Below the pieces are notes generated by a model, which was given only the letters and a program-made list of their open reading frames with translations, ran no database searches and was not told the DNA's origin. This document shows positions 1 through 61,694 of a stretch of DNA of 61,694 bases, piece after piece. Position numbers and translations under genes: made by a program. How positions within the stretch are numbered: position 1 is the first letter of the stretch; every line of letters starts with the position of its first letter. The stretch covers positions 1-61,694 of the forward strand of contig JAFGSI010000051.1 of the NCBI GenBank assembly GCA_016934715.1, in the 5' to 3' direction. Source of the DNA: Anaerolineales bacterium (GTDB lineage Bacteria; Chloroflexota; Anaerolineae; Anaerolineales; Villigracilaceae).

Positions 1-65
1 GGGTGCGATCGAAATAGTAGGAATTTGGTACAATCAGTCAGTCTCTGGACAGGAGGAAAACCGCA

Positions 66-839
66 ATGAACGTCCCCATTCTGGTTTATTCCGTCAACGC
101 TATCACAATGATCGCACTGCCGATCGTTGTGGGGGTGGTGTTGAAGCGCAAGCTCAATCTTGGCTGGGCCCCCTGGCTGGTGGGAGCTGGGATCTACATA
201 TTGATGCAGATCGGCTATCTTCCCTTTCGGCAGTTCATCCCCCCCTTGTTCGCCAATACCGGTCTGGCTGCGATGTCGATGGAAGATCAGTTGGTCTTCA
301 GTGCTGCGTTCACTGGCATGAGCCAGGGCCTGTATGCCTGCCTGGCCAGCCTCCTGGTCCTGGGGTTGTGGGCAAAGGACCTGCGCTCTCTGGGAGAAGG
401 CCTGCTGGTTGGGGCTGGATTCGTAGCCGTGCGGCCGATCTTCACCGGCTTGATGTCGATCCTCATCTTTCGCTACACCGATATTCAATTCGACTGGACC
501 GGTGCATGGTTCGATTACCTTTTCTTTTTCGATGGGAGTGACCTGTATGGCAGCCTGGATCTGATCCTGACCTTCACCGCCTGGGTCGCCATCGTCGGGC
601 TGGTGTTGCAGACACTGGCCCGCAAACAGGTGCGCTGGTTCTTCATCGGCTGGTTTTTCAGTTTTGCGATGATCGGGGCTGCCTATATTGCCACGGCCTA
701 TCGAGAGCTCCTCTGGCGCGAAACAGTCCATCTTCTCTCCGGGATGATTGGCGTAACCATTCTGTATCTCCTGCATCGTCGAGATCGCGGGCCTGCTGCA
801 GGGCTCGAATCTTCGGTTACGTTGGAAAGCGGCGCATGA
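66..839 (+). CDS. YhfC-family membrane protein lacking protease residues (pseudoprotease)
   Basis: This is a 257-residue multi-pass membrane protein that aligns along its length with the YhfC-type protease encoded immediately downstream. Both share the opening helix, the G-(Y/H)-(I/L)-P-F stretch near residue 50 and a W-A-(R/K) segment near residue 103. At the sites that carry the catalytic EE-x-x-R and G-H-G-G-I-E motifs in the partner, this protein has Y-A-C-L-A (about 90-94) and G-F-V-A-V-R-P (about 118-124). The third site, His212 in the partner, is also not histidine. Proteolysis is therefore unlikely; a scaffolding or regulatory role beside the active paralogue is inferred. An AGGAGG lies just before the ATG, a possible -10 (TACAAT) is at 29-34, and the stop overlaps the next start by 4 bases. 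Confidence 0.75.
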   Translation: MNVPILVYSVNAITMIALPIVVGVVLKRKLNLGWAPWLVGAGIYILMQIGYLPFRQFIPPLFANTGLAAMSMEDQLVFSAAFTGMSQGLYACLASLLVLGLWAKDLRSLGEGLLVGAGFVAVRPIFTGLMSILIFRYTDIQFDWTGAWFDYLFFFDGSDLYGSLDLILTFTAWVAIVGLVLQTLARKQVRWFFIGWFFSFAMIGAAYIATAYRELLWRETVHLLSGMIGVTILYLLHRRDRGPAAGLESSVTLESGA

Positions 840-1696
840 ATATACTCCTGATTACCCACTTCTTGAACGGCTTGCTGATGATCGCCATGCCGATCGCCCT
901 GGCAGTTGTCCTGACGCGCCGCTTCAGGATGGGATGGGGGATTTGGTGGATCGGTGTATCGGCCTTCATTCTTTCGCAGATCGGGCACATCCCCTTCAAT
1001 TGGGCCATGGGCCTGGTTTTCGACAACTCCACAGCGATGATCTATTGGGACCCCCTCGCCAAGCGTGTTTTCAACGCCATTTTCCTCGGCTTGAGCGCCG
1101 GTGTTTTCGAAGAGCTGACCCGCTACCTGGTGTTGCGCTTCTGGGCCAGGTCGGCCCGTTCCTGGCGCAACGCTGTCCTGTTCGGCGCCGGGCACGGCGG
1201 GATTGAGGCGCTCATTCTGGGGGTGCTGGTATTGGTCAACTATTTCCTTTTTCTCTCCTTGCGGGATGCCGATTTGTCCATCCTGGGGGCCCAGCAGGAT
1301 CTCGCTGCCCAGCAGATCCAGGTTTACTGGTCTTATCCATGGTATGACACGCTCCTGGGTGCATTGGAACGCCTATTCACCATCCCCTGCCAGATCGCCA
1401 TGGCGGTCATGGTCATGCAGGCGTTCATCCGCCGGAAGATCGGCTGGTTGTTCCTGGCCATCGGCTATCATGCCCTGCTGGATGCCAGCGCCGTGCTGGG
1501 GGTCACCTACCTGGGCATCTATTGGACCGAGGCACTGATCGGTGGCTTCGCCGTCCTGAGCATGGTGTTCGTCTTTCTTCTGCGCCAGCCCGAACCCGAA
1601 CTGGCCCCCGAGCCTGTCCTGTCTGCCTCCCCGTCAGTCGAAGTCCGGCCGGTGGAGGAGACCGAGGCAAATCTCGACCAGACGAAATACACATAG
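836..1696 (+). CDS. YhfC family intramembrane metalloprotease
   Basis: This 286-residue polytopic protein has the hallmark residues of the YhfC branch of intramembrane proteases, which is related to the CPBP/Abi group: Glu92-Glu93 with Arg96 (F-E-E-L-T-R), the motif G-H-G-G-I-E with His120 and Glu124, and a third-helix H-A-L-L-D with His212 and Asp216. The family is thought to cleave within the membrane, but the substrate is unknown. The gene is translationally coupled to its inactive paralogue (ATGA overlap) and is followed 15 bases later by an ABC-2 ATPase, so a role in processing something handled by that transporter is possible. The last 40 residues are a polar Pro/Glu-rich tail. Confidence 0.85.
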   Translation: MNILLITHFLNGLLMIAMPIALAVVLTRRFRMGWGIWWIGVSAFILSQIGHIPFNWAMGLVFDNSTAMIYWDPLAKRVFNAIFLGLSAGVFEELTRYLVLRFWARSARSWRNAVLFGAGHGGIEALILGVLVLVNYFLFLSLRDADLSILGAQQDLAAQQIQVYWSYPWYDTLLGALERLFTIPCQIAMAVMVMQAFIRRKIGWLFLAIGYHALLDASAVLGVTYLGIYWTEALIGGFAVLSMVFVFLLRQPEPELAPEPVLSASPSVEVRPVEETEANLDQTKYT

Positions 1697-1711
1697 GTTT
1701 TACGAGGCGAC

Positions 1712-2620
1712 ATGATTCAGACCCAGCAGCTTACCAAACGTTTCAAGGATGTCCTGGCGGTCGACCGTCTCACCCTCGAGGTCCGACCGGGTGAGGTATT
1801 TGGCTTCCTGGGCCCCAATGGGGCCGGGAAGACCACCACCGTTCGTATGCTGACCAGCTTGATCGGGCCGACCTCCGGTTCGGCGGTCGTAAACGGTTTT
1901 CGGGTTGGAGAACAGGACACCGAGATCCGGCGCAGCGTCGGGATCCTGACCGAGACACCTGGGATGTACGACAACCTGTCCGCGGAGAGGAACCTGCGGA
2001 TTTTTGGCGAGCTGTACGAGGTCCGGAACGTTGCCGAGCAGGTCGCGAAATACCTCAAGCTGCTCGGTCTATACGAGCGCCGTTTCGACCCGGTGGCTGA
2101 GTTTTCAAAGGGTATGAAGCAGAAGTTGGCCATCGCCCGGGCTCTCCTGCACGAGCCGAAGCTGATCTTCCTCGACGAGCCGACCGCCGGGCTGGATCCC
2201 GAGGCCTCCCGGCTGGTGCGCGACTTCATCGCCGAACTGAAAGCCGAGGGCCGGACGATCTTCATGTGCACCCATAATCTGGATGAGGCCGACCGGCTGT
2301 GTGATCGCATCGGAGTCTTCAAATCTCACCTGCTGGTGGTCGACACTCCGGCCAAATTGCGGGCGTCACTTTTCGGGCGCAAGGTTGTCTTTCACCTGCG
2401 CAGTACCGACGCGAAAATGATCCAGACGGTCAGCAAACTGCCCTTCGTGCGTGGGGCCCGGGCGGTCGAGAACAAGCTGGTCGTCACTCTTGATGACCCC
2501 GAGGCGAACAACCCTGAGATCATCCGAACGCTGGTCAAGGCCGGCGCCGACGTGCAGTTCGTTGGCGAACTGCGTCATTCCCTGGAAGATGTCTACTTTC
2601 AGCTGGTGAAGGGGGCTTAG
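1712..2620 (+). CDS. ABC transporter ATP-binding protein (NatA/CcmA type)
   Basis: This 302-residue nucleotide-binding subunit belongs to an ABC-2 type exporter. The Walker A is G-P-N-G-A-G-K-T at 34-41, the signature is the variant F-S-K-G-M-K-Q typical of the NatA group, and the Walker B with catalytic Glu is in L-I-F-L-D-E-P-T-A-G-L-D. The switch histidine lies in C-T-H-N-L-D-E-A. The last 80 residues form the usual C-terminal extension of this subfamily. It should hydrolyse ATP at the cytoplasmic face to drive the permease encoded 9 bases downstream. The first four residues match the conserved start of the family. Confidence 0.92.
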   Translation: MIQTQQLTKRFKDVLAVDRLTLEVRPGEVFGFLGPNGAGKTTTVRMLTSLIGPTSGSAVVNGFRVGEQDTEIRRSVGILTETPGMYDNLSAERNLRIFGELYEVRNVAEQVAKYLKLLGLYERRFDPVAEFSKGMKQKLAIARALLHEPKLIFLDEPTAGLDPEASRLVRDFIAELKAEGRTIFMCTHNLDEADRLCDRIGVFKSHLLVVDTPAKLRASLFGRKVVFHLRSTDAKMIQTVSKLPFVRGARAVENKLVVTLDDPEANNPEIIRTLVKAGADVQFVGELRHSLEDVYFQLVKGA

Positions 2621-2629
2621 GAGGTGGCG

Positions 2630-3436
2630 ATGAACAAGATCAAGATCATCCTTTGCAAGGAATGGGCAGAGGTCTTCAAGCACCGTATGGTGCTCTTCAC
2701 GGTTGTCTTCCTGCCGCTGATGATGACAGCCTTGCCGCTGGGCATTTTGTGGGGGACAGGCGAGGTCGGCTCGACCGATAGCCTCGAGGGCACTATCGAT
2801 TCGGAGATGCCCGAGCCGCTGGTCGCTGCCATGTGTCCCGAAGGGCTGAGCGGTGCTGACTGCTTCCAGGTCTTCATGGTCAGCCAGTTCATGATGCTCT
2901 TCATGCTCGTCCCGGTGGCCATCCCGGTGACGATTGCAGCCTACTCGATCGTTGGCGAGAAGACCACCCGCAGCCTGGAACCCCTCTTGGCGACGCCGAT
3001 CACGACCCTGGAACTGCTGGCCGGAAAATGCCTGGCAGCGGTCATCCCGGCTGTGCTGGCCACCTTCGGCGCCTTTGGGTTATTTGCGCTCGGCTCCAGG
3101 CTGATCGTTGCCAACCCGATGCTGCTCACCGCCTTGCTGGATGCACGCTGGCTGATCGCGATCTTCGTCGTTGGCCCGCTGCTGGCGATCATGGCCGTAA
3201 CTTTTAGCTTGATGGTTTCTTCCCGGGTCAGCGACCCGCGCGTCGCCGAGCAGGTTTCGATGGTCATCATCGTCCCGGTCCTGGGCGGGTTCTTCGGCCA
3301 GATGGCCGGCCTTTTCGTACTGGACAGGACCCTGGTCACCTGGGTGGCAGTCGTCATGCTGGCCCTCGACCTGGGCTTGCTGTTTTTGGCTGGACGGGTC
3401 TTCCAGCGCGAGACGATCTTGACCCGCTGGAAATGA
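2630..3436 (+). CDS. ABC-2 type transporter permease
   Basis: This 268-residue permease pairs with the preceding ATPase. There is an N-terminal helix at about 20-45, an extracellular loop of about 50 residues containing two cysteines, then five further hydrophobic segments, matching the NatB/ABC-2 layout. The segment after the second helix (I-V-G-E-K-T-T-R-S-L-E-P-L-L) is the characteristic cytoplasmic coupling motif of ABC-2 permeases. An in-frame GTG exists at 2624, but the AGGAGG at 2619-2624 covers it and sits 5 bases before the ATG at 2630, so the ATG is preferred. The substrate cannot be told from the sequence. Confidence 0.88.
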   Translation: MNKIKIILCKEWAEVFKHRMVLFTVVFLPLMMTALPLGILWGTGEVGSTDSLEGTIDSEMPEPLVAAMCPEGLSGADCFQVFMVSQFMMLFMLVPVAIPVTIAAYSIVGEKTTRSLEPLLATPITTLELLAGKCLAAVIPAVLATFGAFGLFALGSRLIVANPMLLTALLDARWLIAIFVVGPLLAIMAVTFSLMVSSRVSDPRVAEQVSMVIIVPVLGGFFGQMAGLFVLDRTLVTWVAVVMLALDLGLLFLAGRVFQRETILTRWK

Positions 3437-3443
3437 GGTCCTG

Positions 3444-4208
3444 ATGAAGAAAATCACGAACGCATTTGTATTGGCCACGATCCTGTGCCTGTTGGCTGTT
3501 ACCACCTCCCTGGCCCAGGACGAAGAACTCTCCCTGCGCCTGTCGCGCGACTTTGGCTTCTCTTCCGGCACCGGCGACATCCAGGGGACCTTCTCGATGC
3601 GCGCCAGCGGCCCTGACGATTTGGAGCGAGTGGAATTCTACATCGACGAGACGATGATCTTTGAGGACGTCGAGGGTCCTTTCAGGGTTCAGTTCACCAC
3701 GGACAGTTATCCGGCCGGCGTGCACAGCATGGTTGCCATCGGCTACCTGACTGACGGCAGCGAGCTGCACTCGCGGGTCGTGCAGGTCAATTTCGTCAGC
3801 GCCGACGAGGGCTGGCAGTCAGCGATGCGCATGATCGGCCCGGTCCTGGGGATCGTCGTGGTGGCGATCCTGCTGTCGGTTGTCGGACCGATGCTTATCA
3901 AGCGCGGCAAGACTGAGTACCTGCCCCTGGGTACGGAGCGCAATTACGGCCTGCGCGGCGGGACGATCTGCCCGAGGTGCAGGCGTCCATTTGCCATGCA
4001 TCTGTATGGCCTGAACTTGATCACCCATCGCTATGACCGCTGCCCATACTGTGGGAAGTGGTCCGTGGTGCGCGGGCGCTCCCTGGCTGACCTGCGGGCT
4101 GCCGAGCGGGGCGAACGGGAGGCCGGGCTGGCGGAAAAACCCCAAAGTTCACAGGAGGACAAGCTGCGCAGGGAGTTGGACGACTCAAAGTACCAGGATC
4201 TCTACTAG
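3444..4208 (+). CDS. Secreted Ig-like domain / transmembrane / cytoplasmic zinc-ribbon protein
   Basis: This 254-residue protein starts with a signal peptide ending near A-Q-D (about 25). An Ig-like beta-sandwich follows (about 40-120; V-E-F-Y-I-D-E and P-A-G-V-H-S pattern of bacterial Ig domains), then one membrane helix (about 133-152). The cytoplasmic part carries a CxxC...CxxC zinc ribbon (C-P-R-C and C-P-Y-C, about 175-205) and a charged tail. The topology suggests a sensor or tether linking an external protein contact to the cytoplasm. It closes the YhfC/ABC operon, with 7 bases after the permease. No family function is known to me; the arrangement is what supports an association with the exporter. 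Confidence 0.7.
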   Translation: MKKITNAFVLATILCLLAVTTSLAQDEELSLRLSRDFGFSSGTGDIQGTFSMRASGPDDLERVEFYIDETMIFEDVEGPFRVQFTTDSYPAGVHSMVAIGYLTDGSELHSRVVQVNFVSADEGWQSAMRMIGPVLGIVVVAILLSVVGPMLIKRGKTEYLPLGTERNYGLRGGTICPRCRRPFAMHLYGLNLITHRYDRCPYCGKWSVVRGRSLADLRAAERGEREAGLAEKPQSSQEDKLRRELDDSKYQDLY

Positions 4209-4209
4209 C

Positions 4210-4244
4210 AGAAATCCCGGCCTCTGTGGGGCGCCGGGATTTCT
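4210..4244. terminator. Hairpin between convergent genes, likely bidirectional terminator
   Basis: A perfect 12-bp stem (4210-4221 with 4233-4244) encloses an 11-base loop directly after the stop codon at 4208 and 37 bases before the stop of the convergent gene. There is no long T-run on either side, so efficiency is uncertain, but its position between converging operons fits a terminator. Confidence 0.6.
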
Positions 4245-4281
4245 GGAGGGGAATGGTGTGGGAGATTCGGTGCTCCCCGGT

Positions 4282-5547
4282 TCAGATGTGGTGCAGGTGC
4301 CTGGCTGCCACGAAGGACAGGCCCTTCTCCGTCAGCGCCCGGGCGGTTTTGTTGCAGGCATCTATCTTGTCGAGGAAATTCAGCTGCATGTTCTCCCAAT
4401 CTCCAGAGTCGACGATCTCCTGGAGGTCACGGAAGTAATCGAGGATATCTGACGGGCGGTTTCGGGTTTGCTCAATTTCCGGATCACCGCCTTCGTGCTT
4501 GGCCGAGATGTTGGCCACGTGATCTGCGATCTCAACCAGCTCGTCGCGCCGGTTGTACGGCTGGCGAACGATCGACTTCCAGGTCTCGGTGATGTGATGC
4601 TCGAAGCGGACGATGTCCTCGAAACCGAGTGCTCGGCGGAATTGGGCGGTGAGCTCCATGGTTTGATTGTTGACCGAATTCGACCAGTTGAAGCCGATCA
4701 GGGGCGTGGTGCCGTCGTCACGGCTGAGCAGCTTGGCGCCGATCAGGATCCACAAGGCGTGGTAGGGATTGTCACTGCCAAAAAAGACCGAGATCTTGAA
4801 CTCGATGTCGATCCCCAGGCGATGGAGCAGAAAACCAAGCAGGATCGTGCCGGCATTGACATTGAGCACCTGACGGACACCGTAGGTGGTGTAGTAATAC
4901 AGGTACTCATCCAGCCACATGAGGGCGTGGTCATTGGGCTGGCCGACCCCTCCGAAGTAGCCGGTGATCGTCTCCGGGCCACCCAGATGTACATTGGAGC
5001 CGTCGGTGCCCTTTGTGTCCAGGGTTTCGACGTAGGATGCGCCGATGATCTGCATGGCAGCCGCCAGCGCCACCAGGTCGCCGTCCGCCTCTTGTTCTTT
5101 CATCTTGCGAACTTTGATGTAGCGCCCGGGCATCAGGGCCCCATCCTGGACCGCATTGCGGGCGGCTTTCATAAACCAGGGGAAGTACTGCGTGGCGCTG
5201 ACCTCCAGTGTGACGGCGAAATCGTCGTTGAACGGCATCTTCTCCGCATTGGCTCCCAGGACTTTCCAGCGGTAGTCCTCGATCGAGATGAATGCCTTCT
5301 TCTCGCGCTGCTGCATCAGCCAATCCAGGTCTTCCAGGTAATCAGGCCGGACAGCCTTAACCCTGGCCAGCAGGTTATCCAACTGACCGGCTTCGACGGC
5401 CTTGCGATTGATCTCCTCCGGCGTGCCATACCTGGCGACCACGTCCAGAAATTCGTTGACCACGCGCGTTTCAGGATCGAGAAGAACGGCATTGATCTTA
5501 TCCAGGCGATCCGTGGGGATGGCGAGTAATTTTCGCAGGTTCTCCAT
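4282..5547 (-). CDS. Conserved protein of unknown function next to panB
   Basis: This is a 421-residue protein with no signal peptide or clear membrane helices, so it is probably cytoplasmic. I do not recognise the family. It looks like a well-ordered alpha/beta enzyme. Distinctive stretches are T-L-D-T-K-G-T-D-G-S-N-V-H-L-G-G-P-E-T (about 186-204), V-N-A-G-T-I-L-L-G-F (about 240) and G-F-N-W-S-N-S-V-N-N-Q-T (about 302), rich in Gly/Asn/Thr as in ligand-binding loops, plus a His pair (E-H-H) near 330. The start is supported by GAAGGAGT upstream. It lies 77 bases downstream of panB on the same strand, probably in one transcript, so a link to one-carbon or pantothenate chemistry is possible but not shown. 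Confidence 0.7.
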   Translation of the reverse strand: MENLRKLLAIPTDRLDKINAVLLDPETRVVNEFLDVVARYGTPEEINRKAVEAGQLDNLLARVKAVRPDYLEDLDWLMQQREKKAFISIEDYRWKVLGANAEKMPFNDDFAVTLEVSATQYFPWFMKAARNAVQDGALMPGRYIKVRKMKEQEADGDLVALAAAMQIIGASYVETLDTKGTDGSNVHLGGPETITGYFGGVGQPNDHALMWLDEYLYYYTTYGVRQVLNVNAGTILLGFLLHRLGIDIEFKISVFFGSDNPYHALWILIGAKLLSRDDGTTPLIGFNWSNSVNNQTMELTAQFRRALGFEDIVRFEHHITETWKSIVRQPYNRRDELVEIADHVANISAKHEGGDPEIEQTRNRPSDILDYFRDLQEIVDSGDWENMQLNFLDKIDACNKTARALTEKGLSFVAARHLHHI

Positions 5548-5624
5548 ATTTACTCCTTCTCAGGGTCACGGGATCACAAACAAAGTGGCTCGGGTAATCC
5601 TGTTCAACCGGTTTGACCTACGGA

Positions 5625-6491
5625 TCAATCCAGCATTTTCTTCAGATCTTCGTATTCTTCGTCGGGCATGCCAAACCAGTTCTCGGGCTGGGGGAACTGC
5701 TTGCTGATGACCTCATCGTGGTAGGCTTTCAAGCCGCTGCCGATCACCTCCCCGGCGTTGCCGTAGACTTTAGCCATCTTGGGCTTGAACTTGGGATACA
5801 GGCCGAACATATCGTGGTAGATGAGCAGCTGCCCGTGGGCGTCGGGACCTGAGCCCAGCGACATGATGATGCAGCCTTCGGCGCGTTCGGTGATCAGCTG
5901 GCAGATCCGGTCGGGGACCATCTCGAGCAGGATCGCAAAGGCCCCCGCCTTCTCGAGGAGCTTGGCATCGTCAACGATCTTCTTGGCCAGCGCGGCTGAC
6001 TTGCCCTGGACCCGGAAACCGCCCAGCGCGGAGACCGACTGGGGCGTCAGCCCTAGGTGGCCGATGGCCGGGATGCCGGCCTCGACCACGCCCTTGATCT
6101 TGTCGGCCATCGCCGAGCCGCCCTCCAGCTTGATGGCGTCGCAACCGGCCTCGGCCATGAAGCGCCCGGAGTTCCGGATAGCATCCTCGACGGAGGCCTG
6201 GTAGGTCATGTAAGGCATATCGCCGACCACGAAGGCGGTCGGGGCACCGCGCCGTACAGCCTGGGCGTGTCGGATCATGTCGTTCATCGTCACCGGCAGG
6301 GTTGAGTCATAGCCGAGCATGGTCATTCCCAGGCTGTCACCAACCAGGATCATTTCGATCCCGGCCTGTTCCTGCAGGTAGGCGGTCGGGTAGTCGTAGC
6401 AGGTCAACCAGGTGATTGGCTCACCATCCACGACCTTCTTGAACAGGTACGGCAGGGTGATCTTCTTACGTGCTTGCGTTTGTTCGGGCAT
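5625..6491 (-). CDS. panB: 3-methyl-2-oxobutanoate hydroxymethyltransferase
   Basis: This 288-residue enzyme transfers a hydroxymethyl group from 5,10-methylene-tetrahydrofolate to 2-oxoisovalerate, giving ketopantoate, the first committed step to pantothenate and coenzyme A. Its metal and active-site residues line up with the Escherichia coli enzyme: Asp52 (V-G-D-S-L-G), Asp91 (G-D-M-P-Y), Lys121 and Glu123 (K-L-E-G-G), His145 (G-H-L-G-L-T-P-Q) and the general base Glu190 (L-L-E-M-V-P). It is slightly longer than the usual 260-280 residues. A GAAGGAGT Shine-Dalgarno lies in the 3' end of the preceding TPR gene, whose stop is 3 bases away. panC, panD and panE are not in this window. Confidence 0.96.
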   Translation of the reverse strand: MPEQTQARKKITLPYLFKKVVDGEPITWLTCYDYPTAYLQEQAGIEMILVGDSLGMTMLGYDSTLPVTMNDMIRHAQAVRRGAPTAFVVGDMPYMTYQASVEDAIRNSGRFMAEAGCDAIKLEGGSAMADKIKGVVEAGIPAIGHLGLTPQSVSALGGFRVQGKSAALAKKIVDDAKLLEKAGAFAILLEMVPDRICQLITERAEGCIIMSLGSGPDAHGQLLIYHDMFGLYPKFKPKMAKVYGNAGEVIGSGLKAYHDEVISKQFPQPENWFGMPDEEYEDLKKMLD

Positions 6492-6494
6492 GGG

Positions 6495-8495
6495 TTACTC
6501 CTTCGTTTTAGGCTTGGGCTGTTTTCGCCGGCTTGATTCGGGTTTCGGCAAGGCTTTTCTCCCGTTGAGCCGTTCTCGATAGAACAGGATCTCAGATTCG
6601 TCCGGACTGCTTGCCTCCCACTCATCCAGCCAGGGGCGCGCATCTTCCAGGCTGCCTTCCTGGATCAGCAGATCGAGCTGCGTTTTACATAGCATATCGA
6701 ACTCAAAAGGCTGATAGGTCTTTTTTCCTTCCATCCAGTGTGTCAGGATCGATCGAGCGGTGTCAGGGTCATCCATTTGAATGGATTTCCTGGCCAAGGC
6801 CATCTGTCCCATGAAATACTCCGGGAAATCCTCGACCAACCGCCCAAGCACCGCATCCGCTTCGGCGTCCTTATCTTGCAGCATGTATGCCATCGACAGG
6901 TTGTTGATCAGGCTGGGATTTTCGGGCTCGAATTCCAGTGCCTCTTTGAGCAGGTCTTCGGCAAGCTTGCCATCATTCTCAAGCAAACAGTCGATTGCTT
7001 GCAGTGCAAGCGCTGCAGCTTTGGGTTCCATGGGTGCCGCATGTTCTGGCCGAATATCATAACCCAGGATGACCGTCGGTTTCCACTGATGCTCTACCCA
7101 CATCTTGACGATTCCGGTCGGCCCGGCGTTGGTTCTGGACAGGACCCTGGCTGCGCGGAAGCGCAGCGCGGCTGCCCCCTTTTGTCCATAGGCGAATTCC
7201 CGGAGGCCGGAAAGGAGTTCTGGATGGCCCACCAAATCTGCCAGGTCAAGCAAGTATTCTTTCCACATGAAATCGCCGCGTTCCAGCAGGAGCGGTGCCT
7301 GGCGGGAAATTTGAGGATGGCGATCCAGAAAACGATGGAGGGCTTGCCGAATCGATCCTGTGGCGTCGCTGTTCTCCTCCTCGACCTGATCCAGAAGAGA
7401 GGCGAGATCGGATAAGGTCTTTTGGGGGATGATTTGCGTAGACAGGCAGGCCCAGATCCCAATTCGTTCCTTTGCGGGTTTTTCCAGCTCGGCCAGATTT
7501 TCTACCGCAGGAGGAAAGCCGGGGTTGAGCGCAAGTGAGCGTTCCCAATCAGACCGGGCTGCGTTTTCATCTCCTGTCATGGCCTCCGCTGCAGCCAGGT
7601 AATGATAAAACCACTCATCCAGATCCTGCGGCCGGTTCCTTAACCCGATGGCCTTGGAAAGATCCAGCATTCCATCGTCGTCACCGATCAGGACCAATGT
7701 CTCGGCGACGATGCTCACGATGAGCGCATCTGCGGCTGCAATCTGTTTCAGGGAGGTCGCCAGCGAAGCCGCTTCTTCCGGGCGGCCTGAGAGAAAGAGA
7801 TACTGGATCAAGGCATCCAGAATGCGAAAATCCTCGGGCGCACAGGCCAGGGCCTGCTGTAGTGCCGCGACAGCCTCAGGCAGGTTCCCTTCCTGCCAGT
7901 GAACGTCACCGAGAAGAACGAGCGGAGCCGCGTAATCGGGCTTCTGGACGCAGAGTTTTTTGATCTGTTGTTTTGCTTGATGAGTCTCATCGCACAACAG
8001 GTGGATCTTCGCTTGGTCAAGTTGACAGGCAAACGCAAGGTCGGCCTCTTGATCCAGGCCGATCTCTTTCAGCAGCTCTGGCAATTGGGGCTCGATGGTC
8101 TCCTTGATCTCGTGTGCATCTTTCACCACATCGTGCTGCGGCCAGCGCTTAAGCAGCGCCCGAACCATCTGTAAGCATGCAAAGGGGCATCCGTTTATCA
8201 TGTAGGCGATCGCGGTCCCGAACTTGATCGGGGCGTAATCGGGCATCAGGCGATGCAGGGTGCACATTGCGCGCAAATGATCCTTCGAGTAATCTAATTC
8301 CAGGCTGACATCTGCGATCCACAGCAAGACTTGTGGCTGGTCGGGGTGACGTTCGTTCAACTCCACAAGCAGATCGAAGGCATCTTCAAGGGCATCTTCT
8401 TCCAGAAGTTGTCGGACTTGTACGAGCCCATCTCGCAGCCGGCGCGGCAGGTTGAGCGGGTCAGCGCGTGTGGGGAAGGGGTTCTTGGTGGGCAT
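6495..8495 (-). CDS. Tetratricopeptide-repeat protein
   Basis: This 666-residue, mostly helical protein has several recognisable TPR units, for example around 170-250 (V-L-L-G-D-V-H-W-Q-E-G-N-L-P-E-A) and 500-575 (N-L-S-M-A-Y-M-L-Q-D-K-D-A-E-A). The middle section (about 330-470) is helical but without clear repeats. There is no signal peptide; the C-terminus is very basic (Lys/Pro/Arg-rich). TPR proteins usually act as protein-binding scaffolds; a specific partner is not evident. It heads the panB operon, and its 3' end supplies the panB ribosome-binding site. Its own Shine-Dalgarno is weak. Confidence 0.8.
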   Translation of the reverse strand: MPTKNPFPTRADPLNLPRRLRDGLVQVRQLLEEDALEDAFDLLVELNERHPDQPQVLLWIADVSLELDYSKDHLRAMCTLHRLMPDYAPIKFGTAIAYMINGCPFACLQMVRALLKRWPQHDVVKDAHEIKETIEPQLPELLKEIGLDQEADLAFACQLDQAKIHLLCDETHQAKQQIKKLCVQKPDYAAPLVLLGDVHWQEGNLPEAVAALQQALACAPEDFRILDALIQYLFLSGRPEEAASLATSLKQIAAADALIVSIVAETLVLIGDDDGMLDLSKAIGLRNRPQDLDEWFYHYLAAAEAMTGDENAARSDWERSLALNPGFPPAVENLAELEKPAKERIGIWACLSTQIIPQKTLSDLASLLDQVEEENSDATGSIRQALHRFLDRHPQISRQAPLLLERGDFMWKEYLLDLADLVGHPELLSGLREFAYGQKGAAALRFRAARVLSRTNAGPTGIVKMWVEHQWKPTVILGYDIRPEHAAPMEPKAAALALQAIDCLLENDGKLAEDLLKEALEFEPENPSLINNLSMAYMLQDKDAEADAVLGRLVEDFPEYFMGQMALARKSIQMDDPDTARSILTHWMEGKKTYQPFEFDMLCKTQLDLLIQEGSLEDARPWLDEWEASSPDESEILFYRERLNGRKALPKPESSRRKQPKPKTKE

Positions 8496-8585
8496 CGGGA
8501 GGACCTTATTTCTGGAAAAAAAGCGCTCTTTTCAGAAAAGGAAGCTGCTGCACGGGTATTTTCTGAATTGAATGCTGGCAGGGAG

Positions 8586-8591
8586 ATTATA
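8586..8591 (-). promoter_or_regulatory. Possible -10 element for the TPR-panB operon
   Basis: On the minus strand there is a TATAAT at 8591-8586, about 90 bases upstream of the TPR start at 8495. No convincing -35 was found 16-18 bases further upstream, so this is a candidate only. Confidence 0.35.
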
Positions 8592-8654
8592 GCACGCGAA
8601 GGAATAATTGCGCCCCGAGAACAGGTTTCTCTCTCAGGGTGGGCGTTGGAACAT

Positions 8655-8717
8655 TTGACAATCTGCGATTCCTTCCGTATAATAGTTTCATTACACAACT
8701 ATTTGGTTACTCAACTA
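8655..8717 (+). promoter_or_regulatory. Consensus promoter and likely operator of the MarR/ABC exporter operon
   Basis: A perfect consensus -35 (TTGACA, 8655-8660) and -10 (TATAAT, 8678-8683) are separated by 17 bases. Directly downstream are two 11-base direct repeats differing at one position (TTACACAACTA 8691-8701 and TTACTCAACTA 8707-8717). The first forms a dyad with TAGTT at 8683-8687. These sit over the transcription start, where a repressor such as the MarR protein encoded at 8812 could block initiation. Autoregulation is inferred from position. Confidence 0.75.
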
Positions 8718-8811
8718 TGTCGGTCGATCTTTCCATAAATCCAGCAGACGAGACTGGAGCGATCGTCGCTTGAAGACCGTCATGCAGAACAGTGATAGTG
8801 GAGGAATCACC

Positions 8812-9255
8812 ATGTCCAATGCTTCCATTTCCGCTCTGATCGACAAATTTTGGGAATCTGTCCCGCCTGCCTGGCACCAGACCCGGGCCCAGATCCGCAG
8901 TGTTGCAGCCGAGAAATTCAACCTGACAGTTGAGCAGTTCCAGGTCTTGCGTCGCATCCGACGGGGAATTAACTCGGTCAGTGCCCTGGCCGACGCCAAC
9001 CGCACCGGGCGCCCGGCTGTCTCCAGAGCAGTTGAGGCACTGGTGCAGAAGGGACTGGTCGACCGGACTACCGACCCGCGCGATAGACGCCATATCCGCT
9101 TGTCCCTGACCGAGGAGGGCGGACGGATCCTGGATGCTATTTTTCGAGCGGCCGAGGACTGGCTGGCGACCCGCTTCGAACGGCTCGCTCCGGCTGATCG
9201 GTCCCATTTGCTCGCAAGCCTGGATCTGCTTCTGGCGGCATTCGACGAACCATAG
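8812..9255 (+). CDS. MarR family transcriptional regulator
   Basis: This 147-residue winged-helix repressor has the MarR layout: dimerisation helix, HTH around 48-75 (V-S-A-L-A-D-A-N-R-T-G-R-P-A-V-S-R-A-V), and a wing with D-P-R-D-R-R-H-I-R-L-S-L-T-E-E-G. Members of this family typically repress drug-efflux genes and release DNA on ligand binding. An in-frame TTG at 8770 would add 14 residues, but GGAGGA at 8800-8805 sits 6 bases before the ATG at 8812, and the shorter form matches the family length. It leads a heterodimeric ABC exporter pair starting 66 bases downstream. Confidence 0.92.
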   Translation: MSNASISALIDKFWESVPPAWHQTRAQIRSVAAEKFNLTVEQFQVLRRIRRGINSVSALADANRTGRPAVSRAVEALVQKGLVDRTTDPRDRRHIRLSLTEEGGRILDAIFRAAEDWLATRFERLAPADRSHLLASLDLLLAAFDEP

Positions 9256-9321
9256 CCGGATGCATTTTCTTCCACTGTCCTGATTCTTATCTCGCGCCTC
9301 TCTTTCTTCCTGGATCGAGCC

Positions 9322-11121
9322 ATGCACTCTCTGTTCAAACTTCGCACTTTCATTAAGCCCTACCTGCCGCAGATCGCCGTCAGCACCTTCAACCTGCTGG
9401 CCCTGACGGGACTGAACCTGTACGTACCGCAGGTGATCCAATCGGTGATCGACGAAGGCCTGCTGCGCAGTGACACCGCCCTTCTGATCCGGGCGGCACT
9501 TGTATTGCTCGGGCTTGGCCTGCTGACCGCCGGGATGGGCGCCTTCATGCGGTACATCTCCGAGTGGATCGGCGGCCACATCGGCTACGACCTGCGCAAC
9601 CGCCTGTACGATCACATCCAGAACCTGCCCTTTTCCTACCACGACCACACCCAGACCGGCCAGTTGATCAGCCGCTGCATCGAGGATGTCCGCTCGGTGC
9701 AGACCTTCATCGGCGGTTCGGTCGTCCGGCTGGGCCAGCTGGTTTTCATGCTCTTCGGAGCGCTGGGGATCATGCTGGCTGCAAATTGGCGGCTGACCCT
9801 GATCGCCGTCCTGCCGGTCATCCCGCTGGCCTTGATCACGTTGCGCTTCGGCAACAAGATCACCGGTCTGTTCTTCCGGGTGGACACCCTGCTTGGTGAC
9901 CTGTCGGCCCGCCTGCAGGAGAACGTCCTGGGTGCCCAGGTGATCCGAGCCTTTGCCCGCGAGCCGCACGAGATCAAGCGCTTTGACGATTCCAACCGCG
10001 AATACTACCGGGCCCGCATCACGGTCATTGGTGAGTGGTCCAAGGTCATGCCGACAACTGACTTTCTGATCACCCTCGGGACGATCCTGATCCTGTGGTT
10101 TGGCGGGCAGATGGTTCTCAATCACACAATGACGATCGGTGGACTGGTCGCCTTCAATGCCTACCTGTTGATGCTGGCCTCGCCGGTCCAGGAGCTGACC
10201 TGGCTGGTCAACGCCGCCGGAGAGGCCTCGGCCGGGGCCCGCCGGGTACTGGAAGTGCTCGACATTGAGCCCGAGATCATCTCGCCGCTCAAGGCGGTGG
10301 TCCTGCCAGCCATGCGCGGCGAGGTCGAGTTCCAATGTGTCACGCTTAAATATCAAGATGAGAAGCGCGACTCGCTGCGGGATATCGACCTGCACGTATC
10401 CCCAAACCAGTTGATCGCCCTGATCGGCCCGACCGGATCGGGCAAGACCTCGCTGGTCAACCTGATCCCGCGCTTTTATGACACCGCGGAAGGGAGACTC
10501 CTGATCGATGGGGTCGACATCCGGACCCTCGACCTGGTCAGCTTGCGGCGCCAGATCGGGATCGTCCTGCAGTCCTCGCTGCTGTTTTCGGACACGATCA
10601 AGGCCAACATCGCTTATGGCCGACCGGAAGCCAGCGACGAGCAGATCACTGCAGCCGCCACAGCGGCCCAGGCCCATGAATTCATTATCGGCCTGGCAGG
10701 TGGCTATGAGACGGTTGTCGGCGAGCGCGGCGTGACCCTCAGCGGCGGACAGCGCCAGCGGATCGCCATCGCACGGGCGCTCTTGATGGACCCGCGTATC
10801 CTGATCCTGGACGATTCGACCTCTTCCGTTGACACCCAGACGGAGGCCCTCATTCAGCAGGCCCTCGACAGGCTGATGGATGGCCGTACGACCTTTGTCA
10901 TCGCCCATCGCCTGAGCACTGTCCGGCGTGCCGATCTGATCGTGGTCATGGACCAGGGCCGTATCGTCCAGCAGGGCACCCATAAAGATTTGATCGCACA
11001 CCCAGGGTTGTACCGCCAGATCCACGACCTGCAGCTGGTACACAACAGATCGGATGAAGAGTTGGAAGAAACAAGACCGGAGAAAATCCAGGCCGTCCGC
11101 AGCAGCGAAGGGTTTGGCTAG
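9322..11121 (+). CDS. Heterodimeric ABC exporter half-transporter, degenerate-site subunit
   Basis: This 599-residue protein has six membrane helices (about 1-320) followed by a nucleotide-binding domain. The Walker A is G-P-T-G-S-G-K-T-S near 369 and the signature is canonical L-S-G-G-Q (473-477). The Walker B is followed by Asp498 rather than the catalytic Glu (I-L-I-L-D-D-S-T). In heterodimeric exporters such as TM287/288 and BmrCD, this Asp subunit contributes the non-hydrolysing site. The partner is encoded 6 bases downstream. Lipid or drug export is the family role; the substrate is unknown. Control by the preceding MarR is inferred. Confidence 0.93.
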   Translation: MHSLFKLRTFIKPYLPQIAVSTFNLLALTGLNLYVPQVIQSVIDEGLLRSDTALLIRAALVLLGLGLLTAGMGAFMRYISEWIGGHIGYDLRNRLYDHIQNLPFSYHDHTQTGQLISRCIEDVRSVQTFIGGSVVRLGQLVFMLFGALGIMLAANWRLTLIAVLPVIPLALITLRFGNKITGLFFRVDTLLGDLSARLQENVLGAQVIRAFAREPHEIKRFDDSNREYYRARITVIGEWSKVMPTTDFLITLGTILILWFGGQMVLNHTMTIGGLVAFNAYLLMLASPVQELTWLVNAAGEASAGARRVLEVLDIEPEIISPLKAVVLPAMRGEVEFQCVTLKYQDEKRDSLRDIDLHVSPNQLIALIGPTGSGKTSLVNLIPRFYDTAEGRLLIDGVDIRTLDLVSLRRQIGIVLQSSLLFSDTIKANIAYGRPEASDEQITAAATAAQAHEFIIGLAGGYETVVGERGVTLSGGQRQRIAIARALLMDPRILILDDSTSSVDTQTEALIQQALDRLMDGRTTFVIAHRLSTVRRADLIVVMDQGRIVQQGTHKDLIAHPGLYRQIHDLQLVHNRSDEELEETRPEKIQAVRSSEGFG

Positions 11122-11127
11122 GCAGCC

Positions 11128-12954
11128 ATGAATAAAACCACCACCATCACCCCTCCCGCTTACGTCACCCAGTCCGAGGAACAGTACTTCAAGCCCTATG
11201 ATCCGCAGGTCGCCCGGCGATTGACCGGGTTCTTAACCCCCTACAAATGGAAGATGGTAATAGCTGCACTGCTGATGCTTGGCGCCACAGCCACCTCCGT
11301 GCTCGGACCTTACTTCGTCAAGATTGCCATCGACTCGGGTCTGGCGGTCGGCGATCTGTCCGTAGTTCGGAACGTCGCCCTGCTCTACCTGGGGGCAGCA
11401 CTCCTGCGCTGGATGTTCATCTACATAAGGGTCAACCTGATGGCTCAAGTTGGCCAGTCGGTGATCTATGATCTGCGCAAGATCCTCTTCGACCGGCTGC
11501 AGCAGTTTTCACTGGGCTTCTTCAGTCGCTACTCGGTCGGGCGGGTCATCACCCGGATCATCAACGACGTTGAGACCCTGCGCGAATTCATCACCTGGGC
11601 CGTCCTAGCCATTGCCCGCGACCTGTTCGCCCTGATTGGCATCGTAGTCGCCATGCTGGCCCTGAATGTGCGTCTATCGCTGCTGACCTTCGCCACCATT
11701 CCGTTGATGGTCCTGGCGACATACATCTTTCGCAGGAACCTGCGCATCGCTTACCGCAGGGTACGGGCGGCTATTTCGTGGGTCAACTCGGTGCTGGCCG
11801 AGAACATCAATGGCATTCGGGTCGTGCAGGCCTTCAGCCGGCAGAAGCACAACTACGAATCCTTCCAGAACTACACCAACCGCTACCACCTGCAGACCGT
11901 GATCCACTCTGCAAAGGTGGCTGCGGCTTTCCTGCCGGTGGTGGACATCCTGGGTGCCCTGGCCGTGGCGGCCATCGTCTGGCTGGGCGGTTCGACGGTG
12001 ATTGCCACCCATGGGACCCCCTTGCTTGGCGAACCGATCACCGCCGGCGTACTGGTGGCCTTTGTCCTGTACATCGATCGCTTTTTCGATCCGATCCGTG
12101 ACCTGTTCCGCCGCTACGACACGCTCCAGTCAGCCATGGCCGGAGGGGAGCGGCTCCTGACTCTCCTGGACACGCCGATCGAGGTTGAGGACGCTGCCGG
12201 TGCAGTCAGGCTGCCGATCATCCAGGGCCGCCTCCGCTTCGAGGATCTCTCTTTCCACTATTCGGACGACCCGACCCCGGTCCTTGAGCACATCGACCTG
12301 GAAATCCAGCCCGGTGAGACTGTTGCCCTGGTCGGCGAGACCGGGGCCGGGAAGACCACCCTGGTCAAGCTGGTCTCGCGCTTCCATGACCCGACCGGAG
12401 GGCGGATCCTGGTCGATGGACACGACCTGCGCCAGGTGACCCAGGCCAGCCTGCGTTCCCAGATGGGAGTTGTGCTGCAGGACCCCTTCCTGTTCAACGG
12501 GACGGTTAAGGAGAACATCCTCTTCGGCCGGTTGGAGGCCACGGATGCCGAAGTCGAGGCTGCCGCCCGGGCTGTAGGGGCTCACGAGTTCATTGTCAAC
12601 CTGAAGAATGGCTACGAGACCTCGGTCGAGGAGGGCGGCGTGCTGCTCTCGGTCGGGCAGCGCCAGTTGATCTCCTTTGCCCGTGCCCTGCTGGCTGACC
12701 CGCGCATCTTGATCCTCGATGAGGCTACTTCGTCGGTCGATACCCAGACCGAACTGGTCATTCAGAGAGCCTTGAACCGCCTGCTCAAAGGCCGCACTTC
12801 ACTGGTCATTGCTCATCGCTTGAGCACGATCACCACTGCCGACCGGATCGTGGTCATCCAGGATGGCAAACTGATCGAGCAGGGGAGCCACGCCGACCTG
12901 ATGGCCAGCCAGGGTATGTACTACGATCTGTATCAGGCCGGATTTCAGGAGTAG
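11128..12954 (+). CDS. Heterodimeric ABC exporter half-transporter, catalytic subunit
   Basis: This 608-residue partner has a roughly 45-residue N-terminal extension before six membrane helices and a nucleotide-binding domain. The Walker A is G-E-T-G-A-G-K-T-T (403-411). The signature is the variant L-S-V-G-Q (507-511). The Walker B carries the catalytic Glu532 (L-D-E-A-T-S-S-V-D). The variant signature here complements the Asp-bearing Walker B of the upstream subunit, so one composite ATP site is degenerate and the other canonical. The gene follows its partner after 6 bases, giving a matched stoichiometry. Confidence 0.93.
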   Translation: MNKTTTITPPAYVTQSEEQYFKPYDPQVARRLTGFLTPYKWKMVIAALLMLGATATSVLGPYFVKIAIDSGLAVGDLSVVRNVALLYLGAALLRWMFIYIRVNLMAQVGQSVIYDLRKILFDRLQQFSLGFFSRYSVGRVITRIINDVETLREFITWAVLAIARDLFALIGIVVAMLALNVRLSLLTFATIPLMVLATYIFRRNLRIAYRRVRAAISWVNSVLAENINGIRVVQAFSRQKHNYESFQNYTNRYHLQTVIHSAKVAAAFLPVVDILGALAVAAIVWLGGSTVIATHGTPLLGEPITAGVLVAFVLYIDRFFDPIRDLFRRYDTLQSAMAGGERLLTLLDTPIEVEDAAGAVRLPIIQGRLRFEDLSFHYSDDPTPVLEHIDLEIQPGETVALVGETGAGKTTLVKLVSRFHDPTGGRILVDGHDLRQVTQASLRSQMGVVLQDPFLFNGTVKENILFGRLEATDAEVEAAARAVGAHEFIVNLKNGYETSVEEGGVLLSVGQRQLISFARALLADPRILILDEATSSVDTQTELVIQRALNRLLKGRTSLVIAHRLSTITTADRIVVIQDGKLIEQGSHADLMASQGMYYDLYQAGFQE

Positions 12955-12978
12955 AATCATCCCCGAGGAGGTACGGTC

Positions 12979-13479
12979 ATGTCCGAGCGGAGACCCGATC
13001 CAGCCGAAGCGGCGGCAGGACTGCGGAATTTGGCCCTGATGATCGATCCGGCCCAGGTGGGGATCGAGCCGTCAAAGGCCAATCCTCGCGTCTGGGGCGT
13101 ATTGATGGAACTGGGCATGGGTGAAGCGGTGGTGACGCTCGTGTCGCTGGCTGACGGCACCACCAGCATGTACTTCTCGACTGGCGGGGGATATCTTGGT
13201 TCAGGGGAAGACCCCGATGCTGCGCGGGCCTCGAAAGATCTTGTGCTCAAGGCGGAGAAGTCCCTGGATCACATTCCGGAAGCTGCTACGTGCCCCCAGC
13301 CTCGACCAGGGAATGTGAGCTTCCATGTCTTGACATTCGATGGTCACCGCTCGATCGAGGCCGCGGAAGCCGAGATCCGGGACCGCAGGCATCCGCTGTT
13401 CAGCCTGTATGGATACGGCCAGAATGTCATTACCCAGGTCCGCCTGCTGCACGAGCGCAAACAGGCCTCCAGAACCTGA
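12979..13479 (+). CDS. Conserved hypothetical protein
   Basis: This 166-residue cytoplasmic protein is one I do not recognise by family. It has a compact alpha/beta pattern with a central V-V-T-L-V-S-L-A-D-G-T-T-S-M-Y-F-S-T-G-G-G-Y segment (about 50-72), a helix after it, and a second strand-rich half containing F-H-V-L-T-F-D-G-H. The start is well supported by GAGGAGG a few bases upstream. It follows the ABC exporter by 24 bases and may share its transcript, but nothing in the sequence ties it to transport. Confidence 0.7.
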   Translation: MSERRPDPAEAAAGLRNLALMIDPAQVGIEPSKANPRVWGVLMELGMGEAVVTLVSLADGTTSMYFSTGGGYLGSGEDPDAARASKDLVLKAEKSLDHIPEAATCPQPRPGNVSFHVLTFDGHRSIEAAEAEIRDRRHPLFSLYGYGQNVITQVRLLHERKQASRT

Positions 13480-13670
13480 CCTCACTACCGGGGAGGTGCT
13501 GCGGTGGGTCCTGCTGCCAGGATCGTGCCCCGTCTATCGGGTCTGTGGATGGCCTGCACCATCCGCGACTGCCGGCCAGCCCCCCCCTTCTCGCGGTGAC
13601 ACCGACCTCTCTATTGAACGATCCTTTCCGCCTCTTCTGGTGTACACCCAACTGTGGTTAAATCCGATCC

Positions 13671-14783
13671 ATGCGCATCAAACCAGAGCTTGGATTTGCC
13701 CTGATCCTGATCTCACTTACTGCCTGCGGGACGCCGGCCGTTCCTGCGGTCCCCGGCCTGCCGCCGCCCGAGGTGACGATCGTCCCGGCCGCATCTGGAC
13801 TGCCGACCGAAACGGTCACACTCACACTGACCGCCTCCGCCACTCCGTTCGATCCAATCTTCCCCTTCACGATCGCTGGCCTGCGGGCCCGCGACTATCC
13901 TGGAGGTGAGGTCCGCATCCTGGAATTGCTGGAATCGAACGCCGACTACACTCGCTACCTGATCGCCTACCCCAGTGACGGGCTGTCCATCACCGGGATC
14001 ATGCAGATCCCTGGCGGGGAGGGCCCTTTTCCGGTGCTGATCCTCAACCATGGGTATTACACCCGCAGTCGGTACTATTCCGGCCGGGGGACCGAGGAAG
14101 CCGCGGTATTCTTCAACCGGGCCGGCTACCTGACCCTGGCCCCCGACTACCGCTCCTGGGGTGGCTCTGATGTGGGCTATTCCCTCTTCCACACTGGCCT
14201 GGTGATCGATGTGCTGAACCTGCTCGGTTCGATTTCCTCGATCCCGGCTGCCGACCCGGACCGGATCGGGATGTGGGGGCACAGCATGGGCGGGGGGATC
14301 ACGACCCGGGTGCTGATGATCGACTCGCGTCTCCGGGCTGCATTCCTTCACGCCCCCAATTCGGCTGACGATGCTGACCTGATCGCCCGCTGGGGGACCG
14401 GCTGCGTTGGGGACGCAGCTTTCGCCGACTGTCCCCATGCTGATCTGCTGCCCTCCAGTCTTGCCTCGGACCTGGTCCAGGCCTACCTGCAGGCTGCTGC
14501 GGATCCAGTGCTGCTGCGCCAGATCGCTCCCTGTTATCACCTTGCTTACATCAGTGTCCCGGTGCAGATTCACATCGGCTCGGCCGATGGTCAGGCGATC
14601 AGCGAGACGCCGCCTGAATGGTCCGAGAATCTTTATCAGGGGATGCTGGCCGCCGGCGTGGACGTGGACTACTTTGTCTATCCCGGGGAGGGGCACTTCT
14701 TCCAGGCGGCTGCCTGGGAACTGATGATGACCCGGGCGGTGGAATTCTTCGACCGGCACGTCAAAGGGGGGGCCAGTCCATGA
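13671..14783 (+). CDS. Alpha/beta-hydrolase lipoprotein (dienelactone hydrolase / prolyl oligopeptidase-like)
   Basis: This 370-residue serine hydrolase is probably anchored outside the membrane. The N-terminus is a lipoprotein signal with lipobox L-T-A-C (Cys19), followed by a Pro/Thr/Ala-rich stalk to about residue 60. The hydrolase domain has the oxyanion-side H-G-Y region (about 126), the nucleophile elbow G-H-S-M-G with Ser205, a likely acid Asp in G-S-A-D-G (about 305) and His in P-G-E-G-H (about 343). An internal motif A-P-D-Y-R-S-W-G-G-S resembles dienelactone-hydrolase or S9-type esterases. The natural substrate is unknown. No strong Shine-Dalgarno is visible before the ATG. Confidence 0.85.
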   Translation: MRIKPELGFALILISLTACGTPAVPAVPGLPPPEVTIVPAASGLPTETVTLTLTASATPFDPIFPFTIAGLRARDYPGGEVRILELLESNADYTRYLIAYPSDGLSITGIMQIPGGEGPFPVLILNHGYYTRSRYYSGRGTEEAAVFFNRAGYLTLAPDYRSWGGSDVGYSLFHTGLVIDVLNLLGSISSIPAADPDRIGMWGHSMGGGITTRVLMIDSRLRAAFLHAPNSADDADLIARWGTGCVGDAAFADCPHADLLPSSLASDLVQAYLQAAADPVLLRQIAPCYHLAYISVPVQIHIGSADGQAISETPPEWSENLYQGMLAAGVDVDYFVYPGEGHFFQAAAWELMMTRAVEFFDRHVKGGASP

Positions 14784-14841
14784 TCTACCCATCGCAACGC
14801 TGCATCCTCCCGAAACCGGGGACTCGCTATATACTTACCGC

Positions 14842-15624
14842 ATGCCTGACCTGACCAGCCTGCAAAATCCGCGTGTCAAATCTATCGTCAAGCTGCGCGC
14901 CGACAAACGCAAGCGTGCGCGCGAGGGCCTGATGCTCGTCGAGGGCTGCTACGAGCTGGAGCTGGCCTTGACCAGCGGAATTCATCCGCAGGAGGTGTAC
15001 TTCTGTGAAGAATTGGCCGGCGGCAAGATCGTCCGCGGTCTGGATCTGACGCCGGTGACGGTCGCCCGGCACGTCTTTGAAAAGATGTCGCACCGCGAGG
15101 GACCTGATGGCTGGCTGGCTGTCGTCCCGATCCCGCAGCGGACATTGAACTTGCTTCCGCTTCCGCCAGCGCCTTTCTTCGTCCTGGCCGAGTCGGTCGA
15201 GAAGCCCGGCAATCTGGGCGCCATCCTGCGCACTGCCGACGCGGCCGGCGTGGACGGCCTGCTGGTCTGTGACCCGCGCACCGACATCTACAACCCGAAT
15301 GCGGTGCGGGCCAGCCGCGGGACGCTGTTCACTGTCCCGACCGTGCAGACCGGGAATGCTGAAGCGCTGGACTTCCTGCGGGCCAGGGGCATTCGCATTC
15401 TGGCAGCCACCCCGCACGCTGACCACCTCTATTCAAATGTGGACCTGCGCGGCCCGGTCTGTCTGGCCGTCGGCAGCGAAGATGCGGGCCTGACCGACTT
15501 TTGGATGGAGCAGGCTGACCTGAAGGTCAGGATCCCGATGGCCGGACGGGTCAACTCGCTCAATGTCTCGACCTCGGCTGCGATCCTGCTCTACGAGGTC
15601 GTGCGGCAGCGGGGAAAACGATAG
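14842..15624 (+). CDS. TrmH family (SpoU) RNA 2'-O-methyltransferase
   Basis: This 260-residue enzyme has an N-terminal RNA-binding domain (N-P-R-V-K near residue 9) and a C-terminal SPOUT domain with the deep trefoil knot. The three SpoU motifs are visible: N-L-G-A-I-L-R-T-A-D (about 122), V-G-S-E-D-A-G-L (about 210) and the knot motif I-P-M-A-G-R-V-N-S-L-N-V-S (about 230-242). It should use S-adenosylmethionine to 2'-O-methylate a ribose, most often in 23S rRNA or tRNA; the exact position cannot be inferred. The ATG lies 58 bases after the hydrolase stop. Confidence 0.93.
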   Translation: MPDLTSLQNPRVKSIVKLRADKRKRAREGLMLVEGCYELELALTSGIHPQEVYFCEELAGGKIVRGLDLTPVTVARHVFEKMSHREGPDGWLAVVPIPQRTLNLLPLPPAPFFVLAESVEKPGNLGAILRTADAAGVDGLLVCDPRTDIYNPNAVRASRGTLFTVPTVQTGNAEALDFLRARGIRILAATPHADHLYSNVDLRGPVCLAVGSEDAGLTDFWMEQADLKVRIPMAGRVNSLNVSTSAAILLYEVVRQRGKR

Positions 15625-15842
15625 GCTTTCGGCGGGGCGCAGGCAGTGCCCGGGGAGGAGGATGCCTCCCTATGGGGACCTTGACGGCGGCGAAAGCCGA
15701 TGATAGCCTCTGCGCAACACTTGAGAGGAAAGGAGGCTCGTTTCAAATGCAAAATAGCAAAGCGTTCGAATCCATCGTATTGAGCGCGCCTCCAGGGTTT
15801 GGATAGGGTCGGACTCGCGGATCCATCCGTTATATCGAATCC
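15624..15842 (+). ncRNA. Candidate structured RNA upstream of a terminator
   Basis: About 220 bases without a convincing ORF contain several nested complements. GGCTTTCG (15624-15631) pairs with CGAAAGCC (15691-15698), GGGAGG pairs with CCTCCC around 15654-15670, and TAGCCTC pairs with GAGGCT around 15705-15738. The region ends at a textbook terminator (15843-15872). It could be a small RNA or a long leader. I could not match it to a known riboswitch or housekeeping RNA, and no promoter was identified, so it may also be the 3' UTR of the methyltransferase gene. Confidence 0.3.
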
Positions 15843-15872
15843 AACCGCAGGCGCCTCGGCCTGCGGTTTTTT
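15843..15872 (+). terminator. Intrinsic terminator
   Basis: A perfect 10-bp stem (15843-15852 with 15859-15868) with a 6-base loop is followed by a run of six T. It would end transcripts of the RNA methyltransferase gene or of the candidate RNA upstream. Confidence 0.85.
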
Positions 15873-15894
15873 GTTTACAGAGGAACCTTTCAAG

Positions 15895-16415
15895 ATGTAC
15901 ATTCGTGAGTGCAACCCACCGGATGATCCAGGGATCACCGGGATCCACAACACTTTCAGACCAGACCGCAGATCTTTACCCATTCGGGTTCGATCGGTTT
16001 GCCTGTCTGGACCCTTGCAGAAAGACCTGTGATGACTGATGTCCACGATGGCAATTCCTATGTGAAGGTTCGCAAGGGCGAACGCCCTGTCTTCGACTTC
16101 TAGGATGCCTGCTTCGCCTGGAGCGCCAAAGAACTGGACGATCCCTGGGATGGGTGGGGTGGTGGTGTGCACACCTGCTGGCCCCGCATCATCGCCGGGA
16201 TTTCATGCAGCGCTGCATGGAACAGGTGCTGCAGGGCATGCTCGCGAAAACTCTCCCGATCGCGCTTGGCTGGACAATCTGCCGTTCTTCAGTACGGTCG
16301 TTGCTGTGGAGGCCCTGATGTGCCACCTGGGATCCGCGGCGGACAACGAGCTCCCGATTGAAGACGAGGGGGCGATCAGGTATCTCATCCACTGTGGCGA
16401 GCAGAACTTCCCGTA
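15895..16415 (+). pseudogene. Possible decayed GNAT acetyltransferase and otherwise gene-free stretch
   Basis: An ATG at 15895 opens M-Y-I-R-E-C-N-P-P-D-D-P-G-I-T-G-I-H-N, which resembles the first strand and helix of GNAT acetyltransferases. The frame ends after about 45 codons, and the remaining fragments lie in different frames without a clear acetyl-CoA motif. I read it as a degraded gene at best. No other gene is supported between 15873 and 16526. Confidence 0.25.
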
Positions 16416-16470
16416 GCGGCTCCCTTACGACCCGGTCTCTTCTCCCACAACCCATTCCAGCTTGCCTGAT

Positions 16471-16514
16471 CACGTCAACGGACCCGGCCCCAAAAAGCCG
16501 GATCCGTTGACGTG
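16471..16514 (+). terminator. Long hairpin upstream of the TetR promoter
   Basis: A perfect 12-bp stem (16471-16482 with 16503-16514) continues after one mismatch into a further 5 bp (16484-16488 with 16497-16501). It has an 8-base loop rich in C and A. There is no T-run. It ends 12 bases before the -35 element of the tetR promoter and could insulate that promoter or act as a weak terminator. Confidence 0.5.
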
Positions 16515-16526
16515 GGGAACTTCCTC

Positions 16527-16583
16527 TTGACATGTGAATGCATAAGTCATATAATATGAACTAGAGGTTCATATTATATGACT
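16527..16583 (+). promoter_or_regulatory. Consensus promoter overlapped by a 39-bp perfect palindromic operator
   Basis: The -35 is TTGACA (16527-16532) and the -10 is TATAAT (16550-16555), with 17 bases between them. The left arm of a perfect 17-bp inverted repeat (16545-16561; 5-base centre; right arm 16567-16583) includes the entire -10. The right arm includes the ATG of the tetR gene at 16578. A repressor bound here would cover the -10, the start site and the start codon. Binding by the encoded TetR protein is inferred from position and symmetry. Confidence 0.85.
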
Positions 16584-17303
16584 TTCCCGGAATGGACACA
16601 ATTCCAGACGCGCGTCCTCGAGTTTGAGGTCCAGGGCCTGGTGACGCGCACCTTTCGCAGGCTAGATCCACAACGCCAGCAGGCTGTCGTGCAGGCCATC
16701 CTGGACGAGGCAGGGGAGAAGGGTCCGGCGGCGATCAACATCAAGCAGGTCGCCGGGCGGGCTGGGGTCTCGGTTGGGTCGCTTTACCAGTACTTTGGCA
16801 ATCGGGATGGGTTGATGGCCTTCGCTGTCGCCCTGTGCGTGCGCTACATGACCGATATGTTCGCCGAATCGCGGCCGTACCTGGTGGCGATGCCACTGCG
16901 GGAGGCGCTCGCGGCCTACCTGTCCTACGGCATTGAGTGGGGCGCGACGCAGGTCGGTCTGATCCGTTTCTTCGGGCGGGCGGCTTACCAGGGCGACCCG
17001 AACCTGGCTGAAGGCGTTGTCCGGCCGGTGGCAGTTGCCATGCGCGACCTGACCCGCGATATCCTGCTCGCTGCCCGGGAGCGGGGCGAACTGCGCTCCG
17101 ACCTGGACCTGGAAGCCGCGGCTCGCCTCGTCAACCTGTGGCTGATTGCCCTGGGCGACAGTCAGATGCTGCCCTATCTCAACATCTACTACCAGGTCGT
17201 CGATGAGGCTGTCCCGTTCGAACGGGTGTTGAAAGGCCTGCTCGACCTACTCGAGCACGGATTGTTGGAAGGAACAAAGGGTCCTGCTCACGCGCCATTT
17301 TGA
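16578..17303 (+). CDS. TetR/AcrR family transcriptional regulator
   Basis: This 241-residue regulator has a helix-turn-helix at about 30-75 (Q-V-A-G-R-A-G-V-S-V-G-S-L-Y-Q-Y-F-G-N-R-D-G-L), the canonical TetR signature. The helical remainder forms the ligand-binding and dimer domain. It probably represses its own promoter and the downstream oxidoreductase and ABC-2 exporter genes. The 5' leader would be only about 16 bases, with GAGG at 16564-16567, 10 bases from the ATG. The coding start lies inside the operator palindrome, which is unusual. About 27 residues precede the HTH, longer than in many family members. Confidence 0.93.
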   Translation: MTFPEWTQFQTRVLEFEVQGLVTRTFRRLDPQRQQAVVQAILDEAGEKGPAAINIKQVAGRAGVSVGSLYQYFGNRDGLMAFAVALCVRYMTDMFAESRPYLVAMPLREALAAYLSYGIEWGATQVGLIRFFGRAAYQGDPNLAEGVVRPVAVAMRDLTRDILLAARERGELRSDLDLEAAARLVNLWLIALGDSQMLPYLNIYYQVVDEAVPFERVLKGLLDLLEHGLLEGTKGPAHAPF

Positions 17304-17436
17304 ATGCGGGGTGGATCGGTGCAATTGTGCACCACCTGCTAGATTAACCGTACGGGATGTTCCATTGTAAGTTGGCCTGTGGCAAGAAGGGGATCGTTCC
17401 CCCGGGTCCGCATTTTGAATTGCACAGGAGTTTCCC

Positions 17437-17922
17437 ATGTGCGAGACAAGCGAACGGAAGCCGCCCCGCGGCTGGCTGAAATTTCTCTTCAAGGTCCCGG
17501 TCTATGTGGCACGTATGGGTTTTGCTGGCTGGGAACGCCTGATCGGGGTGGAGTGGATGCTGCTGACGACTGTCGGGCGCAAGTCCGGTAAGAAGCGCTC
17601 TTCGATGGTGGATGTGCTCGTTCACGATCGGGCGACGGACACGTATTACATTGAGGTCGGCTTCGGCGTGCGCTCGGATTGGTACCGTAACATCCAGGCC
17701 AGCCCGACCTTTGTGGCGCAGGTCGGGCGGCGCACGTTCCGCGCCACTGCCGAGGAACTCCCGGCCGAGCGGACCGCCGATGTAATGGTTGACTGCTTCC
17801 GCCGTCAGCCGAAGTACTTCAGACGGGTGATGAAGATGGTCGGTATCACGTTCTCAACCGAAGAGGAACTGCGAAGAATGGCACCCCGGTGGTTGCTGCT
17901 GGCCATCCATCCACAGGAATGA
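17437..17922 (+). CDS. Nitroreductase/DUF385 family F420(H2)-dependent oxidoreductase
   Basis: This 161-residue split-barrel protein belongs to the Ddn/DUF385 group. The diagnostic stretch is L-L-T-T-V-G-R-K-S-G-K-K-R-S (about 47-60), where basic residues bind the phosphate and tail of the deazaflavin cofactor, followed by G-F-G-V-R-S-D-W-Y-R-N (about 75-85). Family members reduce quinones or nitro compounds with F420H2. The Shine-Dalgarno AGGAG lies 6 bases before the ATG. It sits between tetR and the ABC-2 exporter, suggesting a detoxification or export response. F420 biosynthesis genes are not in the window. Confidence 0.88.
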   Translation: MCETSERKPPRGWLKFLFKVPVYVARMGFAGWERLIGVEWMLLTTVGRKSGKKRSSMVDVLVHDRATDTYYIEVGFGVRSDWYRNIQASPTFVAQVGRRTFRATAEELPAERTADVMVDCFRRQPKYFRRVMKMVGITFSTEEELRRMAPRWLLLAIHPQE

Positions 17923-17994
17923 TCCCCGCAGGGATACGCAGGACATCTTTGAACCAATTCCTCCATCGTGCAATTCGAGAGAAACGATACAACC

Positions 17995-18930
17995 ATGACC
18001 GACATTGCTCTCCAGACCGAACACCTTTGCAAGCGCTTCGGTTCCCAGGTTGCCGTGGACGACCTGTCGCTCGAAGTCCGGGCGGGGGAGATCTTCGGTT
18101 TCCTCGGCCCCAACGGCGCCGGTAAGACCACCTCCATCTTGATGATGTGTGGCCTGCTCAAGCCGGACTCCGGGCGGGTGCTGGTCGAGGGGTTGCCGAT
18201 CGACACCGCAGACTCCGCGGCGCGCCTGCGGGTAGGCGTCTGCCCGCAGGAAACGATCCTGTGGGACAGATTGACCTGCCTCGAGCAGCTGGAGTTCGTC
18301 GGGGAAATGTATGGGCTGAGGCGCAGAGCCGCCCGCCAGCGCAGTGCCGAACTGCTCGAAACCCTTGGGCTGGCCGAACGCGGCCGCAGCCTGGCCGGAA
18401 GGCTTTCCGGCGGGATGCGCCGCCGCCTGAACCTGGCCCTGGCCCTGGTCCACGACCCGCAAATCATCGTGCTCGACGAGCCTGAGGCTGGCCTGGATCC
18501 TCAGAGCCGGGTGCTGGTCCGCGAGTATATCCGCTCGCTGCGTAGCCGAAAGACGGTCATCCTGACCACCCACAACATGGACGAGGCCGAGCGCCTGGCC
18601 GACCGGGTGGCGATCGTCGATCGTGGCCGCCTGCTGAAGGTTGATAGGCCCGAGGCACTCAAGCGTTCCGTCGGGGAGGGCGAGGTGGTGGAGATCGAAG
18701 TGGACCGGATCGAGGCCCTGACCGCCCTGCGCCTGCTGGCGGACCTGGCTCCGAATGCGAGCATCGTCAACCACTCGATCGTGGTTCGCGGGCCCGAGGT
18801 CGCCCCCCTGTTGCCCGATCTGCTGCAGGCGCTGCGCGCTGGAGGCGCCGAGATCCGCGACATCCATCTGCGCTCCAGATCACTGGAGGACGTCTTCATC
18901 TCCCTGACCGGGAAGAGGCTGCGGGAATGA
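17995..18930 (+). CDS. ABC transporter ATP-binding protein (ABC-2 exporter)
   Basis: This 311-residue ATPase has Walker A G-P-N-G-A-G-K-T-T near 40, signature L-S-G-G-M-R-R-R near 140, Walker B I-I-V-L-D-E-P-E-A-G-L-D with catalytic Glu, and the switch histidine in T-T-H-N-M-D-E-A. The C-terminal 80 residues form the DrrA/CcmA-type extension. An in-frame GTG at 17968 would add nine residues not typical of the family; the ATG at 17995 gives the usual T-x-x-A-L-Q start. The stop overlaps the permease start (ATGA). A drug or antibiotic exporter is likely. Confidence 0.92.
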   Translation: MTDIALQTEHLCKRFGSQVAVDDLSLEVRAGEIFGFLGPNGAGKTTSILMMCGLLKPDSGRVLVEGLPIDTADSAARLRVGVCPQETILWDRLTCLEQLEFVGEMYGLRRRAARQRSAELLETLGLAERGRSLAGRLSGGMRRRLNLALALVHDPQIIVLDEPEAGLDPQSRVLVREYIRSLRSRKTVILTTHNMDEAERLADRVAIVDRGRLLKVDRPEALKRSVGEGEVVEIEVDRIEALTALRLLADLAPNASIVNHSIVVRGPEVAPLLPDLLQALRAGGAEIRDIHLRSRSLEDVFISLTGKRLRE

Positions 18931-20099
18931 GATTGCTGAGCGTTTTTCTAAAATGCGTGCGTGAGCAGCAGCGCGATAAATGGCTGATCGGCTTGAGCCT
19001 GGCCTTTGCTCCGTTGTTCGTGCTGCTCTATTACCTGATGACCGGTGGGACCGGCTCGACATCCTACGCCTTGCTGGTCTTGAACCAGGATGTGCCTGCT
19101 GCCCGGGCCGAAGGCACAGTTCTCTCCGCCGGGGAAGAGATGGTGCAAGGGCTGCGCGAGATGGCCTATCCGAATGGCGACCCACTGTTGCGGATCACGT
19201 TGGTGGATGACCGGACGGTGGCCGAGGCCCGCCTGCACAACCGCGAAGCCGCTGCCCTGATCATCATCCCGGAGGGTTTTTCGGCCGCCTTGCTGGCATG
19301 GCAGGCGGGAGACACGTGCGCCGGGTCCGACCTGGTCTTCGTCGGCGACCTCTCGAATCCATACTACACCGTGGCGGCAGTCATGGCCATGACCGTGGCT
19401 GACAACTACGTCACTTTGACCAGCGGGGCAGAGCGGCCGGTGAATCTGGTGGAGGCCCCGCTCGGAGCCTCGGAGGCGCGCTCCGAATTTGAGATCTACG
19501 TGCCGGGGCTGCTGATCATGGCGGTCGTCCTGCTCGTCTTCCAGGCAGCCATGACCCCGGCGCGCGACATCGAGTCTGGCGTCCTGCGCCGCCTGCGTCT
19601 GACACGCGTCTCGTCCTTTGAATACCTGGCTGGGACCTCGCTCTGGCTGGCCTTGGTGGCGGTGCTTTCACTGTTATTGACCTTCGCCGTGGCGGTGGCT
19701 TGCGGCTTCCAGAGCCGGGGAGCTTTATGGATTGCCGTCCTGGTCGGTGTGCTGACCAGTTTCTCGATTATCGGCATTGGGCTGATCGTGGCTTGCTTCT
19801 CGAAAACGGTCGCGCAGGCCTTTATCATCGCCAATTTCCCGCTTGGCTTCTTGATGTTCCTGACCGGGGGGGCCTTTCCGCTGCCGCGCCCGGTGCTCTT
19901 CAGCCTGTTCGGGCACGCTGTCAGCTATGCTGACATCCTTCCGCCCACGCATGCCGTGATCGCCCTCAACAAGGTCTTTACGTTGGGCGCCAGGTTCGCC
20001 GATGTGCTCTACGAGCTAACCGCCCTGGTCTTGCTCACGACGCTTTACTTCGCTGCTGGGGTCTGGCTGTTCCAGCGTACGCAGATGAAAAGGGGATAG
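18927..20099 (+). CDS. ABC-2 type transporter permease
   Basis: This 390-residue permease has the YhgE/DrrB-like long form: one N-terminal helix (about 18-40), a large extracytoplasmic domain of about 150 residues (about 45-190), and five C-terminal helices. The cytoplasmic coupling stretch D-I-E-S-G-V-L-R-R-L-R-L-T-R (about 215) is typical of ABC-2 permeases. It is translationally coupled to the ATPase by a 4-base overlap. With the TetR gene and F420-type oxidoreductase it forms a probable regulated export operon. Confidence 0.9.
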   Translation: MRLLSVFLKCVREQQRDKWLIGLSLAFAPLFVLLYYLMTGGTGSTSYALLVLNQDVPAARAEGTVLSAGEEMVQGLREMAYPNGDPLLRITLVDDRTVAEARLHNREAAALIIIPEGFSAALLAWQAGDTCAGSDLVFVGDLSNPYYTVAAVMAMTVADNYVTLTSGAERPVNLVEAPLGASEARSEFEIYVPGLLIMAVVLLVFQAAMTPARDIESGVLRRLRLTRVSSFEYLAGTSLWLALVAVLSLLLTFAVAVACGFQSRGALWIAVLVGVLTSFSIIGIGLIVACFSKTVAQAFIIANFPLGFLMFLTGGAFPLPRPVLFSLFGHAVSYADILPPTHAVIALNKVFTLGARFADVLYELTALVLLTTLYFAAGVWLFQRTQMKRG

Positions 20100-20150
20100 A
20101 AAATTGGAAAATCCAGCCGTCCCATTGGGTCGTAAGGAACGCCTCACTCG

Positions 20151-20360
20151 ATCCCCTCTCTTTCCTTGATCGTCAAAGATCACGACGAAGCGAGCGCCTT
20201 CTTCACCGAATTCATTGCGCTTCATCGAGCAGCCGCGCCGGGAACCTTTCGGAATCGAGCCCGGTCCGCCGCGCAGCCTGAGCTACGCTCGCGGGACCCC
20301 CGGTCAGTACGGAATCAGCTACGAACAGCTGGTCGAACAGTGGCGCGGGAGGAACCGGGG
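20151..20360 (+). pseudogene. Possible remnant of a VOC/glyoxalase-type gene
   Basis: Between the permease stop (20099) and the next gene (20581) a short frame reads L-S-L-I-V-K-D-H-D-E-A-S-A-F-F-T-E, close to the opening strand and helix of VOC-superfamily proteins. The similarity ends after about 25 residues, and a different frame continues with coding-like composition to a stop near 20380. No complete gene can be built. The rest of this interval is described under the lipoprotein promoter entry. Confidence 0.3.
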
Positions 20361-20463
20361 TAGGCAGACCTACACTTGATTTATCATGGAGGGGCTCGAC
20401 CGCATCCAGATGTGTCCATCGTCCAGACAGGAACCCAGGGGAAAAGCTCCTGCTCTTTGACTG

Positions 20464-20544
20464 TATAATGATATTGTCGATCAAGGCGAACCAATCGGGA
20501 GCAGCGCAGACGAATATCCAGTCACAACATCAAAAGTTCGCCTT
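20464..20544 (+). promoter_or_regulatory. Possible -10 and structured 5' leader of the lipoprotein gene
   Basis: A TATAAT at 20464-20469 has no convincing -35. Downstream, AAGGCGAAC (20483-20491) is a perfect complement of GTTCGCCTT (20536-20544), so a transcript starting here would carry a 9-bp stem about 35 bases before the lipoprotein start. Confidence 0.35.
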
Positions 20545-20580
20545 TGTTGAACGCACCGAACAGCCGAAAGGAGGAGTCTT

Positions 20581-21192
20581 ATGCGTTCAATCCTTAGGAT
20601 CATTCTTGTTATTCTCGTTGTTCTCGTTGTAGGTCTGTCGATCACCGCCTGTACACTGCCGACCGAAGAAGCCCCTACCCTGGACCCTGACAGCGGGGCG
20701 ACGCCTACCCCGACGCCCACGCCTTTCTTGGGATCTCCGGGGGAAGAGTCGTCGGAGCCCAGCCCCTGCCAGGGCCTGCGTGGTGAGATCGAGGTCCGCG
20801 TCCTGGTTGGGCCGGCGGATGTCGTCGGTCTGGAGCCTGTTGCCATCGGCACTGCCCCGTTCAGCGTGGTCTCGAGTGAGCCTCCCTTCGTGATTCAGGG
20901 CGGCGGGGCGATCGAATACTATGACGTTCTCGTTGAGGAATGGGGCACTTACGAAGTCAGCATGGACCTCCTGCTAAGCATCGGCGGGGAATGCGTCGTC
21001 GAGGAGAATCAGGTGTATCTGGACCTGCAGATCAACATTGCCGGGACCCAGCTGGTCATCGTGACAGCCGAAGGGTTCAGCGGCGAGTATCCCTGGACCG
21101 GGGAATATACCTTTCCCTGGCGTTTCCCGGCGGTCTCGGGGGCCTCGGCCTCTGGAGAGGGTTGGGAGTTCGTCCTGTTGTTGGCCGATTGA
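20581..21192 (+). CDS. Lipoprotein of unknown function with Thr-Pro linker
   Basis: This 203-residue protein has a lipoprotein signal peptide with lipobox S-I-T-A-C (Cys24). The following stalk contains a T-P-T-P-T-P-T-P run and acidic residues (about 25-62). The remainder (about 65-203) is rich in beta-strand-forming residues and acidic overall, suggesting a small extracellular beta-domain; two cysteines (about 62 and 138) could form a disulphide. The start is supported by GGAGGAG just upstream. No known family is apparent. Confidence 0.75.
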   Translation: MRSILRIILVILVVLVVGLSITACTLPTEEAPTLDPDSGATPTPTPTPFLGSPGEESSEPSPCQGLRGEIEVRVLVGPADVVGLEPVAIGTAPFSVVSSEPPFVIQGGGAIEYYDVLVEEWGTYEVSMDLLLSIGGECVVEENQVYLDLQINIAGTQLVIVTAEGFSGEYPWTGEYTFPWRFPAVSGASASGEGWEFVLLLAD

Positions 21193-21211
21193 AGCCGCTT
21201 GAATCCATGCA

Positions 21212-21250
21212 ACTTCGCCTGGCGAATCTGTGCCAGGCGAAGTGCTTTTT
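21212..21250 (+). terminator. Intrinsic terminator after the lipoprotein gene
   Basis: A perfect 12-bp stem (21212-21223 with 21232-21243), with an 8-base loop, is followed two bases later by five T. It ends the lipoprotein transcript 19 bases after the stop codon. Confidence 0.85.
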
Positions 21251-21278
21251 GATACAATAGGGAATTAAGCGAGCGATC

Positions 21279-21965
21279 ATGGAAATCCAGCGAAAAACCT
21301 GGAACGAAAGACAACAGTCCCTACGGCGGGTCCTTTCCCGCCCGGAGGACCATGCCCTGGCCACCGAGGGCTTCCTGTGCCAACAGGCCATGCACCATGC
21401 CAGCGAGATGGCCAGGGCAGGATTGTACTCCTTTGAGGACGCTGTCTGGGATGGGCTGGGCGACGCCGATGCCCGCTGCATCCCGCCGAAATTCGAGCAT
21501 TCCATTATCTGGTGCATCTGGCACCTGACCCGCATTGAGGATGTGACCATGAACCTGCTGCTGGCCGGGACTCCGCAGTTGTTCCTGCAGGACGGCTGGG
21601 TCGACTGCCTGGGAGTCCCTAACCGCGACACCGGCAACGGGATGGAGGCCGCTGACATCACCCATCTCAGCACCGGGGTCGACATTTCCACGCTGCGGGC
21701 TTACCGCCAGGCCGTCGGCCGGCGGACGCGCCAGATCGTTCAGGGACTCCCGGCGAACGAGATGAAACTACGGATCGATCCCGACTGGCTCCTGCAGGGT
21801 ATAGACCAGGGTGCGGTGCATGAGAAAGGGCGTTATGTCTTCGCCTGCTGGGGCGGGCGTACGAAGGCCGAGTTGCTGCGGATGCCGCCGACACGGCATA
21901 CAATGGTCCACTTGAACGAGGCGCTGCGCATCAGGCAGATGGTTTACCGCCAGAGGCAGGCATGA
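21279..21965 (+). CDS. DinB superfamily protein
   Basis: This 228-residue helical protein has the DinB/DfsB four-helix metal-binding pattern. One conserved His lies in the second helix (I-I-W-C-I-W-H-L-T-R-I-E-D, about 90) and others in the last helix (P-T-R-H-T-M-V-H-L-N-E-A, about 205-213). Superfamily members include bacillithiol and mycothiol transferases and maleylpyruvate isomerase; the exact reaction here is unknown. Its stop codon overlaps the start of the downstream diguanylate cyclase, an unexpected coupling. A possible -10 (TACAAT) lies just after the upstream terminator. Confidence 0.8.
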   Translation: MEIQRKTWNERQQSLRRVLSRPEDHALATEGFLCQQAMHHASEMARAGLYSFEDAVWDGLGDADARCIPPKFEHSIIWCIWHLTRIEDVTMNLLLAGTPQLFLQDGWVDCLGVPNRDTGNGMEAADITHLSTGVDISTLRAYRQAVGRRTRQIVQGLPANEMKLRIDPDWLLQGIDQGAVHEKGRYVFACWGGRTKAELLRMPPTRHTMVHLNEALRIRQMVYRQRQA

Positions 21966-24592
21966 TCTTTCTTGATATGAGGACCGTGATCCTCGGCTAT
22001 ACTGTCAGCACCAGTATCTGCGCGGCCGTGATCGCGGTCCTGTGGCTCCAGAATCGCAGGCATTATTCCGGCCTTGGTTTCTGGCTGGCTAATTTCGTGA
22101 TACAGGTCATCGCCTCGCTGCTGATTTCTTTACGGGGATTTATACCGGACCTCCTGTCCATGACGGTTGCGAATGGCCTGGTCATCGGGGGAACCATTCT
22201 TCAATACATTGGGCTGGAACATTTCCTGGAGAAACGTGGCGCCCAGGTTCAGAACCTCCTCTTGATTTTAGCTTTCCTTTCCCTGCACGCATATTTCGTT
22301 CATGTGCAACCCAGCCTGCAGGCACGCACCATTCTCCTTTCGCTTACCCTGCTGGCGGTTGGCGTTCAGGGCGCGTGGCTCATGCTGTTCCGGGTCGAGC
22401 CAGGAATACGCACGATCACACGCTGGGCTGGGATCGCGTTCATCGGATATTGTCTGGCCAGCCTCGTGCGCATTGGCATCGACCTGGTCATTCCTCCGCA
22501 GAACGATTTCTTCTCCTCCAACACCTATGACACCCTGGTGGTTCTGACGTACCAGATGCTCGTCATCATCATGACCTTCAGCCTGTTCTTGATGGTCAAC
22601 CAGCGTCTGTTTCGCGAACTGGAAGAGGACATCGCCGTCCGCGAACAGGCTGAAGGGGCGTTGTGGCGGAGTGAAGATAAATTTGCCAAGGCATTCCACA
22701 CCAGTCCGGATTCGATCCTCATCACGCGCCTGAGCGACGGACGCCTGGTGGAAATGAACGAGGGCTTTTCCTGCCTGTCAGGATATGGGCGGGAAGAGGC
22801 CCTGGGCAAAACGACCCTGGATCTGGGTCTTTGGGTGGAGGAGCGCGATCGGGAGGACTTTATCGCCGCCTTGTGCGAGCACCAGGTCGTGCGTGATCGA
22901 GAATACAAATTCCGGGTCAAATCCGGGGCGATCCTGTGCTGTTTGTGTTCCGGGGAGATCATCCAGCTGGACAAGGAAAGCCACATCATCTCGGTGGTCC
23001 GCGATATCACGGCCCGCAAGCAGACGGAAGAAAGGCTGTACCGCCAAAACGAGATCCTGATGGCTCTGCAAGATACCACACTCGACCTGCTTTCCGAACT
23101 GGATCTGGACACCTTGCTGGAGAATATCGTGAAACGGGCTGGGCTGCTGATGAGCACGACCGCCGGCTATTTGGACCTGATCGAACCGGAGACCGGACAG
23201 CTCAAACCGCGAGTTGGGTTGGGCGCGCTGGGCGAGTCTCTCGATCATCCGGTCGGACCTGGTGAGGGTGTCGCCGGGACCGTCTGGCAGACAGGCCAGC
23301 CTTTGGTCGTCAATGACTACGATCGCTGGGGAGGGCGGCTGGATAGTTTCAGCAAGAACATGGTTGGCGCGGTGATCGGGGTGCCGATGATCTCAGGCGA
23401 TAGGGTGCTGGGGGTCCTGGGCCTGGCACAGGAGGCTGCAACAGGAAAGGTGTTCATCCAGGAGGATGTCGAGCTGCTGACCCGCTTTGCACACCTGGCG
23501 ATGATGGCCATTGAAAATGCCCGGCTGTATGCGGCCGCCCAGCAGGAACTGGCTGACCGCAAGCGCGCCGAGGAGATCATCCGCCTGCGTTTGCGCCTGT
23601 GGGAATCTTCCGCCGTGCAACCGCTCGGGGCATTGATGCAAAATGCGCTCGATGAAATCGAGAAGATCACCCACAGTTCGATTGGTTTCTATCACTTTGT
23701 CCAGGATGATCAGCGAACGATTTCCCTGCAGGTGTGGTCCACCCGGACCCTGGCCGAATATTGCCAGGCCGAGGGGCGCGGGCTGCATTATTCTATCGAT
23801 GAAGCCGGGGTGTGGGTCGATTGCGTCCGCCAGCGCAAGCCGGTCATTCACAACGATTACGCCTCCCTGCCGCACCGCAAGGGTCTGCCGGAGGGGCATG
23901 CCGCATTGATCCGTGAACTGGTCGTCCCGACGATGCGTGACGGCCGGGTGGTGGCCATCCTCGGAGTGGGGAACAAACCGAGCGATTATGACGATAAGGA
24001 TGTCGAGTTGGTCGCTTATATTGCCGACATTATCTGGGGGATCGTCGAGCGGAAACAGGCCGAGGACCAGATCCGGCAGTTGAACAGTCGGCTGGAGCAC
24101 CTGGCTATGACGGATGACCTGACCGGCCTGCCGAATCGTCGTGCGTTCTTTGGCCATTGTGAGGAGGAGTTCATGCGGGCTCAGCGCTACCGGGTCCCAT
24201 TCTCGCTGCTGATCATGGATATCGACGAGTTCAAACTGATCAACGATACCTTCGGGCACGATGCGGGTGACCGGATGCTGCAATGCCTCGCCAATACGCT
24301 GCGGAAAAATATCCGAGAGATCGACCGCATCGGCCGGCTGGGCGGAGAGGAATTCGGCGTCCTGCTGCCGAACACGAAGAAAGAAGAGGCCGCCCACCTG
24401 GCTGAGCGGCTGCGGCAGGCGGTCGAAGCACAACACTGCACAAATGGGGATCTGGAAATGCGCGTGACCGTCAGCGTCGGCGTAGCGACCTGCGAGCACG
24501 TCGAGAATCTCGAGGCGGTCGTCAAGGGCGCCGACCGGGCCCTGTACCGGGCCAAGGACCGGGGGCGCAACCAGGTGGTTGTCTTTGAATGA
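21962..24592 (+). CDS. Membrane sensor diguanylate cyclase (TM-PAS-GAF-GAF-GGDEF)
   Basis: This 876-residue protein should make cyclic di-GMP from two GTP in response to a signal. An N-terminal region of about seven helices (1-220) precedes a PAS domain (about 235-350), two GAF domains (about 375-520 and 545-700) and a GGDEF domain (about 715-870). The active site is G-G-E-E-F at 794-798. An inhibitory RxxD site (R-E-I-D) lies exactly five residues before it, so product feedback is likely. The L-T-G-L-P-N-R-R motif and G-H-D-A-G-D are intact. It is translationally coupled to the DinB gene. Confidence 0.93.
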   Translation: MIFLDMRTVILGYTVSTSICAAVIAVLWLQNRRHYSGLGFWLANFVIQVIASLLISLRGFIPDLLSMTVANGLVIGGTILQYIGLEHFLEKRGAQVQNLLLILAFLSLHAYFVHVQPSLQARTILLSLTLLAVGVQGAWLMLFRVEPGIRTITRWAGIAFIGYCLASLVRIGIDLVIPPQNDFFSSNTYDTLVVLTYQMLVIIMTFSLFLMVNQRLFRELEEDIAVREQAEGALWRSEDKFAKAFHTSPDSILITRLSDGRLVEMNEGFSCLSGYGREEALGKTTLDLGLWVEERDREDFIAALCEHQVVRDREYKFRVKSGAILCCLCSGEIIQLDKESHIISVVRDITARKQTEERLYRQNEILMALQDTTLDLLSELDLDTLLENIVKRAGLLMSTTAGYLDLIEPETGQLKPRVGLGALGESLDHPVGPGEGVAGTVWQTGQPLVVNDYDRWGGRLDSFSKNMVGAVIGVPMISGDRVLGVLGLAQEAATGKVFIQEDVELLTRFAHLAMMAIENARLYAAAQQELADRKRAEEIIRLRLRLWESSAVQPLGALMQNALDEIEKITHSSIGFYHFVQDDQRTISLQVWSTRTLAEYCQAEGRGLHYSIDEAGVWVDCVRQRKPVIHNDYASLPHRKGLPEGHAALIRELVVPTMRDGRVVAILGVGNKPSDYDDKDVELVAYIADIIWGIVERKQAEDQIRQLNSRLEHLAMTDDLTGLPNRRAFFGHCEEEFMRAQRYRVPFSLLIMDIDEFKLINDTFGHDAGDRMLQCLANTLRKNIREIDRIGRLGGEEFGVLLPNTKKEEAAHLAERLRQAVEAQHCTNGDLEMRVTVSVGVATCEHVENLEAVVKGADRALYRAKDRGRNQVVVFE

Positions 24593-24652
24593 AAAGCATC
24601 CCGAGCCGCGGGGGGTGCAGAGCTGCTCCCAGAGATCTTCGTCGATCCGACC

Positions 24653-25558
24653 CTAAGAAGTGTGGCGGGAGATGAATGCGCCGATCCTGGCCATTGCCTG
24701 ACGGGCCTCAGGGATCAGGGTGTAGGCAAACTGCCATTCATGCTGCATGCCGTCCCAGATTTCCAGTTCCAAGGACATGCCGTCCACTTTGGCCTTCTCG
24801 GAAAACCGCCGCGCGTCAGACAGGAGCATCTCTTCTGAACCGACCTGGATCAGCGTCGGGGGCAGACCGCGCAGGTTGGCGTACAACGGCGAGGCAAGTG
24901 GATCACGCGGGTCTTCGCCGTTCAGATACATCTCCATCCCCTTTTTTATCTTCCAGTACTCCAGCATCACATCCCGTCTGGCATGCGTCTTCCAGGTCTC
25001 ACCGCCCAGGGTCAGATCGGTTACCGGGGAGAGACAAACGACTGCCGCCGGGAGCGGTTGGCCGGTCTCGCGCAGGGAGAGCGCCAGGCTCAGGGCCAGG
25101 GTCCCACCAGCCGAGTCCCCGGCGACGACGATGGACTCCGGCGAATATTTCCCGGCCTCCAGCAGCCACTGGTAGGCGGCCTGGACATCTTCAAGCCCAT
25201 TGGGAAAGGGGTGCTCGGGGGATAACCGATAATCAATGATCAGGGCGCACCCGCCGCACGCGAATGCGAGGTTGGCTGCCAGGGAGCGGTGGGAATTGAT
25301 CGAACCTGAATAAAAGACGCCACCATGAAGATAAAGGACACAGATGGCAGCTCCTGCGCTGTCCGGCAGTACCCACTCGGCTGGAACGCCGTTCGCAGTG
25401 ACCGGAACACATTCTGCAGGTCTCAGCCGGCCGAAGGACCTGGCCATTGCTTCGGCGCTCGCCCGTTCGCGCTGGATGTCAAGCCTCTGATCCGCGCGCT
25501 TGAACGTGTTCTTAGCCCTCAGGAATCCCGTGATAACCTTGCTTCTCAAGCTGGGCAC
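24653..25558 (-). CDS. Alpha/beta hydrolase, hormone-sensitive lipase family
   Basis: This 301-residue esterase has the HSL-family H-G-G oxyanion motif (78-80), the nucleophile elbow G-D-S-A-G-G with Ser149, a candidate acid Asp near 250 in the L-L-S-D-A-R segment, and the catalytic His in M-Q-H-E-W near 275. It should hydrolyse short-chain esters in the cytoplasm. An upstream ATG at 25648 is in frame, but GGAGG six bases before the GTG at 25558 and the loss of similarity upstream favour the GTG. It converges with the cyclase gene. Confidence 0.88.
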   Translation of the reverse strand: MPSLRSKVITGFLRAKNTFKRADQRLDIQRERASAEAMARSFGRLRPAECVPVTANGVPAEWVLPDSAGAAICVLYLHGGVFYSGSINSHRSLAANLAFACGGCALIIDYRLSPEHPFPNGLEDVQAAYQWLLEAGKYSPESIVVAGDSAGGTLALSLALSLRETGQPLPAAVVCLSPVTDLTLGGETWKTHARRDVMLEYWKIKKGMEMYLNGEDPRDPLASPLYANLRGLPPTLIQVGSEEMLLSDARRFSEKAKVDGMSLELEIWDGMQHEWQFAYTLIPEARQAMARIGAFISRHTS

Positions 25559-26031
25559 AGACTGCCTCCAATCCTTCCCTGTTGCGCCTGGTCTTGTGGG
25601 GTGGGCGCTCCTCACGACAGAAAATTTCGACGGAGATCGCATCTCCATTCTTGTCCAGAGCGAATTCGAATGTTTGCAACCCTGAACGAGCGCTGACCAT
25701 ATTTACCTTCGAGCCGGGAGAGGGCGGCAGTCTCCAGTATCCAGAAGGCGTTGCAGGGTGTGCCGATGGGCGGTCTCGAATGGCTGTTCCTGCGGGATGC
25801 GAAGATCTGGCTCCCCGCCTGTCCTCTTCCAGCTTTCCCCGGTGACCGGGTGGATGGCGCCGGCGAAAGGGAAAAGTACCTGGAAAACCTCCTGGAGGAT
25901 AGCCAGATCGATACTGTGCCTGCCACTGCCCGTCGTCGCGTCTTTTTTCTTGCCTGGTCCAACAGGTTGATCACGACGGCCTGGCGGATCGCGGGTGCCA
26001 AGGCGTGCGCCATGTTTGTACTCCCTGCCAT
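25559..26031 (-). other. Gene-free interval, possibly with gene relics
   Basis: No intact gene is supported here. On the minus strand a frame begins M-A-H-A-L-A-P-A-I-R-Q-A-V-V near 26013, which looks like the N-terminal helix of an HTH protein or transposase. A different frame carries I-L-Q-E-V-F-Q-V-L-F-P-F-A-G-A-I-H-P further on. They could be parts of one frameshifted relic, but the match is too short to assign. Confidence 0.25.
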
Positions 26032-26071
26032 AAAAAATCCTGCTGGTCGCATGGATACGCGACCAGCAGGA
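26032..26071 (-). terminator. Intrinsic terminator of the second ABC exporter operon
   Basis: On the minus strand a perfect 13-bp stem (26059-26071 with 26038-26050), with an 8-base loop, is followed immediately by six T (26037-26032). It lies five bases after the stop of the ABC gene at 26077. Confidence 0.92.
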
Positions 26072-26076
26072 GGATC

Positions 26077-27906
26077 TTACTTGATGACCGGCACCACCTC
26101 TGGGACAGCCACGCCGTAGGCCTTTTCCTTCTCGACCTTGAACTGCTGGGTGTACAGGCGATAGTAATGGCCGTGAGACTTGAGCAGTTCGGCGTGCGTA
26201 CCCATCTCGGCGATCCGACCGTCTTCGATGACCACGATGCGATCCGCCCTGCGGATGGTGCTCAGGCGGTGGGCGATGATGAAGGACGTACGGTCCGCCA
26301 TCAGGGCCTCCATGCCGCGCTGGATCAGGGCCTCGGTCAATGTGTCGACGCTCGAGGTGGCTTCGTCCATGATGAAGATCTCAGGCTTGGCCAGCACGGC
26401 CCGCGCCAGGCTGATGAGTTGTTTCTGCCCGACCGAGAGCTGGTTGCCGCCTTCGCCGACATCCTGGGCGTACCCTTTCTCGAAGGTCGTGATGAAGTCA
26501 TGGGCGCCGGCGATCCTGGCGGCCGCCTCGACATCTTCGTCGCTGGCGTCCAGCCGCCCGTAGCGGATGTTCTCACGGATCGAACCGGAGAACAGGTGCG
26601 GGGTCTGGAGCACGATACCGACCCGCGAGTGGATGCTTTGCAGGGTGTAGTCGGTATAGTCGCGTCCGTTGATGCGGATCACGCCGGCCTTCGGCTCATA
26701 GAAGCGGCACAGCAGGTTGACGATGGTCGTCTTGCCGCCGCCGGTTGGACCGACCAGGGCGATCATCTCGCCCGGTCGGACCTTGAGCGACAGGTCGGTC
26801 AGGACCGGTTTGCGGTCCTCGTAGTAGAAGTCGACGTGATCGAATTCGATCTCGCCCTGGATTGTCTCTGCCATTATCGCATCAGCCCGGTTCTGGACCT
26901 CTGGCTGGGTGTCGAGCAGCTTGAAGATCCGTTCAGCCGAGGCGATCGAGTGCTGCATTTCGGCGTAGACGCGCGCCAGGTCCTGGATTGGCCAGATCAT
27001 GAAGGTCAGGTAGGAGACAAAGGCGTGGATGTTGCCGACCGAGAATCCAGCGGTAACAGATTCAAGGCCGCCGTACCAGACGATGGCGCCTAACGCAAAG
27101 GCCGAGATGATCTGCACGGTTGGCAGGAAGAGCGCCGAAAGCCAGGCCGCCCGGTAGGAGGCGCTGTACATATTGTCCGTCAGGACCGAGAACTCATTCA
27201 GGTTCTCGTCCTCGCGGCCGAGGGCCTTGACCACGCGAACGCCCTGGATGTTCTGGTTGTACTCGCCGGTGATCTTCGAGTTGGCCCGTCGCGACTTGCG
27301 GAACTCGACCAGGATCTTTTTGCGGAAGTTCACGGCAATGATCAGCAGTATCGGGATGATGCCGAAGACGATCAGGGCCAGCTTCCAGTTGATCAGCAGC
27401 ATGAAGATGGTTGACGAGATCACGCTGACGATCGCCCAGGTCACATCCAGCAGGCCCCAGGTCATCAGGCTCGAGACCCGCCCCGTGTCCGATGTGACCC
27501 GCGCCATCAGCCGGCCAACGGCGTTCTGGCTGTAGTAGGACAGTGATAGGTTCTGCAGGTGTTCAAAAACTGCCTTGCGCAGGTCATACTGGATGCGCTC
27601 ACCAAGCACGCCAGCCAGGTAGATGAAACCGAAGACCAGTGCCGCCTGGACCAGCTGTAATCCACCGTAATACGTAGCAAAGCGCACCAGCAGCGGGATG
27701 CTGCGGCTGGCGATACCCTCGTCGATGATTGCCCGGTTGATGTAGGTGAACAGGGCGTCCAGACCGGCGGTCAGGGCGATGGTGAACAGGAAGCCGACCA
27801 TCCAACGCCAGTGCGGCCTGAGCAGCCCGAGGATGCGCTTGAACGTTGGGGCGGTCAGTTGACTGGTGTGTTCTTCTTCTTCGAGTTCGATGAGTTCTGC
27901 GGACAT
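26077..27906 (-). CDS. Heterodimeric ABC exporter half-transporter, catalytic subunit
   Basis: This 609-residue protein has a cytoplasmic N-terminal extension of about 35 residues, six membrane helices and a nucleotide-binding domain. The Walker A is G-P-T-G-G-G-K-T-T, the signature is the variant L-S-V-G-Q, and the Walker B carries catalytic Glu515 (M-D-E-A-T-S-S-V-D). As in the first pair, the subunit with the catalytic Glu has the altered signature. It is the second gene of its operon, 45 bases after its partner, and ends at a strong terminator. A BmrD/TM288-like role in drug export is likely. Confidence 0.93.
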   Translation of the reverse strand: MSAELIELEEEEHTSQLTAPTFKRILGLLRPHWRWMVGFLFTIALTAGLDALFTYINRAIIDEGIASRSIPLLVRFATYYGGLQLVQAALVFGFIYLAGVLGERIQYDLRKAVFEHLQNLSLSYYSQNAVGRLMARVTSDTGRVSSLMTWGLLDVTWAIVSVISSTIFMLLINWKLALIVFGIIPILLIIAVNFRKKILVEFRKSRRANSKITGEYNQNIQGVRVVKALGREDENLNEFSVLTDNMYSASYRAAWLSALFLPTVQIISAFALGAIVWYGGLESVTAGFSVGNIHAFVSYLTFMIWPIQDLARVYAEMQHSIASAERIFKLLDTQPEVQNRADAIMAETIQGEIEFDHVDFYYEDRKPVLTDLSLKVRPGEMIALVGPTGGGKTTIVNLLCRFYEPKAGVIRINGRDYTDYTLQSIHSRVGIVLQTPHLFSGSIRENIRYGRLDASDEDVEAAARIAGAHDFITTFEKGYAQDVGEGGNQLSVGQKQLISLARAVLAKPEIFIMDEATSSVDTLTEALIQRGMEALMADRTSFIIAHRLSTIRRADRIVVIEDGRIAEMGTHAELLKSHGHYYRLYTQQFKVEKEKAYGVAVPEVVPVIK

Positions 27907-27951
27907 GCTGTATCTCCCGTGGGGCGGGATGGCTCCCGCCCCACATAGTAT

Positions 27952-29787
27952 TTATTGTGCGGACGAAATCTCTTCTTCCAGTTCCGTATCGATGCGGGTC
28001 TGGATGTCGAAGATCTGCCGGTACATGCCGTCCTGGGCCACCAGATCTTTGTGCTGGCCCATCTGGACGATCGAGCCCTTGTCCATGACCAGGATCAGGT
28101 CAGCATTCATGACCGACTGGATGCGGTGGGCGATAATGAAGGTCGTGCGGTTCTCCATGAGCCGATTCAGGGCAGCCCGTATCTCGGCCTCGGTCTCGGT
28201 GTCGACCGAGGAGGTCGAGTCGTCGAGGATCAGGATGCGCGGGTTCTTAAGCAGGGTGCGGGCGATGGCCACGCGCTGCTTCTGGCCACCAGAGAGGGTC
28301 ACGCCCTTCTCGCCGACCAGGGTTCTGTACCCGTCGGGGAAGCCCTGGATCACGTCGTGGATCGCGGCTGCCTGGGCGGCGCGTTCGACCTCCTCGTCCG
28401 AGACCTGTCGGCCGACGCCGTAGCTGATGTTCTCGCGGATCGAGCGGCTGAACAGGAACGGTTCCTGTTCGACGATGCCTATCTGTTGGCGTAGGATCTC
28501 ACGTGGATATTCCTTCAGTTCCTCGCCGTCGAGCAGGATGCGCCCGTCAGTGTACTCGTGGAACCTCGGCAGCAGGTTGACCAGGGTGGTCTTGCCTGAA
28601 CCGGTCGAGCCCAAGAGCGCCACCGATTGTCCAGGCCGGACATGGAAGGTGATCTCTTTGAGCACATCAGTGTTGCCATCCTCGAACTGGAACGAAACGT
28701 TCTCAAAGACCAGATCGCCGCGCACCGAGCCTGATGGGTAGATCGTACCGTCGGTCAAAGGCTCGCGCTCCTGTTTGACGATCTCCATCAGGCGTTCGTA
28801 GGAGACCAGGCCAGTCGAGGTGTTGACGATGATCCGGCCGAGGTTGCGCATCGGCCAGATCAACCAGACCACCAGCCCGACATAGGCCGGATAGGTACCG
28901 ATGGTGATCTCACCATTGATGGCAAGCACGGCCGCGAAGATGAAGCCGCCCAGCATCTGGAAACCGCACAGGATGTCGGACAGCGGCCAGAAGAGCGAAT
29001 GCATGCGCAGGAGCTTCCTGCCGCGCAGGAATTTCTCCCAGTTATCCTTCTCAAACTTGTCCGTCTCGTAGCCCTGGCGGGCGAAGGCCTTGACCACCCG
29101 CACGCCGGTCAGGTTTTCCTGAAGGGTCGTCGAGAGCTTGGCTTCCTGCTCCTGGTAGGCCTCGTAGGCCTGCGTGACCCGCTTGAAGAACCAGACCGAG
29201 ACGACCAGGATGATCGGGATGACGATCACGGAGGCCAGGGCCAGCTTCCAGCTTAACTGCCAGATGGCGACGAAGTTGATCAGGAAGAGCAGGAAGATAC
29301 GGCCGACGCCGATAGCCTGGTCGTTGAAGAAGGTCCGGACCGAGTCAACATCGGAGGTGACGCGCTCGATCAGGTCGCCGGTGGGGGTCCGGCTGTGATA
29401 GGCGAAGGATAGGCGCTGGATGTGGTCGAAGAGGAAATTGCGCAGACGACGGGTGATCCCCTCTGCTGCGTAGGATGCCAGCCGGCCGGAAACGAATGCG
29501 AATCCGCCCTCGACGGTGGCCAGACCGACGAATCCAAGCGCGATCCAGACCAGGGTGCGGGTCAGCGTACCGGCGAACGGCTCGAGGTTCCCGACCACCG
29601 TATCCGCGAAGTTGCGTAGCAGCAGGTAGGTCAGGGTCTTCGAAAGAGCCGAAACGGCCAGGGACAGGTTGGCAGCCAGATAGGCCAGCCGATAGTCGGC
29701 CATCATCCGCCACAGGCCGACCAGTTTCTTCTTGGTCTGCGCCCTGCGGAAGTCAAAATATGTTGAAGGAGGGGCAATGGTAGCCAT
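27952..29787 (-). CDS. Heterodimeric ABC exporter half-transporter, degenerate-site subunit
   Basis: This 611-residue half-transporter has six membrane helices and a nucleotide-binding domain with Walker A near 400 (G-S-T-G-S-G-K-T-T) and canonical L-S-G-G-Q. The catalytic position is Asp523 instead of Glu (I-L-D-D-S-T-S-S-V-D). It corresponds to the BmrC/TM287 type of subunit. An AGGA lies six bases before the ATG. The gene is preceded by a leader ORF, a potential antiterminator and an intrinsic terminator, so its expression is probably set by transcription attenuation. Confidence 0.93.
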   Translation of the reverse strand: MATIAPPSTYFDFRRAQTKKKLVGLWRMMADYRLAYLAANLSLAVSALSKTLTYLLLRNFADTVVGNLEPFAGTLTRTLVWIALGFVGLATVEGGFAFVSGRLASYAAEGITRRLRNFLFDHIQRLSFAYHSRTPTGDLIERVTSDVDSVRTFFNDQAIGVGRIFLLFLINFVAIWQLSWKLALASVIVIPIILVVSVWFFKRVTQAYEAYQEQEAKLSTTLQENLTGVRVVKAFARQGYETDKFEKDNWEKFLRGRKLLRMHSLFWPLSDILCGFQMLGGFIFAAVLAINGEITIGTYPAYVGLVVWLIWPMRNLGRIIVNTSTGLVSYERLMEIVKQEREPLTDGTIYPSGSVRGDLVFENVSFQFEDGNTDVLKEITFHVRPGQSVALLGSTGSGKTTLVNLLPRFHEYTDGRILLDGEELKEYPREILRQQIGIVEQEPFLFSRSIRENISYGVGRQVSDEEVERAAQAAAIHDVIQGFPDGYRTLVGEKGVTLSGGQKQRVAIARTLLKNPRILILDDSTSSVDTETEAEIRAALNRLMENRTTFIIAHRIQSVMNADLILVMDKGSIVQMGQHKDLVAQDGMYRQIFDIQTRIDTELEEEISSAQ

Positions 29788-29869
29788 ATTTCGTCCTGTC
29801 TCGTAAGTGCGGCTGTTTGTCGCCGCAGCTGCACGACCTACCTAACCAAAGGGTATGGTCCTGCACTCA

Positions 29870-29906
29870 AAGAAAGAAAAACCCACGGGCGGGAGCGCAC
29901 CGTGGG
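29870..29906 (-). terminator. Attenuator terminator upstream of the ABC exporter pair
   Basis: On the minus strand C-C-C-A-C-G-G (29906-29900) pairs perfectly with C-C-G-T-G-G-G (29888-29882) across an 11-base loop. It is followed by a T-rich run (five T, then CTTTCTTT). It lies between the leader ORF and the exporter start, 82 bases before the ATG, so read-through is needed for exporter expression. Confidence 0.75.
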
Positions 29907-29953
29907 GGACACACGAACCTGGGTTGACCGTCACCGGTCAACAGGCGCACTCC
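29892..29953 (-). promoter_or_regulatory. Potential antiterminator and leader-stop hairpin
   Basis: The leader segment GGAGTGCGCC (29953-29944) can pair over ten positions, two of them G-U, with GGTGCGCTCC (29901-29892). The latter is the last two bases of the terminator's 5' arm plus its loop, so the two structures exclude each other. Between them GTTGACCG and CGGTCAAC (29942-29935 with 29930-29923) form a perfect 8-bp hairpin whose four-base loop contains the leader stop codon. A ribosome near the end of the leader would cover the antiterminator strand. Confidence 0.6.
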
Positions 29954-30035
29954 GAGGAGGTGGAATCATGCCAGCTGCATCCGATTTGCGGACGCGCATG
30001 AACATGCTGGTGTCGTTGAGAGAGCGGTTCGTCAT
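29931..30035 (-). CDS. Leader peptide of the ABC exporter attenuator
   Basis: This 34-codon ORF has a strong Shine-Dalgarno (AGGAGG at 30045-30040, four bases before the ATG). The peptide is polar and basic, with no membrane segment, so it is unlikely to work as a protein. Residues 25-27 are three consecutive prolines, a known ribosome-slowing motif. Their CCTCCT is also complementary to the leader's own AGGAGG. The stop codon lies in the loop of a hairpin, and the antiterminator strand covers codons 28-31. The layout resembles bmrB upstream of bmrCD in Bacillus subtilis, though the peptide sequence is not evidently related. The + strand here also has a short ORF (29968-30063), which I rejected. 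Confidence 0.6.
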   Translation of the reverse strand: MTNRSLNDTSMFMRVRKSDAAGMIPPPRSAPVDR

Positions 30036-30072
30036 GATGCCTCCTTCCTTAGGATTTGCTTAGAGCGGACAG

Positions 30073-30101
30073 AGTCTACCCCGGGTTTTCGGTTGTGTCA
30101 A
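30073..30101 (-). promoter_or_regulatory. Promoter of the attenuator leader and ABC exporter operon
   Basis: On the minus strand the -35 is TTGACA (30101-30096) and the -10 is TAGACT (30078-30073), separated by 17 bases. Initiation near 30066 would give a leader of about 280 bases before the exporter start, containing the leader ORF and the attenuator. Confidence 0.75.
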
Positions 30102-30149
30102 GGATTTTGGGGTCCGGGGCCTGCAAAACCCCTCTTCCGAGGGATGGCG

Positions 30150-31568
30150 CTAGGGATTGGTTTCCACGGTTGTGCTCAAGTGGGTCAGGTCGTGGATCCA
30201 CCTGCGTGAAAAATAGCGCCGCAGGCCCAGAAGCCACTTGGCGAACTCCTCCGACATGACCATCAGGTAGACGCCGTGGACCGGCAGGTCCAGGACGAAT
30301 GCCCCCAGGAGGGCCATAGGCACCCCCAGGATCCAGATGATCAGCCCGTCCAGGAAGAGCGAAAAGCGCGTATCCCCGCCACCGCGCAGGATTCCGATGA
30401 TGATGACCATGTTGGTCATGCGCATCCAAAGAAGTGAACCGATGATGGTCAGCAAGCGGTAAGCCGATTCGGCGGCTGCCGGCGAGGCGTTGTACAGGGC
30501 AACGACGGGTGCGCGCGTCAACAGGACCACGGTCCCGACAAGCACTGCCAGGACGGCGCCCAACCCCAGTGAGCGACCGGCGAACTGGTAGGCTTCGTCC
30601 GGTTTGCCGGCTCCGATCTTATTGCCCACCAGGACGGAGGTCGCGCTGGAGATACCCATAAATAACACCAGGGCCAGATTGTCAACCGTTACGGCGATGT
30701 TGATCGCCGCCAGGGCCTCCGTGCCGATGTGCCCGTAGATGGCGTTGTAGGTGGTGATCCCCAGCGACCAGAACAATTCGTTCAGGGCTACCGGCAGAAC
30801 CGGCTTCATGATCCGCCCGAAGAAATCCCGGTCGAAGTGGAGCAGGTCGCGCAGCCTGGCCGCGGCCGGTGAACGGGTGGCATACGTCATGGTCAGGAGG
30901 GCGAAACACTCCAGGATCCGAGAGACGAACGCTGCCCAGGCTGCGCCGACAACGCCCAGTTCGGGCAGGCCAAGACGGCCAAAGATCAGGCCATACGAAA
31001 GCAGGATGTTCAGCCCCAGCGAAGTTACGCTGATGACCATTGGCAGTCTGACGTTGCCGATGCTGCGCAGGACCATCCCGTACGTGAAGGAGATGGAGAA
31101 GAAGACGAAAGACCCGGCGAAGATACGCAGGTAATCGCTGCCCAGGGCTATGACCTGCGGGTCGCTGGAGTAGAGCCCCAGGATCTTGACGGGGATCAGC
31201 TCGGAGAGGGTCACGAAGAAGGTGCTGATTGCCAGGCTCAGCCATAGGGTCAGGGCCAGCACCCGGCGAATGCCGGCCACATCGCGCTTGCCCCACAGTT
31301 GGGCGGTGACCATTGCCGCTCCGCTGACGAAACCGAACAGCACCAGGTTGAAAAGGAAGAAGACCTGGTTGGCCAGCCCGACAGCCGCCATGGCCACGTC
31401 GCCGCGCTGTCCGATCATCACGTACCCGACCATGCCCAGTCCCGAAAAGATCAACTGTTGCAGGGCGATCGGAACGCCGATCTTGAGCAGCTGTCGGAAG
31501 TATTCCGGGTCACGGTAGTAATCGACTGCCCGCTGGGCTCCGGCCAGGATACGATTCAAGAAACCCAC
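30150..31568 (-). CDS. MATE family efflux transporter
   Basis: This protein of about 472 residues has twelve membrane helices in two similar halves, characteristic of MATE (MatE) exporters that expel drugs or metabolites using a Na+ or H+ gradient. Typical stretches are P-I-A-L-Q-Q-L-I-F-S-G-L-G-M-V near 30 and the second-half V-A-L-N-E-L-F-W-S-L-G-I. The start is uncertain: a TTG at 31592 overlaps a TATAAT at 31597-31592. GTG at 31568 and TTG at 31559 both follow an AGAGGAG. I use the GTG, although its spacing is short. It ends 49 bases before the exporter leader promoter. Confidence 0.88.
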   Translation of the reverse strand: MGFLNRILAGAQRAVDYYRDPEYFRQLLKIGVPIALQQLIFSGLGMVGYVMIGQRGDVAMAAVGLANQVFFLFNLVLFGFVSGAAMVTAQLWGKRDVAGIRRVLALTLWLSLAISTFFVTLSELIPVKILGLYSSDPQVIALGSDYLRIFAGSFVFFSISFTYGMVLRSIGNVRLPMVISVTSLGLNILLSYGLIFGRLGLPELGVVGAAWAAFVSRILECFALLTMTYATRSPAAARLRDLLHFDRDFFGRIMKPVLPVALNELFWSLGITTYNAIYGHIGTEALAAINIAVTVDNLALVLFMGISSATSVLVGNKIGAGKPDEAYQFAGRSLGLGAVLAVLVGTVVLLTRAPVVALYNASPAAAESAYRLLTIIGSLLWMRMTNMVIIIGILRGGGDTRFSLFLDGLIIWILGVPMALLGAFVLDLPVHGVYLMVMSEEFAKWLLGLRRYFSRRWIHDLTHLSTTVETNP

Positions 31569-31591
31569 TCTCCTCTCGCGAACAGTCGGCA

Positions 31592-31597
31592 ATTATA
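31592..31597 (-). promoter_or_regulatory. Possible -10 element of the MATE gene
   Basis: A TATAAT on the minus strand lies 24 bases before the GTG start of the MATE gene. No clear -35 was found. If real, it rules out the upstream TTG at 31592 as the start codon. Confidence 0.4.
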
Positions 31598-31660
31598 CAG
31601 GATAACCTGGTCTGGAATGCCTCGGATTTTCACGGTAAAATACGGTCAGCGAGGTGAGGT

Positions 31661-32734
31661 ATGGCAAAGAAGTCTGTTGGCTACGTGGAGCTCGAATGGA
31701 CCTGCAAACGCTGCGGGACCAAAAACCCGGGGACCGAAAAGAGTTGTATCAACTGTGGTGCGCCGATGGGCGCCGACGAGGAGTTCGTTCTCCCCGCGCA
31801 GCAGAAGATCATTGAAGATGAAGCGAAACTCGGAAAAGTCGGCAAGGGGGCCGACACCCACTGTCCCTACTGCGGCACCCGCAATCCGGCCGCGGCGGAA
31901 TCCTGTATCCAGTGTGGCGGTGACCTGCGCGAGGGGGCCGTCCGGCGGAAGGGCAAGATCCTGGGTGCCCACTCGCAGGCCCCGGTCCCCGAGCAGCCGT
32001 GCCCGTACTGCAACCAGCCCAATCCAGAGACCGCCTCGCGCTGCGGCAACTGCGGCGGTGACCTGCGCAAGACGGCTGTGCCGAAGGCGACCGAATCAGC
32101 CACCCGGGCGAAACCCAAACGCGGCCTGGCGATCCTGGGCGCAGTACTGGGAATCCTGTGCCTGTGCGCGGTGGCGGCTTTTTTCATCTTCGCCGCCCAG
32201 ACCAGCGAAATGGTTGGCGTGGTCAGCCGGGTGGAATGGGAGCGCAGTGTCGCCATCCAGGAGTTCCACCCGGTCGAGCGCCAGGACTGGCGCGACCAGA
32301 TCCCCAACGAGGGCGAGATCCTTGCCTGTCAGCAGGAATTGCGCGACACGTCCTCGGTGTACGTGCCAGGGGCCGAGGAGGTTTGCGGCGAACCCTATGT
32401 CGTCGACCAGGGGGACGGGGTGGGGGAGGTGGTCCAGGATTGCACATACTATCTCTACGATGACATGTGCCGCTACGCGATCGAAGAATGGGCAGACGTT
32501 GATCTGGTCACTGTCCGCGGGGCGGACCTGTCGCCGTACTGGCCGGCCTTGAACCTGGGTGGTTACCAGCGCGAGGGCAACCGCAGCGAGACCTACACGG
32601 TCGAGTTCCTGGCTGACGGCCAGACCTACACCTTCCACCCGGACAGCGAATTCTCATTCACCCACTATGTCCCGGGCAGCCAATGGACACTGACCCTGAA
32701 CGGTCTCGGCAACCTGGTCGAAGTCGGGCCGTAA
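31661..32734 (+). CDS. Multi-zinc-ribbon, single-helix membrane protein
   Basis: This 357-residue protein has three cytoplasmic zinc ribbons of CxxC type (first at Cys15/Cys18 with Cys31/Cys34, then about 70-90 and 112-130), each beginning with a C-(K/P)-x-C-x-x-x-N-P pattern as in double-zinc-ribbon and RanBP2-like modules. One membrane helix (about 152-175) follows. The exported C-terminal half (about 180-357) has four or more cysteines and is mostly beta. I do not know the family of this half. GAGGTGAGG precedes the ATG. It is divergent from the MATE gene. Confidence 0.75.
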   Translation: MAKKSVGYVELEWTCKRCGTKNPGTEKSCINCGAPMGADEEFVLPAQQKIIEDEAKLGKVGKGADTHCPYCGTRNPAAAESCIQCGGDLREGAVRRKGKILGAHSQAPVPEQPCPYCNQPNPETASRCGNCGGDLRKTAVPKATESATRAKPKRGLAILGAVLGILCLCAVAAFFIFAAQTSEMVGVVSRVEWERSVAIQEFHPVERQDWRDQIPNEGEILACQQELRDTSSVYVPGAEEVCGEPYVVDQGDGVGEVVQDCTYYLYDDMCRYAIEEWADVDLVTVRGADLSPYWPALNLGGYQREGNRSETYTVEFLADGQTYTFHPDSEFSFTHYVPGSQWTLTLNGLGNLVEVGP

Positions 32735-32859
32735 GTCGATTCTCGGTTCGCGAGTTTTTCGTAATCCAGCAACCGCTTTCTACCTTCCCAGTTTCGCCGA
32801 GCTGGACGAACAGAGCGATTGTCGTATGAACCGGGGGCTCGATCAGTGAGGAGGCTGAG

Positions 32860-33864
32860 ATGAACATCACCGTGCGATTGTTCCTGTCTTTCGTCTTGAT
32901 CGCCATTTTGCCTTTGTCGCTGGTTGGCTTCCTGGGCCTGGCCCAGATGCAGGTCATCAGCCAGCAGACAGTGGATGAGACCACGGCCGCCATGCAGCGC
33001 CTGGGCGAAGAGGCGATCCGGCAGAAAGCGATCGACGTGGCCCGGCAGGTGGCGCTCTATCTGGACGCTCATCCGCAATTGTTGGAGGATCCTGACCGGC
33101 TGATGGCGGACATGGACCTGGCAGAGATCGCAGTCCAGCCGGTGGGGATGACCGGCTATACCGCGGTCTATGATTCAAGCGGGGTGACCTATTTTCACAC
33201 CAACCCGGCCCTGGTTGATGTCAATATGGAGACTCTGGCCCAGGAGTTGCCCGAGTTCTGGGCACTCTTCTCTGCCAGCCTGGATGGCAGTTCCGTCGGT
33301 TCCTATTACGACTGGGCGGATCCGGAAGGCACGATCCGCGAAAAGTACATGTATTGTGTTCCCGTCGGCGAGACCTCACTGAGGGTCGCTGCCACGACCT
33401 ACATCGACGAATTCTCCCAGCCGATCGTACTGACCCAGACCCGGGCTGCCCTGATTCTCGAGAAAAGCAGGTTCCAGTTGCTGCTCTCGCTTCTGCTGGT
33501 GGCCGGCCTGGCTGTTGCCCTGGCGCTCGGATTTTCCGGCACGATCAGCCGTCCGATCCATTCCCTGGTGAACGGTTTCAGGGCGGTCGAGGAGGATGAC
33601 TATCAGGCCATCCGCCTGGAGCGAATCCTTGACCGCAAGGACGAGTTTGGGCGGATGGCGCGGGTCTTCATGGGGATGGCGGACCAGGTGCAAGAGCGCG
33701 TCCAGACGCTCAAGAATCAGGTGGCCTATCTGCGGATCGAGGTGGACGAAGCCAAACGCAGCATCGAGGTCCGCCAGATCACCGAGACGGAGTATTTTCG
33801 GGACCTGACGAAGAAAGCCGATCAGATCCGCAGGCGGCGTTCCTCCGGAAAAAAGAGCGACTGA
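32860..33864 (+). CDS. Cache-like sensor membrane protein with HAMP domain and coiled-coil tail
   Basis: This 334-residue membrane protein has an N-terminal helix (about 7-30), an extracytoplasmic Cache-like domain (about 35-200; V-G-M-T-G-Y-T-A-V-Y-D-S-S-G-V near 95 is a typical PAS/Cache strand set), a second helix (about 208-228) and a HAMP domain (I-S-R-P-I-H-S-L near 233). The last 70 residues are a charged coiled coil. No kinase, cyclase or methyl-accepting domain follows, so it is a sensor without an output domain and must act through a partner. GTGAGGAGG precedes the ATG. Confidence 0.85.
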   Translation: MNITVRLFLSFVLIAILPLSLVGFLGLAQMQVISQQTVDETTAAMQRLGEEAIRQKAIDVARQVALYLDAHPQLLEDPDRLMADMDLAEIAVQPVGMTGYTAVYDSSGVTYFHTNPALVDVNMETLAQELPEFWALFSASLDGSSVGSYYDWADPEGTIREKYMYCVPVGETSLRVAATTYIDEFSQPIVLTQTRAALILEKSRFQLLLSLLLVAGLAVALALGFSGTISRPIHSLVNGFRAVEEDDYQAIRLERILDRKDEFGRMARVFMGMADQVQERVQTLKNQVAYLRIEVDEAKRSIEVRQITETEYFRDLTKKADQIRRRRSSGKKSD

Positions 33865-33912
33865 GGATATTCCACACGGCCGCGGGTGAGTGGTTCTGTG
33901 CGGGGGGCCGCA

Positions 33913-33946
33913 GCTCTCCCGTCCGGAAGTTCAGGGAGAGCGTTTT
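33913..33946 (+). terminator. Intrinsic terminator after the HAMP protein gene
   Basis: A perfect 8-bp stem GCTCTCCC/GGGAGAGC (33913-33920 with 33934-33941), with a 13-base loop, is followed by GTTTT. It lies 49 bases after the stop codon. Confidence 0.6.
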
Positions 33947-34015
33947 GCTGCGATGTGTCGGACCTTTGTGGTGGTAGACGAACGATGAAATTGCGCATAG
34001 CCAATACCTGACCAT

Positions 34016-34112
34016 TAAAACCACCTCACAAACAACCCAAACAAACCCCCGCCGCACACCCCAACCCAACAACAACCTCAACATCCACTTCCCCCGGCGT
34101 CTGCGCCGGGGG
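34016..34112 (+). other. A/C-only tract and GC hairpin in the leader of the glycan locus
   Basis: About 75 bases (34016-34090) are almost entirely A and C on the + strand, with runs of C that on the other strand give GGG tracts spaced 2-8 bases apart (34036-34067), compatible with a G-quadruplex. A perfect 9-bp hairpin with a TCTG loop follows (34091-34099 with 34104-34112). No ORF is supported in 33947-34216. A transcript through here would be an unstructured C/A leader followed by one very stable stem. Confidence 0.6.
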
Positions 34113-34216
34113 TGGGGCGATACATTATCCCCAACAATTGCCCGCAGGCAACATGATATTGTAAGGTCTATTCTCCACGGGTTGTGTAAAATAGAAATAC
34201 AATCGTTTACCTCCAG

Positions 34217-35179
34217 ATGGGCCTTAGAAATATGCCTACCCCTGAATCCCCACCGAAAGAGTCCTCCCTGCGTTTGCACCGGGTGGTGCTGGTCCCGGCC
34301 TACAACGAAGCGCGCTTCATCGGCAGCGTCGTCCTGCAGGCACGTCAGCACGCCGCGATGGTCATTGTCGTGGACGACGGTTCGCAGGACGATACCGCCA
34401 GGATCGCGCGCGATGCCGGCGCCATCCTGGTGCAGCATGAGACCAACCGCGGGAAGGCCACCGCATTGAATTCAGGGATCTTCTACATCCGCACGATGGC
34501 AAAGGAGGCTCTGGAAAAAGTCCAGGCAGTGGTCATTATGGATGGTGACGGCCAGCACCATGCCAATGACATCCCGATCCTGACCACCCCGATCTTCGCT
34601 GGAGAAGCAGACCTCGTCATCGGCTCGCGCTTCCTCGAAGTCAAGAGCACCATTCCGCGCTGGCGCATCTTCGGCCAGCACGCCCTGACCGCGGCCACCA
34701 ACCTGGGTTCTGGATTCCGGGTAACCGATTCGCAGAGCGGATTCCGGGCCTTATCCCTTCCGGCGCTCGCCAAACTCGATTTTGGCTCAGAGGGCTTCTC
34801 GGTCGAATCCGAGATGCAGTTCTTGGTCCAGGAACAAAACCTGCGCCTGCGCGAGGTGCCGATCCACGTCACCTACGATGACACCTTGAAACGCAACCCG
34901 GTTACCCAGGCTTTGCATGTGATCAATGGGATCTTCACGATGATCGGACAGTACCGTCCGCTCCTGTTCTTCGGCGGCGCAGGGACCGTCCTGTTGTTGG
35001 TCGGGATCGGCTGGGGCGGGTTGGTGGTAAGTCGCTTCTACGATACCGGTCAACTGGCGGCCGGATATGCCATGATCTGTGTCCTCCTGTCGGTCTTGGG
35101 GATGATCCTGATCTCGACCGGTTTCATGCTACACTCGATCCGGGCTCTCCTGCTCAGCCTGCTGCACAAAAAGGAATGA
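34217..35179 (+). CDS. Family 2 glycosyltransferase (polyprenyl-phosphate hexose synthase-like)
   Basis: This 320-residue GT-A glycosyltransferase has the nucleotide-sugar motif V-V-D-D-G-S-Q-D-D-T (about 53-62) and the metal-binding D-G-D-G-Q-H (about 113-118), as in dolichol-phosphate mannose synthases and ArnC-type enzymes. Two C-terminal helices (about 248-270 and 280-305) anchor it to the membrane. It probably transfers a sugar to a polyprenyl-phosphate carrier at the cytoplasmic face. No clear Shine-Dalgarno precedes the ATG at 34217; an ATG at 34232 is an alternative. First gene of the glycan locus. Confidence 0.88.
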   Translation: MGLRNMPTPESPPKESSLRLHRVVLVPAYNEARFIGSVVLQARQHAAMVIVVDDGSQDDTARIARDAGAILVQHETNRGKATALNSGIFYIRTMAKEALEKVQAVVIMDGDGQHHANDIPILTTPIFAGEADLVIGSRFLEVKSTIPRWRIFGQHALTAATNLGSGFRVTDSQSGFRALSLPALAKLDFGSEGFSVESEMQFLVQEQNLRLREVPIHVTYDDTLKRNPVTQALHVINGIFTMIGQYRPLLFFGGAGTVLLLVGIGWGGLVVSRFYDTGQLAAGYAMICVLLSVLGMILISTGFMLHSIRALLLSLLHKKE

Positions 35180-36237
35180 TGAGATCTCCCATCCCGGTTC
35201 GCGCCAGCGTGATCATCGTCGGCTACAACAGCCGCAGGCATCTCGAATACGGGTTGGCTGGCATCGTCGCCAGCCTTGGAGCACAGGACGAATTGATCCT
35301 GGTCGACAACGCATCCAGTGACGGAAGTGCCGACTGGGTCCGGCAAGCGTTCCCGAGCGTGCAGTTGGTCGTCTCGAAGGCCAACCTCGGCTTCGGAGGC
35401 GCCAATAACCTGGGCGTCGAGCGGGCCTGCGGGGAATTCGTGGTCTTCATCAACCCCGACACTTCTGTCGATCCTGGTTGGCTGGAAGCACTCCTGCAGG
35501 CGCTGCAGGATGATCCGCAAGTCCAGCTGGCCACCTCCCGGATCGTCCTGATGGATGACCCGGCGACCATCAACGCCTGCGGCAATGACGTCCATCTCTC
35601 CGGGATCACCCTCTGCCGGGGAATGGGACAGCCAGCAGACGAATTCGCTCTCCCCGGTTCGGTCGGGGCGGTTTCCGGCGCGGCCTTTGGCATGCGCCGA
35701 AATTTGTTCCTGGAATTGGACGGTTACGATGCCGATTTCTTCCTGTACATGGAAGATACCGACCTGGCTTTGCGCGCCCGGCTGGTGGGTGCGCAAAGCG
35801 TCTACGTTCCCAGCTCGATCGTCCGCCACGCTTACACGCTGCGCTTCGGACCATCCAAGGTTTTCTACCAGGAGCGCAACCGCTACCTGATGCTCCTGAA
35901 GCTGTACCGTTGGGGAACTCTGCTGGTGCTTTTACCGGTCTTCCTGTTGGGTGAAATCGTCACCTGGGGATATGTGCTGCTGCGTGAGCGCTCTCGGCCA
36001 GGGAATAAGCTGCGCGCCTATGGCTGGGTCCTGGTCAACTGGAAATCGATCATGGCCAAACGCCGCCAGGTGCAGCGCCTGCGCCGGATTCCGGATCGGG
36101 AGTTGGTCGGCATGATGGTCACCCGGCTGGAGGTGACCCAGGTAGATCCGGGATGGCTGGGCAGGGCCGCCAATGGAGTGTTTTCGGCATTTTTTGCGGT
36201 CCTTAAACAATGGTCGCTCTTGTGGATCTGGTGGTAA
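35176..36237 (+). CDS. Family 2 glycosyltransferase (rhamnosyltransferase-like)
   Basis: This 353-residue GT2 enzyme has V-D-N-A-S-S-D-G-S (about 42-50), the metal-binding N-P-D at about 94-96 and the acceptor-side E-D-T-D-L (about 193-197), the pattern of WbbL-like rhamnosyl and related transferases. A hydrophobic segment near 250-270 may associate with the membrane. Its start overlaps the previous stop (ATGATGA). The dTDP-rhamnose genes rfbC and rfbD directly downstream make dTDP-L-rhamnose a plausible donor, by context only. Confidence 0.9.
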   Translation: MMRSPIPVRASVIIVGYNSRRHLEYGLAGIVASLGAQDELILVDNASSDGSADWVRQAFPSVQLVVSKANLGFGGANNLGVERACGEFVVFINPDTSVDPGWLEALLQALQDDPQVQLATSRIVLMDDPATINACGNDVHLSGITLCRGMGQPADEFALPGSVGAVSGAAFGMRRNLFLELDGYDADFFLYMEDTDLALRARLVGAQSVYVPSSIVRHAYTLRFGPSKVFYQERNRYLMLLKLYRWGTLLVLLPVFLLGEIVTWGYVLLRERSRPGNKLRAYGWVLVNWKSIMAKRRQVQRLRRIPDRELVGMMVTRLEVTQVDPGWLGRAANGVFSAFFAVLKQWSLLWIWW

Positions 36238-36248
36238 GGAAAAGGCCT

Positions 36249-36803
36249 ATGAACTCTACGCCCCTCTCCATCCCCGATGTGCTTCAGATCAAAATGCGCC
36301 TCTTCGAAGATCAGCGCGGCTTCTTCATGGAGACTTACCAGGCAGACGATTTCGCTGCAGCCGGGATTCGGGCCGTCATTGTCCAGGAGAACCACTCGCG
36401 ATCCCACCGGGGCGTGCTGCGCGGACTGCACTATCAAGTCCGCCATTCACAGGGCAAACTGCTGCGGGTGGTCACGGGTGAGACCTTCAATGTTGCCGTC
36501 GACCTGCGCCGTAGTTCTCCCACCTTTGGCCGCTGGACCGCCATTCGTCTTTCCGCGAAGAATCAACTGCAGCTGTGGATCCCACCCGGATTTGCACATG
36601 GCTTCCTGGCCTTGAGCGAACCAGCCGACCTGGTCTATGCGGTGACGGACCGCTATGCACCGCAGTGGGAGCGCACGATCCTGTGGAACGACCCTGACCT
36701 GAAGATCGACTGGCCATTGGCTGCCGGTACCTCGCCGGTCCTGTCCGAGAAAGATGCCCTTGGCAAGCCCTTTCGGGAGGCCGAAGTCTATGAATCCTTT
36801 TGA
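36249..36803 (+). CDS. rfbC: dTDP-4-dehydrorhamnose 3,5-epimerase
   Basis: This 184-residue cupin enzyme inverts C3 and C5 of dTDP-4-keto-6-deoxyglucose, the third step to dTDP-L-rhamnose. The catalytic base His lies in R-G-L-H-Y-Q (about 57-62), with Q-G-K-L nearby and the Tyr in D-L-V-Y-A-V-T-D (about 131). An in-frame ATG at 36210 would overlap the previous gene by 28 bases; the ATG at 36249, behind AAGGAAAAGG, gives the standard length and the usual start. It is followed by rfbD. rfbA and rfbB are not in the window and must be elsewhere for the pathway to be complete. Confidence 0.93.
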   Translation: MNSTPLSIPDVLQIKMRLFEDQRGFFMETYQADDFAAAGIRAVIVQENHSRSHRGVLRGLHYQVRHSQGKLLRVVTGETFNVAVDLRRSSPTFGRWTAIRLSAKNQLQLWIPPGFAHGFLALSEPADLVYAVTDRYAPQWERTILWNDPDLKIDWPLAAGTSPVLSEKDALGKPFREAEVYESF

Positions 36804-36821
36804 GTTCGAAAGATCGTCCCG

Positions 36822-37709
36822 GTGAAGATCCTGCTCTTTGGCAGGGATGGCCAGGTCGGCTGGGAACTCCAACGGACCCTGGCACCGTTGGGCATGGTCG
36901 AAGCCCTCGACCTGCCAGATCTCGATCTGGCAAACGCCCAGGCCCTGGAGAAGAAGATCCTGGTCTCCCGCCCGAACGTGATCGTAAACGCGGCTGCTTA
37001 CACCGCTGTCGACCGGGCCGAAGAAGATAGGGCGCTGGCCTTTGCGGTCAACGCGAAGGCACCGGGCGTGATGGCCGAAGCGGCCCGGCGGGTGGGGGCC
37101 GGCCTGATCCATTTCTCAACCGACTTCGTCTTCGACGGGAGTGCGGACCGCCCGTATACCGAAGCGGACCCTCCCCGGCCGTTGAACCAGTATGGGCTCA
37201 GCAAGCTGGCTGGCGAAGAGGAGGTGCTCAGGGCCTGGGAGGCCTGCCTTGTTTTGCGCACCAGCTGGGTCTACAGCCTGCGCGGCGACAGCTTCGTTTG
37301 CAAGGTACTGGCCTGGTCGCGCAAGAACCTCACTCTGCGCATCGTCGCCGACCAGACCGGCAGTCCGTCCTGGGCGCGCATGCTCGCCGAGGTGGTGACG
37401 ATCCTGTTGGGCCGCTGCGGGTCAGACCCGGCCGGGTATCTCCGGGAGGTCGGCGGGCTCTACCACCTGGCCGGCGCTGGAAAGGTCAGCCGATTTGCAT
37501 GGGCGCAGGCGATCCTTGACCTGGATCCGCATCCAGAGCGGCGGGTGGCACGCATGCTCGAGCCGGCCAGCAGCGACGAATTCCCCACGCCAGCCGTCCG
37601 GCCAGTGTTCTCCGCTCTGGACTGCGCCCGTTTCACCACGACCTTCGGTCTGCAGTTGCCTGCCTGGGAGCAGTCCCTGGCCCTGGCCATGCAGGAGAGG
37701 CAAGAATGA
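36822..37709 (+). CDS. rfbD: dTDP-4-dehydrorhamnose reductase
   Basis: This 295-residue short-chain dehydrogenase-type enzyme reduces dTDP-4-keto-L-rhamnose to dTDP-L-rhamnose with NAD(P)H. The cofactor loop is G-R-D-G-Q-V-G (7-13), the family motif N-A-A-A-Y-T-A-V-D-R-A-E is at about 47-58, and the catalytic Y-G-x-x-K is seen as Y-G-L-S-K-L-A-G-E near 125. The start codon is GTG, 18 bases after the rfbC stop. The stop overlaps the next gene (ATGA). Confidence 0.95.
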   Translation: MKILLFGRDGQVGWELQRTLAPLGMVEALDLPDLDLANAQALEKKILVSRPNVIVNAAAYTAVDRAEEDRALAFAVNAKAPGVMAEAARRVGAGLIHFSTDFVFDGSADRPYTEADPPRPLNQYGLSKLAGEEEVLRAWEACLVLRTSWVYSLRGDSFVCKVLAWSRKNLTLRIVADQTGSPSWARMLAEVVTILLGRCGSDPAGYLREVGGLYHLAGAGKVSRFAWAQAILDLDPHPERRVARMLEPASSDEFPTPAVRPVFSALDCARFTTTFGLQLPAWEQSLALAMQERQE

Positions 37710-38155
37710 AAGTTGCCCTGGTATGTTCCCATGGCGGTCACCTGACGGAGACCCTTCAGATCCTGCCCGCCTTTGAGGGACGCGAATTCGTCTTCTTCAC
37801 CTATCACAGTGCGCGGGATGGCGACGTGGAAAAACTGGCCCGGGCTTTTTTTACCGAGAACATCGGTTTGAATCCCTGGCGGATGCTGAAGGCCTTTTTC
37901 TGGGCCTGGCGGGCCCTACGTCGGGAGCGCCCCGACGTCTTGCTAAGCCTGGGGGCCGAGATCGCCGTGCCCTTTTTTTATGCTGGCAAACTCATGGGCC
38001 TGCGTACGATCTTCATCGAAAGCTGGTGCCGGGTAGAGACGCTCTCTCTGACCGCCCGGCTGGTCTATCCGGTTGCGGATGTCTTCCTGGTCCAGTGGCC
38101 ACAGCTCTTGAAGATCTGCGGACGCCGGGCTCGTTTTGCTGGAGCAGTCGTATGA
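37706..38155 (+). CDS. Alg14/PssD-like glycosyltransferase membrane subunit
   Basis: This 149-residue protein matches the Alg14/EpsE/PssD group, the N-terminal half of a split GT-B transferase. It opens with C-S-H-G-G-H-L-T-E (8-16), the conserved glycine-rich loop, and has I-F-I-E-S-W-C-R-V near 115. A hydrophobic stretch near 85-100 is expected to recruit the partner to the membrane. The partner gene overlaps its stop. Together they usually add a sugar to a lipid-linked intermediate. Confidence 0.88.
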   Translation: MKVALVCSHGGHLTETLQILPAFEGREFVFFTYHSARDGDVEKLARAFFTENIGLNPWRMLKAFFWAWRALRRERPDVLLSLGAEIAVPFFYAGKLMGLRTIFIESWCRVETLSLTARLVYPVADVFLVQWPQLLKICGRRARFAGAVV

Positions 38156-38649
38156 TCCTGGTCACTGTCGGGACCCACAACCGGGGATTCGACCGCCTGG
38201 TTCGCGGCGCAGATGAGCTGGCCGCCCGAATCGAGGAGCTGGTCGTGATCCAGCACGGCAGTTCGGACTACCAACCCCATCATGCAGCCCGCTCCTTCCG
38301 GTTTTCCTCGGGCATCGAGATGGAAGACCTGACCCTCCAGGCCCGGGTGATCATCATGCATGCCGCCGCGGGCTCTCTGATCCTGGCACTTCGGTCGGGA
38401 AAACCTCTGGTAGTCGTGCCGCGTCAGAGAAAGTTCAAGGAGGTCATCAACGATCACCAGATCGAACTGGCCAGCGCTCTCGCGAGACAAAATCGGGCAA
38501 TTCTGGTGATGGATCCAACCTGCGATCACCTGCTAAAGGCTGTCGATCTGGCAGGCGGACTTGAAATCGCATCCGTGGACAACTCCCGGCTGACGACTGC
38601 GCTGCATCGGCAGCTGGATGACTGGACCCTGGAGCAAAGAGAATCGTGA
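38152..38649 (+). CDS. Alg13/PssE-like glycosyltransferase catalytic subunit
   Basis: This 165-residue protein corresponds to the Alg13/EpsF/PssE half of the split transferase, which carries the UDP-sugar binding site. It starts V-T-V-G-T-H (4-9), and the nucleotide-sugar region has H-A-A-A-G-S-L (about 64-70), P-L-V-V-V-P-R (about 79-85) and N-D-H-Q-I-E-L-A (about 93-100). The ATG at 38152 overlaps the stop of the Alg14-like gene by 4 bases, ensuring equal synthesis. Confidence 0.9.
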   Translation: MILVTVGTHNRGFDRLVRGADELAARIEELVVIQHGSSDYQPHHAARSFRFSSGIEMEDLTLQARVIIMHAAAGSLILALRSGKPLVVVPRQRKFKEVINDHQIELASALARQNRAILVMDPTCDHLLKAVDLAGGLEIASVDNSRLTTALHRQLDDWTLEQRES

Positions 38650-39791
38650 AACTGGCAATGCTCCTTTCTGCGCCGCTCCCCCCCTGCGAGGGAATTGGAT
38701 TCTATGGCTGGAACCTGGCCAGGGAACTCACACGCCGCGGGCATACCGTCCACCTGATCACGCGCGGCCAGGCCGGTCCCTCACGCCACCAGGTTATCGA
38801 GGGGATCTCGATCTGGAAACCCACCTTCGTTCCCATCTACCCCTGGCATGTCAGGTTTCACGCCCTGTTCGTGCAGAGGTTGGTCAACCGGCTGGAGCCT
38901 GAGCTGGACCTCATCCATTTGCACTCCCCGCTCGTTTCTCTTCCGGCCACGTCCTTGCCGATCCTGGCAACCATTCATACACCAATGAAGGCGGATGTAA
39001 GGTCGATTAAAATCAACAGCCTCTTCAGCCTTCTGATCCACCTTCAAGCCCCGATCAGTATCGGGATCGAGAATCGAATACTGCGCAGGGCCAACGGGAT
39101 CGTTGCGGTATCATCCAGCGTCGCCAACGAGCTCGGCGAATATGGGATCAAGAGGCAGGATGTAACTGTAGCAGGGAATGGCGTCGATGTCCGCTCCTTC
39201 TTTCCTTCTCGAAACGACGGTACGAATGCCCCGTCCTATTTTCTGACCGTGGGCAGGCTGGGGCCGCGCAAGGGGTTGGAAGACCTGGTGGATTCAGTCT
39301 CGCTCATCAGGGAAAAGGATCCCAACCTGAAATTCTACCTGATCGGAGAGGGCCCCCTTCGTCAAAGGTTGCAAAAAAAGGTCACCAGACTTGGCTTGAA
39401 CGGGCAGGTGATCTTCCTCGGTCACGTATCTGAAAAAGCCCGCCTGGTCGACTACTATCAGAAGGCCGCCGGGTACATTCATCCTGCACATTATGAGGGC
39501 CTGCCAACGGTTTTGTTGGAAGCGATGGCCTGTGGAAAGCCGGTCGTTGCGACCGCCGTGAGCGGCGCCTTGGATGTGATCCGAGATCGAGAGAATGGCC
39601 TGCTGATCCCACCCCGCAGTCCGCAAGCAATCGCCAGTGCAGTCTTTGAACTGTTGGACCAACCGGCGCTTGCAGAAAGAATAGGTCTTGGTGCTGTGCA
39701 GACGATAAGAGAGCGGTATTCCTGGAATGTGGTCGGTGGAACGTACGAAGCCCTCTATGGCGAACTTGTCCACCGGAGCCGGTCCCGGTGA
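38646..39791 (+). CDS. Family 4 glycosyltransferase
   Basis: This 381-residue retaining GT-B enzyme has an N-terminal acceptor domain with a Gly-rich loop (P-P-C-E-G-I-G-F-Y, about 13-21). The C-terminal donor domain contains V-G-R-L-G-P-R-K-G (about 202-210) and the E-x7-E motif in Y-E-G-L-P-T-V-L-L-E-A (about 282-292). The start is GTG overlapping the previous stop (GTGA). Donor and acceptor are not predictable. Confidence 0.92.
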   Translation: MKLAMLLSAPLPPCEGIGFYGWNLARELTRRGHTVHLITRGQAGPSRHQVIEGISIWKPTFVPIYPWHVRFHALFVQRLVNRLEPELDLIHLHSPLVSLPATSLPILATIHTPMKADVRSIKINSLFSLLIHLQAPISIGIENRILRRANGIVAVSSSVANELGEYGIKRQDVTVAGNGVDVRSFFPSRNDGTNAPSYFLTVGRLGPRKGLEDLVDSVSLIREKDPNLKFYLIGEGPLRQRLQKKVTRLGLNGQVIFLGHVSEKARLVDYYQKAAGYIHPAHYEGLPTVLLEAMACGKPVVATAVSGALDVIRDRENGLLIPPRSPQAIASAVFELLDQPALAERIGLGAVQTIRERYSWNVVGGTYEALYGELVHRSRSR

Positions 39792-40960
39792 AGGGTAAAA
39801 TCCTCCTGATCAGTACCGGGATGACTCCCGCCCAGGTCCGCCTGCAGCCATGGAAGTACCTGTGGGAGACGGCTCGCGGCCTGGGACAGGCCGGCCACGC
39901 CGTGACGGTTGTCAGCGATGACCGATCTCCGCTGCGCGCTGCACCGGAAGGCCCGGACCCCAACGAGAAATTGGATTTCATTGCGCCGCGGCGCAGGGGG
40001 CGTGGACCGGGGTCGCTCGCCGGTCTTCTGGAACGCCTGAGGCCCCAGGTGATCCTCTGGCATGTGGGCAAGACCAGCTTCCTGCGCGGACCATTTCCTC
40101 GCCTACCCGGTGCGGTTTCCGTGGGCATTTTCACCAGCCCACTCTATCATGCGGACGAGTTGCTGCGTATCGGTCCGATGCGCTTGCTGGAAAATCCATC
40201 CCTGAGTGCGGTCCACTCGCTGGGAGCCTGCCTTCCCGCCGGGTTCATCCGCCGGGCAATGGAACGGTCCGGGTTGGATTGGCTGGTCACCGAGACCGAG
40301 ACCACCGCCAGCCGGCTTATCCAGGATGGGCTGTGGCGGGGACCTCTGAAAACGATCTTCCCGGCGGTGGATGCGATCTGGAGCCAATTCCACAACAAAC
40401 CCGAAGACATCACCCGCAAGGAGTTGGGTTTTCGGCAGGACGACAGGGTGTTCCTGTATCTTGGTTCCCCGGCCCCCTTGCGCGGTCTGCCTGTTTTGAT
40501 CAAGGCATTTCAAAAGGCGAAGAGCGAGAATCCGCAACTGAAACTGCTGATCCTCTCAAGGGAAACGGGTGGGGGAGGGGATAGGCTCGAAGCGCAGGAA
40601 CAGGTTCCCGGGTCCGGGGTGCGGACCGTGCGAGGCTACCTGCGCCTCGAACAGGTAGCCCGGGCGATGGCAGCCAGCGATGTCGTTGTGCTGCCCTTCG
40701 TCCTGGTTCCATCCGACGCGCCCCTCAGCCTGCTGGAGGCCGCCGCGCTGGGAAAACCGTTGGTGACGACCCGTTGCGCCTGCCTTCCAGAACTGGCCGC
40801 TTATGGTCGGGCAACGCTCGCCGAACCAGGCGATGTCCAGTCACTTTCCAGCGCACTGCTTCAGGCACTTGCGCAAATCGAGCCACGGCAGCACCCGCCC
40901 TTCTCCCGTTCCTGGGATCAGTTCGGGCAGGATTGGTCCGGGTTCATCGAGGACCTATGA
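39788..40960 (+). CDS. Glycosyltransferase, GT4-like
   Basis: This 390-residue protein of GT-B fold has its donor domain marked by F-L-Y-L-G-S-P-A-P-L-R-G (about 220-231) and a final A-A-A-L-G-K-P-L-V segment near 320. The usual E-x7-E motif is reduced to D-A-P-L-S-L-L-E-A, so the first Glu is replaced, which may alter activity or specificity. GTG start with 4-base overlap to the previous gene; the next gene also overlaps by 4 bases. Confidence 0.82.
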   Translation: MKGKILLISTGMTPAQVRLQPWKYLWETARGLGQAGHAVTVVSDDRSPLRAAPEGPDPNEKLDFIAPRRRGRGPGSLAGLLERLRPQVILWHVGKTSFLRGPFPRLPGAVSVGIFTSPLYHADELLRIGPMRLLENPSLSAVHSLGACLPAGFIRRAMERSGLDWLVTETETTASRLIQDGLWRGPLKTIFPAVDAIWSQFHNKPEDITRKELGFRQDDRVFLYLGSPAPLRGLPVLIKAFQKAKSENPQLKLLILSRETGGGGDRLEAQEQVPGSGVRTVRGYLRLEQVARAMAASDVVVLPFVLVPSDAPLSLLEAAALGKPLVTTRCACLPELAAYGRATLAEPGDVQSLSSALLQALAQIEPRQHPPFSRSWDQFGQDWSGFIEDL

Positions 40961-41619
40961 AGAAAGGTCACGCCGATTTCTATTACATCACTGGTTGCGA
41001 TGGGACCGGCAAGAGCACCCATGCCCAGATGTTGGTGGATGCGCTCCGCCAGCAAGGGCATCACGTCCACCATGTCTGGCTGCGATTCCCATTCCTCTTC
41101 AGCACGCCTTTCCTGCTGTATGCCCGCCTGCGAAAGACCAGCTGGCATGAGGTTCACGACGGCCGGCGGTACGGTTACTGGAATTTTCGGTCCTCCTGGA
41201 TCATGCGTACCTTCTTCCCCTGGGTCTTGCTGGTGGACGCGTTCCTGGCTGCCTGTTGGCGGATCTACCTGCCGTTGGCCCTGGGCAGAAAAGTCGTGTG
41301 CGAGAGATTCGCGTTGGACATGCTGGTGGATTTGAGCCTGGCATGTAAAGACGAACGATTCTTCCAATCCTACCCGGGAAGATGGTTCGCCCGATTGATC
41401 CCCGCAAGGAATCGAACCTTGATTCTCGACGTGGATCTGCCCTTGATCCGGGAGAGAAGACCTGCTTTGATCTGGGATCACATGCTCGAAGAAAGGCTTG
41501 GCGCTTATCGTGGCTTGGCTGCGGTATTGAAAACGCCGGTCATCGAGAATCGATCTTCTATAGGCCAGGTGCACGACCAAATTCTCATGCATTTCGGACT
41601 TGACAATGACACCCAATAA
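40957..41619 (+). CDS. Thymidylate-kinase-like P-loop protein
   Basis: This 220-residue P-loop protein has G-C-D-G-T-G-K-S-T at 13-21 and resembles thymidylate kinases, including C-E-R-F-A-L-D (about 114-120) in the place of the D-R-Y/F motif. The second part is unusually rich in hydrophobic residues (about 86-108) for a thymidylate kinase. Being inside a glycan operon next to a nucleotidyltransferase, it is more likely a dedicated kinase or NTPase of the pathway than the housekeeping Tmk. The in-frame extension upstream belongs to the previous gene's region; the ATG at 40957 is preferred. Confidence 0.75.
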   Translation: MKKGHADFYYITGCDGTGKSTHAQMLVDALRQQGHHVHHVWLRFPFLFSTPFLLYARLRKTSWHEVHDGRRYGYWNFRSSWIMRTFFPWVLLVDAFLAACWRIYLPLALGRKVVCERFALDMLVDLSLACKDERFFQSYPGRWFARLIPARNRTLILDVDLPLIRERRPALIWDHMLEERLGAYRGLAAVLKTPVIENRSSIGQVHDQILMHFGLDNDTQ

Positions 41620-42229
41620 GTATCTGGGGTTTTCCAAAAACAAATTCTTGAAAAAACTACTCGGATTTCCGGCAGTTGGGCTCCTGGTCCATTGGGCGCT
41701 CCAGGGGCTGCTCTACATGGATTGGATCGAGAGATTCTTTAAGTTATGTCTGGATGCAATCCTGACATTGGCCTTTGCGTTCCTGTTCGGCATGCTGGTT
41801 CCATGTCCTTACAACTGGTTCATGGCTTTTCTGGTGGCACACAGTCTTAATTTTCTATTCAACAGCCATATGTGGACTCTCCTGAAACATTACGGCCTAA
41901 TTTCTACTCCCCAAGAAAGGTTCTCCCAGTATGCAGAGCGTTTTTCTCAAAGGGTCGCTTCCCAAATCTACATAGAGTATGCCGCTGTATATGGCAGCTG
42001 GGCTCGAGGGGAGTGGGCGTCCGATTCGGATCTGGATGTGCGGGTGGTGCACGATGGTTTCGTCACCGGATTGAAGGCCTGCGTTTTTGTGTTCCTGGAA
42101 AGAGCCCGGGCGCTGTTCCACCATTTTCCGCTGGATATCTACGTCATGGATGGTTACAACCGCCTGGCGGAGCTGCGCTCGGATGAAGAGCCAGTGGTTA
42201 TCGTCGATCGCCGGATCAAAGAGAAGTAG
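41606..42229 (+). CDS. Membrane-anchored minimal nucleotidyltransferase
   Basis: This 207-residue protein combines a hydrophobic N-terminal part, with two or three membrane-spanning stretches (about 21-38, 48-66 and 70-86), with a C-terminal MNT-type nucleotidyltransferase domain. The motif G-S-W-A-R-G-E-W-A-S-D-S-D-L-D (130-144) gives the GS and the DxD pair (Asp142, Asp144), and a third acidic residue is likely in L-D-I-Y-V-M-D near 180. MNT enzymes transfer NMP groups. It overlaps the thymidylate-kinase-like gene by 14 bases. A TTG at 41600 is a less likely start. Confidence 0.75.
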   Translation: MTPNKYLGFSKNKFLKKLLGFPAVGLLVHWALQGLLYMDWIERFFKLCLDAILTLAFAFLFGMLVPCPYNWFMAFLVAHSLNFLFNSHMWTLLKHYGLISTPQERFSQYAERFSQRVASQIYIEYAAVYGSWARGEWASDSDLDVRVVHDGFVTGLKACVFVFLERARALFHHFPLDIYVMDGYNRLAELRSDEEPVVIVDRRIKEK

Positions 42230-42245
42230 ACCTCGTCGAGACGCA

Positions 42246-43487
42246 ATGAGAGTAAAGAATTACCTGGTTTCCAACACCTTTTACATGTTCGCCTACACGA
42301 TCAGCAGCTCCGGATTGAACGCGGTCTTTTGGTGGCTGGCTGCACGCCTGTATTCCCCAGACCTGGTCGGTCTGGCCGTCGTCCTGATCTCGATGGCGCA
42401 ATTACTGACGACCACAGCCCACCTGGGAATGAATTTTGGTCTGATCCGCTTCCTTCAAGAGACTCGGGAGAAGGGAAAACTGCTGAGCACGGTGTTGGTG
42501 ACCTGCATCTCCCTGGGAGCAGGGTTGGGGCTGGTGACCATCCTGATCGGGCCCTATGTCTCTTCCTCATTACTCGCCCTGCATGGAAACCTGAGCACTG
42601 CGATCTATTTCCTGGGTCTGGTCATCTTCATGGCAATCTTCCAGCTAAGCAATCCGATCCTGGTGGCGATCAACAAGGCAGATGTCTTTTTCGGCCTGAG
42701 TCTGGCAATACTTCTGAGTCGCCTGATCTTGCTGCTTTGGGGGAGCAGTACGCAGAATTCATTTTCGCTGTTGCTCGCCTTTTCTGTGCCCATGTTCATT
42801 ACCGGATCCTTCGTCCTGTTCTTTTATTTACCCAGGCATGTCCCCGGGTTCTCCCTGCGGCTTGGCCTGGATAAGGTCTTATGGAAGAAAATAAGGGATT
42901 ACTCGCTCTCCAGTTTTGCAGGCAATATCCTGCATGATCTTCCCTACCAGATCATTCCCCAGGTGATTGCCAATTTCGGCGGGCTGGCGGATGCAGCCTA
43001 TTTCTACATCCCCTGGACTTTATCGGGATTGGTGATCACATTCAGCGGCACGCTCTCCCAATCGCTGTTTATCGAAGGAGCCACTCGTCCCGCGTCTTTT
43101 CAGAGGAACCAGACGAAGGTTCTCCTGGCCTCCCTGGCCATTACGAGTGCAGGGATCATCGGCCTGTACCTGGTCGGTCCCTTTCTTCTGGCTCTCTTTG
43201 GTCCAGAATACGCCAATCTGGGCATGCCGATCTTGCGGATCCTGGGCCTGAGTGTACTGCCTGCGGCGGTCGTCTATCACCGGGTTGCCATCCTGCGAGT
43301 TCAGAACAGGACCGGTGAGATCATCTTCATTTACGGGCTTATCCTTTCCTTGTGGGCAGCATTTACTTTTGGATTGCCAATTGACTTGACCGCCTCCTGG
43401 ATCAGCTGGTGTTGGCTTGGCGCATATCTGGTCACAACCCCGGTCATTTTCTTATTCAGAGGAAGGGTACAAGATGCACAGAGATGA
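42246..43487 (+). CDS. Oligosaccharide flippase (polysaccharide biosynthesis family, Wzx-like)
   Basis: This 413-residue protein has about 12 membrane helices spread evenly along it, starting with the F-Y-M-F-A-Y-T-I-S-S segment near 12. It fits the MOP-superfamily polysaccharide transporters that flip lipid-linked glycans across the membrane. The ATG at 42246 follows the previous stop by 16 bases; the long in-frame extension upstream to 42087 lies over the nucleotidyltransferase gene and is rejected. Its 3' end overlaps the next gene by 14 bases. Confidence 0.88.
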   Translation: MRVKNYLVSNTFYMFAYTISSSGLNAVFWWLAARLYSPDLVGLAVVLISMAQLLTTTAHLGMNFGLIRFLQETREKGKLLSTVLVTCISLGAGLGLVTILIGPYVSSSLLALHGNLSTAIYFLGLVIFMAIFQLSNPILVAINKADVFFGLSLAILLSRLILLLWGSSTQNSFSLLLAFSVPMFITGSFVLFFYLPRHVPGFSLRLGLDKVLWKKIRDYSLSSFAGNILHDLPYQIIPQVIANFGGLADAAYFYIPWTLSGLVITFSGTLSQSLFIEGATRPASFQRNQTKVLLASLAITSAGIIGLYLVGPFLLALFGPEYANLGMPILRILGLSVLPAAVVYHRVAILRVQNRTGEIIFIYGLILSLWAAFTFGLPIDLTASWISWCWLGAYLVTTPVIFLFRGRVQDAQR

Positions 43488-44655
43488 GGCGAGGAACTTC
43501 ATCATCGCCCATCCTATGGATTCTTTCTTCCCCGCCCAGGGTGGGGGAATCCGGTACCTGATGAATGTGCTTGGCGCACTGAAGGAGCTGGGCTGGGAAG
43601 TCGAAGTCCTTGGAGTGAAAGCAGAGGATTCTGTTTGTTGCAGCAAACCATGGCGTCAAATTGCGTTGCTCCGGGAAGGTAATCCACTCTCAAGGCTGGT
43701 CCCTCTGTGGGCGCAGTACCTGACCAAACTCTACCTCTCGCTGCCCTTCCTGCATCTTCCGGCGGGGGCGGTGATTCTCACCCATCGGATCGATTGTATG
43801 CTGGCCTTCGTCCTGTTCAAAAGGAAGCACCCCAAGGTATTGGTCACGGCTGCACCCGGATATTATCTGCGCAGATCCCATCCGCATATTTATCGCTTAT
43901 TTGGATGGATCTATCACCTTGCGGAGAGCGCCTGCATCCAGGGGGTGGATGCGATCATCCCGACGGATGAAAAGACCCGCTCCTATTTTCTTGAACGCTA
44001 TCCAAAAGCAGCGCTGGTTGCCAATATTCCCTCGTCTATCGACCTGGAGGTTTTCAAGCTGGTCCCCAGGGAAAAAGCCAGGCTCGCGTTGCAATGGGAG
44101 GAGCTGGATCGGACGGTCCTTTTTTCGGGACGCCTGGTAGCCGTAAAGAATATTCCTTTGTTGATCCGTGCTTTTGACCGCGTCGCGCGCCAATTTCCAG
44201 CCGCGCGTCTGGTTCTCGTCGGGGACGGGGAAGACCAGGCCAATATCGAGGCACTTGCGGTAGAATCCTCTCACAGGATAGAACTTGTGGGCAGAGTGGA
44301 TCCCTCTGCGATGCCTGTCTACTATGCCGCTGCGGATGTACTGGTCCTCTGCTCGCTGGAAGAAGGCAGCCCAACGGTCGTAAAGGAAGCCCTGGCCTGT
44401 GGAACACCGGTGGTCAGCACGGACGTTGGTGATGCAGCTGTCCTCTTGTCAGACGATCCTGTCCTCGGCTGTATCGTAGACTTTGATGAAGTAGAGCTGG
44501 CCCAGGCGATCGAACGGTATCTGGCCTCGCCCGCTTCTCCGGAACAGAGACGGACAAGGAATCAGGTCGCAGAACAATTCGGCACGCACCAATTGGGTGA
44601 GAAATTCAACCGGGTCTTCAATCAGGTGATCGAGGCCAAGAACAAAGAACTATGA
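43474..44655 (+). CDS. Family 4 glycosyltransferase
   Basis: This 393-residue GT-B transferase has a Gly-rich N-terminal loop (A-Q-G-G-G-I-R-Y, about 20-27), the donor-domain F-S-G-R-L-V-A-V-K-N (about 212-221) and the E-x7-E motif within E-E-G-S-P-T-V-V-K-E-A (about 302-312). The ATG at 43474 is preceded by AGAGGAAGG and starts within the end of the flippase gene. The stop overlaps the next gene (ATGATGA). Confidence 0.92.
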   Translation: MHRDEARNFIIAHPMDSFFPAQGGGIRYLMNVLGALKELGWEVEVLGVKAEDSVCCSKPWRQIALLREGNPLSRLVPLWAQYLTKLYLSLPFLHLPAGAVILTHRIDCMLAFVLFKRKHPKVLVTAAPGYYLRRSHPHIYRLFGWIYHLAESACIQGVDAIIPTDEKTRSYFLERYPKAALVANIPSSIDLEVFKLVPREKARLALQWEELDRTVLFSGRLVAVKNIPLLIRAFDRVARQFPAARLVLVGDGEDQANIEALAVESSHRIELVGRVDPSAMPVYYAAADVLVLCSLEEGSPTVVKEALACGTPVVSTDVGDAAVLLSDDPVLGCIVDFDEVELAQAIERYLASPASPEQRRTRNQVAEQFGTHQLGEKFNRVFNQVIEAKNKEL

Positions 44656-46514
44656 TGAAAGATATTGACCGGACCCTGGCACTTGTTGGTATGTTGGTGT
44701 CATCATTGCTGTTGGCATTGCTGTTCTTGTTGGGTATTCAGCAGCCAGCCGGATTATTCATTACTCTTTACTTAACATTTACGTACTATTACATCATGCG
44801 CGACAGGTTGCTGCAGATCAATACGGCCGATCATGGTAGACCTCCATCCTTGTTGGCATCTCGGCCAGGTTTCCTTGTGTGGGTGTCTGTTCTTGTCTGC
44901 GGCCTTGGATGCCTTATCGTTTTTAGCTCGCGAAATATCCTTACCAGACCAATATGGGTATTCGGCCTGATCGCCGTCATCGCATTGATCATCCTTCTGG
45001 AAATCGTTTTGAAAGCATATGCCTTTCCAGGCGGGGGGCCGTCCATACTGATCCAGATTGTGATCCTGCTGGTCAGTATTGTTTTATCCGGACTGATCAG
45101 CATCCCCTTTAACGGGGGGGACACCTGGGCCCATCTTTACAACGCAAACATCGTTTTTGAGCACGGATCCCTGAATGCGATCGAAGGCAGTTATCAGAAT
45201 TATCCTTTATATCCAGCGCTCATCTACTTTCTCTCTGAAATGGTTAATCTGGCCAGTGGCCAGGCAGCCAGATTGATCAGCATCCTGTCGGTGATCGGCT
45301 GCACGCTGTTCATCTACTTGTTGGGAAGAAGGAATTTCAATTCCACGCAAAAAGGCCTGCTGGCAATTTTGTTGTTGGTAGGGAGCAAGTGGTTCATTTA
45401 CTGGGGGACCCTCGCGGTATCCATGACCATATCGATCTTCCTGTTCACTGTTTTCTACGCTCTGATCAGCCTGCGATTGATCAAGATTGAAAAATACCCA
45501 ACCGTATTTCTCTATACGATAGCCATCGTGCTCCCTTTTTACCATCCGGCGGGCGCGGTCGCGATCATCATCGTCTGTCTGGTATATTGGTTGCTGGGGA
45601 TACTGGTCTTCCGAAGGACCAGCCTGATAAAGATCAAGTCAAGCATGATCCTGTTTCTCGTCCTGTTCTCGATCATCGTCACATTGACCCAATGGATGTA
45701 TTTTGGCCAGACATTGGAATTTGCAGTAAGGAGCCTGCTCGGCGCTGTTTTTCAAGACACGCCAAGTTCGATCAGTATCGGAAAAAGCGCCAGCGATCCT
45801 ATCACTTACACCCTGGATAATCTGAATTTCTTTTTATTATTGTGCGTTTCGTCTATTGAAGTGCTCAGACAGATCAAACTGAAGACGGACCTCGTCAGTC
45901 TGTATTCTGGCATCAGTGGCTTCTTCCTGATCGTCTTTGCCTACTCCACGCAATTAATTAATTTACAGGCAGCCTTACCGTACAGGTGGCTGTTGTTTGG
46001 TACGATCATGCTGATCGTACCCGCCACCAATATTTTTGCGAACATGTTAAAGGCGAGAAGCTTTCTTGGCAAAGCCTTCGCCATTTCAGCCTTCCTTGTG
46101 TTCTTTATCTTTGGGTATATCAACAAGGACACCAACCGCGATAGCCCGTTCTATGGGATCCAGTATGCTGAACAGTATGAGATCACGAACTCTGAGCTTG
46201 CCGGGCTCAACTTTCTCCTTGGGAACCGGGATGAACTGCTGGACAATTCTTTGTTACTGGTCGATTTCAGGTCATGGGATTACCTGAAACATTATTTAGA
46301 CAGTCCCAGGGCGGGCTACTGGACTGCTTTCGAATTGAACACGAACAATATGGTCTTCAGTTTTCGGGATGTTTACCTGGACCATCGAAGCGCGTTCGTA
46401 GGTGATTCGATCGACACGTTCAATTTCACCGTTCCCAATCTGAATCTGATCTATGATGCAGGCGATTTCAAATGGTTTGATTGGCATCCTCGCTCGGAAG
46501 GACCCGACTCATGA
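44652..46514 (+). CDS. Multi-pass membrane protein, GT-C glycosyltransferase-like
   Basis: This 620-residue protein has about 13 membrane helices and one extended soluble C-terminal part (about 500-620). After the fifth helix the loop N-G-G-D-T-W-A-H (about 155-162) places an Asp where GT-C (PMT/Alg-type) enzymes bind the lipid-phosphate sugar donor. That would fit the polyprenyl-phosphate hexose synthase-like GT2 at the start of the locus. Composition is distinctly more AT-rich than the first half of the locus. GT-C assignment is inferred; polymerase-like functions are also possible. Confidence 0.6.
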   Translation: MMKDIDRTLALVGMLVSSLLLALLFLLGIQQPAGLFITLYLTFTYYYIMRDRLLQINTADHGRPPSLLASRPGFLVWVSVLVCGLGCLIVFSSRNILTRPIWVFGLIAVIALIILLEIVLKAYAFPGGGPSILIQIVILLVSIVLSGLISIPFNGGDTWAHLYNANIVFEHGSLNAIEGSYQNYPLYPALIYFLSEMVNLASGQAARLISILSVIGCTLFIYLLGRRNFNSTQKGLLAILLLVGSKWFIYWGTLAVSMTISIFLFTVFYALISLRLIKIEKYPTVFLYTIAIVLPFYHPAGAVAIIIVCLVYWLLGILVFRRTSLIKIKSSMILFLVLFSIIVTLTQWMYFGQTLEFAVRSLLGAVFQDTPSSISIGKSASDPITYTLDNLNFFLLLCVSSIEVLRQIKLKTDLVSLYSGISGFFLIVFAYSTQLINLQAALPYRWLLFGTIMLIVPATNIFANMLKARSFLGKAFAISAFLVFFIFGYINKDTNRDSPFYGIQYAEQYEITNSELAGLNFLLGNRDELLDNSLLLVDFRSWDYLKHYLDSPRAGYWTAFELNTNNMVFSFRDVYLDHRSAFVGDSIDTFNFTVPNLNLIYDAGDFKWFDWHPRSEGPDS

Positions 46515-46541
46515 TCAGGCTGCCACCCTTAAGGGAGATCC

Positions 46542-47252
46542 GTGTTGTTCACTAGTTTCGCGTTGTTCCTGGTAGCGACCATTCCGTGCCTTTATTTATC
46601 GTTGAAGGCCTACAACCGCGACGAAAAGAACAGTTTTTCGATTCTAGGATATTTGTTGTTATCCTATGTGCTTCTGTTTGGCATCAACAGCCTGATCCTG
46701 AATGGGACAGGCATCAGGATCGGCAAGACGAATCTGATCATCCTTTTCGGGATCGAAGGCACCATTTCCCTCATCTTGCTGGTGTATGAGATAAAATATA
46801 AGAGGAATAATTTGCTGGTCATCCACAAAGAAAAGCCGGCGAAATATTATGGATTTGCGAATCTTCTGTTGCTTGTTCTGTTCATCACGATCGCTTCCTA
46901 TTCGCTCGTCGACCGAAAGGATCGGAATGGATATACAGAATTCTATTTTCTTCAAGAGCCTGGTGTGCAGCCTGCCTGGCAGGGTGTGCATTCCTACTCT
47001 GACCAGGTCATTATCAGACTGGTGATCCACTCCGAAGAGCTGAACAGGACAATGTATTCGGTTGTTGTCTCTCAACCCGACACCCTCCTATCCCAACAGG
47101 ATTTCCTGTTCATAGAACCTGGCGGCAGCACTATGGTCGAGTTTGTTCTCCCGGCCAGCACTGAAAATATAACCCTGTATCAATTCGACTTACTTAGAAA
47201 CTTCAGCACAACACCCTATCGATCGCTGTATATCTGGCTTCGAAGGAAGTAA
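46542..47252 (+). CDS. DUF1616-like membrane protein
   Basis: This 236-residue protein has four membrane helices (about 3-20, 30-50, 62-80 and 100-120) and an extracytoplasmic beta-domain (about 125-236) containing N-G-Y-T-E-F-Y-F-L near 130, the hallmark of DUF1616 domains. No biochemical role is known to me. The start is GTG with GGGAG six bases upstream. It follows the GT-C-like gene by 27 bases and shares its low GC. Confidence 0.7.
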   Translation: MLFTSFALFLVATIPCLYLSLKAYNRDEKNSFSILGYLLLSYVLLFGINSLILNGTGIRIGKTNLIILFGIEGTISLILLVYEIKYKRNNLLVIHKEKPAKYYGFANLLLLVLFITIASYSLVDRKDRNGYTEFYFLQEPGVQPAWQGVHSYSDQVIIRLVIHSEELNRTMYSVVVSQPDTLLSQQDFLFIEPGGSTMVEFVLPASTENITLYQFDLLRNFSTTPYRSLYIWLRRK

Positions 47253-47273
47253 ACAGAGAAAGGACCAAAGCAT

Positions 47274-48242
47274 ATGAAAACCGGTGCCTGGATCATCATT
47301 GCGGTTGGGATCGTATTGATCCTGATCTTGGTGGTCGTGATCGTAATGTTCGTTCCTCTCGGGCCGGAAATTTCGGTCTCCCGCCCCACGGAAACCATGG
47401 CCTCCACACCCATCGTCGCCACGCCAGCCTTACCCGCAACTCCTACCCTGCTCGCGCCAGTGGTGGCTCGTGATTGTGGATCCGGGACGATGCTGATCAT
47501 GTTCCTGGGAGAGAGCCAGCCGCCGCGCGGCGCGGACGCGATTCGACTGGTGCGGGTGGATTTCGACCAGAATCGCATTGATGGACTGTCGCTACCATCC
47601 GAATTATGGGTTGCCACGCCAGGTCTGTCCGCCCGCGGAGTCAGTGTCGCGACCCTGAACCAGGTTTACGTCTATGGAAGGAACCAGGCCACAGGAGATG
47701 AGCGAACGCGCACGGCGGCGGCTGTCAGCCTGCTGGCGAACACATTGCAGGCGAATTACAGTTACATGCCCGAGCATTATTTTGTCATCAGGCAGGCTGC
47801 CTTTGCCGAATTTGTCGATGCACTGAATGGGGTGGATGTGGTCCTCCCGGTGGCTGTCGACGGCCGGGCAGAAGGGTTGGGTTATTTCCCGGCAGGTGCG
47901 CAGCATTTAAATGGGGCGATGGCCCTCAACCTGGTCCGGATCAGTGGTCCGGAAGGGTGGGAGCATTTTGATCGTCAAGAAATGGTCATTGAGGCCGTTT
48001 ACTCGTCCGCAATGACTCCCCAAAATTGGGACCGAATCCCGGCCTTGATCGATGCCTTCTATGGGAATGTGCTGACCGACCTCAGTGTCAACCAGATCCT
48101 GGATATCAGCTGCGTCCTGCATCAGCCCGGGGTGGTGGTCACCCAGCAACAGGTTGGACCCGAACTGGTGATTTACAGCGGGGAAAACATGTTTTCCCGG
48201 TCGGAATTGAGACAATATATCCTGCAGACCGTAGGGAAGTAG
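47274..48242 (+). CDS. LytR-CpsA-Psr (LCP) family protein with altered motifs
   Basis: This 322-residue protein has one N-terminal helix (about 5-28), a Thr/Pro-rich linker and an LCP-type domain (about 70-320). LCP enzymes attach glycans from lipid carriers to cell-wall or surface acceptors. The family consensus D-T-(I/M)...S-I-P-R-D is altered to G-A-D-A-I...S-L-P-S-E (Ser109-Glu110 in place of Arg-Asp), although the later H-F-D-R-Q-E motif keeps its Arg. Catalysis may be reduced or the domain may only bind. Its place at the end of the glycan locus suits a ligase or anchoring role. Confidence 0.8.
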   Translation: MKTGAWIIIAVGIVLILILVVVIVMFVPLGPEISVSRPTETMASTPIVATPALPATPTLLAPVVARDCGSGTMLIMFLGESQPPRGADAIRLVRVDFDQNRIDGLSLPSELWVATPGLSARGVSVATLNQVYVYGRNQATGDERTRTAAAVSLLANTLQANYSYMPEHYFVIRQAAFAEFVDALNGVDVVLPVAVDGRAEGLGYFPAGAQHLNGAMALNLVRISGPEGWEHFDRQEMVIEAVYSSAMTPQNWDRIPALIDAFYGNVLTDLSVNQILDISCVLHQPGVVVTQQQVGPELVIYSGENMFSRSELRQYILQTVGK

Positions 48243-48245
48243 GCT

Positions 48246-49619
48246 GTGCCTTCACGAAAACGAGAGCCAACGAGTGATCCTCCTCCGGACACCCAACTCC
48301 TTACCCGGGTGAATTTTCCCGCGCCCCCCAAAGACCTGCCTCCATCTTCCTTGCCTGGGGATGTTGCTGCAGACCACCTGGAGCCCGCCAGGAACGGTGC
48401 AGAGGAGTACCCCAAGAGGCCCCCACCGGGGATGCTGCGCCGGTCGCTGTTCGAGCAGGTCGAAAAACAACCTGGAAACCCCCGCCTGTGGATCCTTCTG
48501 GGGTGGTCTGCAGACGACGCCCACAGCGCGGCCACCTACTTTCGCCGCGCCCTGGCTATCGATCCTGAGCACCCGGTGGCTCGCGATGGACTCAAATGGG
48601 CCCAGGCCGAGATCGGGCCGGGCGAGGCCCCCCCCAGGGATCCGCGGGAAACCCCAGGCGCCGACCAAACCGGGGGGAACCAGTCTGACCCGGCTGCTCT
48701 CGCTGCTGCGGTGAACGAGGTACAGGCGGCCAGCAAGCCACTGACCCACAGCCAGGATCTTGCTCCGACCGCCCTGCGCGCTGCGAATACAATCCCGGGA
48801 AGCCGTTCGAAAGCACGAGGTTTCCGCTGGCGCACGCTCTCTCAGTTCTATCAAATCCCCTTTCTTCGTAACCTGAGCATCGCGATCCTCTACCTGTTCC
48901 TGATCAGCGCCGCGGAGGCTGTAACCGTCCTGGTGAATCCCATCCTTGGGATCATCTTCCATGCCGGGATCATGATCGCTTTGCTCGTACAAGGATCGAT
49001 CCTCCAACGAGGGCCCTTCCGAAGATACCTGGTCATGCTTTCTTTGGCCCCCCTGATCCGCGTATTGAGTTTATCCTTACCGCTGGGAATGTTTGATTTC
49101 CCGGTCATGTATCGTTACATGATCGTTGGAGTGCCGATCCTGCTGGCGGCGTTCTTTGCCGCCCGCAGTGTTGGCTTGACTGCAAACCGTTTGTATCTCA
49201 CCTGGAAGCGCTGGCCTCTCCAGCTCCTGTTCAGCCTGGTTGGTTTCGTGCTCGGTTTTGTCGAATACATCATTCTGAGGCCGAATGCCCTTGTGCCTTC
49301 TGGTAGTTGGTTCGATATCGCCATGGGGATATTCATCCTTTTCATCTTCACCGGCTTCCTGGAAGAATTCATCTTCCGGAGCCTGCTGCAGGTGACCGGG
49401 ATCCAGTTATTGGGAGGACTTGCCATCTGGGTCATTTCCATCCTGTTCGGGATTCTGCATATCGGGTATTACTCGGCTTTCGACGTAATATTCGCTTCCC
49501 TTGTGGGTCTCTTCTTCGGTTATTACGCGCTCAAGACACGTTCAATCCTGGGAGTGTCCCTGGCTCATGGCATTACCAACATCACCCTCTATATTCTCAT
49601 GCCCCTGGTCCTGCATTAA
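48246..49619 (+). CDS. CPBP family intramembrane protease with TPR-like N-terminal domain
   Basis: This 457-residue protein begins with about 190 cytoplasmic residues that include a TPR-like pair of helices (about 65-125: N-P-R-L-W-I-L-L-G-W and Y-F-R-R-A-L-A-I-D-P). A membrane domain of eight helices follows. The CPBP/Abi motifs are present: Glu373-Glu374 with Arg (E-E-F-I-F-R), F-G-I-L-H-I-G near 402 and S-L-A-H-G-I-T-N near 440. Such proteases cleave prenylated or membrane substrates. The start is GTG, three bases after the LCP stop. Last gene of the glycan locus. Confidence 0.88.
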   Translation: MPSRKREPTSDPPPDTQLLTRVNFPAPPKDLPPSSLPGDVAADHLEPARNGAEEYPKRPPPGMLRRSLFEQVEKQPGNPRLWILLGWSADDAHSAATYFRRALAIDPEHPVARDGLKWAQAEIGPGEAPPRDPRETPGADQTGGNQSDPAALAAAVNEVQAASKPLTHSQDLAPTALRAANTIPGSRSKARGFRWRTLSQFYQIPFLRNLSIAILYLFLISAAEAVTVLVNPILGIIFHAGIMIALLVQGSILQRGPFRRYLVMLSLAPLIRVLSLSLPLGMFDFPVMYRYMIVGVPILLAAFFAARSVGLTANRLYLTWKRWPLQLLFSLVGFVLGFVEYIILRPNALVPSGSWFDIAMGIFILFIFTGFLEEFIFRSLLQVTGIQLLGGLAIWVISILFGILHIGYYSAFDVIFASLVGLFFGYYALKTRSILGVSLAHGITNITLYILMPLVLH

Positions 49620-49654
49620 TTAAAGCCAGACAGGTGAAACCTGTCCGGCTTTAA
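49620..49654. terminator. Terminator hairpin at the end of the glycan locus
   Basis: TAAAGCC and GACAGGT pair with ACCTGTC and GGCTTTA around one mismatch, with a three-base loop; the hairpin is flanked by A-rich and T-rich sequence. It lies immediately after the CPBP stop and before the convergent small-protein gene, so it can end both transcripts. Confidence 0.8.
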
Positions 49655-49676
49655 TTTCATTTACGCTCGTCCGAAT

Positions 49677-49916
49677 CTAGCGCAAGGCGATCGCGATGCG
49701 TACGACAACAATCGCAACAAAAACAATCAACAAGGGGGGAATGGCCACATTCAAGGCGCGTGACCAACGTTCCATTTTCTTGTTGGAAACCGTGGCGCTG
49801 ATCTCTTTTTGAACCAAAAGAGTCAGCAGAAACATAATCGCGATCAGCCCAAATGTTCCAGCCATGGAGACATTGGCCAGCGTCGTAACCGTCGATGTGG
49901 TCACCGTTGAGATCAT
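49677..49916 (-). CDS. Small two-helix membrane protein
   Basis: This 79-residue protein has two membrane helices (about 18-36 and 58-76) joined by a charged loop (K-K-M-E-R-W-S-R). The N-terminus is Thr/Ser-rich. I cannot assign a function; its location beside a glycan locus is the only hint. A TGAGG lies seven bases before the ATG, and a TATAAT is present about 55 bases upstream on the same strand. Confidence 0.65.
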   Translation of the reverse strand: MISTVTTSTVTTLANVSMAGTFGLIAIMFLLTLLVQKEISATVSNKKMERWSRALNVAIPPLLIVFVAIVVVRIAIALR

Positions 49917-50144
49917 TATTGCCTCACATTATTCCAAGGATTAATATACCTCATTATACCGACAATCTCGCTTTTTCGACTTAAGAAATTCGTAAAGTCG
50001 GGTGCGTTGGTCCGGTACTTCCCGGCCGGTATTTCGAGAAGAAATAGTCATCCGCTCTACTTGCACAAGGGTAAGGCGCTTTTTCCAGCAGCTCTTCCGG
50101 GTGACCAGGTACCGGGCTTCAGGTTGCTCTACCGCTTCACAAAG

Positions 50145-50969
50145 CTAGGATATGATAGGAGACGGCTGGCTTAGCACGGCAAGCAGTGCCCTTGCCGCAT
50201 GCGCAGCGGCTATTCTGGAATTGTGCATCATCTTCCCGAATTGAAAAGCGATTTGAGGGCTGTGCAGAACCAGCCTTAGAATCCTGGCCATGCGAAAGTT
50301 GTATTTTTCATCGAGAACCGCCTCCAGGTCAAAGGGGATGGGCGATTGAGGCCCGTCGCTAATCGAACGAATGGACAGGCACGGTATCCCCATTTCGGCA
50401 GCGACTCGCGCAATACCAGTCGTCTCCATTTCCAGAACCGGGTGGGTCATCTCCTGCGATGGTTGCAGGACAATTTGCGACCCGCGGGTGGTGATGGCTG
50501 TTCCGATGACCAGATGTGCTCCGTACGGCTGCAAAGCCTGAGCGGCCGCGTTCCAGGCCGCCTTCGACAGCGAGGCGAGTGGCCACAACGGACCTGGCAG
50601 GCCCTTTTCCAACAGGCATGTATTCCTGGCAACGACCACATCTCCGATGCGCAGATCAGCATCGACTGCGCCTGCGATGCCGAAAGAAACCACCAGATGC
50701 GGACTCGTCGCTGACAGGAGGGAACGAGCACCATCCACGGCGCGGGCGAGTCCCATTCCAGATGTGACCAACAGGCAATTGCGGTCCAGGAGCTGGAAGC
50801 GAATTGCTCCAACGCGGTCAAGCGCGGTGCGCTTCCACTCCTTGAGACCCCGCAAGAGTGCCCGGCTTTCTTGTGGCATTGCAGCGATCAGACCGATCGT
50901 TTGCATGTCGCCGGCTTCGAAGTTCGTTCCCAACAGGTTGTCTTCTTTACGCGCGGGTGATAGATCCAT
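50145..50969 (-). CDS. Nucleoside phosphorylase/hydrolase family protein (MTA/SAH nucleosidase-like)
   Basis: This protein of up to 274 residues has the PNP/UDP phosphorylase fold. M-Q-T-I-G-L-I-A-A-M-P-Q-E (from residue 22) is the typical first strand, followed by T-S-G-M-G (about 69), V-S-F-G-I-A-G-A-V (about 94) and the substrate-binding L-E-M-E-T-T-G near 183 with S-D-G near 207. The family cleaves nucleosides or related N-glycosides; similar proteins occur with hopanoid genes, but none is seen here. The conserved start suggests translation from the ATG at 50906, giving 253 residues, though neither start has a good Shine-Dalgarno. Confidence 0.82.
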   Translation of the reverse strand: MDLSPARKEDNLLGTNFEAGDMQTIGLIAAMPQESRALLRGLKEWKRTALDRVGAIRFQLLDRNCLLVTSGMGLARAVDGARSLLSATSPHLVVSFGIAGAVDADLRIGDVVVARNTCLLEKGLPGPLWPLASLSKAAWNAAAQALQPYGAHLVIGTAITTRGSQIVLQPSQEMTHPVLEMETTGIARVAAEMGIPCLSIRSISDGPQSPIPFDLEAVLDEKYNFRMARILRLVLHSPQIAFQFGKMMHNSRIAAAHAARALLAVLSQPSPIIS

Positions 50970-51032
50970 CCTGGCTGTGATCGAGGACCCCTCTGCAGAA
51001 AAATAATGGCGGATTCATTCCCCGTGAACCGG

Positions 51033-51401
51033 TCAGTTTTTGAACATGCGCGCGGCCAACTCACATAACTGGTTGAAACTGATCGGCTTGATCAACACCA
51101 GGTCGCTGGTCTCCCTGAGCGCATCCGCACGCCGTGGATCGGCGGTGGACAGGATCACCTTGGTTTCTTTCAGGTGTGCCAGGGTGCGGATCTGCTCCAG
51201 CAGCTTCTCCCCCTTGACATGCGGCAGATTCAGGTCGAGCAGGACCAGATCGGGTGCCGCGCTCTCCAGGACAAGGGCGGCGGCCGCTCCATCCGAAATG
51301 ATCTCCGCCTCAAAGCCAACCAGGACCAGGGCCTGGTAAAAGATCTCGGCCTGCTTCAGGTCGTCCTCAATGATAATGGCCTTCCGTCCGGATGACATCA
51401 T
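51033..51401 (-). CDS. Single-domain response regulator
   Basis: This 122-residue CheY-like receiver domain has the acidic pair in I-E-D-D (11-14), the phospho-acceptor Asp56 in L-L-D-L-N-L-P, Ser/Thr in L-S-T-A-D near 85, and the conserved Lys in I-K-P-I-S near 103. There is no output domain. The start overlaps the stop of the histidine kinase gene and follows GGAGGAAAAG, so the two form a pair. It may act by phosphotransfer or protein binding. Confidence 0.92.
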   Translation of the reverse strand: MMSSGRKAIIIEDDLKQAEIFYQALVLVGFEAEIISDGAAAALVLESAAPDLVLLDLNLPHVKGEKLLEQIRTLAHLKETKVILSTADPRRADALRETSDLVLIKPISFNQLCELAARMFKN

Positions 51402-53194
51402 TCTTTTCCTCCGGCACCTGCTTTATAGGGGAGTAGTACAGAAAACGTACTGCCCTGACCTAGCGTGCTTTGCACGTTGACACTGCCCCCCATCAGGGCG
51501 GCAAGTTGTTTGACGATGGAAAGCCCCAATCCGGACCCACGCGTTGGATTTTCGGATCTCTCAGAATCGATCTGTTCGAAAGGTTCGAAGATATCCTCCA
51601 GGGCGTCTTGCGGGATCCCCCGTCCGGTATCCGCGACCCGGATCGCCCAATGGGTCGCATCCTCAGGCAGGATATCGACCCGGATCCTGCCCTGATCGGT
51701 GAATTTGATCGCGTTACTGACCAGGTTGATCATGATCTGACGCAGCCAGTAAGGGTCACCACTGAGCGTGGAGGGCAGGTCCGTTGAAACCTGTGCGTTG
51801 ATCTCCAGGGATTTGGCATGTGCCAGAGCCCTGGCGGTGGATTGGATCGCCTCCAGCAGTTCGTCTGGCGAGAACTCTCTGGTTTTGAAGACCACTCTCC
51901 CGGAATCGAGCTGGGCCTGTTCAACGAGATTATTGACGAAGTTGAGCAATTGTTCCGTACTGTCGATGATCTCTGTCAGCATGTTGAATTGTTTGCGGTT
52001 GATCGGACCGGGAACGCCCGCCTGCAGCATTTCGGTATATCCCAAAATTGAACCCAGGGGGGAACGAAGATCATGGCTGATGTTGGCGAGCAGCCGGGTT
52101 TTCATTTGCGAAGCGATCACGGCTTCGTCGCGCGCCTGCCTGATCTCGTCTTCCATTTGCTTGCGTTCGGTGATGTTGCGCAACACGATCACCCACCCGG
52201 AGAGGCGCTCCCGGCGATCGCGGATCGGGGATATGCTGACAGCGTAATAGCGCAGATGGTCGTCCTGCCCGATCGAGATCTCTTCCTGGGCGCTGGGCAG
52301 CTCTCCGAACTCTGCGACAAGATCGGTCCATGGTGCGAGGATCTCCCTGGCAGAGCGCCCGATGGCGTCCGCCATGGAACAGCCGAGCAGCGTCTCTGCG
52401 GCCGGGTTGATATCCACGATCTGCTGGTTGGCGTTCAGGACGATCACGCCTTCGGTCATCTTCTCAACGGTGATATCGCGGGCGATCGGAACGATGTCCA
52501 AGAGCTGGTAACGGAAGAGTGCCCATGCCATGGTCAGGCTGGTGAGCAGGAAACCAAAGGGGGTCAGGTCCAGCCCCTTCCAGGCCGGGACAAGCTCGAA
52601 GATCGTGATCGCGTTGCTGACCCAGGGGGCAAAGGAGCCGAAGAGCAGGAGCAGGAGCTGTTGGCGGTACAGATGGGAGGTTTTTCGGGAAGAGAGTATC
52701 AGAACATAGGTGCCGGCCAGGAGGAGGAGGTAGGAGTAGGTGGCATGGACCCAGAACCAGATCCCCAGGGTTGTTCTCAGGCTGACCGCGTTGTTGATCA
52801 GACCGAGGGTCATGTCTACCCAGAATTGCTGGTGATAGGCATTGGTCCAGATGCCAACAAAGGTGGTCATGGGCACGATCAGCAGCAGGAGAACATTGCG
52901 ACGGGTGATCAGCTGGCCTCGACCAGTGGTTTGCAGGGTGAAAAGCAGCCAGAGAACCGGCACCGCCACGATCCCGAAGTATTGTGCGCGCACCCAGAAG
53001 AACTTTGTGGACATGTCGAGAAAGGTCCACTCGAACAGATGCCCCAGCGTCCAGGCGATCAATGCCACCATGAGAAGGAGGAACACCTTGGCGCCTGGGA
53101 TCTGCCGCCGCGGCCAGGCATAGACAGCCAGAGACAGCAGGCAGGCAATCACGAGCAGTAACGGGACGAGGTAGGGAGTGGATTGGGTTGGCAT
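51398..53194 (-). CDS. Seven-helix membrane sensor histidine kinase with PAS domain
   Basis: This 598-residue kinase has an N-terminal 7TM histidine-kinase sensory region (about 1-230), a PAS domain (about 243-345), HisKA with phospho-acceptor His374 (N-I-S-H-D-L-R-S-P) and an HATPase domain with the N-box (M-I-N-L-V-S-N-A), G1 box (V-A-D-T-G-R-G-I) and G2 box (G-S-G-L-G-L-S). It should phosphorylate the adjacent single-domain response regulator. The signal is unknown. Confidence 0.94.
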   Translation of the reverse strand: MPTQSTPYLVPLLLVIACLLSLAVYAWPRRQIPGAKVFLLLMVALIAWTLGHLFEWTFLDMSTKFFWVRAQYFGIVAVPVLWLLFTLQTTGRGQLITRRNVLLLLIVPMTTFVGIWTNAYHQQFWVDMTLGLINNAVSLRTTLGIWFWVHATYSYLLLLAGTYVLILSSRKTSHLYRQQLLLLLFGSFAPWVSNAITIFELVPAWKGLDLTPFGFLLTSLTMAWALFRYQLLDIVPIARDITVEKMTEGVIVLNANQQIVDINPAAETLLGCSMADAIGRSAREILAPWTDLVAEFGELPSAQEEISIGQDDHLRYYAVSISPIRDRRERLSGWVIVLRNITERKQMEDEIRQARDEAVIASQMKTRLLANISHDLRSPLGSILGYTEMLQAGVPGPINRKQFNMLTEIIDSTEQLLNFVNNLVEQAQLDSGRVVFKTREFSPDELLEAIQSTARALAHAKSLEINAQVSTDLPSTLSGDPYWLRQIMINLVSNAIKFTDQGRIRVDILPEDATHWAIRVADTGRGIPQDALEDIFEPFEQIDSERSENPTRGSGLGLSIVKQLAALMGGSVNVQSTLGQGSTFSVLLPYKAGAGGKE

Positions 53195-53390
53195 GGGCGA
53201 TGCATCCTGGCCGATCGCTTTTTCAGCTCGCGGTTGTCCTGATTATACATCTTTTCGAAAACTCCCCGCTGTGGGCCTCCGTTCATGAGCAACGCCCGAC
53301 CATCCACCCCAACACTGTCTTTTTGGGGGGTGTCCTGATTCGTTTTCCCCTGAACTTTCTTCAGGTGGGTGTCGCCCGTGATGGGCGTGA

Positions 53391-53768
53391 TTACTCGCCG
53401 AAACCGAGCAGGTTACCGGCGGCGAACACAAACCAGAAAGCTGCAACAGCCAGCCCGGCAGCAAGGCCGACCCAGGTCGGCCAGCGCCGATCACGCCGCA
53501 GGATGGCCCCGATGCCAGCCGCCGCCGTCGCGACTCCCGCTGCGATCGAGATGTTCCACAACAGAAACGCCGGGCTGTTACCGGTAGGCGTCAGCACCGC
53601 CGCCAGGGCGAAGGCCACCCCGGCGATCAGGCCCAAGGAAAGGGTCCACCAGCTGAGGGCGGCCGGCCTCAGGGCCGGCTCGCCTGCCTGCGCTTCCCGC
53701 CGGCGGGTGACAGCCAGGAGGATCGCGGCGACCACGATCCCAAAGACGAACGACACACTTGCAGCCAT
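53391..53768 (-). CDS. Small four-helix membrane protein
   Basis: This 125-residue protein has four hydrophobic segments (about 3-20, 38-58, 68-88 and 100-120), with short basic loops (T-R-R-R-E and L-R-R-D-R-R-W). I do not recognise a family. The ATG at 53768 follows AGGAGGAGG with seven bases spacing, so the in-frame start at 53807 is unlikely. The region 53195-53390 between this stop and the kinase start holds nothing I can identify. Confidence 0.6.
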   Translation of the reverse strand: MAASVSFVFGIVVAAILLAVTRRREAQAGEPALRPAALSWWTLSLGLIAGVAFALAAVLTPTGNSPAFLLWNISIAAGVATAAAGIGAILRRDRRWPTWVGLAAGLAVAAFWFVFAAGNLLGFGE

Positions 53769-53993
53769 TGCAATGCCTCCTCCTGATTCCCAGGTCTTGA
53801 GAACCAAACCGTCGGATTAACACACCTCTACCCTCAAGGCTGGAGTGGAAAATTTGCCTGGCCTCATCCTGAGATGAAGGGCCGTGTTCCAATCATCGTT
53901 CTTCGATCGGTCTGCCTCTGGAGGCCGGCAGGCGGGTACTTCCCCCCGGCTGTGACGCATGGCCTTTGAAACTTCCTACCCGATCAACAGTTA

Positions 53994-55403
53994 TTACGAT
54001 GCATCGAAATAGATCGGATTGGCGATCAATGCCGGCAGGTTGGGGAGGCCGGGGATGAACTGCCGCAGGATCTCGATCCGCGCAAATCCAGGGGCTTCCA
54101 TGACGTATTGTCCCTGGAAAGAACCGCTCGCATCCGCCTGGAGCAGGGGTGTGCTGCTGCTCCCGGTGACGACCTGCACAATGTCCCCGGCCAACAAACC
54201 CTCCACCTTAACCTGCATCTCCCTGACCCCCGGAAAAGGCACACTGTCGCCCAGGAGGGCTTCTTCCGCGGTCGCCTCCAGAACGGGGCCATCGGGGGCG
54301 AAGGTCACATAGGCGTGTCCCTGTCTCAGCCCGGAGAGGATGTCCGCTGGATCGGCCGACGGGGCGTAGACGCAGGTCGTCGGTCCACCGGGAAAGAGGA
54401 AAAGCTGGCTGCGGTGGTAATCGCTCCCGCCGCAAATGGGGAGCTTTCTCCCTGCGGAAAGCAGGCTCTGCCACAAGCCCACCGCCCGCAGGTTGGACTC
54501 TCGCATCGGCCCGTTCCAGATCTCGAGGCAGTCGAAGGGCAGTTCGCTCCAATCGAACAGGAACGGGCACTGCTCGTCGAAGGGATGATTGAGGCTGATC
54601 AGGGCGCCGCGCCTGTGGGCCGAGGCGAAGCGGGCGCGCACCTCTTCCAGGTTGTTGGCGAAGAATGGTTCGTCGTACGGCTGGTCCACCCCCAGAAAGT
54701 TGGCGTGGCCGCGATAGTGGGTCCACTCGACGCCCGGGATCAGGGTCAGCCCTGGAAGGCGGGGCAGCGAGTCGGCCGAAACCGGCTGGTTATGATCGGT
54801 GATGGCCAGGAAATCCAGTCCATGCCGCAGTGCGTGCCGGGCCAGCTCGTCGACTGCCAGAACACCATCCGAGGCAAGTGTGTGGGCGTGCAGGTCGCCC
54901 TTGAAGAGACGCATGCGCTTGGGTGAGAAGGTCAGTTCGTAAACGACCGTCACACCCTGCGGGGCGACCTTGTACGCCCCGAGCAGGATCCGCCACTCCC
55001 CGGGGACCAGCGGGAAAGGTCGATAGCCGGGAGTGGCGAAGGTTTTGCCGACCTGGATCTCGGTCTTGCTCGAGCCGGAAGCCCCGACCTGGACCCCATC
55101 CGGGGCGACCAGTCCGAGGTCGATGATGTTGACCTCCTGCCGGGTTGTGAAGCCTGTGCCTTCGTCTCCGTCCGCGGTCGTGCGGTGGCGCGCGTAGTGA
55201 TAGGCCAGGGTGAACGACTCGATGTCCGGCGGCATGCGGAACGGGATGGTAAGGTACTGTCCCTCCTGTTCGTGCCCGACGAAATGCTCAATGCGCAGCG
55301 GGGTGTCGATGCAAACCTCCGTCTGGTTCTGGGATCGGACCCAGGATGCTCGCCAGGAACTGGCGGATCTGCCGGTTCCACAGGAACCAGTCGTGGTGCC
55401 CAT
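53994..55403 (-). CDS. PHP domain metallohydrolase (CehA/McbA-like)
   Basis: This protein of about 469 residues has an N-terminal beta-domain (about 35-160). The PHP domain follows, with metal-binding D-L-H-A-H-T (about 167-172), I-T-D-H-N (about 199-203), a Glu in G-V-E-W near 226, S-L-N-H-P near 288, and G-G-S-D-Y-H near 348; a C-terminal beta-domain ends the protein. Family members hydrolyse phosphoesters or carbamates using two or three metal ions. The N-terminus is doubtful: the first ATG behind a GAGG (55403) lies about 115 bases inside the upstream esterase gene, and no ordinary start codon occurs between there and the conserved domain. Confidence 0.78.
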   Translation of the reverse strand: MGTTTGSCGTGRSASSWRASWVRSQNQTEVCIDTPLRIEHFVGHEQEGQYLTIPFRMPPDIESFTLAYHYARHRTTADGDEGTGFTTRQEVNIIDLGLVAPDGVQVGASGSSKTEIQVGKTFATPGYRPFPLVPGEWRILLGAYKVAPQGVTVVYELTFSPKRMRLFKGDLHAHTLASDGVLAVDELARHALRHGLDFLAITDHNQPVSADSLPRLPGLTLIPGVEWTHYRGHANFLGVDQPYDEPFFANNLEEVRARFASAHRRGALISLNHPFDEQCPFLFDWSELPFDCLEIWNGPMRESNLRAVGLWQSLLSAGRKLPICGGSDYHRSQLFLFPGGPTTCVYAPSADPADILSGLRQGHAYVTFAPDGPVLEATAEEALLGDSVPFPGVREMQVKVEGLLAGDIVQVVTGSSSTPLLQADASGSFQGQYVMEAPGFARIEILRQFIPGLPNLPALIANPIYFDAS

Positions 55404-56097
55404 CTTCCTCGTGATACTCGGACTGCACACCCAGCGACTGACAGGCAGCGTGGAATGCGCCGCTCAGGGGATAGAGGTCCTCCTGCCGGCCAACGGCGAT
55501 GAACAGGTGGGGCAGGGCGGACGGGTCAAGGGCGGCGCGCTGCAGCCAGGCAGCCGGGTCGTGTTCGCTGCCGGCCAGTTGGTCCAGATCCCCGAGCAGC
55601 TGGGAGAACTCATGCTGGCGGTGATCGTTGGGATCAAGCTTCAGAATTTCCAGGCTCAACACACCTGAAAAACTGGCCGCGGCGGCGTAGCATTCGGGAT
55701 GCAGGAGAGCAGCCTTGAAGGCACCGTAACCGCCCATCGAGTTCCCGGCGATGAAGGTGTCCTCCCTGGCGGGGGACAGCCCGAAGACGTCGACCAGATA
55801 GCGGGGCAGTTCCTCGGTCAGGTAGGAAAAGTAATGCTGTCCGTTGGGCTGGTCTGTGTAAAAGCTGCGCCCGACCGAGGGCATGATCACCACCAGTCCA
55901 TAAGCGGCCGCCAGGATCTCGATGGAGGTGTACCGCTGCCAGGCGCTGGCATCGTCGCTCAGGCCGTGCAGCAGGTAAAGCACCCTGCGCTTTGCGACCG
56001 GCGTGTCTCCCATCTTCCCCGGGTCGGGAAGCAGGATATTCAGGGGCAGGTTGACCTTGACGGTCTCCGGTAGGTGATCGATGCGGATGAGGGCCAT
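55288..56097 (-). CDS. Esterase, EstA/S-formylglutathione hydrolase-like
   Basis: This 269-residue alpha/beta hydrolase of the putative esterase (esterase D) family has Y-L-L-H-G-L-S-D-D near 41-49, the nucleophile elbow G-N-S-M-G-G with Ser120, a likely Asp in G-R-Q-E-D-L-Y near 218, and His in E-D-G-H-H-D-W near 240. It lacks a signal peptide. AGGAGG lies five bases before the ATG, 13 bases after the symporter stop, so it is probably co-expressed with it. Acylated sugars would be plausible substrates given the neighbour, but that is inference. Confidence 0.88.
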   Translation of the reverse strand: MALIRIDHLPETVKVNLPLNILLPDPGKMGDTPVAKRRVLYLLHGLSDDASAWQRYTSIEILAAAYGLVVIMPSVGRSFYTDQPNGQHYFSYLTEELPRYLVDVFGLSPAREDTFIAGNSMGGYGAFKAALLHPECYAAAASFSGVLSLEILKLDPNDHRQHEFSQLLGDLDQLAGSEHDPAAWLQRAALDPSALPHLFIAVGRQEDLYPLSGAFHAACQSLGVQSEYHEEDGHHDWFLWNRQIRQFLASILGPIPEPDGGLHRHPAAH

Positions 56098-56110
56098 TGT
56101 TTCCTCCTGT

Positions 56111-57409
56111 CTATTCCTGGGAAGTGACTGCTGGGATTTCTGCGGGCCGCTTGAAGTCGATGAACCAGGAGAAGGCGAAGCTGACCACCATCAGGATGGG
56201 TGGAACGATGGTCATCAGGAAGCGGGCCGCCTCGTCCGGGTGCAGTCCGGGGTTATCGCCGCTCTCGAAGCCGTAGATGCGGAAGACCAGGAGATAGGCG
56301 ACGCTGGTGAAGAGGCCGTTCAGACGGTTCATGAAGCCGAGAGCATTGGCAATGATGCCTTCCCGGCGCAAGCCGTGTTTCTGGGTGTCCTCATCCATGA
56401 TCTTGGCGCCGATCAGGTCCATGGTGGTGATGACCCCCGAAAAGCCGAAGCCCACGAAGGCCGAGAAGAGAATGGCCGTTATCAGGTCGGGGGCGAAATA
56501 GAGCGGGACGAACGTGATCGCCAGGATGGCCAGCGCTGTCCGCCAGATGGGGATCAGCGCATATCTCCTGACCAGCCAGGCCCAGACGGCCACGCCGGCG
56601 ATGGCGATGACCAGGACCGCGGCGAGCAGGAAGGTAGACTGCCCGCTGGAAAGCCCGAGGGCATATTCGACGTAGAATGCCACCGAGGCCAGCACAAGCG
56701 ACATGGCGGCGCTGTAGAAGGCGTTGGCCAGGCCGGCGATCCAGAATTTCTTATTGGTCAGCAGGTCCCTGAGCGCCTTCCACAGGCCCGGCCTGGCCTC
56801 CTCCGGCTCGGGGTCTCTTTCCCGGCAGGTGAAGGACATGTACAGGATGACCACGCCGCCGAGGATGCCGTACAGGATGGAGGTCAGCCCGTAGCCAAGC
56901 GCTTCGGTGATCATCGGCGTCAGGGCGATGCTGATGATCATGGCGACCAGCTGGAAGGCCTGCCGCAGCGCGTTCGTCTTCGCCCGGCTGGCGTCACCGC
57001 GGAACAGTTCGGGGAACAGGGCCCCGTAGTTGGCGTTGATGACCGAATCTAACGTGCCAGCCAGGATGTAGAAGAGCATGCCGTAAGCGAAGATGGCATT
57101 TCCCGCCAGGAAGGCCGGCACGTTGTAGAAGGCGATGAAGCACAGGATCAGCAGCGGGGTTCCGATGGTCAGCCAGGGCCGTCGCCGGCCCCACCGGGTG
57201 CGCGTCCGGTCAGAGAGGTAGCCGTAGACGGGATTATCAATGGCGTCGATGAAGGTATAGATCAGCAACATGGCTGCCCACTGCCTGGTCGTCACCCCCA
57301 GGCCAAGCACGTAGAAAGTGAAGGCAAACGTCTTGAGCATGTTGATGGGAATGGAGGTGCCAAACATGCCGATGGCATAGTTGAAGGACTTCGCGCTCGT
57401 TTGGGACAC
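56111..57409 (-). CDS. MFS sugar:cation symporter (GPH family)
   Basis: This 432-residue protein with 12 membrane helices belongs to the glycoside-pentoside-hexuronide (MelB-like) symporters. The motif D-A-I-D-N-P-V-Y-G-Y-L-S-D-R-T-R-T-R-W-G (about 58-77) contains the cation-binding aspartates of this family and the R-R-x-W that follows. A GTG at 57409 behind AGGAGG is the likely start; the longer frame upstream shows no membrane-protein character. First gene of a transporter-esterase-hydrolase operon for uptake and breakdown of a glycoside or related compound. Confidence 0.88.
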   Translation of the reverse strand: MSQTSAKSFNYAIGMFGTSIPINMLKTFAFTFYVLGLGVTTRQWAAMLLIYTFIDAIDNPVYGYLSDRTRTRWGRRRPWLTIGTPLLILCFIAFYNVPAFLAGNAIFAYGMLFYILAGTLDSVINANYGALFPELFRGDASRAKTNALRQAFQLVAMIISIALTPMITEALGYGLTSILYGILGGVVILYMSFTCRERDPEPEEARPGLWKALRDLLTNKKFWIAGLANAFYSAAMSLVLASVAFYVEYALGLSSGQSTFLLAAVLVIAIAGVAVWAWLVRRYALIPIWRTALAILAITFVPLYFAPDLITAILFSAFVGFGFSGVITTMDLIGAKIMDEDTQKHGLRREGIIANALGFMNRLNGLFTSVAYLLVFRIYGFESGDNPGLHPDEAARFLMTIVPPILMVVSFAFSWFIDFKRPAEIPAVTSQE

Positions 57410-57649
57410 GGAAAAGACCTCCTGAGTGGATTTGATTGCCGGACGGTGCCGTGAACGGTCGGGCTGGAATCGGCGCCCAGGCGAAGGCGACCAGCCTTCA
57501 TCCGTGCAGGGCGCGCTCGAACTAAAGCCAATTATGCGACCAGAACCCGATTTGCGCCACACGCGTAAAGCACAAGGCGCGAAACGCCGCGTCGGTGCGC
57601 CAGCAGTCGTTGGGCTGGTTATCGCTTATCAACATGAAGAAACGGCGTA

Positions 57650-58414
57650 TTAAATAGAGTAAATCTTAAATCCCAGTGATTGATAAAGATTCTTTGCATC
57701 CGCAAACGCTCTTGTCGTAATTATCGTAGAGCCGCGATCAAAGGCGTCATTAATCGCTGTGGCGGCTAACGCTCTGGCCAACCCCTTTTTTCGGTAATCC
57801 ACAAGGGTCGCAACAAATTCAAGGGAAGAAATGCCTTTGTTATCGAGTAGAGCTGAAACAGCAACTGGTTTGTCGCTGTAAAATCCAATATAGCAGTGCA
57901 TGATCCCTTTTTCGCACAAATGAAAATGATTGACTCGGTGCATAATAGGATAGCCACCATGCAAAACGGCATTACAAATATCAGCCCAAATTCCAAATTC
58001 ATCTAAACCTACAACTGGCTTTACACGAATTGCATCATTGGTTCCGTAAATTTCCGGCTTCTCTTCCGGGAATATCGCCATATACACTTCTTCATCATTT
58101 TCATGTTGTTCAGGAGTTAACACGGGCCGGTCTTTGCCCCATATCAGATCGGCTATTCTCTCAGAAACACACAAACCCCACCACGTATGTACATTGCTGG
58201 CCTTGATTTCAGCGATCTTTTGAGAAGCCTCTTCATCACTTAAATGCTCTAGTGTTACATCAAAGATGGATGTTCCGCCGTCTTCTCCTGCTTTCGGGCA
58301 AATCACTGAGTAAATTCCGTTGTTTTTAAACTCCATATGGCAAGCATTACCAAGTTGGCGACAATAAAAATTAGCCCCTTCGTCAACAAATTTAATAATT
58401 TGCTTTGCATCCAT
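57650..58414 (-). CDS. GNAT family N-acetyltransferase (low-GC, probably acquired)
   Basis: This 254-residue protein has a C-terminal GNAT domain. The acetyl-CoA loop is D-Y-R-K-K-G-L-A-R-A-L-A (about 208-219) and the last segment N-L-Y-Q-S-L-G-F-K (about 242-250) is the family ending. The N-terminal half (about 1-125) is a separate domain containing many charged and Cys/His residues. The gene is much more AT-rich than its surroundings, with different codon use, suggesting transfer from a low-GC bacterium. GAAGGAGT lies about 8 bases before the ATG. The acceptor substrate is unknown. Confidence 0.85.
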   Translation of the reverse strand: MDAKQIIKFVDEGANFYCRQLGNACHMEFKNNGIYSVICPKAGEDGGTSIFDVTLEHLSDEEASQKIAEIKASNVHTWWGLCVSERIADLIWGKDRPVLTPEQHENDEEVYMAIFPEEKPEIYGTNDAIRVKPVVGLDEFGIWADICNAVLHGGYPIMHRVNHFHLCEKGIMHCYIGFYSDKPVAVSALLDNKGISSLEFVATLVDYRKKGLARALAATAINDAFDRGSTIITTRAFADAKNLYQSLGFKIYSI

Positions 58415-58684
58415 TTCTCGTCACTCCTTCTCTCGCCATTCTTTTACTTTTGAGCCATCGGATCTCGATAACAAGAATTTCACGACGTAGAGTACCAGTC
58501 CAAGGTATTATAGTGCATCCGGGCAGAATGCAACTGTAGTCTGTGTTTTCACATTCTTCTCTTCTTCAGCCACTTTGGCAGCGCGTGCTGCGCCAGCGAG
58601 GGGAGAAGGAAAAATAGACCGAGGGTCATCTGTCAGGCACATCTTGAAAACACTCTTTCTTATCATCTGGATCAAGGTTTTTCG

Positions 58685-59680
58685 TCAGATCACATCTTTA
58701 TCAAAAATATCCCGGTACCCTCGATCGAGTTCATCATTCGAAAGGTGTGCATATTTTTGGGTGACCTGGATATTGGCATGCCGAGCCAGCTCCTGGGCCA
58801 GCTTCAAATTCCCCGAAGCCCGCAGCACCGAGGTGACGAAATAATGGCGGAAGGAGTGGGGGGTGATCCGCTTTTCTGCCTCCTCTCCGAGCGCCTGGCG
58901 GACGCGCGCATTCACAATATCCCGGCCGGTGGTCGTCGAGATCGGTTTTACTTTTTTCCCGGCGCCTTTATCATGACGGGCGAAGAGGGGCAGGGAGGGG
59001 AGGGGGCGTCCCGAGCCGCCATCCAGACCTGCACGCGCAGCGAGATAGTCCTTGAGGGAACGCAGGATCCGGTTTGAGAAGCGGACCACGGCCTGCTTGT
59101 TGCCTTTGCCGATGATGATCGCCTGGCCTTCGTTCCAGTCGATATCGCCGCGGCGCAGGCCGCAGGCCTCATGGACCCGCAGGCCGGAGTCGGCCAGGGT
59201 CAGCAGGAAGGCCCGGTCACGCAGGTCGCGCAGGCGTTCGGCGCTGTCAGACGAGGATGGATGATTCATAATATACACCAGAACATCCTCGATCTCCTCG
59301 CGCGGAAATTGAGGCAGGCGCTGGCCGGGCCGGCGGGTTTGCTGCAGAACGAACTCATTCAACCTGGGGAAGTTGATCTCAGCCAGGTTCCTGGCTGAGA
59401 GGAAGTTGAAGAACCGTTTTGCGGCAACGACGTACAGTTGTTCCGTGGCTGGAGAATACGCCTCCAGGGCATCCAGGAGCCAGGGCATGCTGTCTTCGGT
59501 CAGCCGGTCGGCAGGCGTCTCGAGGGCGGGCAATCCACGCTCTTCAAGTACCCGGGAGAAGAAGAGCAGGCCTTTCGCATAGCTTAACGCCGTATTGGCA
59601 CTGCGTGACCTTTTGACCATATCGACAAAGTCCGCCATGGCCATCTGGATGGTGGGCACAGCCGGGGTGGGAGTATCCAT
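58685..59680 (-). CDS. Tyrosine recombinase (XerC/D-like integrase)
   Basis: This 331-residue site-specific recombinase has an N-terminal SAM-like core-binding domain (about 10-110) and a catalytic domain with all expected residues: Arg168 (S-G-L-R-V-H-E), His275 and Arg278 (H-S-F-R-H), His301 (R-H-A-N-I-Q) and nucleophile Tyr310 (Q-K-Y-A-H-L-S). It cuts and rejoins DNA through a covalent tyrosine linkage. It stands alone with no recognisable phage genes, so it may be a Xer-type or a mobile-element integrase. A 260-base leader separates it from a consensus-like promoter. Confidence 0.9.
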   Translation of the reverse strand: MDTPTPAVPTIQMAMADFVDMVKRSRSANTALSYAKGLLFFSRVLEERGLPALETPADRLTEDSMPWLLDALEAYSPATEQLYVVAAKRFFNFLSARNLAEINFPRLNEFVLQQTRRPGQRLPQFPREEIEDVLVYIMNHPSSSDSAERLRDLRDRAFLLTLADSGLRVHEACGLRRGDIDWNEGQAIIIGKGNKQAVVRFSNRILRSLKDYLAARAGLDGGSGRPLPSLPLFARHDKGAGKKVKPISTTTGRDIVNARVRQALGEEAEKRITPHSFRHYFVTSVLRASGNLKLAQELARHANIQVTQKYAHLSNDELDRGYRDIFDKDVI

Positions 59681-59910
59681 GTGATTTTAACCTCGGAAAT
59701 GATGTGTTCTTGGAGACGAGGGACTGATCGTTCTGCAGGATCTGGCTGCAATGGATTGAGAAGGATCAGTAACAGTACAATTTTCATTCATTCCATTTTC
59801 CGATCAAGACCATCCAGCGACAACTGGACAAGGGTCTGAACACTTGCTGGTCCATTGCGTCCCAGGAGCCCCGCTTGGGCCTGGCGGAAAGTGCAGCCCG
59901 TCGCAACTAT

Positions 59911-59973
59911 GGTCATTGTAAGAATACTTATCGTGACCATTTATATTATACTGGACAACCTGGACCCCGTCAA
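59911..59973 (-). promoter_or_regulatory. Integrase promoter with 28-bp dyad at the start site
   Basis: On the minus strand TTGACG (59973-59968) and TATAAT (59950-59945) are 17 bases apart. Just downstream lies a symmetric dyad at 59911-59938: GGTCA, three bases, TAAG, four bases, CTTA, three bases, TGACC. It covers the expected start of transcription, where a repressor could act. The leader of about 260 bases to the integrase start holds only very short ORFs. Confidence 0.6.
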
Positions 59974-60155
59974 GCCCCCCCATCGATCGCGTGCCCTTCA
60001 GATCGGATGAGGAAATTTAAGGATCGAAGCCGTCCTGCCGGGGAGAGATCAAACCCTACGCGATCCGTGTTGCGCCCGGGAGCCTGCTTTCCTTCCCCTC
60101 CCCCGCCCCGCCGGGATGCCGGTCCTCTTTTCACGATCCCATCACGATCCCATAA

Positions 60156-60200
60156 GCACCGCCGCCCACGCCGTGAATTTACCGGTGTGGGCGGCGGTGC
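60156..60200. repeat. Very stable inverted repeat
   Basis: A 14-bp GC-rich perfect stem (60156-60169 with 60187-60200) continues with one G-U and three more pairs around a short AT-rich loop. It lies 86 bases beyond the stop of the gene at 60286, between it and the integrase leader, and could end transcripts from the right although no T-run follows. The rest of 59974-60285 holds nothing I can identify. Confidence 0.7.
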
Positions 60201-60285
60201 AACCCCAGGGTTGCTGCCCTGCAGCCTCCCCTGTGGGCTGTGGATTGGTTACGAACCATGCAGGCAGGACCCCGCCGGGCAGCTT

Positions 60286-60693
60286 TTATCCGACGCCACC
60301 GAACCTGTCCCCACCTTCACTGAATTTGGCAAAGGCCTCTGAATATTCGATGATCTGCTCGCCGGCCTTGGCAGCCGCCAGGTAGAACAGCGGCAGCACC
60401 TGTTTCGCAGAGCAGCCCACCCCCAACAGCTTGGTGACGATCTCTTCGGGGATCTGCCGTACGGTCGCCTCCCCCACCGCAAGCATCAGCGTCTGACCGA
60501 GGAGGAGATCATAGCTTCCATCGCCCAGATCGCGAAGCACAGCCACCCCCTCGGCCTGTTTTCGCTGATACAGCTCATCCACGGCTGTGACAATGACGTC
60601 TGTGTCGCTGATGCCGCTCATCACCTTCCCAAGCCAGGAGATTTGATTTATGGTCTTCAAGTCCAAACGGTATGTGCGCGGGATTTTCGCCAT
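60286..60693 (-). CDS. Small putative ribbon-helix-helix type DNA-binding protein
   Basis: This 135-residue protein has an N-terminal strand and two helices (R-T-Y-R-L-D-L-K-T-I-N-Q-I-S-W, then a second helix with T-D-V-I-V-T-A-V-D-E-L) that resemble ribbon-helix-helix repressors. The C-terminal half (about 60-135) is helical and without a known domain. GGAGG five bases before the ATG at 60693 supports this start over the GTG at 60705. The promoter leaves only about ten leader bases. It may be an autoregulated repressor or antitoxin-like protein; no partner toxin is evident. Confidence 0.6.
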   Translation of the reverse strand: MAKIPRTYRLDLKTINQISWLGKVMSGISDTDVIVTAVDELYQRKQAEGVAVLRDLGDGSYDLLLGQTLMLAVGEATVRQIPEEIVTKLLGVGCSAKQVLPLFYLAAAKAGEQIIEYSEAFAKFSEGGDRFGGVG

Positions 60694-60709
60694 CAGTACC
60701 TCCACAACC

Positions 60710-60738
60710 AGTATAGCACGGATTATTTACTATGTCAA
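60710..60738 (-). promoter_or_regulatory. Promoter of the small DNA-binding protein gene
   Basis: On the minus strand TTGACA (60738-60733) and TATACT (60715-60710) are separated by 17 bases. The palindrome ATACGTAT overlaps the -35 (60737-60744). Initiation about seven bases past the -10 places the transcript start at the Shine-Dalgarno itself. Confidence 0.75.
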
Positions 60739-60857
60739 TACGTATGTACTTAATGTATTACATTTTTGATAAACCGTCAATTTCCCCGAAACCCCATCTC
60801 AACGGTCATCTATGCCACGTACATGCTGCCGTTATGAGTGCAGCATCACCTCCATCG

Positions 60858-60905
60858 TTGTAAATATGTTATAAATACACATACAATATCAGTATATATT
60901 TACAA
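60858..60905. repeat. Inverted repeat in an AT-rich island
   Basis: A perfect 10-bp repeat, TTGTAAATAT (60858-60867) and its complement (60896-60905), flanks 28 AT-rich bases. The surrounding 60706-60915 is far more AT-rich than the rest of the window and contains no gene. It could be a regulatory or origin-like region or the edge of an inserted element. Confidence 0.5.
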
Positions 60906-61336
60906 AAGCAGTACGCCATTGCTTCCTTGCATGCCGGACGGCCGAAGAGGCTGCCGGGATCCCCCTGCCCCGGGCTCAGCCTCTGGATCGTTGATCGGCT
61001 CAGCCCATCGAGCGGTGAGGGGCGCAGTGTCTTCAGGAAGACCTCGAGCGGGCCCAGAAGATGGGTGGGGCTGGCAGCCGGATTGTCTGATAATCCTCCT
61101 GGCCCGTTCCCATTTGGGACTGCGGTTCCGTCCGGCCCTGTCCGGCCCCGGCTGCAGGACCATAAAGTTCCCGCCCTGTGACGGGTGCTGCCAGCTGGCG
61201 CAGAAATATCCAAGGATCAACTCCCAGGCCGGGCGGGATACCGGATTGGGTTGGATCGCCCCTCCCGGATGTCCCCTCTCCCGCCGCAACAAAGGAACCG
61301 CCAAATGGGCAAAAACATCTGCCGTTGGCAGGACCC

Positions 61337-61694
61337 GACGAGCGCTTCCTGCTCGCGCCCTCCAATCAGGAGGGCGCGCGGCGCGGCCGAAACGCACATC
61401 CTGGGCCGCGACCAAAAGACGAGATCGAGGCAGACTTGACGAGCGCTTCCTGCTCGCGCCCTCAAAGACAGGAGGGCGCGCGGCGCGGCCAATACACGGA
61501 TCCTGGGCCGCAACCAAAAGACGAGATCGAGGCAGACTTGACGAGCGCTTCCTGCTCGCGCCCTCAAAGACAGGAGGGCGCGCGGCGCGACCAAAACACG
61601 GATCCCAGGCCGCGACCAAAAATGGAGACCCCCGCGATCCTGCCACCGCGAGCGCTGACCCCGGTCCTCGACGAGAGCGAGGCAGACTTGACGA
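61337..61694. repeat. 102-bp tandem repeat array with conserved hairpins
   Basis: Units begin at the GACGAGCG at 61337, 61438 and 61540 (spacing 101 and 102), and another begins at 61690 and continues past the window after a diverged stretch. Each full unit has a perfect 9-bp stem, CGCGCCCTC with GAGGGCGCG (61354-61362/61370-61378; 61455-61463/61472-61480; 61557-61565/61574-61582), preceded by a smaller CGAGC/GCTCG stem. Loops differ while stems are kept. No gene is supported in 60916-61336, which is GC-rich and full of short inverted repeats. Confidence 0.8.

Follow-up and report, generated by a model that had tools for sequence, protein, structure and literature searches.

The leader of an ABC exporter operon has the layout of an attenuator

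The window, which is the whole 61,694-nt stretch of DNA analyzed, contains two genes on the reverse strand that each encode one half of an ABC exporter (Table 1). Unlike Walker B motifs usually mark a heterodimer in which one site is degenerate, and the dissimilar motifs of these two halves support the earlier proposal that they would form a heterodimeric exporter. Among relatives of solved structure, both halves were topped by ABCB-type full transporters. Half-transporters were present among these relatives as well, namely TM_0288, 6raf, and, for exporter half 2, YheH, which we take to be BmrD. Further upstream lies a MATE efflux gene (31592-30150, reverse strand), which ends around 50 bases upstream of the attenuator promoter on the same strand.

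Directly in front of the exporter, a sequence-only reading of the window had listed a promoter, a 34-codon open reading frame with a Shine-Dalgarno sequence, an intrinsic terminator, and a segment able to pair with the terminator over ten positions. Each of these parts was recovered where that reading had placed it, and the attenuator layout upstream of the exporter is confirmed as a real observation. Two promoter-like sites were present in the 1.3 kb scanned, versus 0.2 in shuffled sequences. The terminator (T1) consists of CCCACGG (29906-29900), an 11-nt loop, CCGTGGG (29888-29882), and a T-rich run ending at 29869. An automatic terminator scan of the window region found 0 terminators, versus 1.0 in shuffles; as the scan takes loops of 3-8 nt only, T1 was missed, and it was recognized by eye, outside the limits of the scan. 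The antiterminator strand, P2, can form ten pairs with P3, including two G-U pairs, in a duplex of -20.7 kcal/mol.

Table 1. Features of the exporter leader and of related copies in the same genome.
Feature	Position	Strand	Basis or remark
ABC exporter half 1, TMD-NBD, Walker B ILILDD (degenerate site)	27952..29787	-	sequence
ABC exporter half 2, TMD-NBD, Walker B IFIMDE	26077..27906	-	sequence
Sigma-70-type promoter, TTGACA-17-TAGACT	30073..30101	-	score 10 of 12
Shine-Dalgarno AAGGAAGGAGG of leader ORF	30040..30050	-	strong; without GCGCAC (P1) element
Leader ORF MTNRSLNDTSMFMRVRKSDAAGMIPPPRSAPVDR, 34 codons	29931..30035	-	stop codon 29933-29931
Arg-Val-Arg, codons 14-16, resembling the R-X-R macrolide stall motif	29988..29996	-	translation
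P2 GGAGTGCGCC, antiterminator strand within codons Arg28-Ser-Ala-Pro31	29944..29953	-	pairing and covariation
Hairpin GTTGACCG-GTGA-CGGTCAAC, stop codon in loop region	29923..29942	-	predicted fold
P3 GGTGCGCTCC, partner of P2, end of terminator 5' arm plus loop	29892..29901	-	pairing and covariation
Intrinsic terminator T1, CCCACGG / CCGTGGG plus T-rich tail	29869..29906	-	sequence and fold
Own-genome copy C87, before another ABC exporter gene			strong model match
Own-genome copy C51, before ABC-F			strong model match
Own-genome copy C1, before GNAT			strong model match

The RNA from leader to terminator folds with a z-score of -3.75 relative to shuffles. Once the terminator is removed, the z-score is only -0.22, so that fold energy is little informative on the leader alone. 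In the predicted fold of the window leader, the ribosome-binding site (RBS) and start codon are paired with other codons of the leader. An Rfam search of positions 27000-33000 gave two weak matches elsewhere and none over the leader.

Homologous leaders form a family in Anaerolineae

A search with the leader peptide detected relatives in the genus and family of the window, and matches in 27 of 101 genomes at E <= 1; most of the weak matches were rejected as leaders on inspection. A DNA search detected a second copy within the same genome. A covariance model was then built from 11 seed sites chosen by eye (the window and 10 relatives), in which the terminator stem was included and the P2 pairing was not. 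Applied to the window's own genome, this model gave four strong matches: the window and the copies on C87, C51, and C1. The attenuator can thus no longer be regarded as peculiar to the exporter, as three more strong copies precede another ABC exporter gene, an ABC-F gene, and a GNAT gene. Two weak matches lie on C85 (E 0.004) and C35. The former (L039, G000:C85:12161-12246) is a divergent copy before an RsgA gene, with a similar promoter and RBS; its P2 core, AGTGCGCC, is lost, and GGCGCGCC a few codons earlier may substitute for it.

Across a sample of the class, matches were found in 114 of 396 genomes at E <= 0.01, with at most six per genome. This corresponded to 67 of the 234 good-quality genomes, and to 74 of 222 genera. 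A sample of 400 genomes of the phylum, of unspecified class composition, contained 34 with matches at E <= 1e-4, all belonging to the same class. Records with names place the family in Anaerolineae/Anaerolineales: a strict pattern search of named genomes gave 33 loci, 26 of which fit the covariance model at E < 1e-13. Of these, 24 were labelled Chloroflexi, Chloroflexota, or Anaerolineae, one Candidatus Desulfolinea (presumably also Anaerolineales), and one Chthonomonas. The remaining seven pattern loci (four from Streptomyces, and one each from Herbaspirillum, Clostridiales, and Bacteroidales) were attributed to chance, with a model E-value of 5e-4 or worse or no match. The same pattern had 0 matches in viral contigs, and an Rfam search of 20 relatives gave 0 matches at gathering score.

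The Chthonomonas locus (L141, DYKI01000201.1) is a strong copy from a MAG with the label Chthonomonas calidirosea, where it lies on a contig of 4.5 kb. The ABC exporter on this contig is 79% identical to an Anaerolineae exporter. The copy is probably present in this MAG through a binning error, or possibly through transfer.

The analyses below cover 100 sites, comprising the seeds, the own-genome copies, and the better-scoring matches of the class sample; two matches of the same score range (G042:C61 and G399:C119) and the weaker matches fall outside this set. Analyses of the leader itself used 88 of the 100 sites, leaving out L039, L055, and sites with a weak Shine-Dalgarno score. L039 was also left out of the permutations of cognate and swapped strands and of the analysis of frame and stop position.

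Reading frame and stop position are nearly fixed

Promoters scoring at least 9 of 12 were found upstream of 78 of the 88 leaders, versus 5.6 in shuffles. The leaders are 16-36 codons long and vary in their N-terminal sequence. At the other end they are far more uniform. Of 84 sites, 82 have their best Shine-Dalgarno match ahead of an ATG whose frame translates P2 as R-S-A-P, and the two exceptions, which hold an in-frame RSAP or LSAP, look like shifts of the alignment anchor. Similarly, 97 of 100 sites have a stop codon 6-9 codons past the point where P2 starts, whereas the two alternative frames have one there in 9 and 13. Such a near-fixed frame and stop distance would be expected if the ribosome has to be able to come to rest over P2. 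In the window, P2 lies in codons Arg28-Pro31, which bears out the earlier placement of the competing strand in the last codons of the leader.

The sequence-only reading had further expected the open reading frame to be kept and its peptide not. This was right for the frame and for the variable N-terminus. It did not hold for the C-terminus, where the peptide ends in R-S-A-P-V-D-R or a similar sequence at a nearly fixed position; this end is conserved because P2 is read in that frame. A conserved peptide end would also be expected if the leader peptide acted in trans and the RNA features were secondary, and such a role has been reported for peTrpL of Sinorhizobium (PMC7298713). However, R-S-A-P-V-D-R is largely the coding of P2, the bases of which are constrained by pairing, while the remainder of the peptide varies, making a trans-acting peptide extremely unlikely.

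The fixed frame also bears on the possibility that the RNA is read by a ligand or protein, in the manner of a riboswitch, with the open reading frame merely a passenger. The conserved alternative stems described below would fit such an element, and a riboswitch missing from Rfam would likewise give no match. It would not, however, preserve the frame (82 of 84) or the stop distance (97 of 100). As no other conserved fold was noticed, and the stretch separating P2 from the terminator varies, we consider a riboswitch-like element highly improbable.

Compensatory changes support the terminator and antiterminator stems

Over the 940 cells of the P2:P3 pairing, 86.5% were paired, versus 33-71% for slid versions. 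Seven of the ten pairs had changed on both sides, a number reached by 1 of 500 shuffles, and the 29 individual cells changed on both sides were reached by 0 of 500. At columns 13 and 93, for instance, the pair was seen as GC, GU, UA, AU, CG, and UG. The mean P2:P3 duplex was -19.0, versus -13.9 with shuffled P2. In an alignment of the 100 sites that had been fitted to the T1 stem, 99.9% of the stem's cells were paired and 117 had changed on both sides. Covariation in both stems, which had been put forward as a check of the mechanism, was thus found.

Cognate P2 and P3 strands also bound each other better than swapped strands, in all of 20,000 permutations over 99 sites (0/20000). This result persisted after dereplication to 65 sites (0/10000) and further to 26 dissimilar sites (3/10000). 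These data are relevant to a simpler explanation, in which a fixed, unregulated leader and terminator only lower expression, and the complementarity of P2 and P3 reflects nothing more than related sequence. In its favor, the terminator is the structure preferred in the equilibrium fold. The 29 compensatory cells unmatched by shuffles argue against it, as do the better binding of cognate strands even among dissimilar sites and the presence of several copies per genome ahead of defence-like genes. We therefore regard a fixed leader as very unlikely.

A second possible partner of P2 was found in many relatives. A GCGCAC-like element, P1, directly follows the Shine-Dalgarno sequence in 61 of 88 leaders and can pair with P2; it is absent from the window copy and from its genus relatives L005 and L006. 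The mean P1:P2 duplex was -15.8, versus -10.1 with shuffled P2, and cognate strands again bound better than swapped ones (0/20000 over 99 sites; 0/10000 over 56 dereplicated sites; 67/10000 over 24 sites after further dereplication). Of the P1:P2 cells, 76.8% were paired, versus 74.2 +- 0.5 in shuffles and 32-61% in slid versions. The cells changed on both sides numbered 38, versus 18.3 +- 3.4; of 500 shuffles, 87 matched the seven pairs so changed and 136 matched the pair types in number. A paired change was seen in L113 and L117, where P2 reads GCGTCC and the RBS GGACGC. The inventory of parts made from the window alone therefore stands for the window, while the relatives add two parts that the window lacks, a possible RBS:P2 pairing and a second terminator.

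Taken with the homologous leaders and the near-fixed spacing of frame and stop, the compensatory changes in both stems place the window layout above chance. It is highly probable that the window holds one copy of a Chloroflexota-class family of what would be ribosome-controlled transcription attenuators.

Predicted folding with and without a ribosome

The pairings suggest the following mechanism. RNA polymerase would transcribe the short leader, with the ribosome trailing behind. A ribosome reaching the stop codon would cover P2, so that the terminator forms and the exporter stays off. A ribosome held early in the leader would leave P2 free to pair with the emerging 5' arm and loop of the terminator, resulting in readthrough. 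In the many copies with a P1 element, a further state may exist, in which P2 pairs with the leader's own RBS when no ribosome is present; this state would not apply to the window.

To model the nascent RNA, ensembles were computed for transcripts ending before the 3' arm of the terminator, with the ribosome represented as a mask. Placing the ribosome at the start codon gave a predicted P2:P3 pairing above 0.5 in 86 of 88 sites; the number was 66 with the ribosome at codon 6 and 50 without any. With a ribosome at the stop codon this was the case in 0 of 88, by construction, as P2 is then masked. Comparing the start-codon state to the ribosome-free state, P2:P3 pairing was more than 0.1 higher in 52 sites and that much lower in two. 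P1 was the main partner of P2 in 29 of 88 sites in nascent RNA without a ribosome. For the window, the predicted P2:P3 pairing is 0.81 with a ribosome at the start, 0.84 at codon 6, 0.84 with none, and 0 at the stop. Since the nascent antiterminator is high in all other states, the window copy would be off only with a ribosome at the end of the leader, and an untranslated leader would read through.

For full-length RNA at equilibrium, the terminator exceeded 0.5 in 84 of 88 sites without a ribosome, and in 56, 76, and 84 sites with one at the start, codon 6, and stop, respectively. The corresponding numbers for the antiterminator were 4, 23, 8, and 0, and in the window the terminator reached 0.99. 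Equilibrium folding gave only partial switching across the ribosome states and was rejected as an account of the switch. As full RNA favors the terminator in most sites, the switch must act kinetically, during transcription.

The earlier proposal that ribosome position chooses between terminator and antiterminator is backed by the compensatory pairing and the fixed geometry of frame and stop, and attenuation by ribosome position is, in our judgment, very likely the mode of control.

What the leaders may sense

The layout of a leader open reading frame, alternative stems, and a terminator is shared with attenuators of the trp/his type, in which the leader senses scarcity of one aminoacyl-tRNA. 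The leader peptides, however, contain no run of a single amino acid or repeated regulatory codons. Upstream of RSAP, the most conserved residue is a proline at position -2 (0.70), and the N-termini differ. As the downstream genes are also not those of amino-acid biosynthesis, there is very little to recommend sensing of an amino acid. Instead, slowed translation by ribosome-targeting drugs is probably the main signal.

The peptide of the window offers a candidate site for such sensing. R-L-R is described as a signature of macrolide-sensing leaders (PMC6310831, PMC4335068), and by analogy the Arg-Val-Arg of codons 14-16 may be a macrolide stall site. P2 begins only at codon 28 and would stay exposed if a ribosome stalled at codons 15-16. 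The RVR of the window leader is kept in L005 and L006. Over the family, RXR was found in 14 of 88 leaders, versus 4.6 +- 1.9 in shuffled peptides, and R/K-X-R/K in 18 of 88, versus 10.1 +- 2.6, both counts including related leaders. Since just 14 of 88 leaders have RXR, the family as a whole is not accounted for by any one stall motif, and most leaders, which are without RXR, may sense other drugs.

The region around the stop codon was considered as an additional element. A stop codon inside a hairpin of at least five pairs was found in 45 of 88 sites, versus 29.4 +- 4.3 in shuffles, which was too weak to retain the hairpin as a family-wide feature. A GACC...GGTC hairpin surrounds the stop codon in the window and many exporter copies, and its outer pairs co-vary (TGACC/GGTCA, AGACC/GGTCT).

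A second terminator in about half of the copies

A further hairpin with a T-run, T2, lies within about 140 bases of T1 in 52 of 100 sites, including L036, L037, L068, L104, and L108. T2 is commonest before GNAT and ABC-2 genes; of the 39 exporter sites, 34, among them the window copy, have none. The 5' arm of T2 is complementary to the 3' arm of the T1 ahead of it: T1 3' arms paired with their own T2 5' arms at -16.9 kcal/mol, versus -12.9 when swapped (0/20000). The match held both within family f1 (18 sites; -17.2 versus -15.7, 6/20000) and outside it (34 sites; -16.7 versus -12.2, 0/20000), a division made by hand from peptide and covariance-model searches, and after dereplication to 36 and to 16 sites (0/10000 each). 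With 83 other terminator-like hairpins of the same loci, a set from a mechanical scan that may include false terminators, the T1 3' arm paired at -8.7. Pairing at or below -14 was reached by 41 of the 52 T2 hairpins, versus 6 of these 83.

This complementarity suggests a relay, in which P2 would take the 5' arm of T1, and the freed 3' arm of T1 would then take the 5' arm of T2. A single decision made by ribosome position would so open two successive terminators. In 44 of 52 sites the T1:T2 pairing is weaker than the stem of T2 itself. When P2 and P3 were engaged at equilibrium, T2 fell only from 0.59 to 0.48 and the cross-pairing went from 0.11 to 0.25; the relay would therefore have to be kinetic. 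Alternatively, T2 could be a tandem copy of T1 that serves as insurance. A T2 that cannot open would keep the gene off, however, barring another promoter. We consider the evidence evenly balanced on whether about half of the copies operate a two-terminator relay, within a class-wide ribosome-sensing regulon built on one RNA cassette that sits ahead of many different genes.

Comparison with known systems

Ribosome-mediated transcription attenuation of resistance genes is already known from bmrB, vmlR, rli80, and mef(E). In Bacillus subtilis, translation of the bmrB leader decides termination before bmrCD, which encodes a heterodimeric multidrug ABC exporter; bmrB has 53 codons and an antiterminator and predicted anti-antiterminator, and its terminator lies inside the open reading frame (PMC4191407). 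The window shares with it the proposed control of termination by a leader open reading frame before a heterodimeric ABC exporter, so that its original description as BmrB-like is apt for the control logic. The anatomy is different, as the window's open reading frame stops before the terminator and carries the antiterminator strand in its last codons. Moreover, the Chloroflexota leaders, here compared with bmrB by layout, form a multi-gene family, unlike bmrB.

The vmlR leader of B. subtilis, where stalling on an upstream open reading frame blocks the anti-antiterminator and lets the antiterminator form, controls an ABC-F gene, as 3 of the 100 Chloroflexota copies would. Its upstream open reading frame has three codons and lies within the anti-antiterminator stem (PMC9226507), whereas the Chloroflexota leaders have 16-36 codons and their own RBS as candidate anti-antiterminator. 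The RVR of the window leader resembles the RLR of two other attenuation leaders, rli80 of Listeria hflXr, with a 14-residue peptide and an RLR stall motif (PMC6310831), and that of mef(E)/mel, with the 8-residue MTASMRLR (PMC4335068). These two belong to another phylum and have shorter peptides, and as noted, RXR is confined to a minority of the Chloroflexota leaders.

The logic of a stalled ribosome would be shared with the translational attenuators of ermC and ermB as well, in which a drug-stalled ribosome on the leader alters RNA pairing. These control the translation of a resistance gene, whereas the Chloroflexota family would control an intrinsic terminator.

In the literature searched, switches based on a leader open reading frame for drug-response genes were mostly from Firmicutes, with single cases from Streptomyces, E. 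coli, and Sinorhizobium. No description of such an attenuator family in this lineage was found among the titles and abstract starts listed from the open-access literature searched, and the string "Chloroflex" is absent from the main text of PMC2965389. Those listings yielded no earlier account of the family or its lineage, of an antiterminator strand placed in the final leader codons at a near-constant distance from the stop, of the RBS as candidate anti-antiterminator, or of the proposed two-terminator relay. The candidate RBS:P2 pairing and T2 give testable predictions on how one ribosome could govern one or two terminators.

Genes downstream of the family

The 100 sites precede 39 ABC exporters, 30 GNATs, 11 ABC-2 ATPases, 5 HADs, 4 RsgA, 3 ABC-F, 3 ABC-2 permeases, 2 MFS, and 2 RIO kinases, with 1 site assigned to none. 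This tally counts L131 as GNAT though its first gene encodes a HAD, includes two sites where the GNAT lies further downstream (L059 and L101), and rests on a 21-residue match assigned by hand for L088 and on short matches for L063 and L128. Pfam and NCBIfam scans of representatives backed the GNAT, HAD, RsgA, RIO, and MFS assignments. Their best matches for two further classes were a ribosomal-protection-like ABC-F and a DrrA-like ATPase; the own-genome ABC-F and the DrrA-like ATPase scored under the curated cut-offs. One ABC-F entry was scanned over 469 residues.

Genes for exporting drugs, protecting or maturing ribosomes, and transferring acetyl groups are consistent with a response to hindered translation. 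Some of the downstream genes, such as those for HAD and RIO kinase, have no evident link to resistance. As the family belongs to a class known largely from metagenome bins, it offers a sequence handle on the genes that these bacteria may raise under hindered translation, including functions not yet counted as resistance, such as some GNATs and HADs. In L086, L096, and L131, the copy is followed by a HAD hydrolase gene and then by a gene of 347-354 codons, which has a GNAT match in L131.
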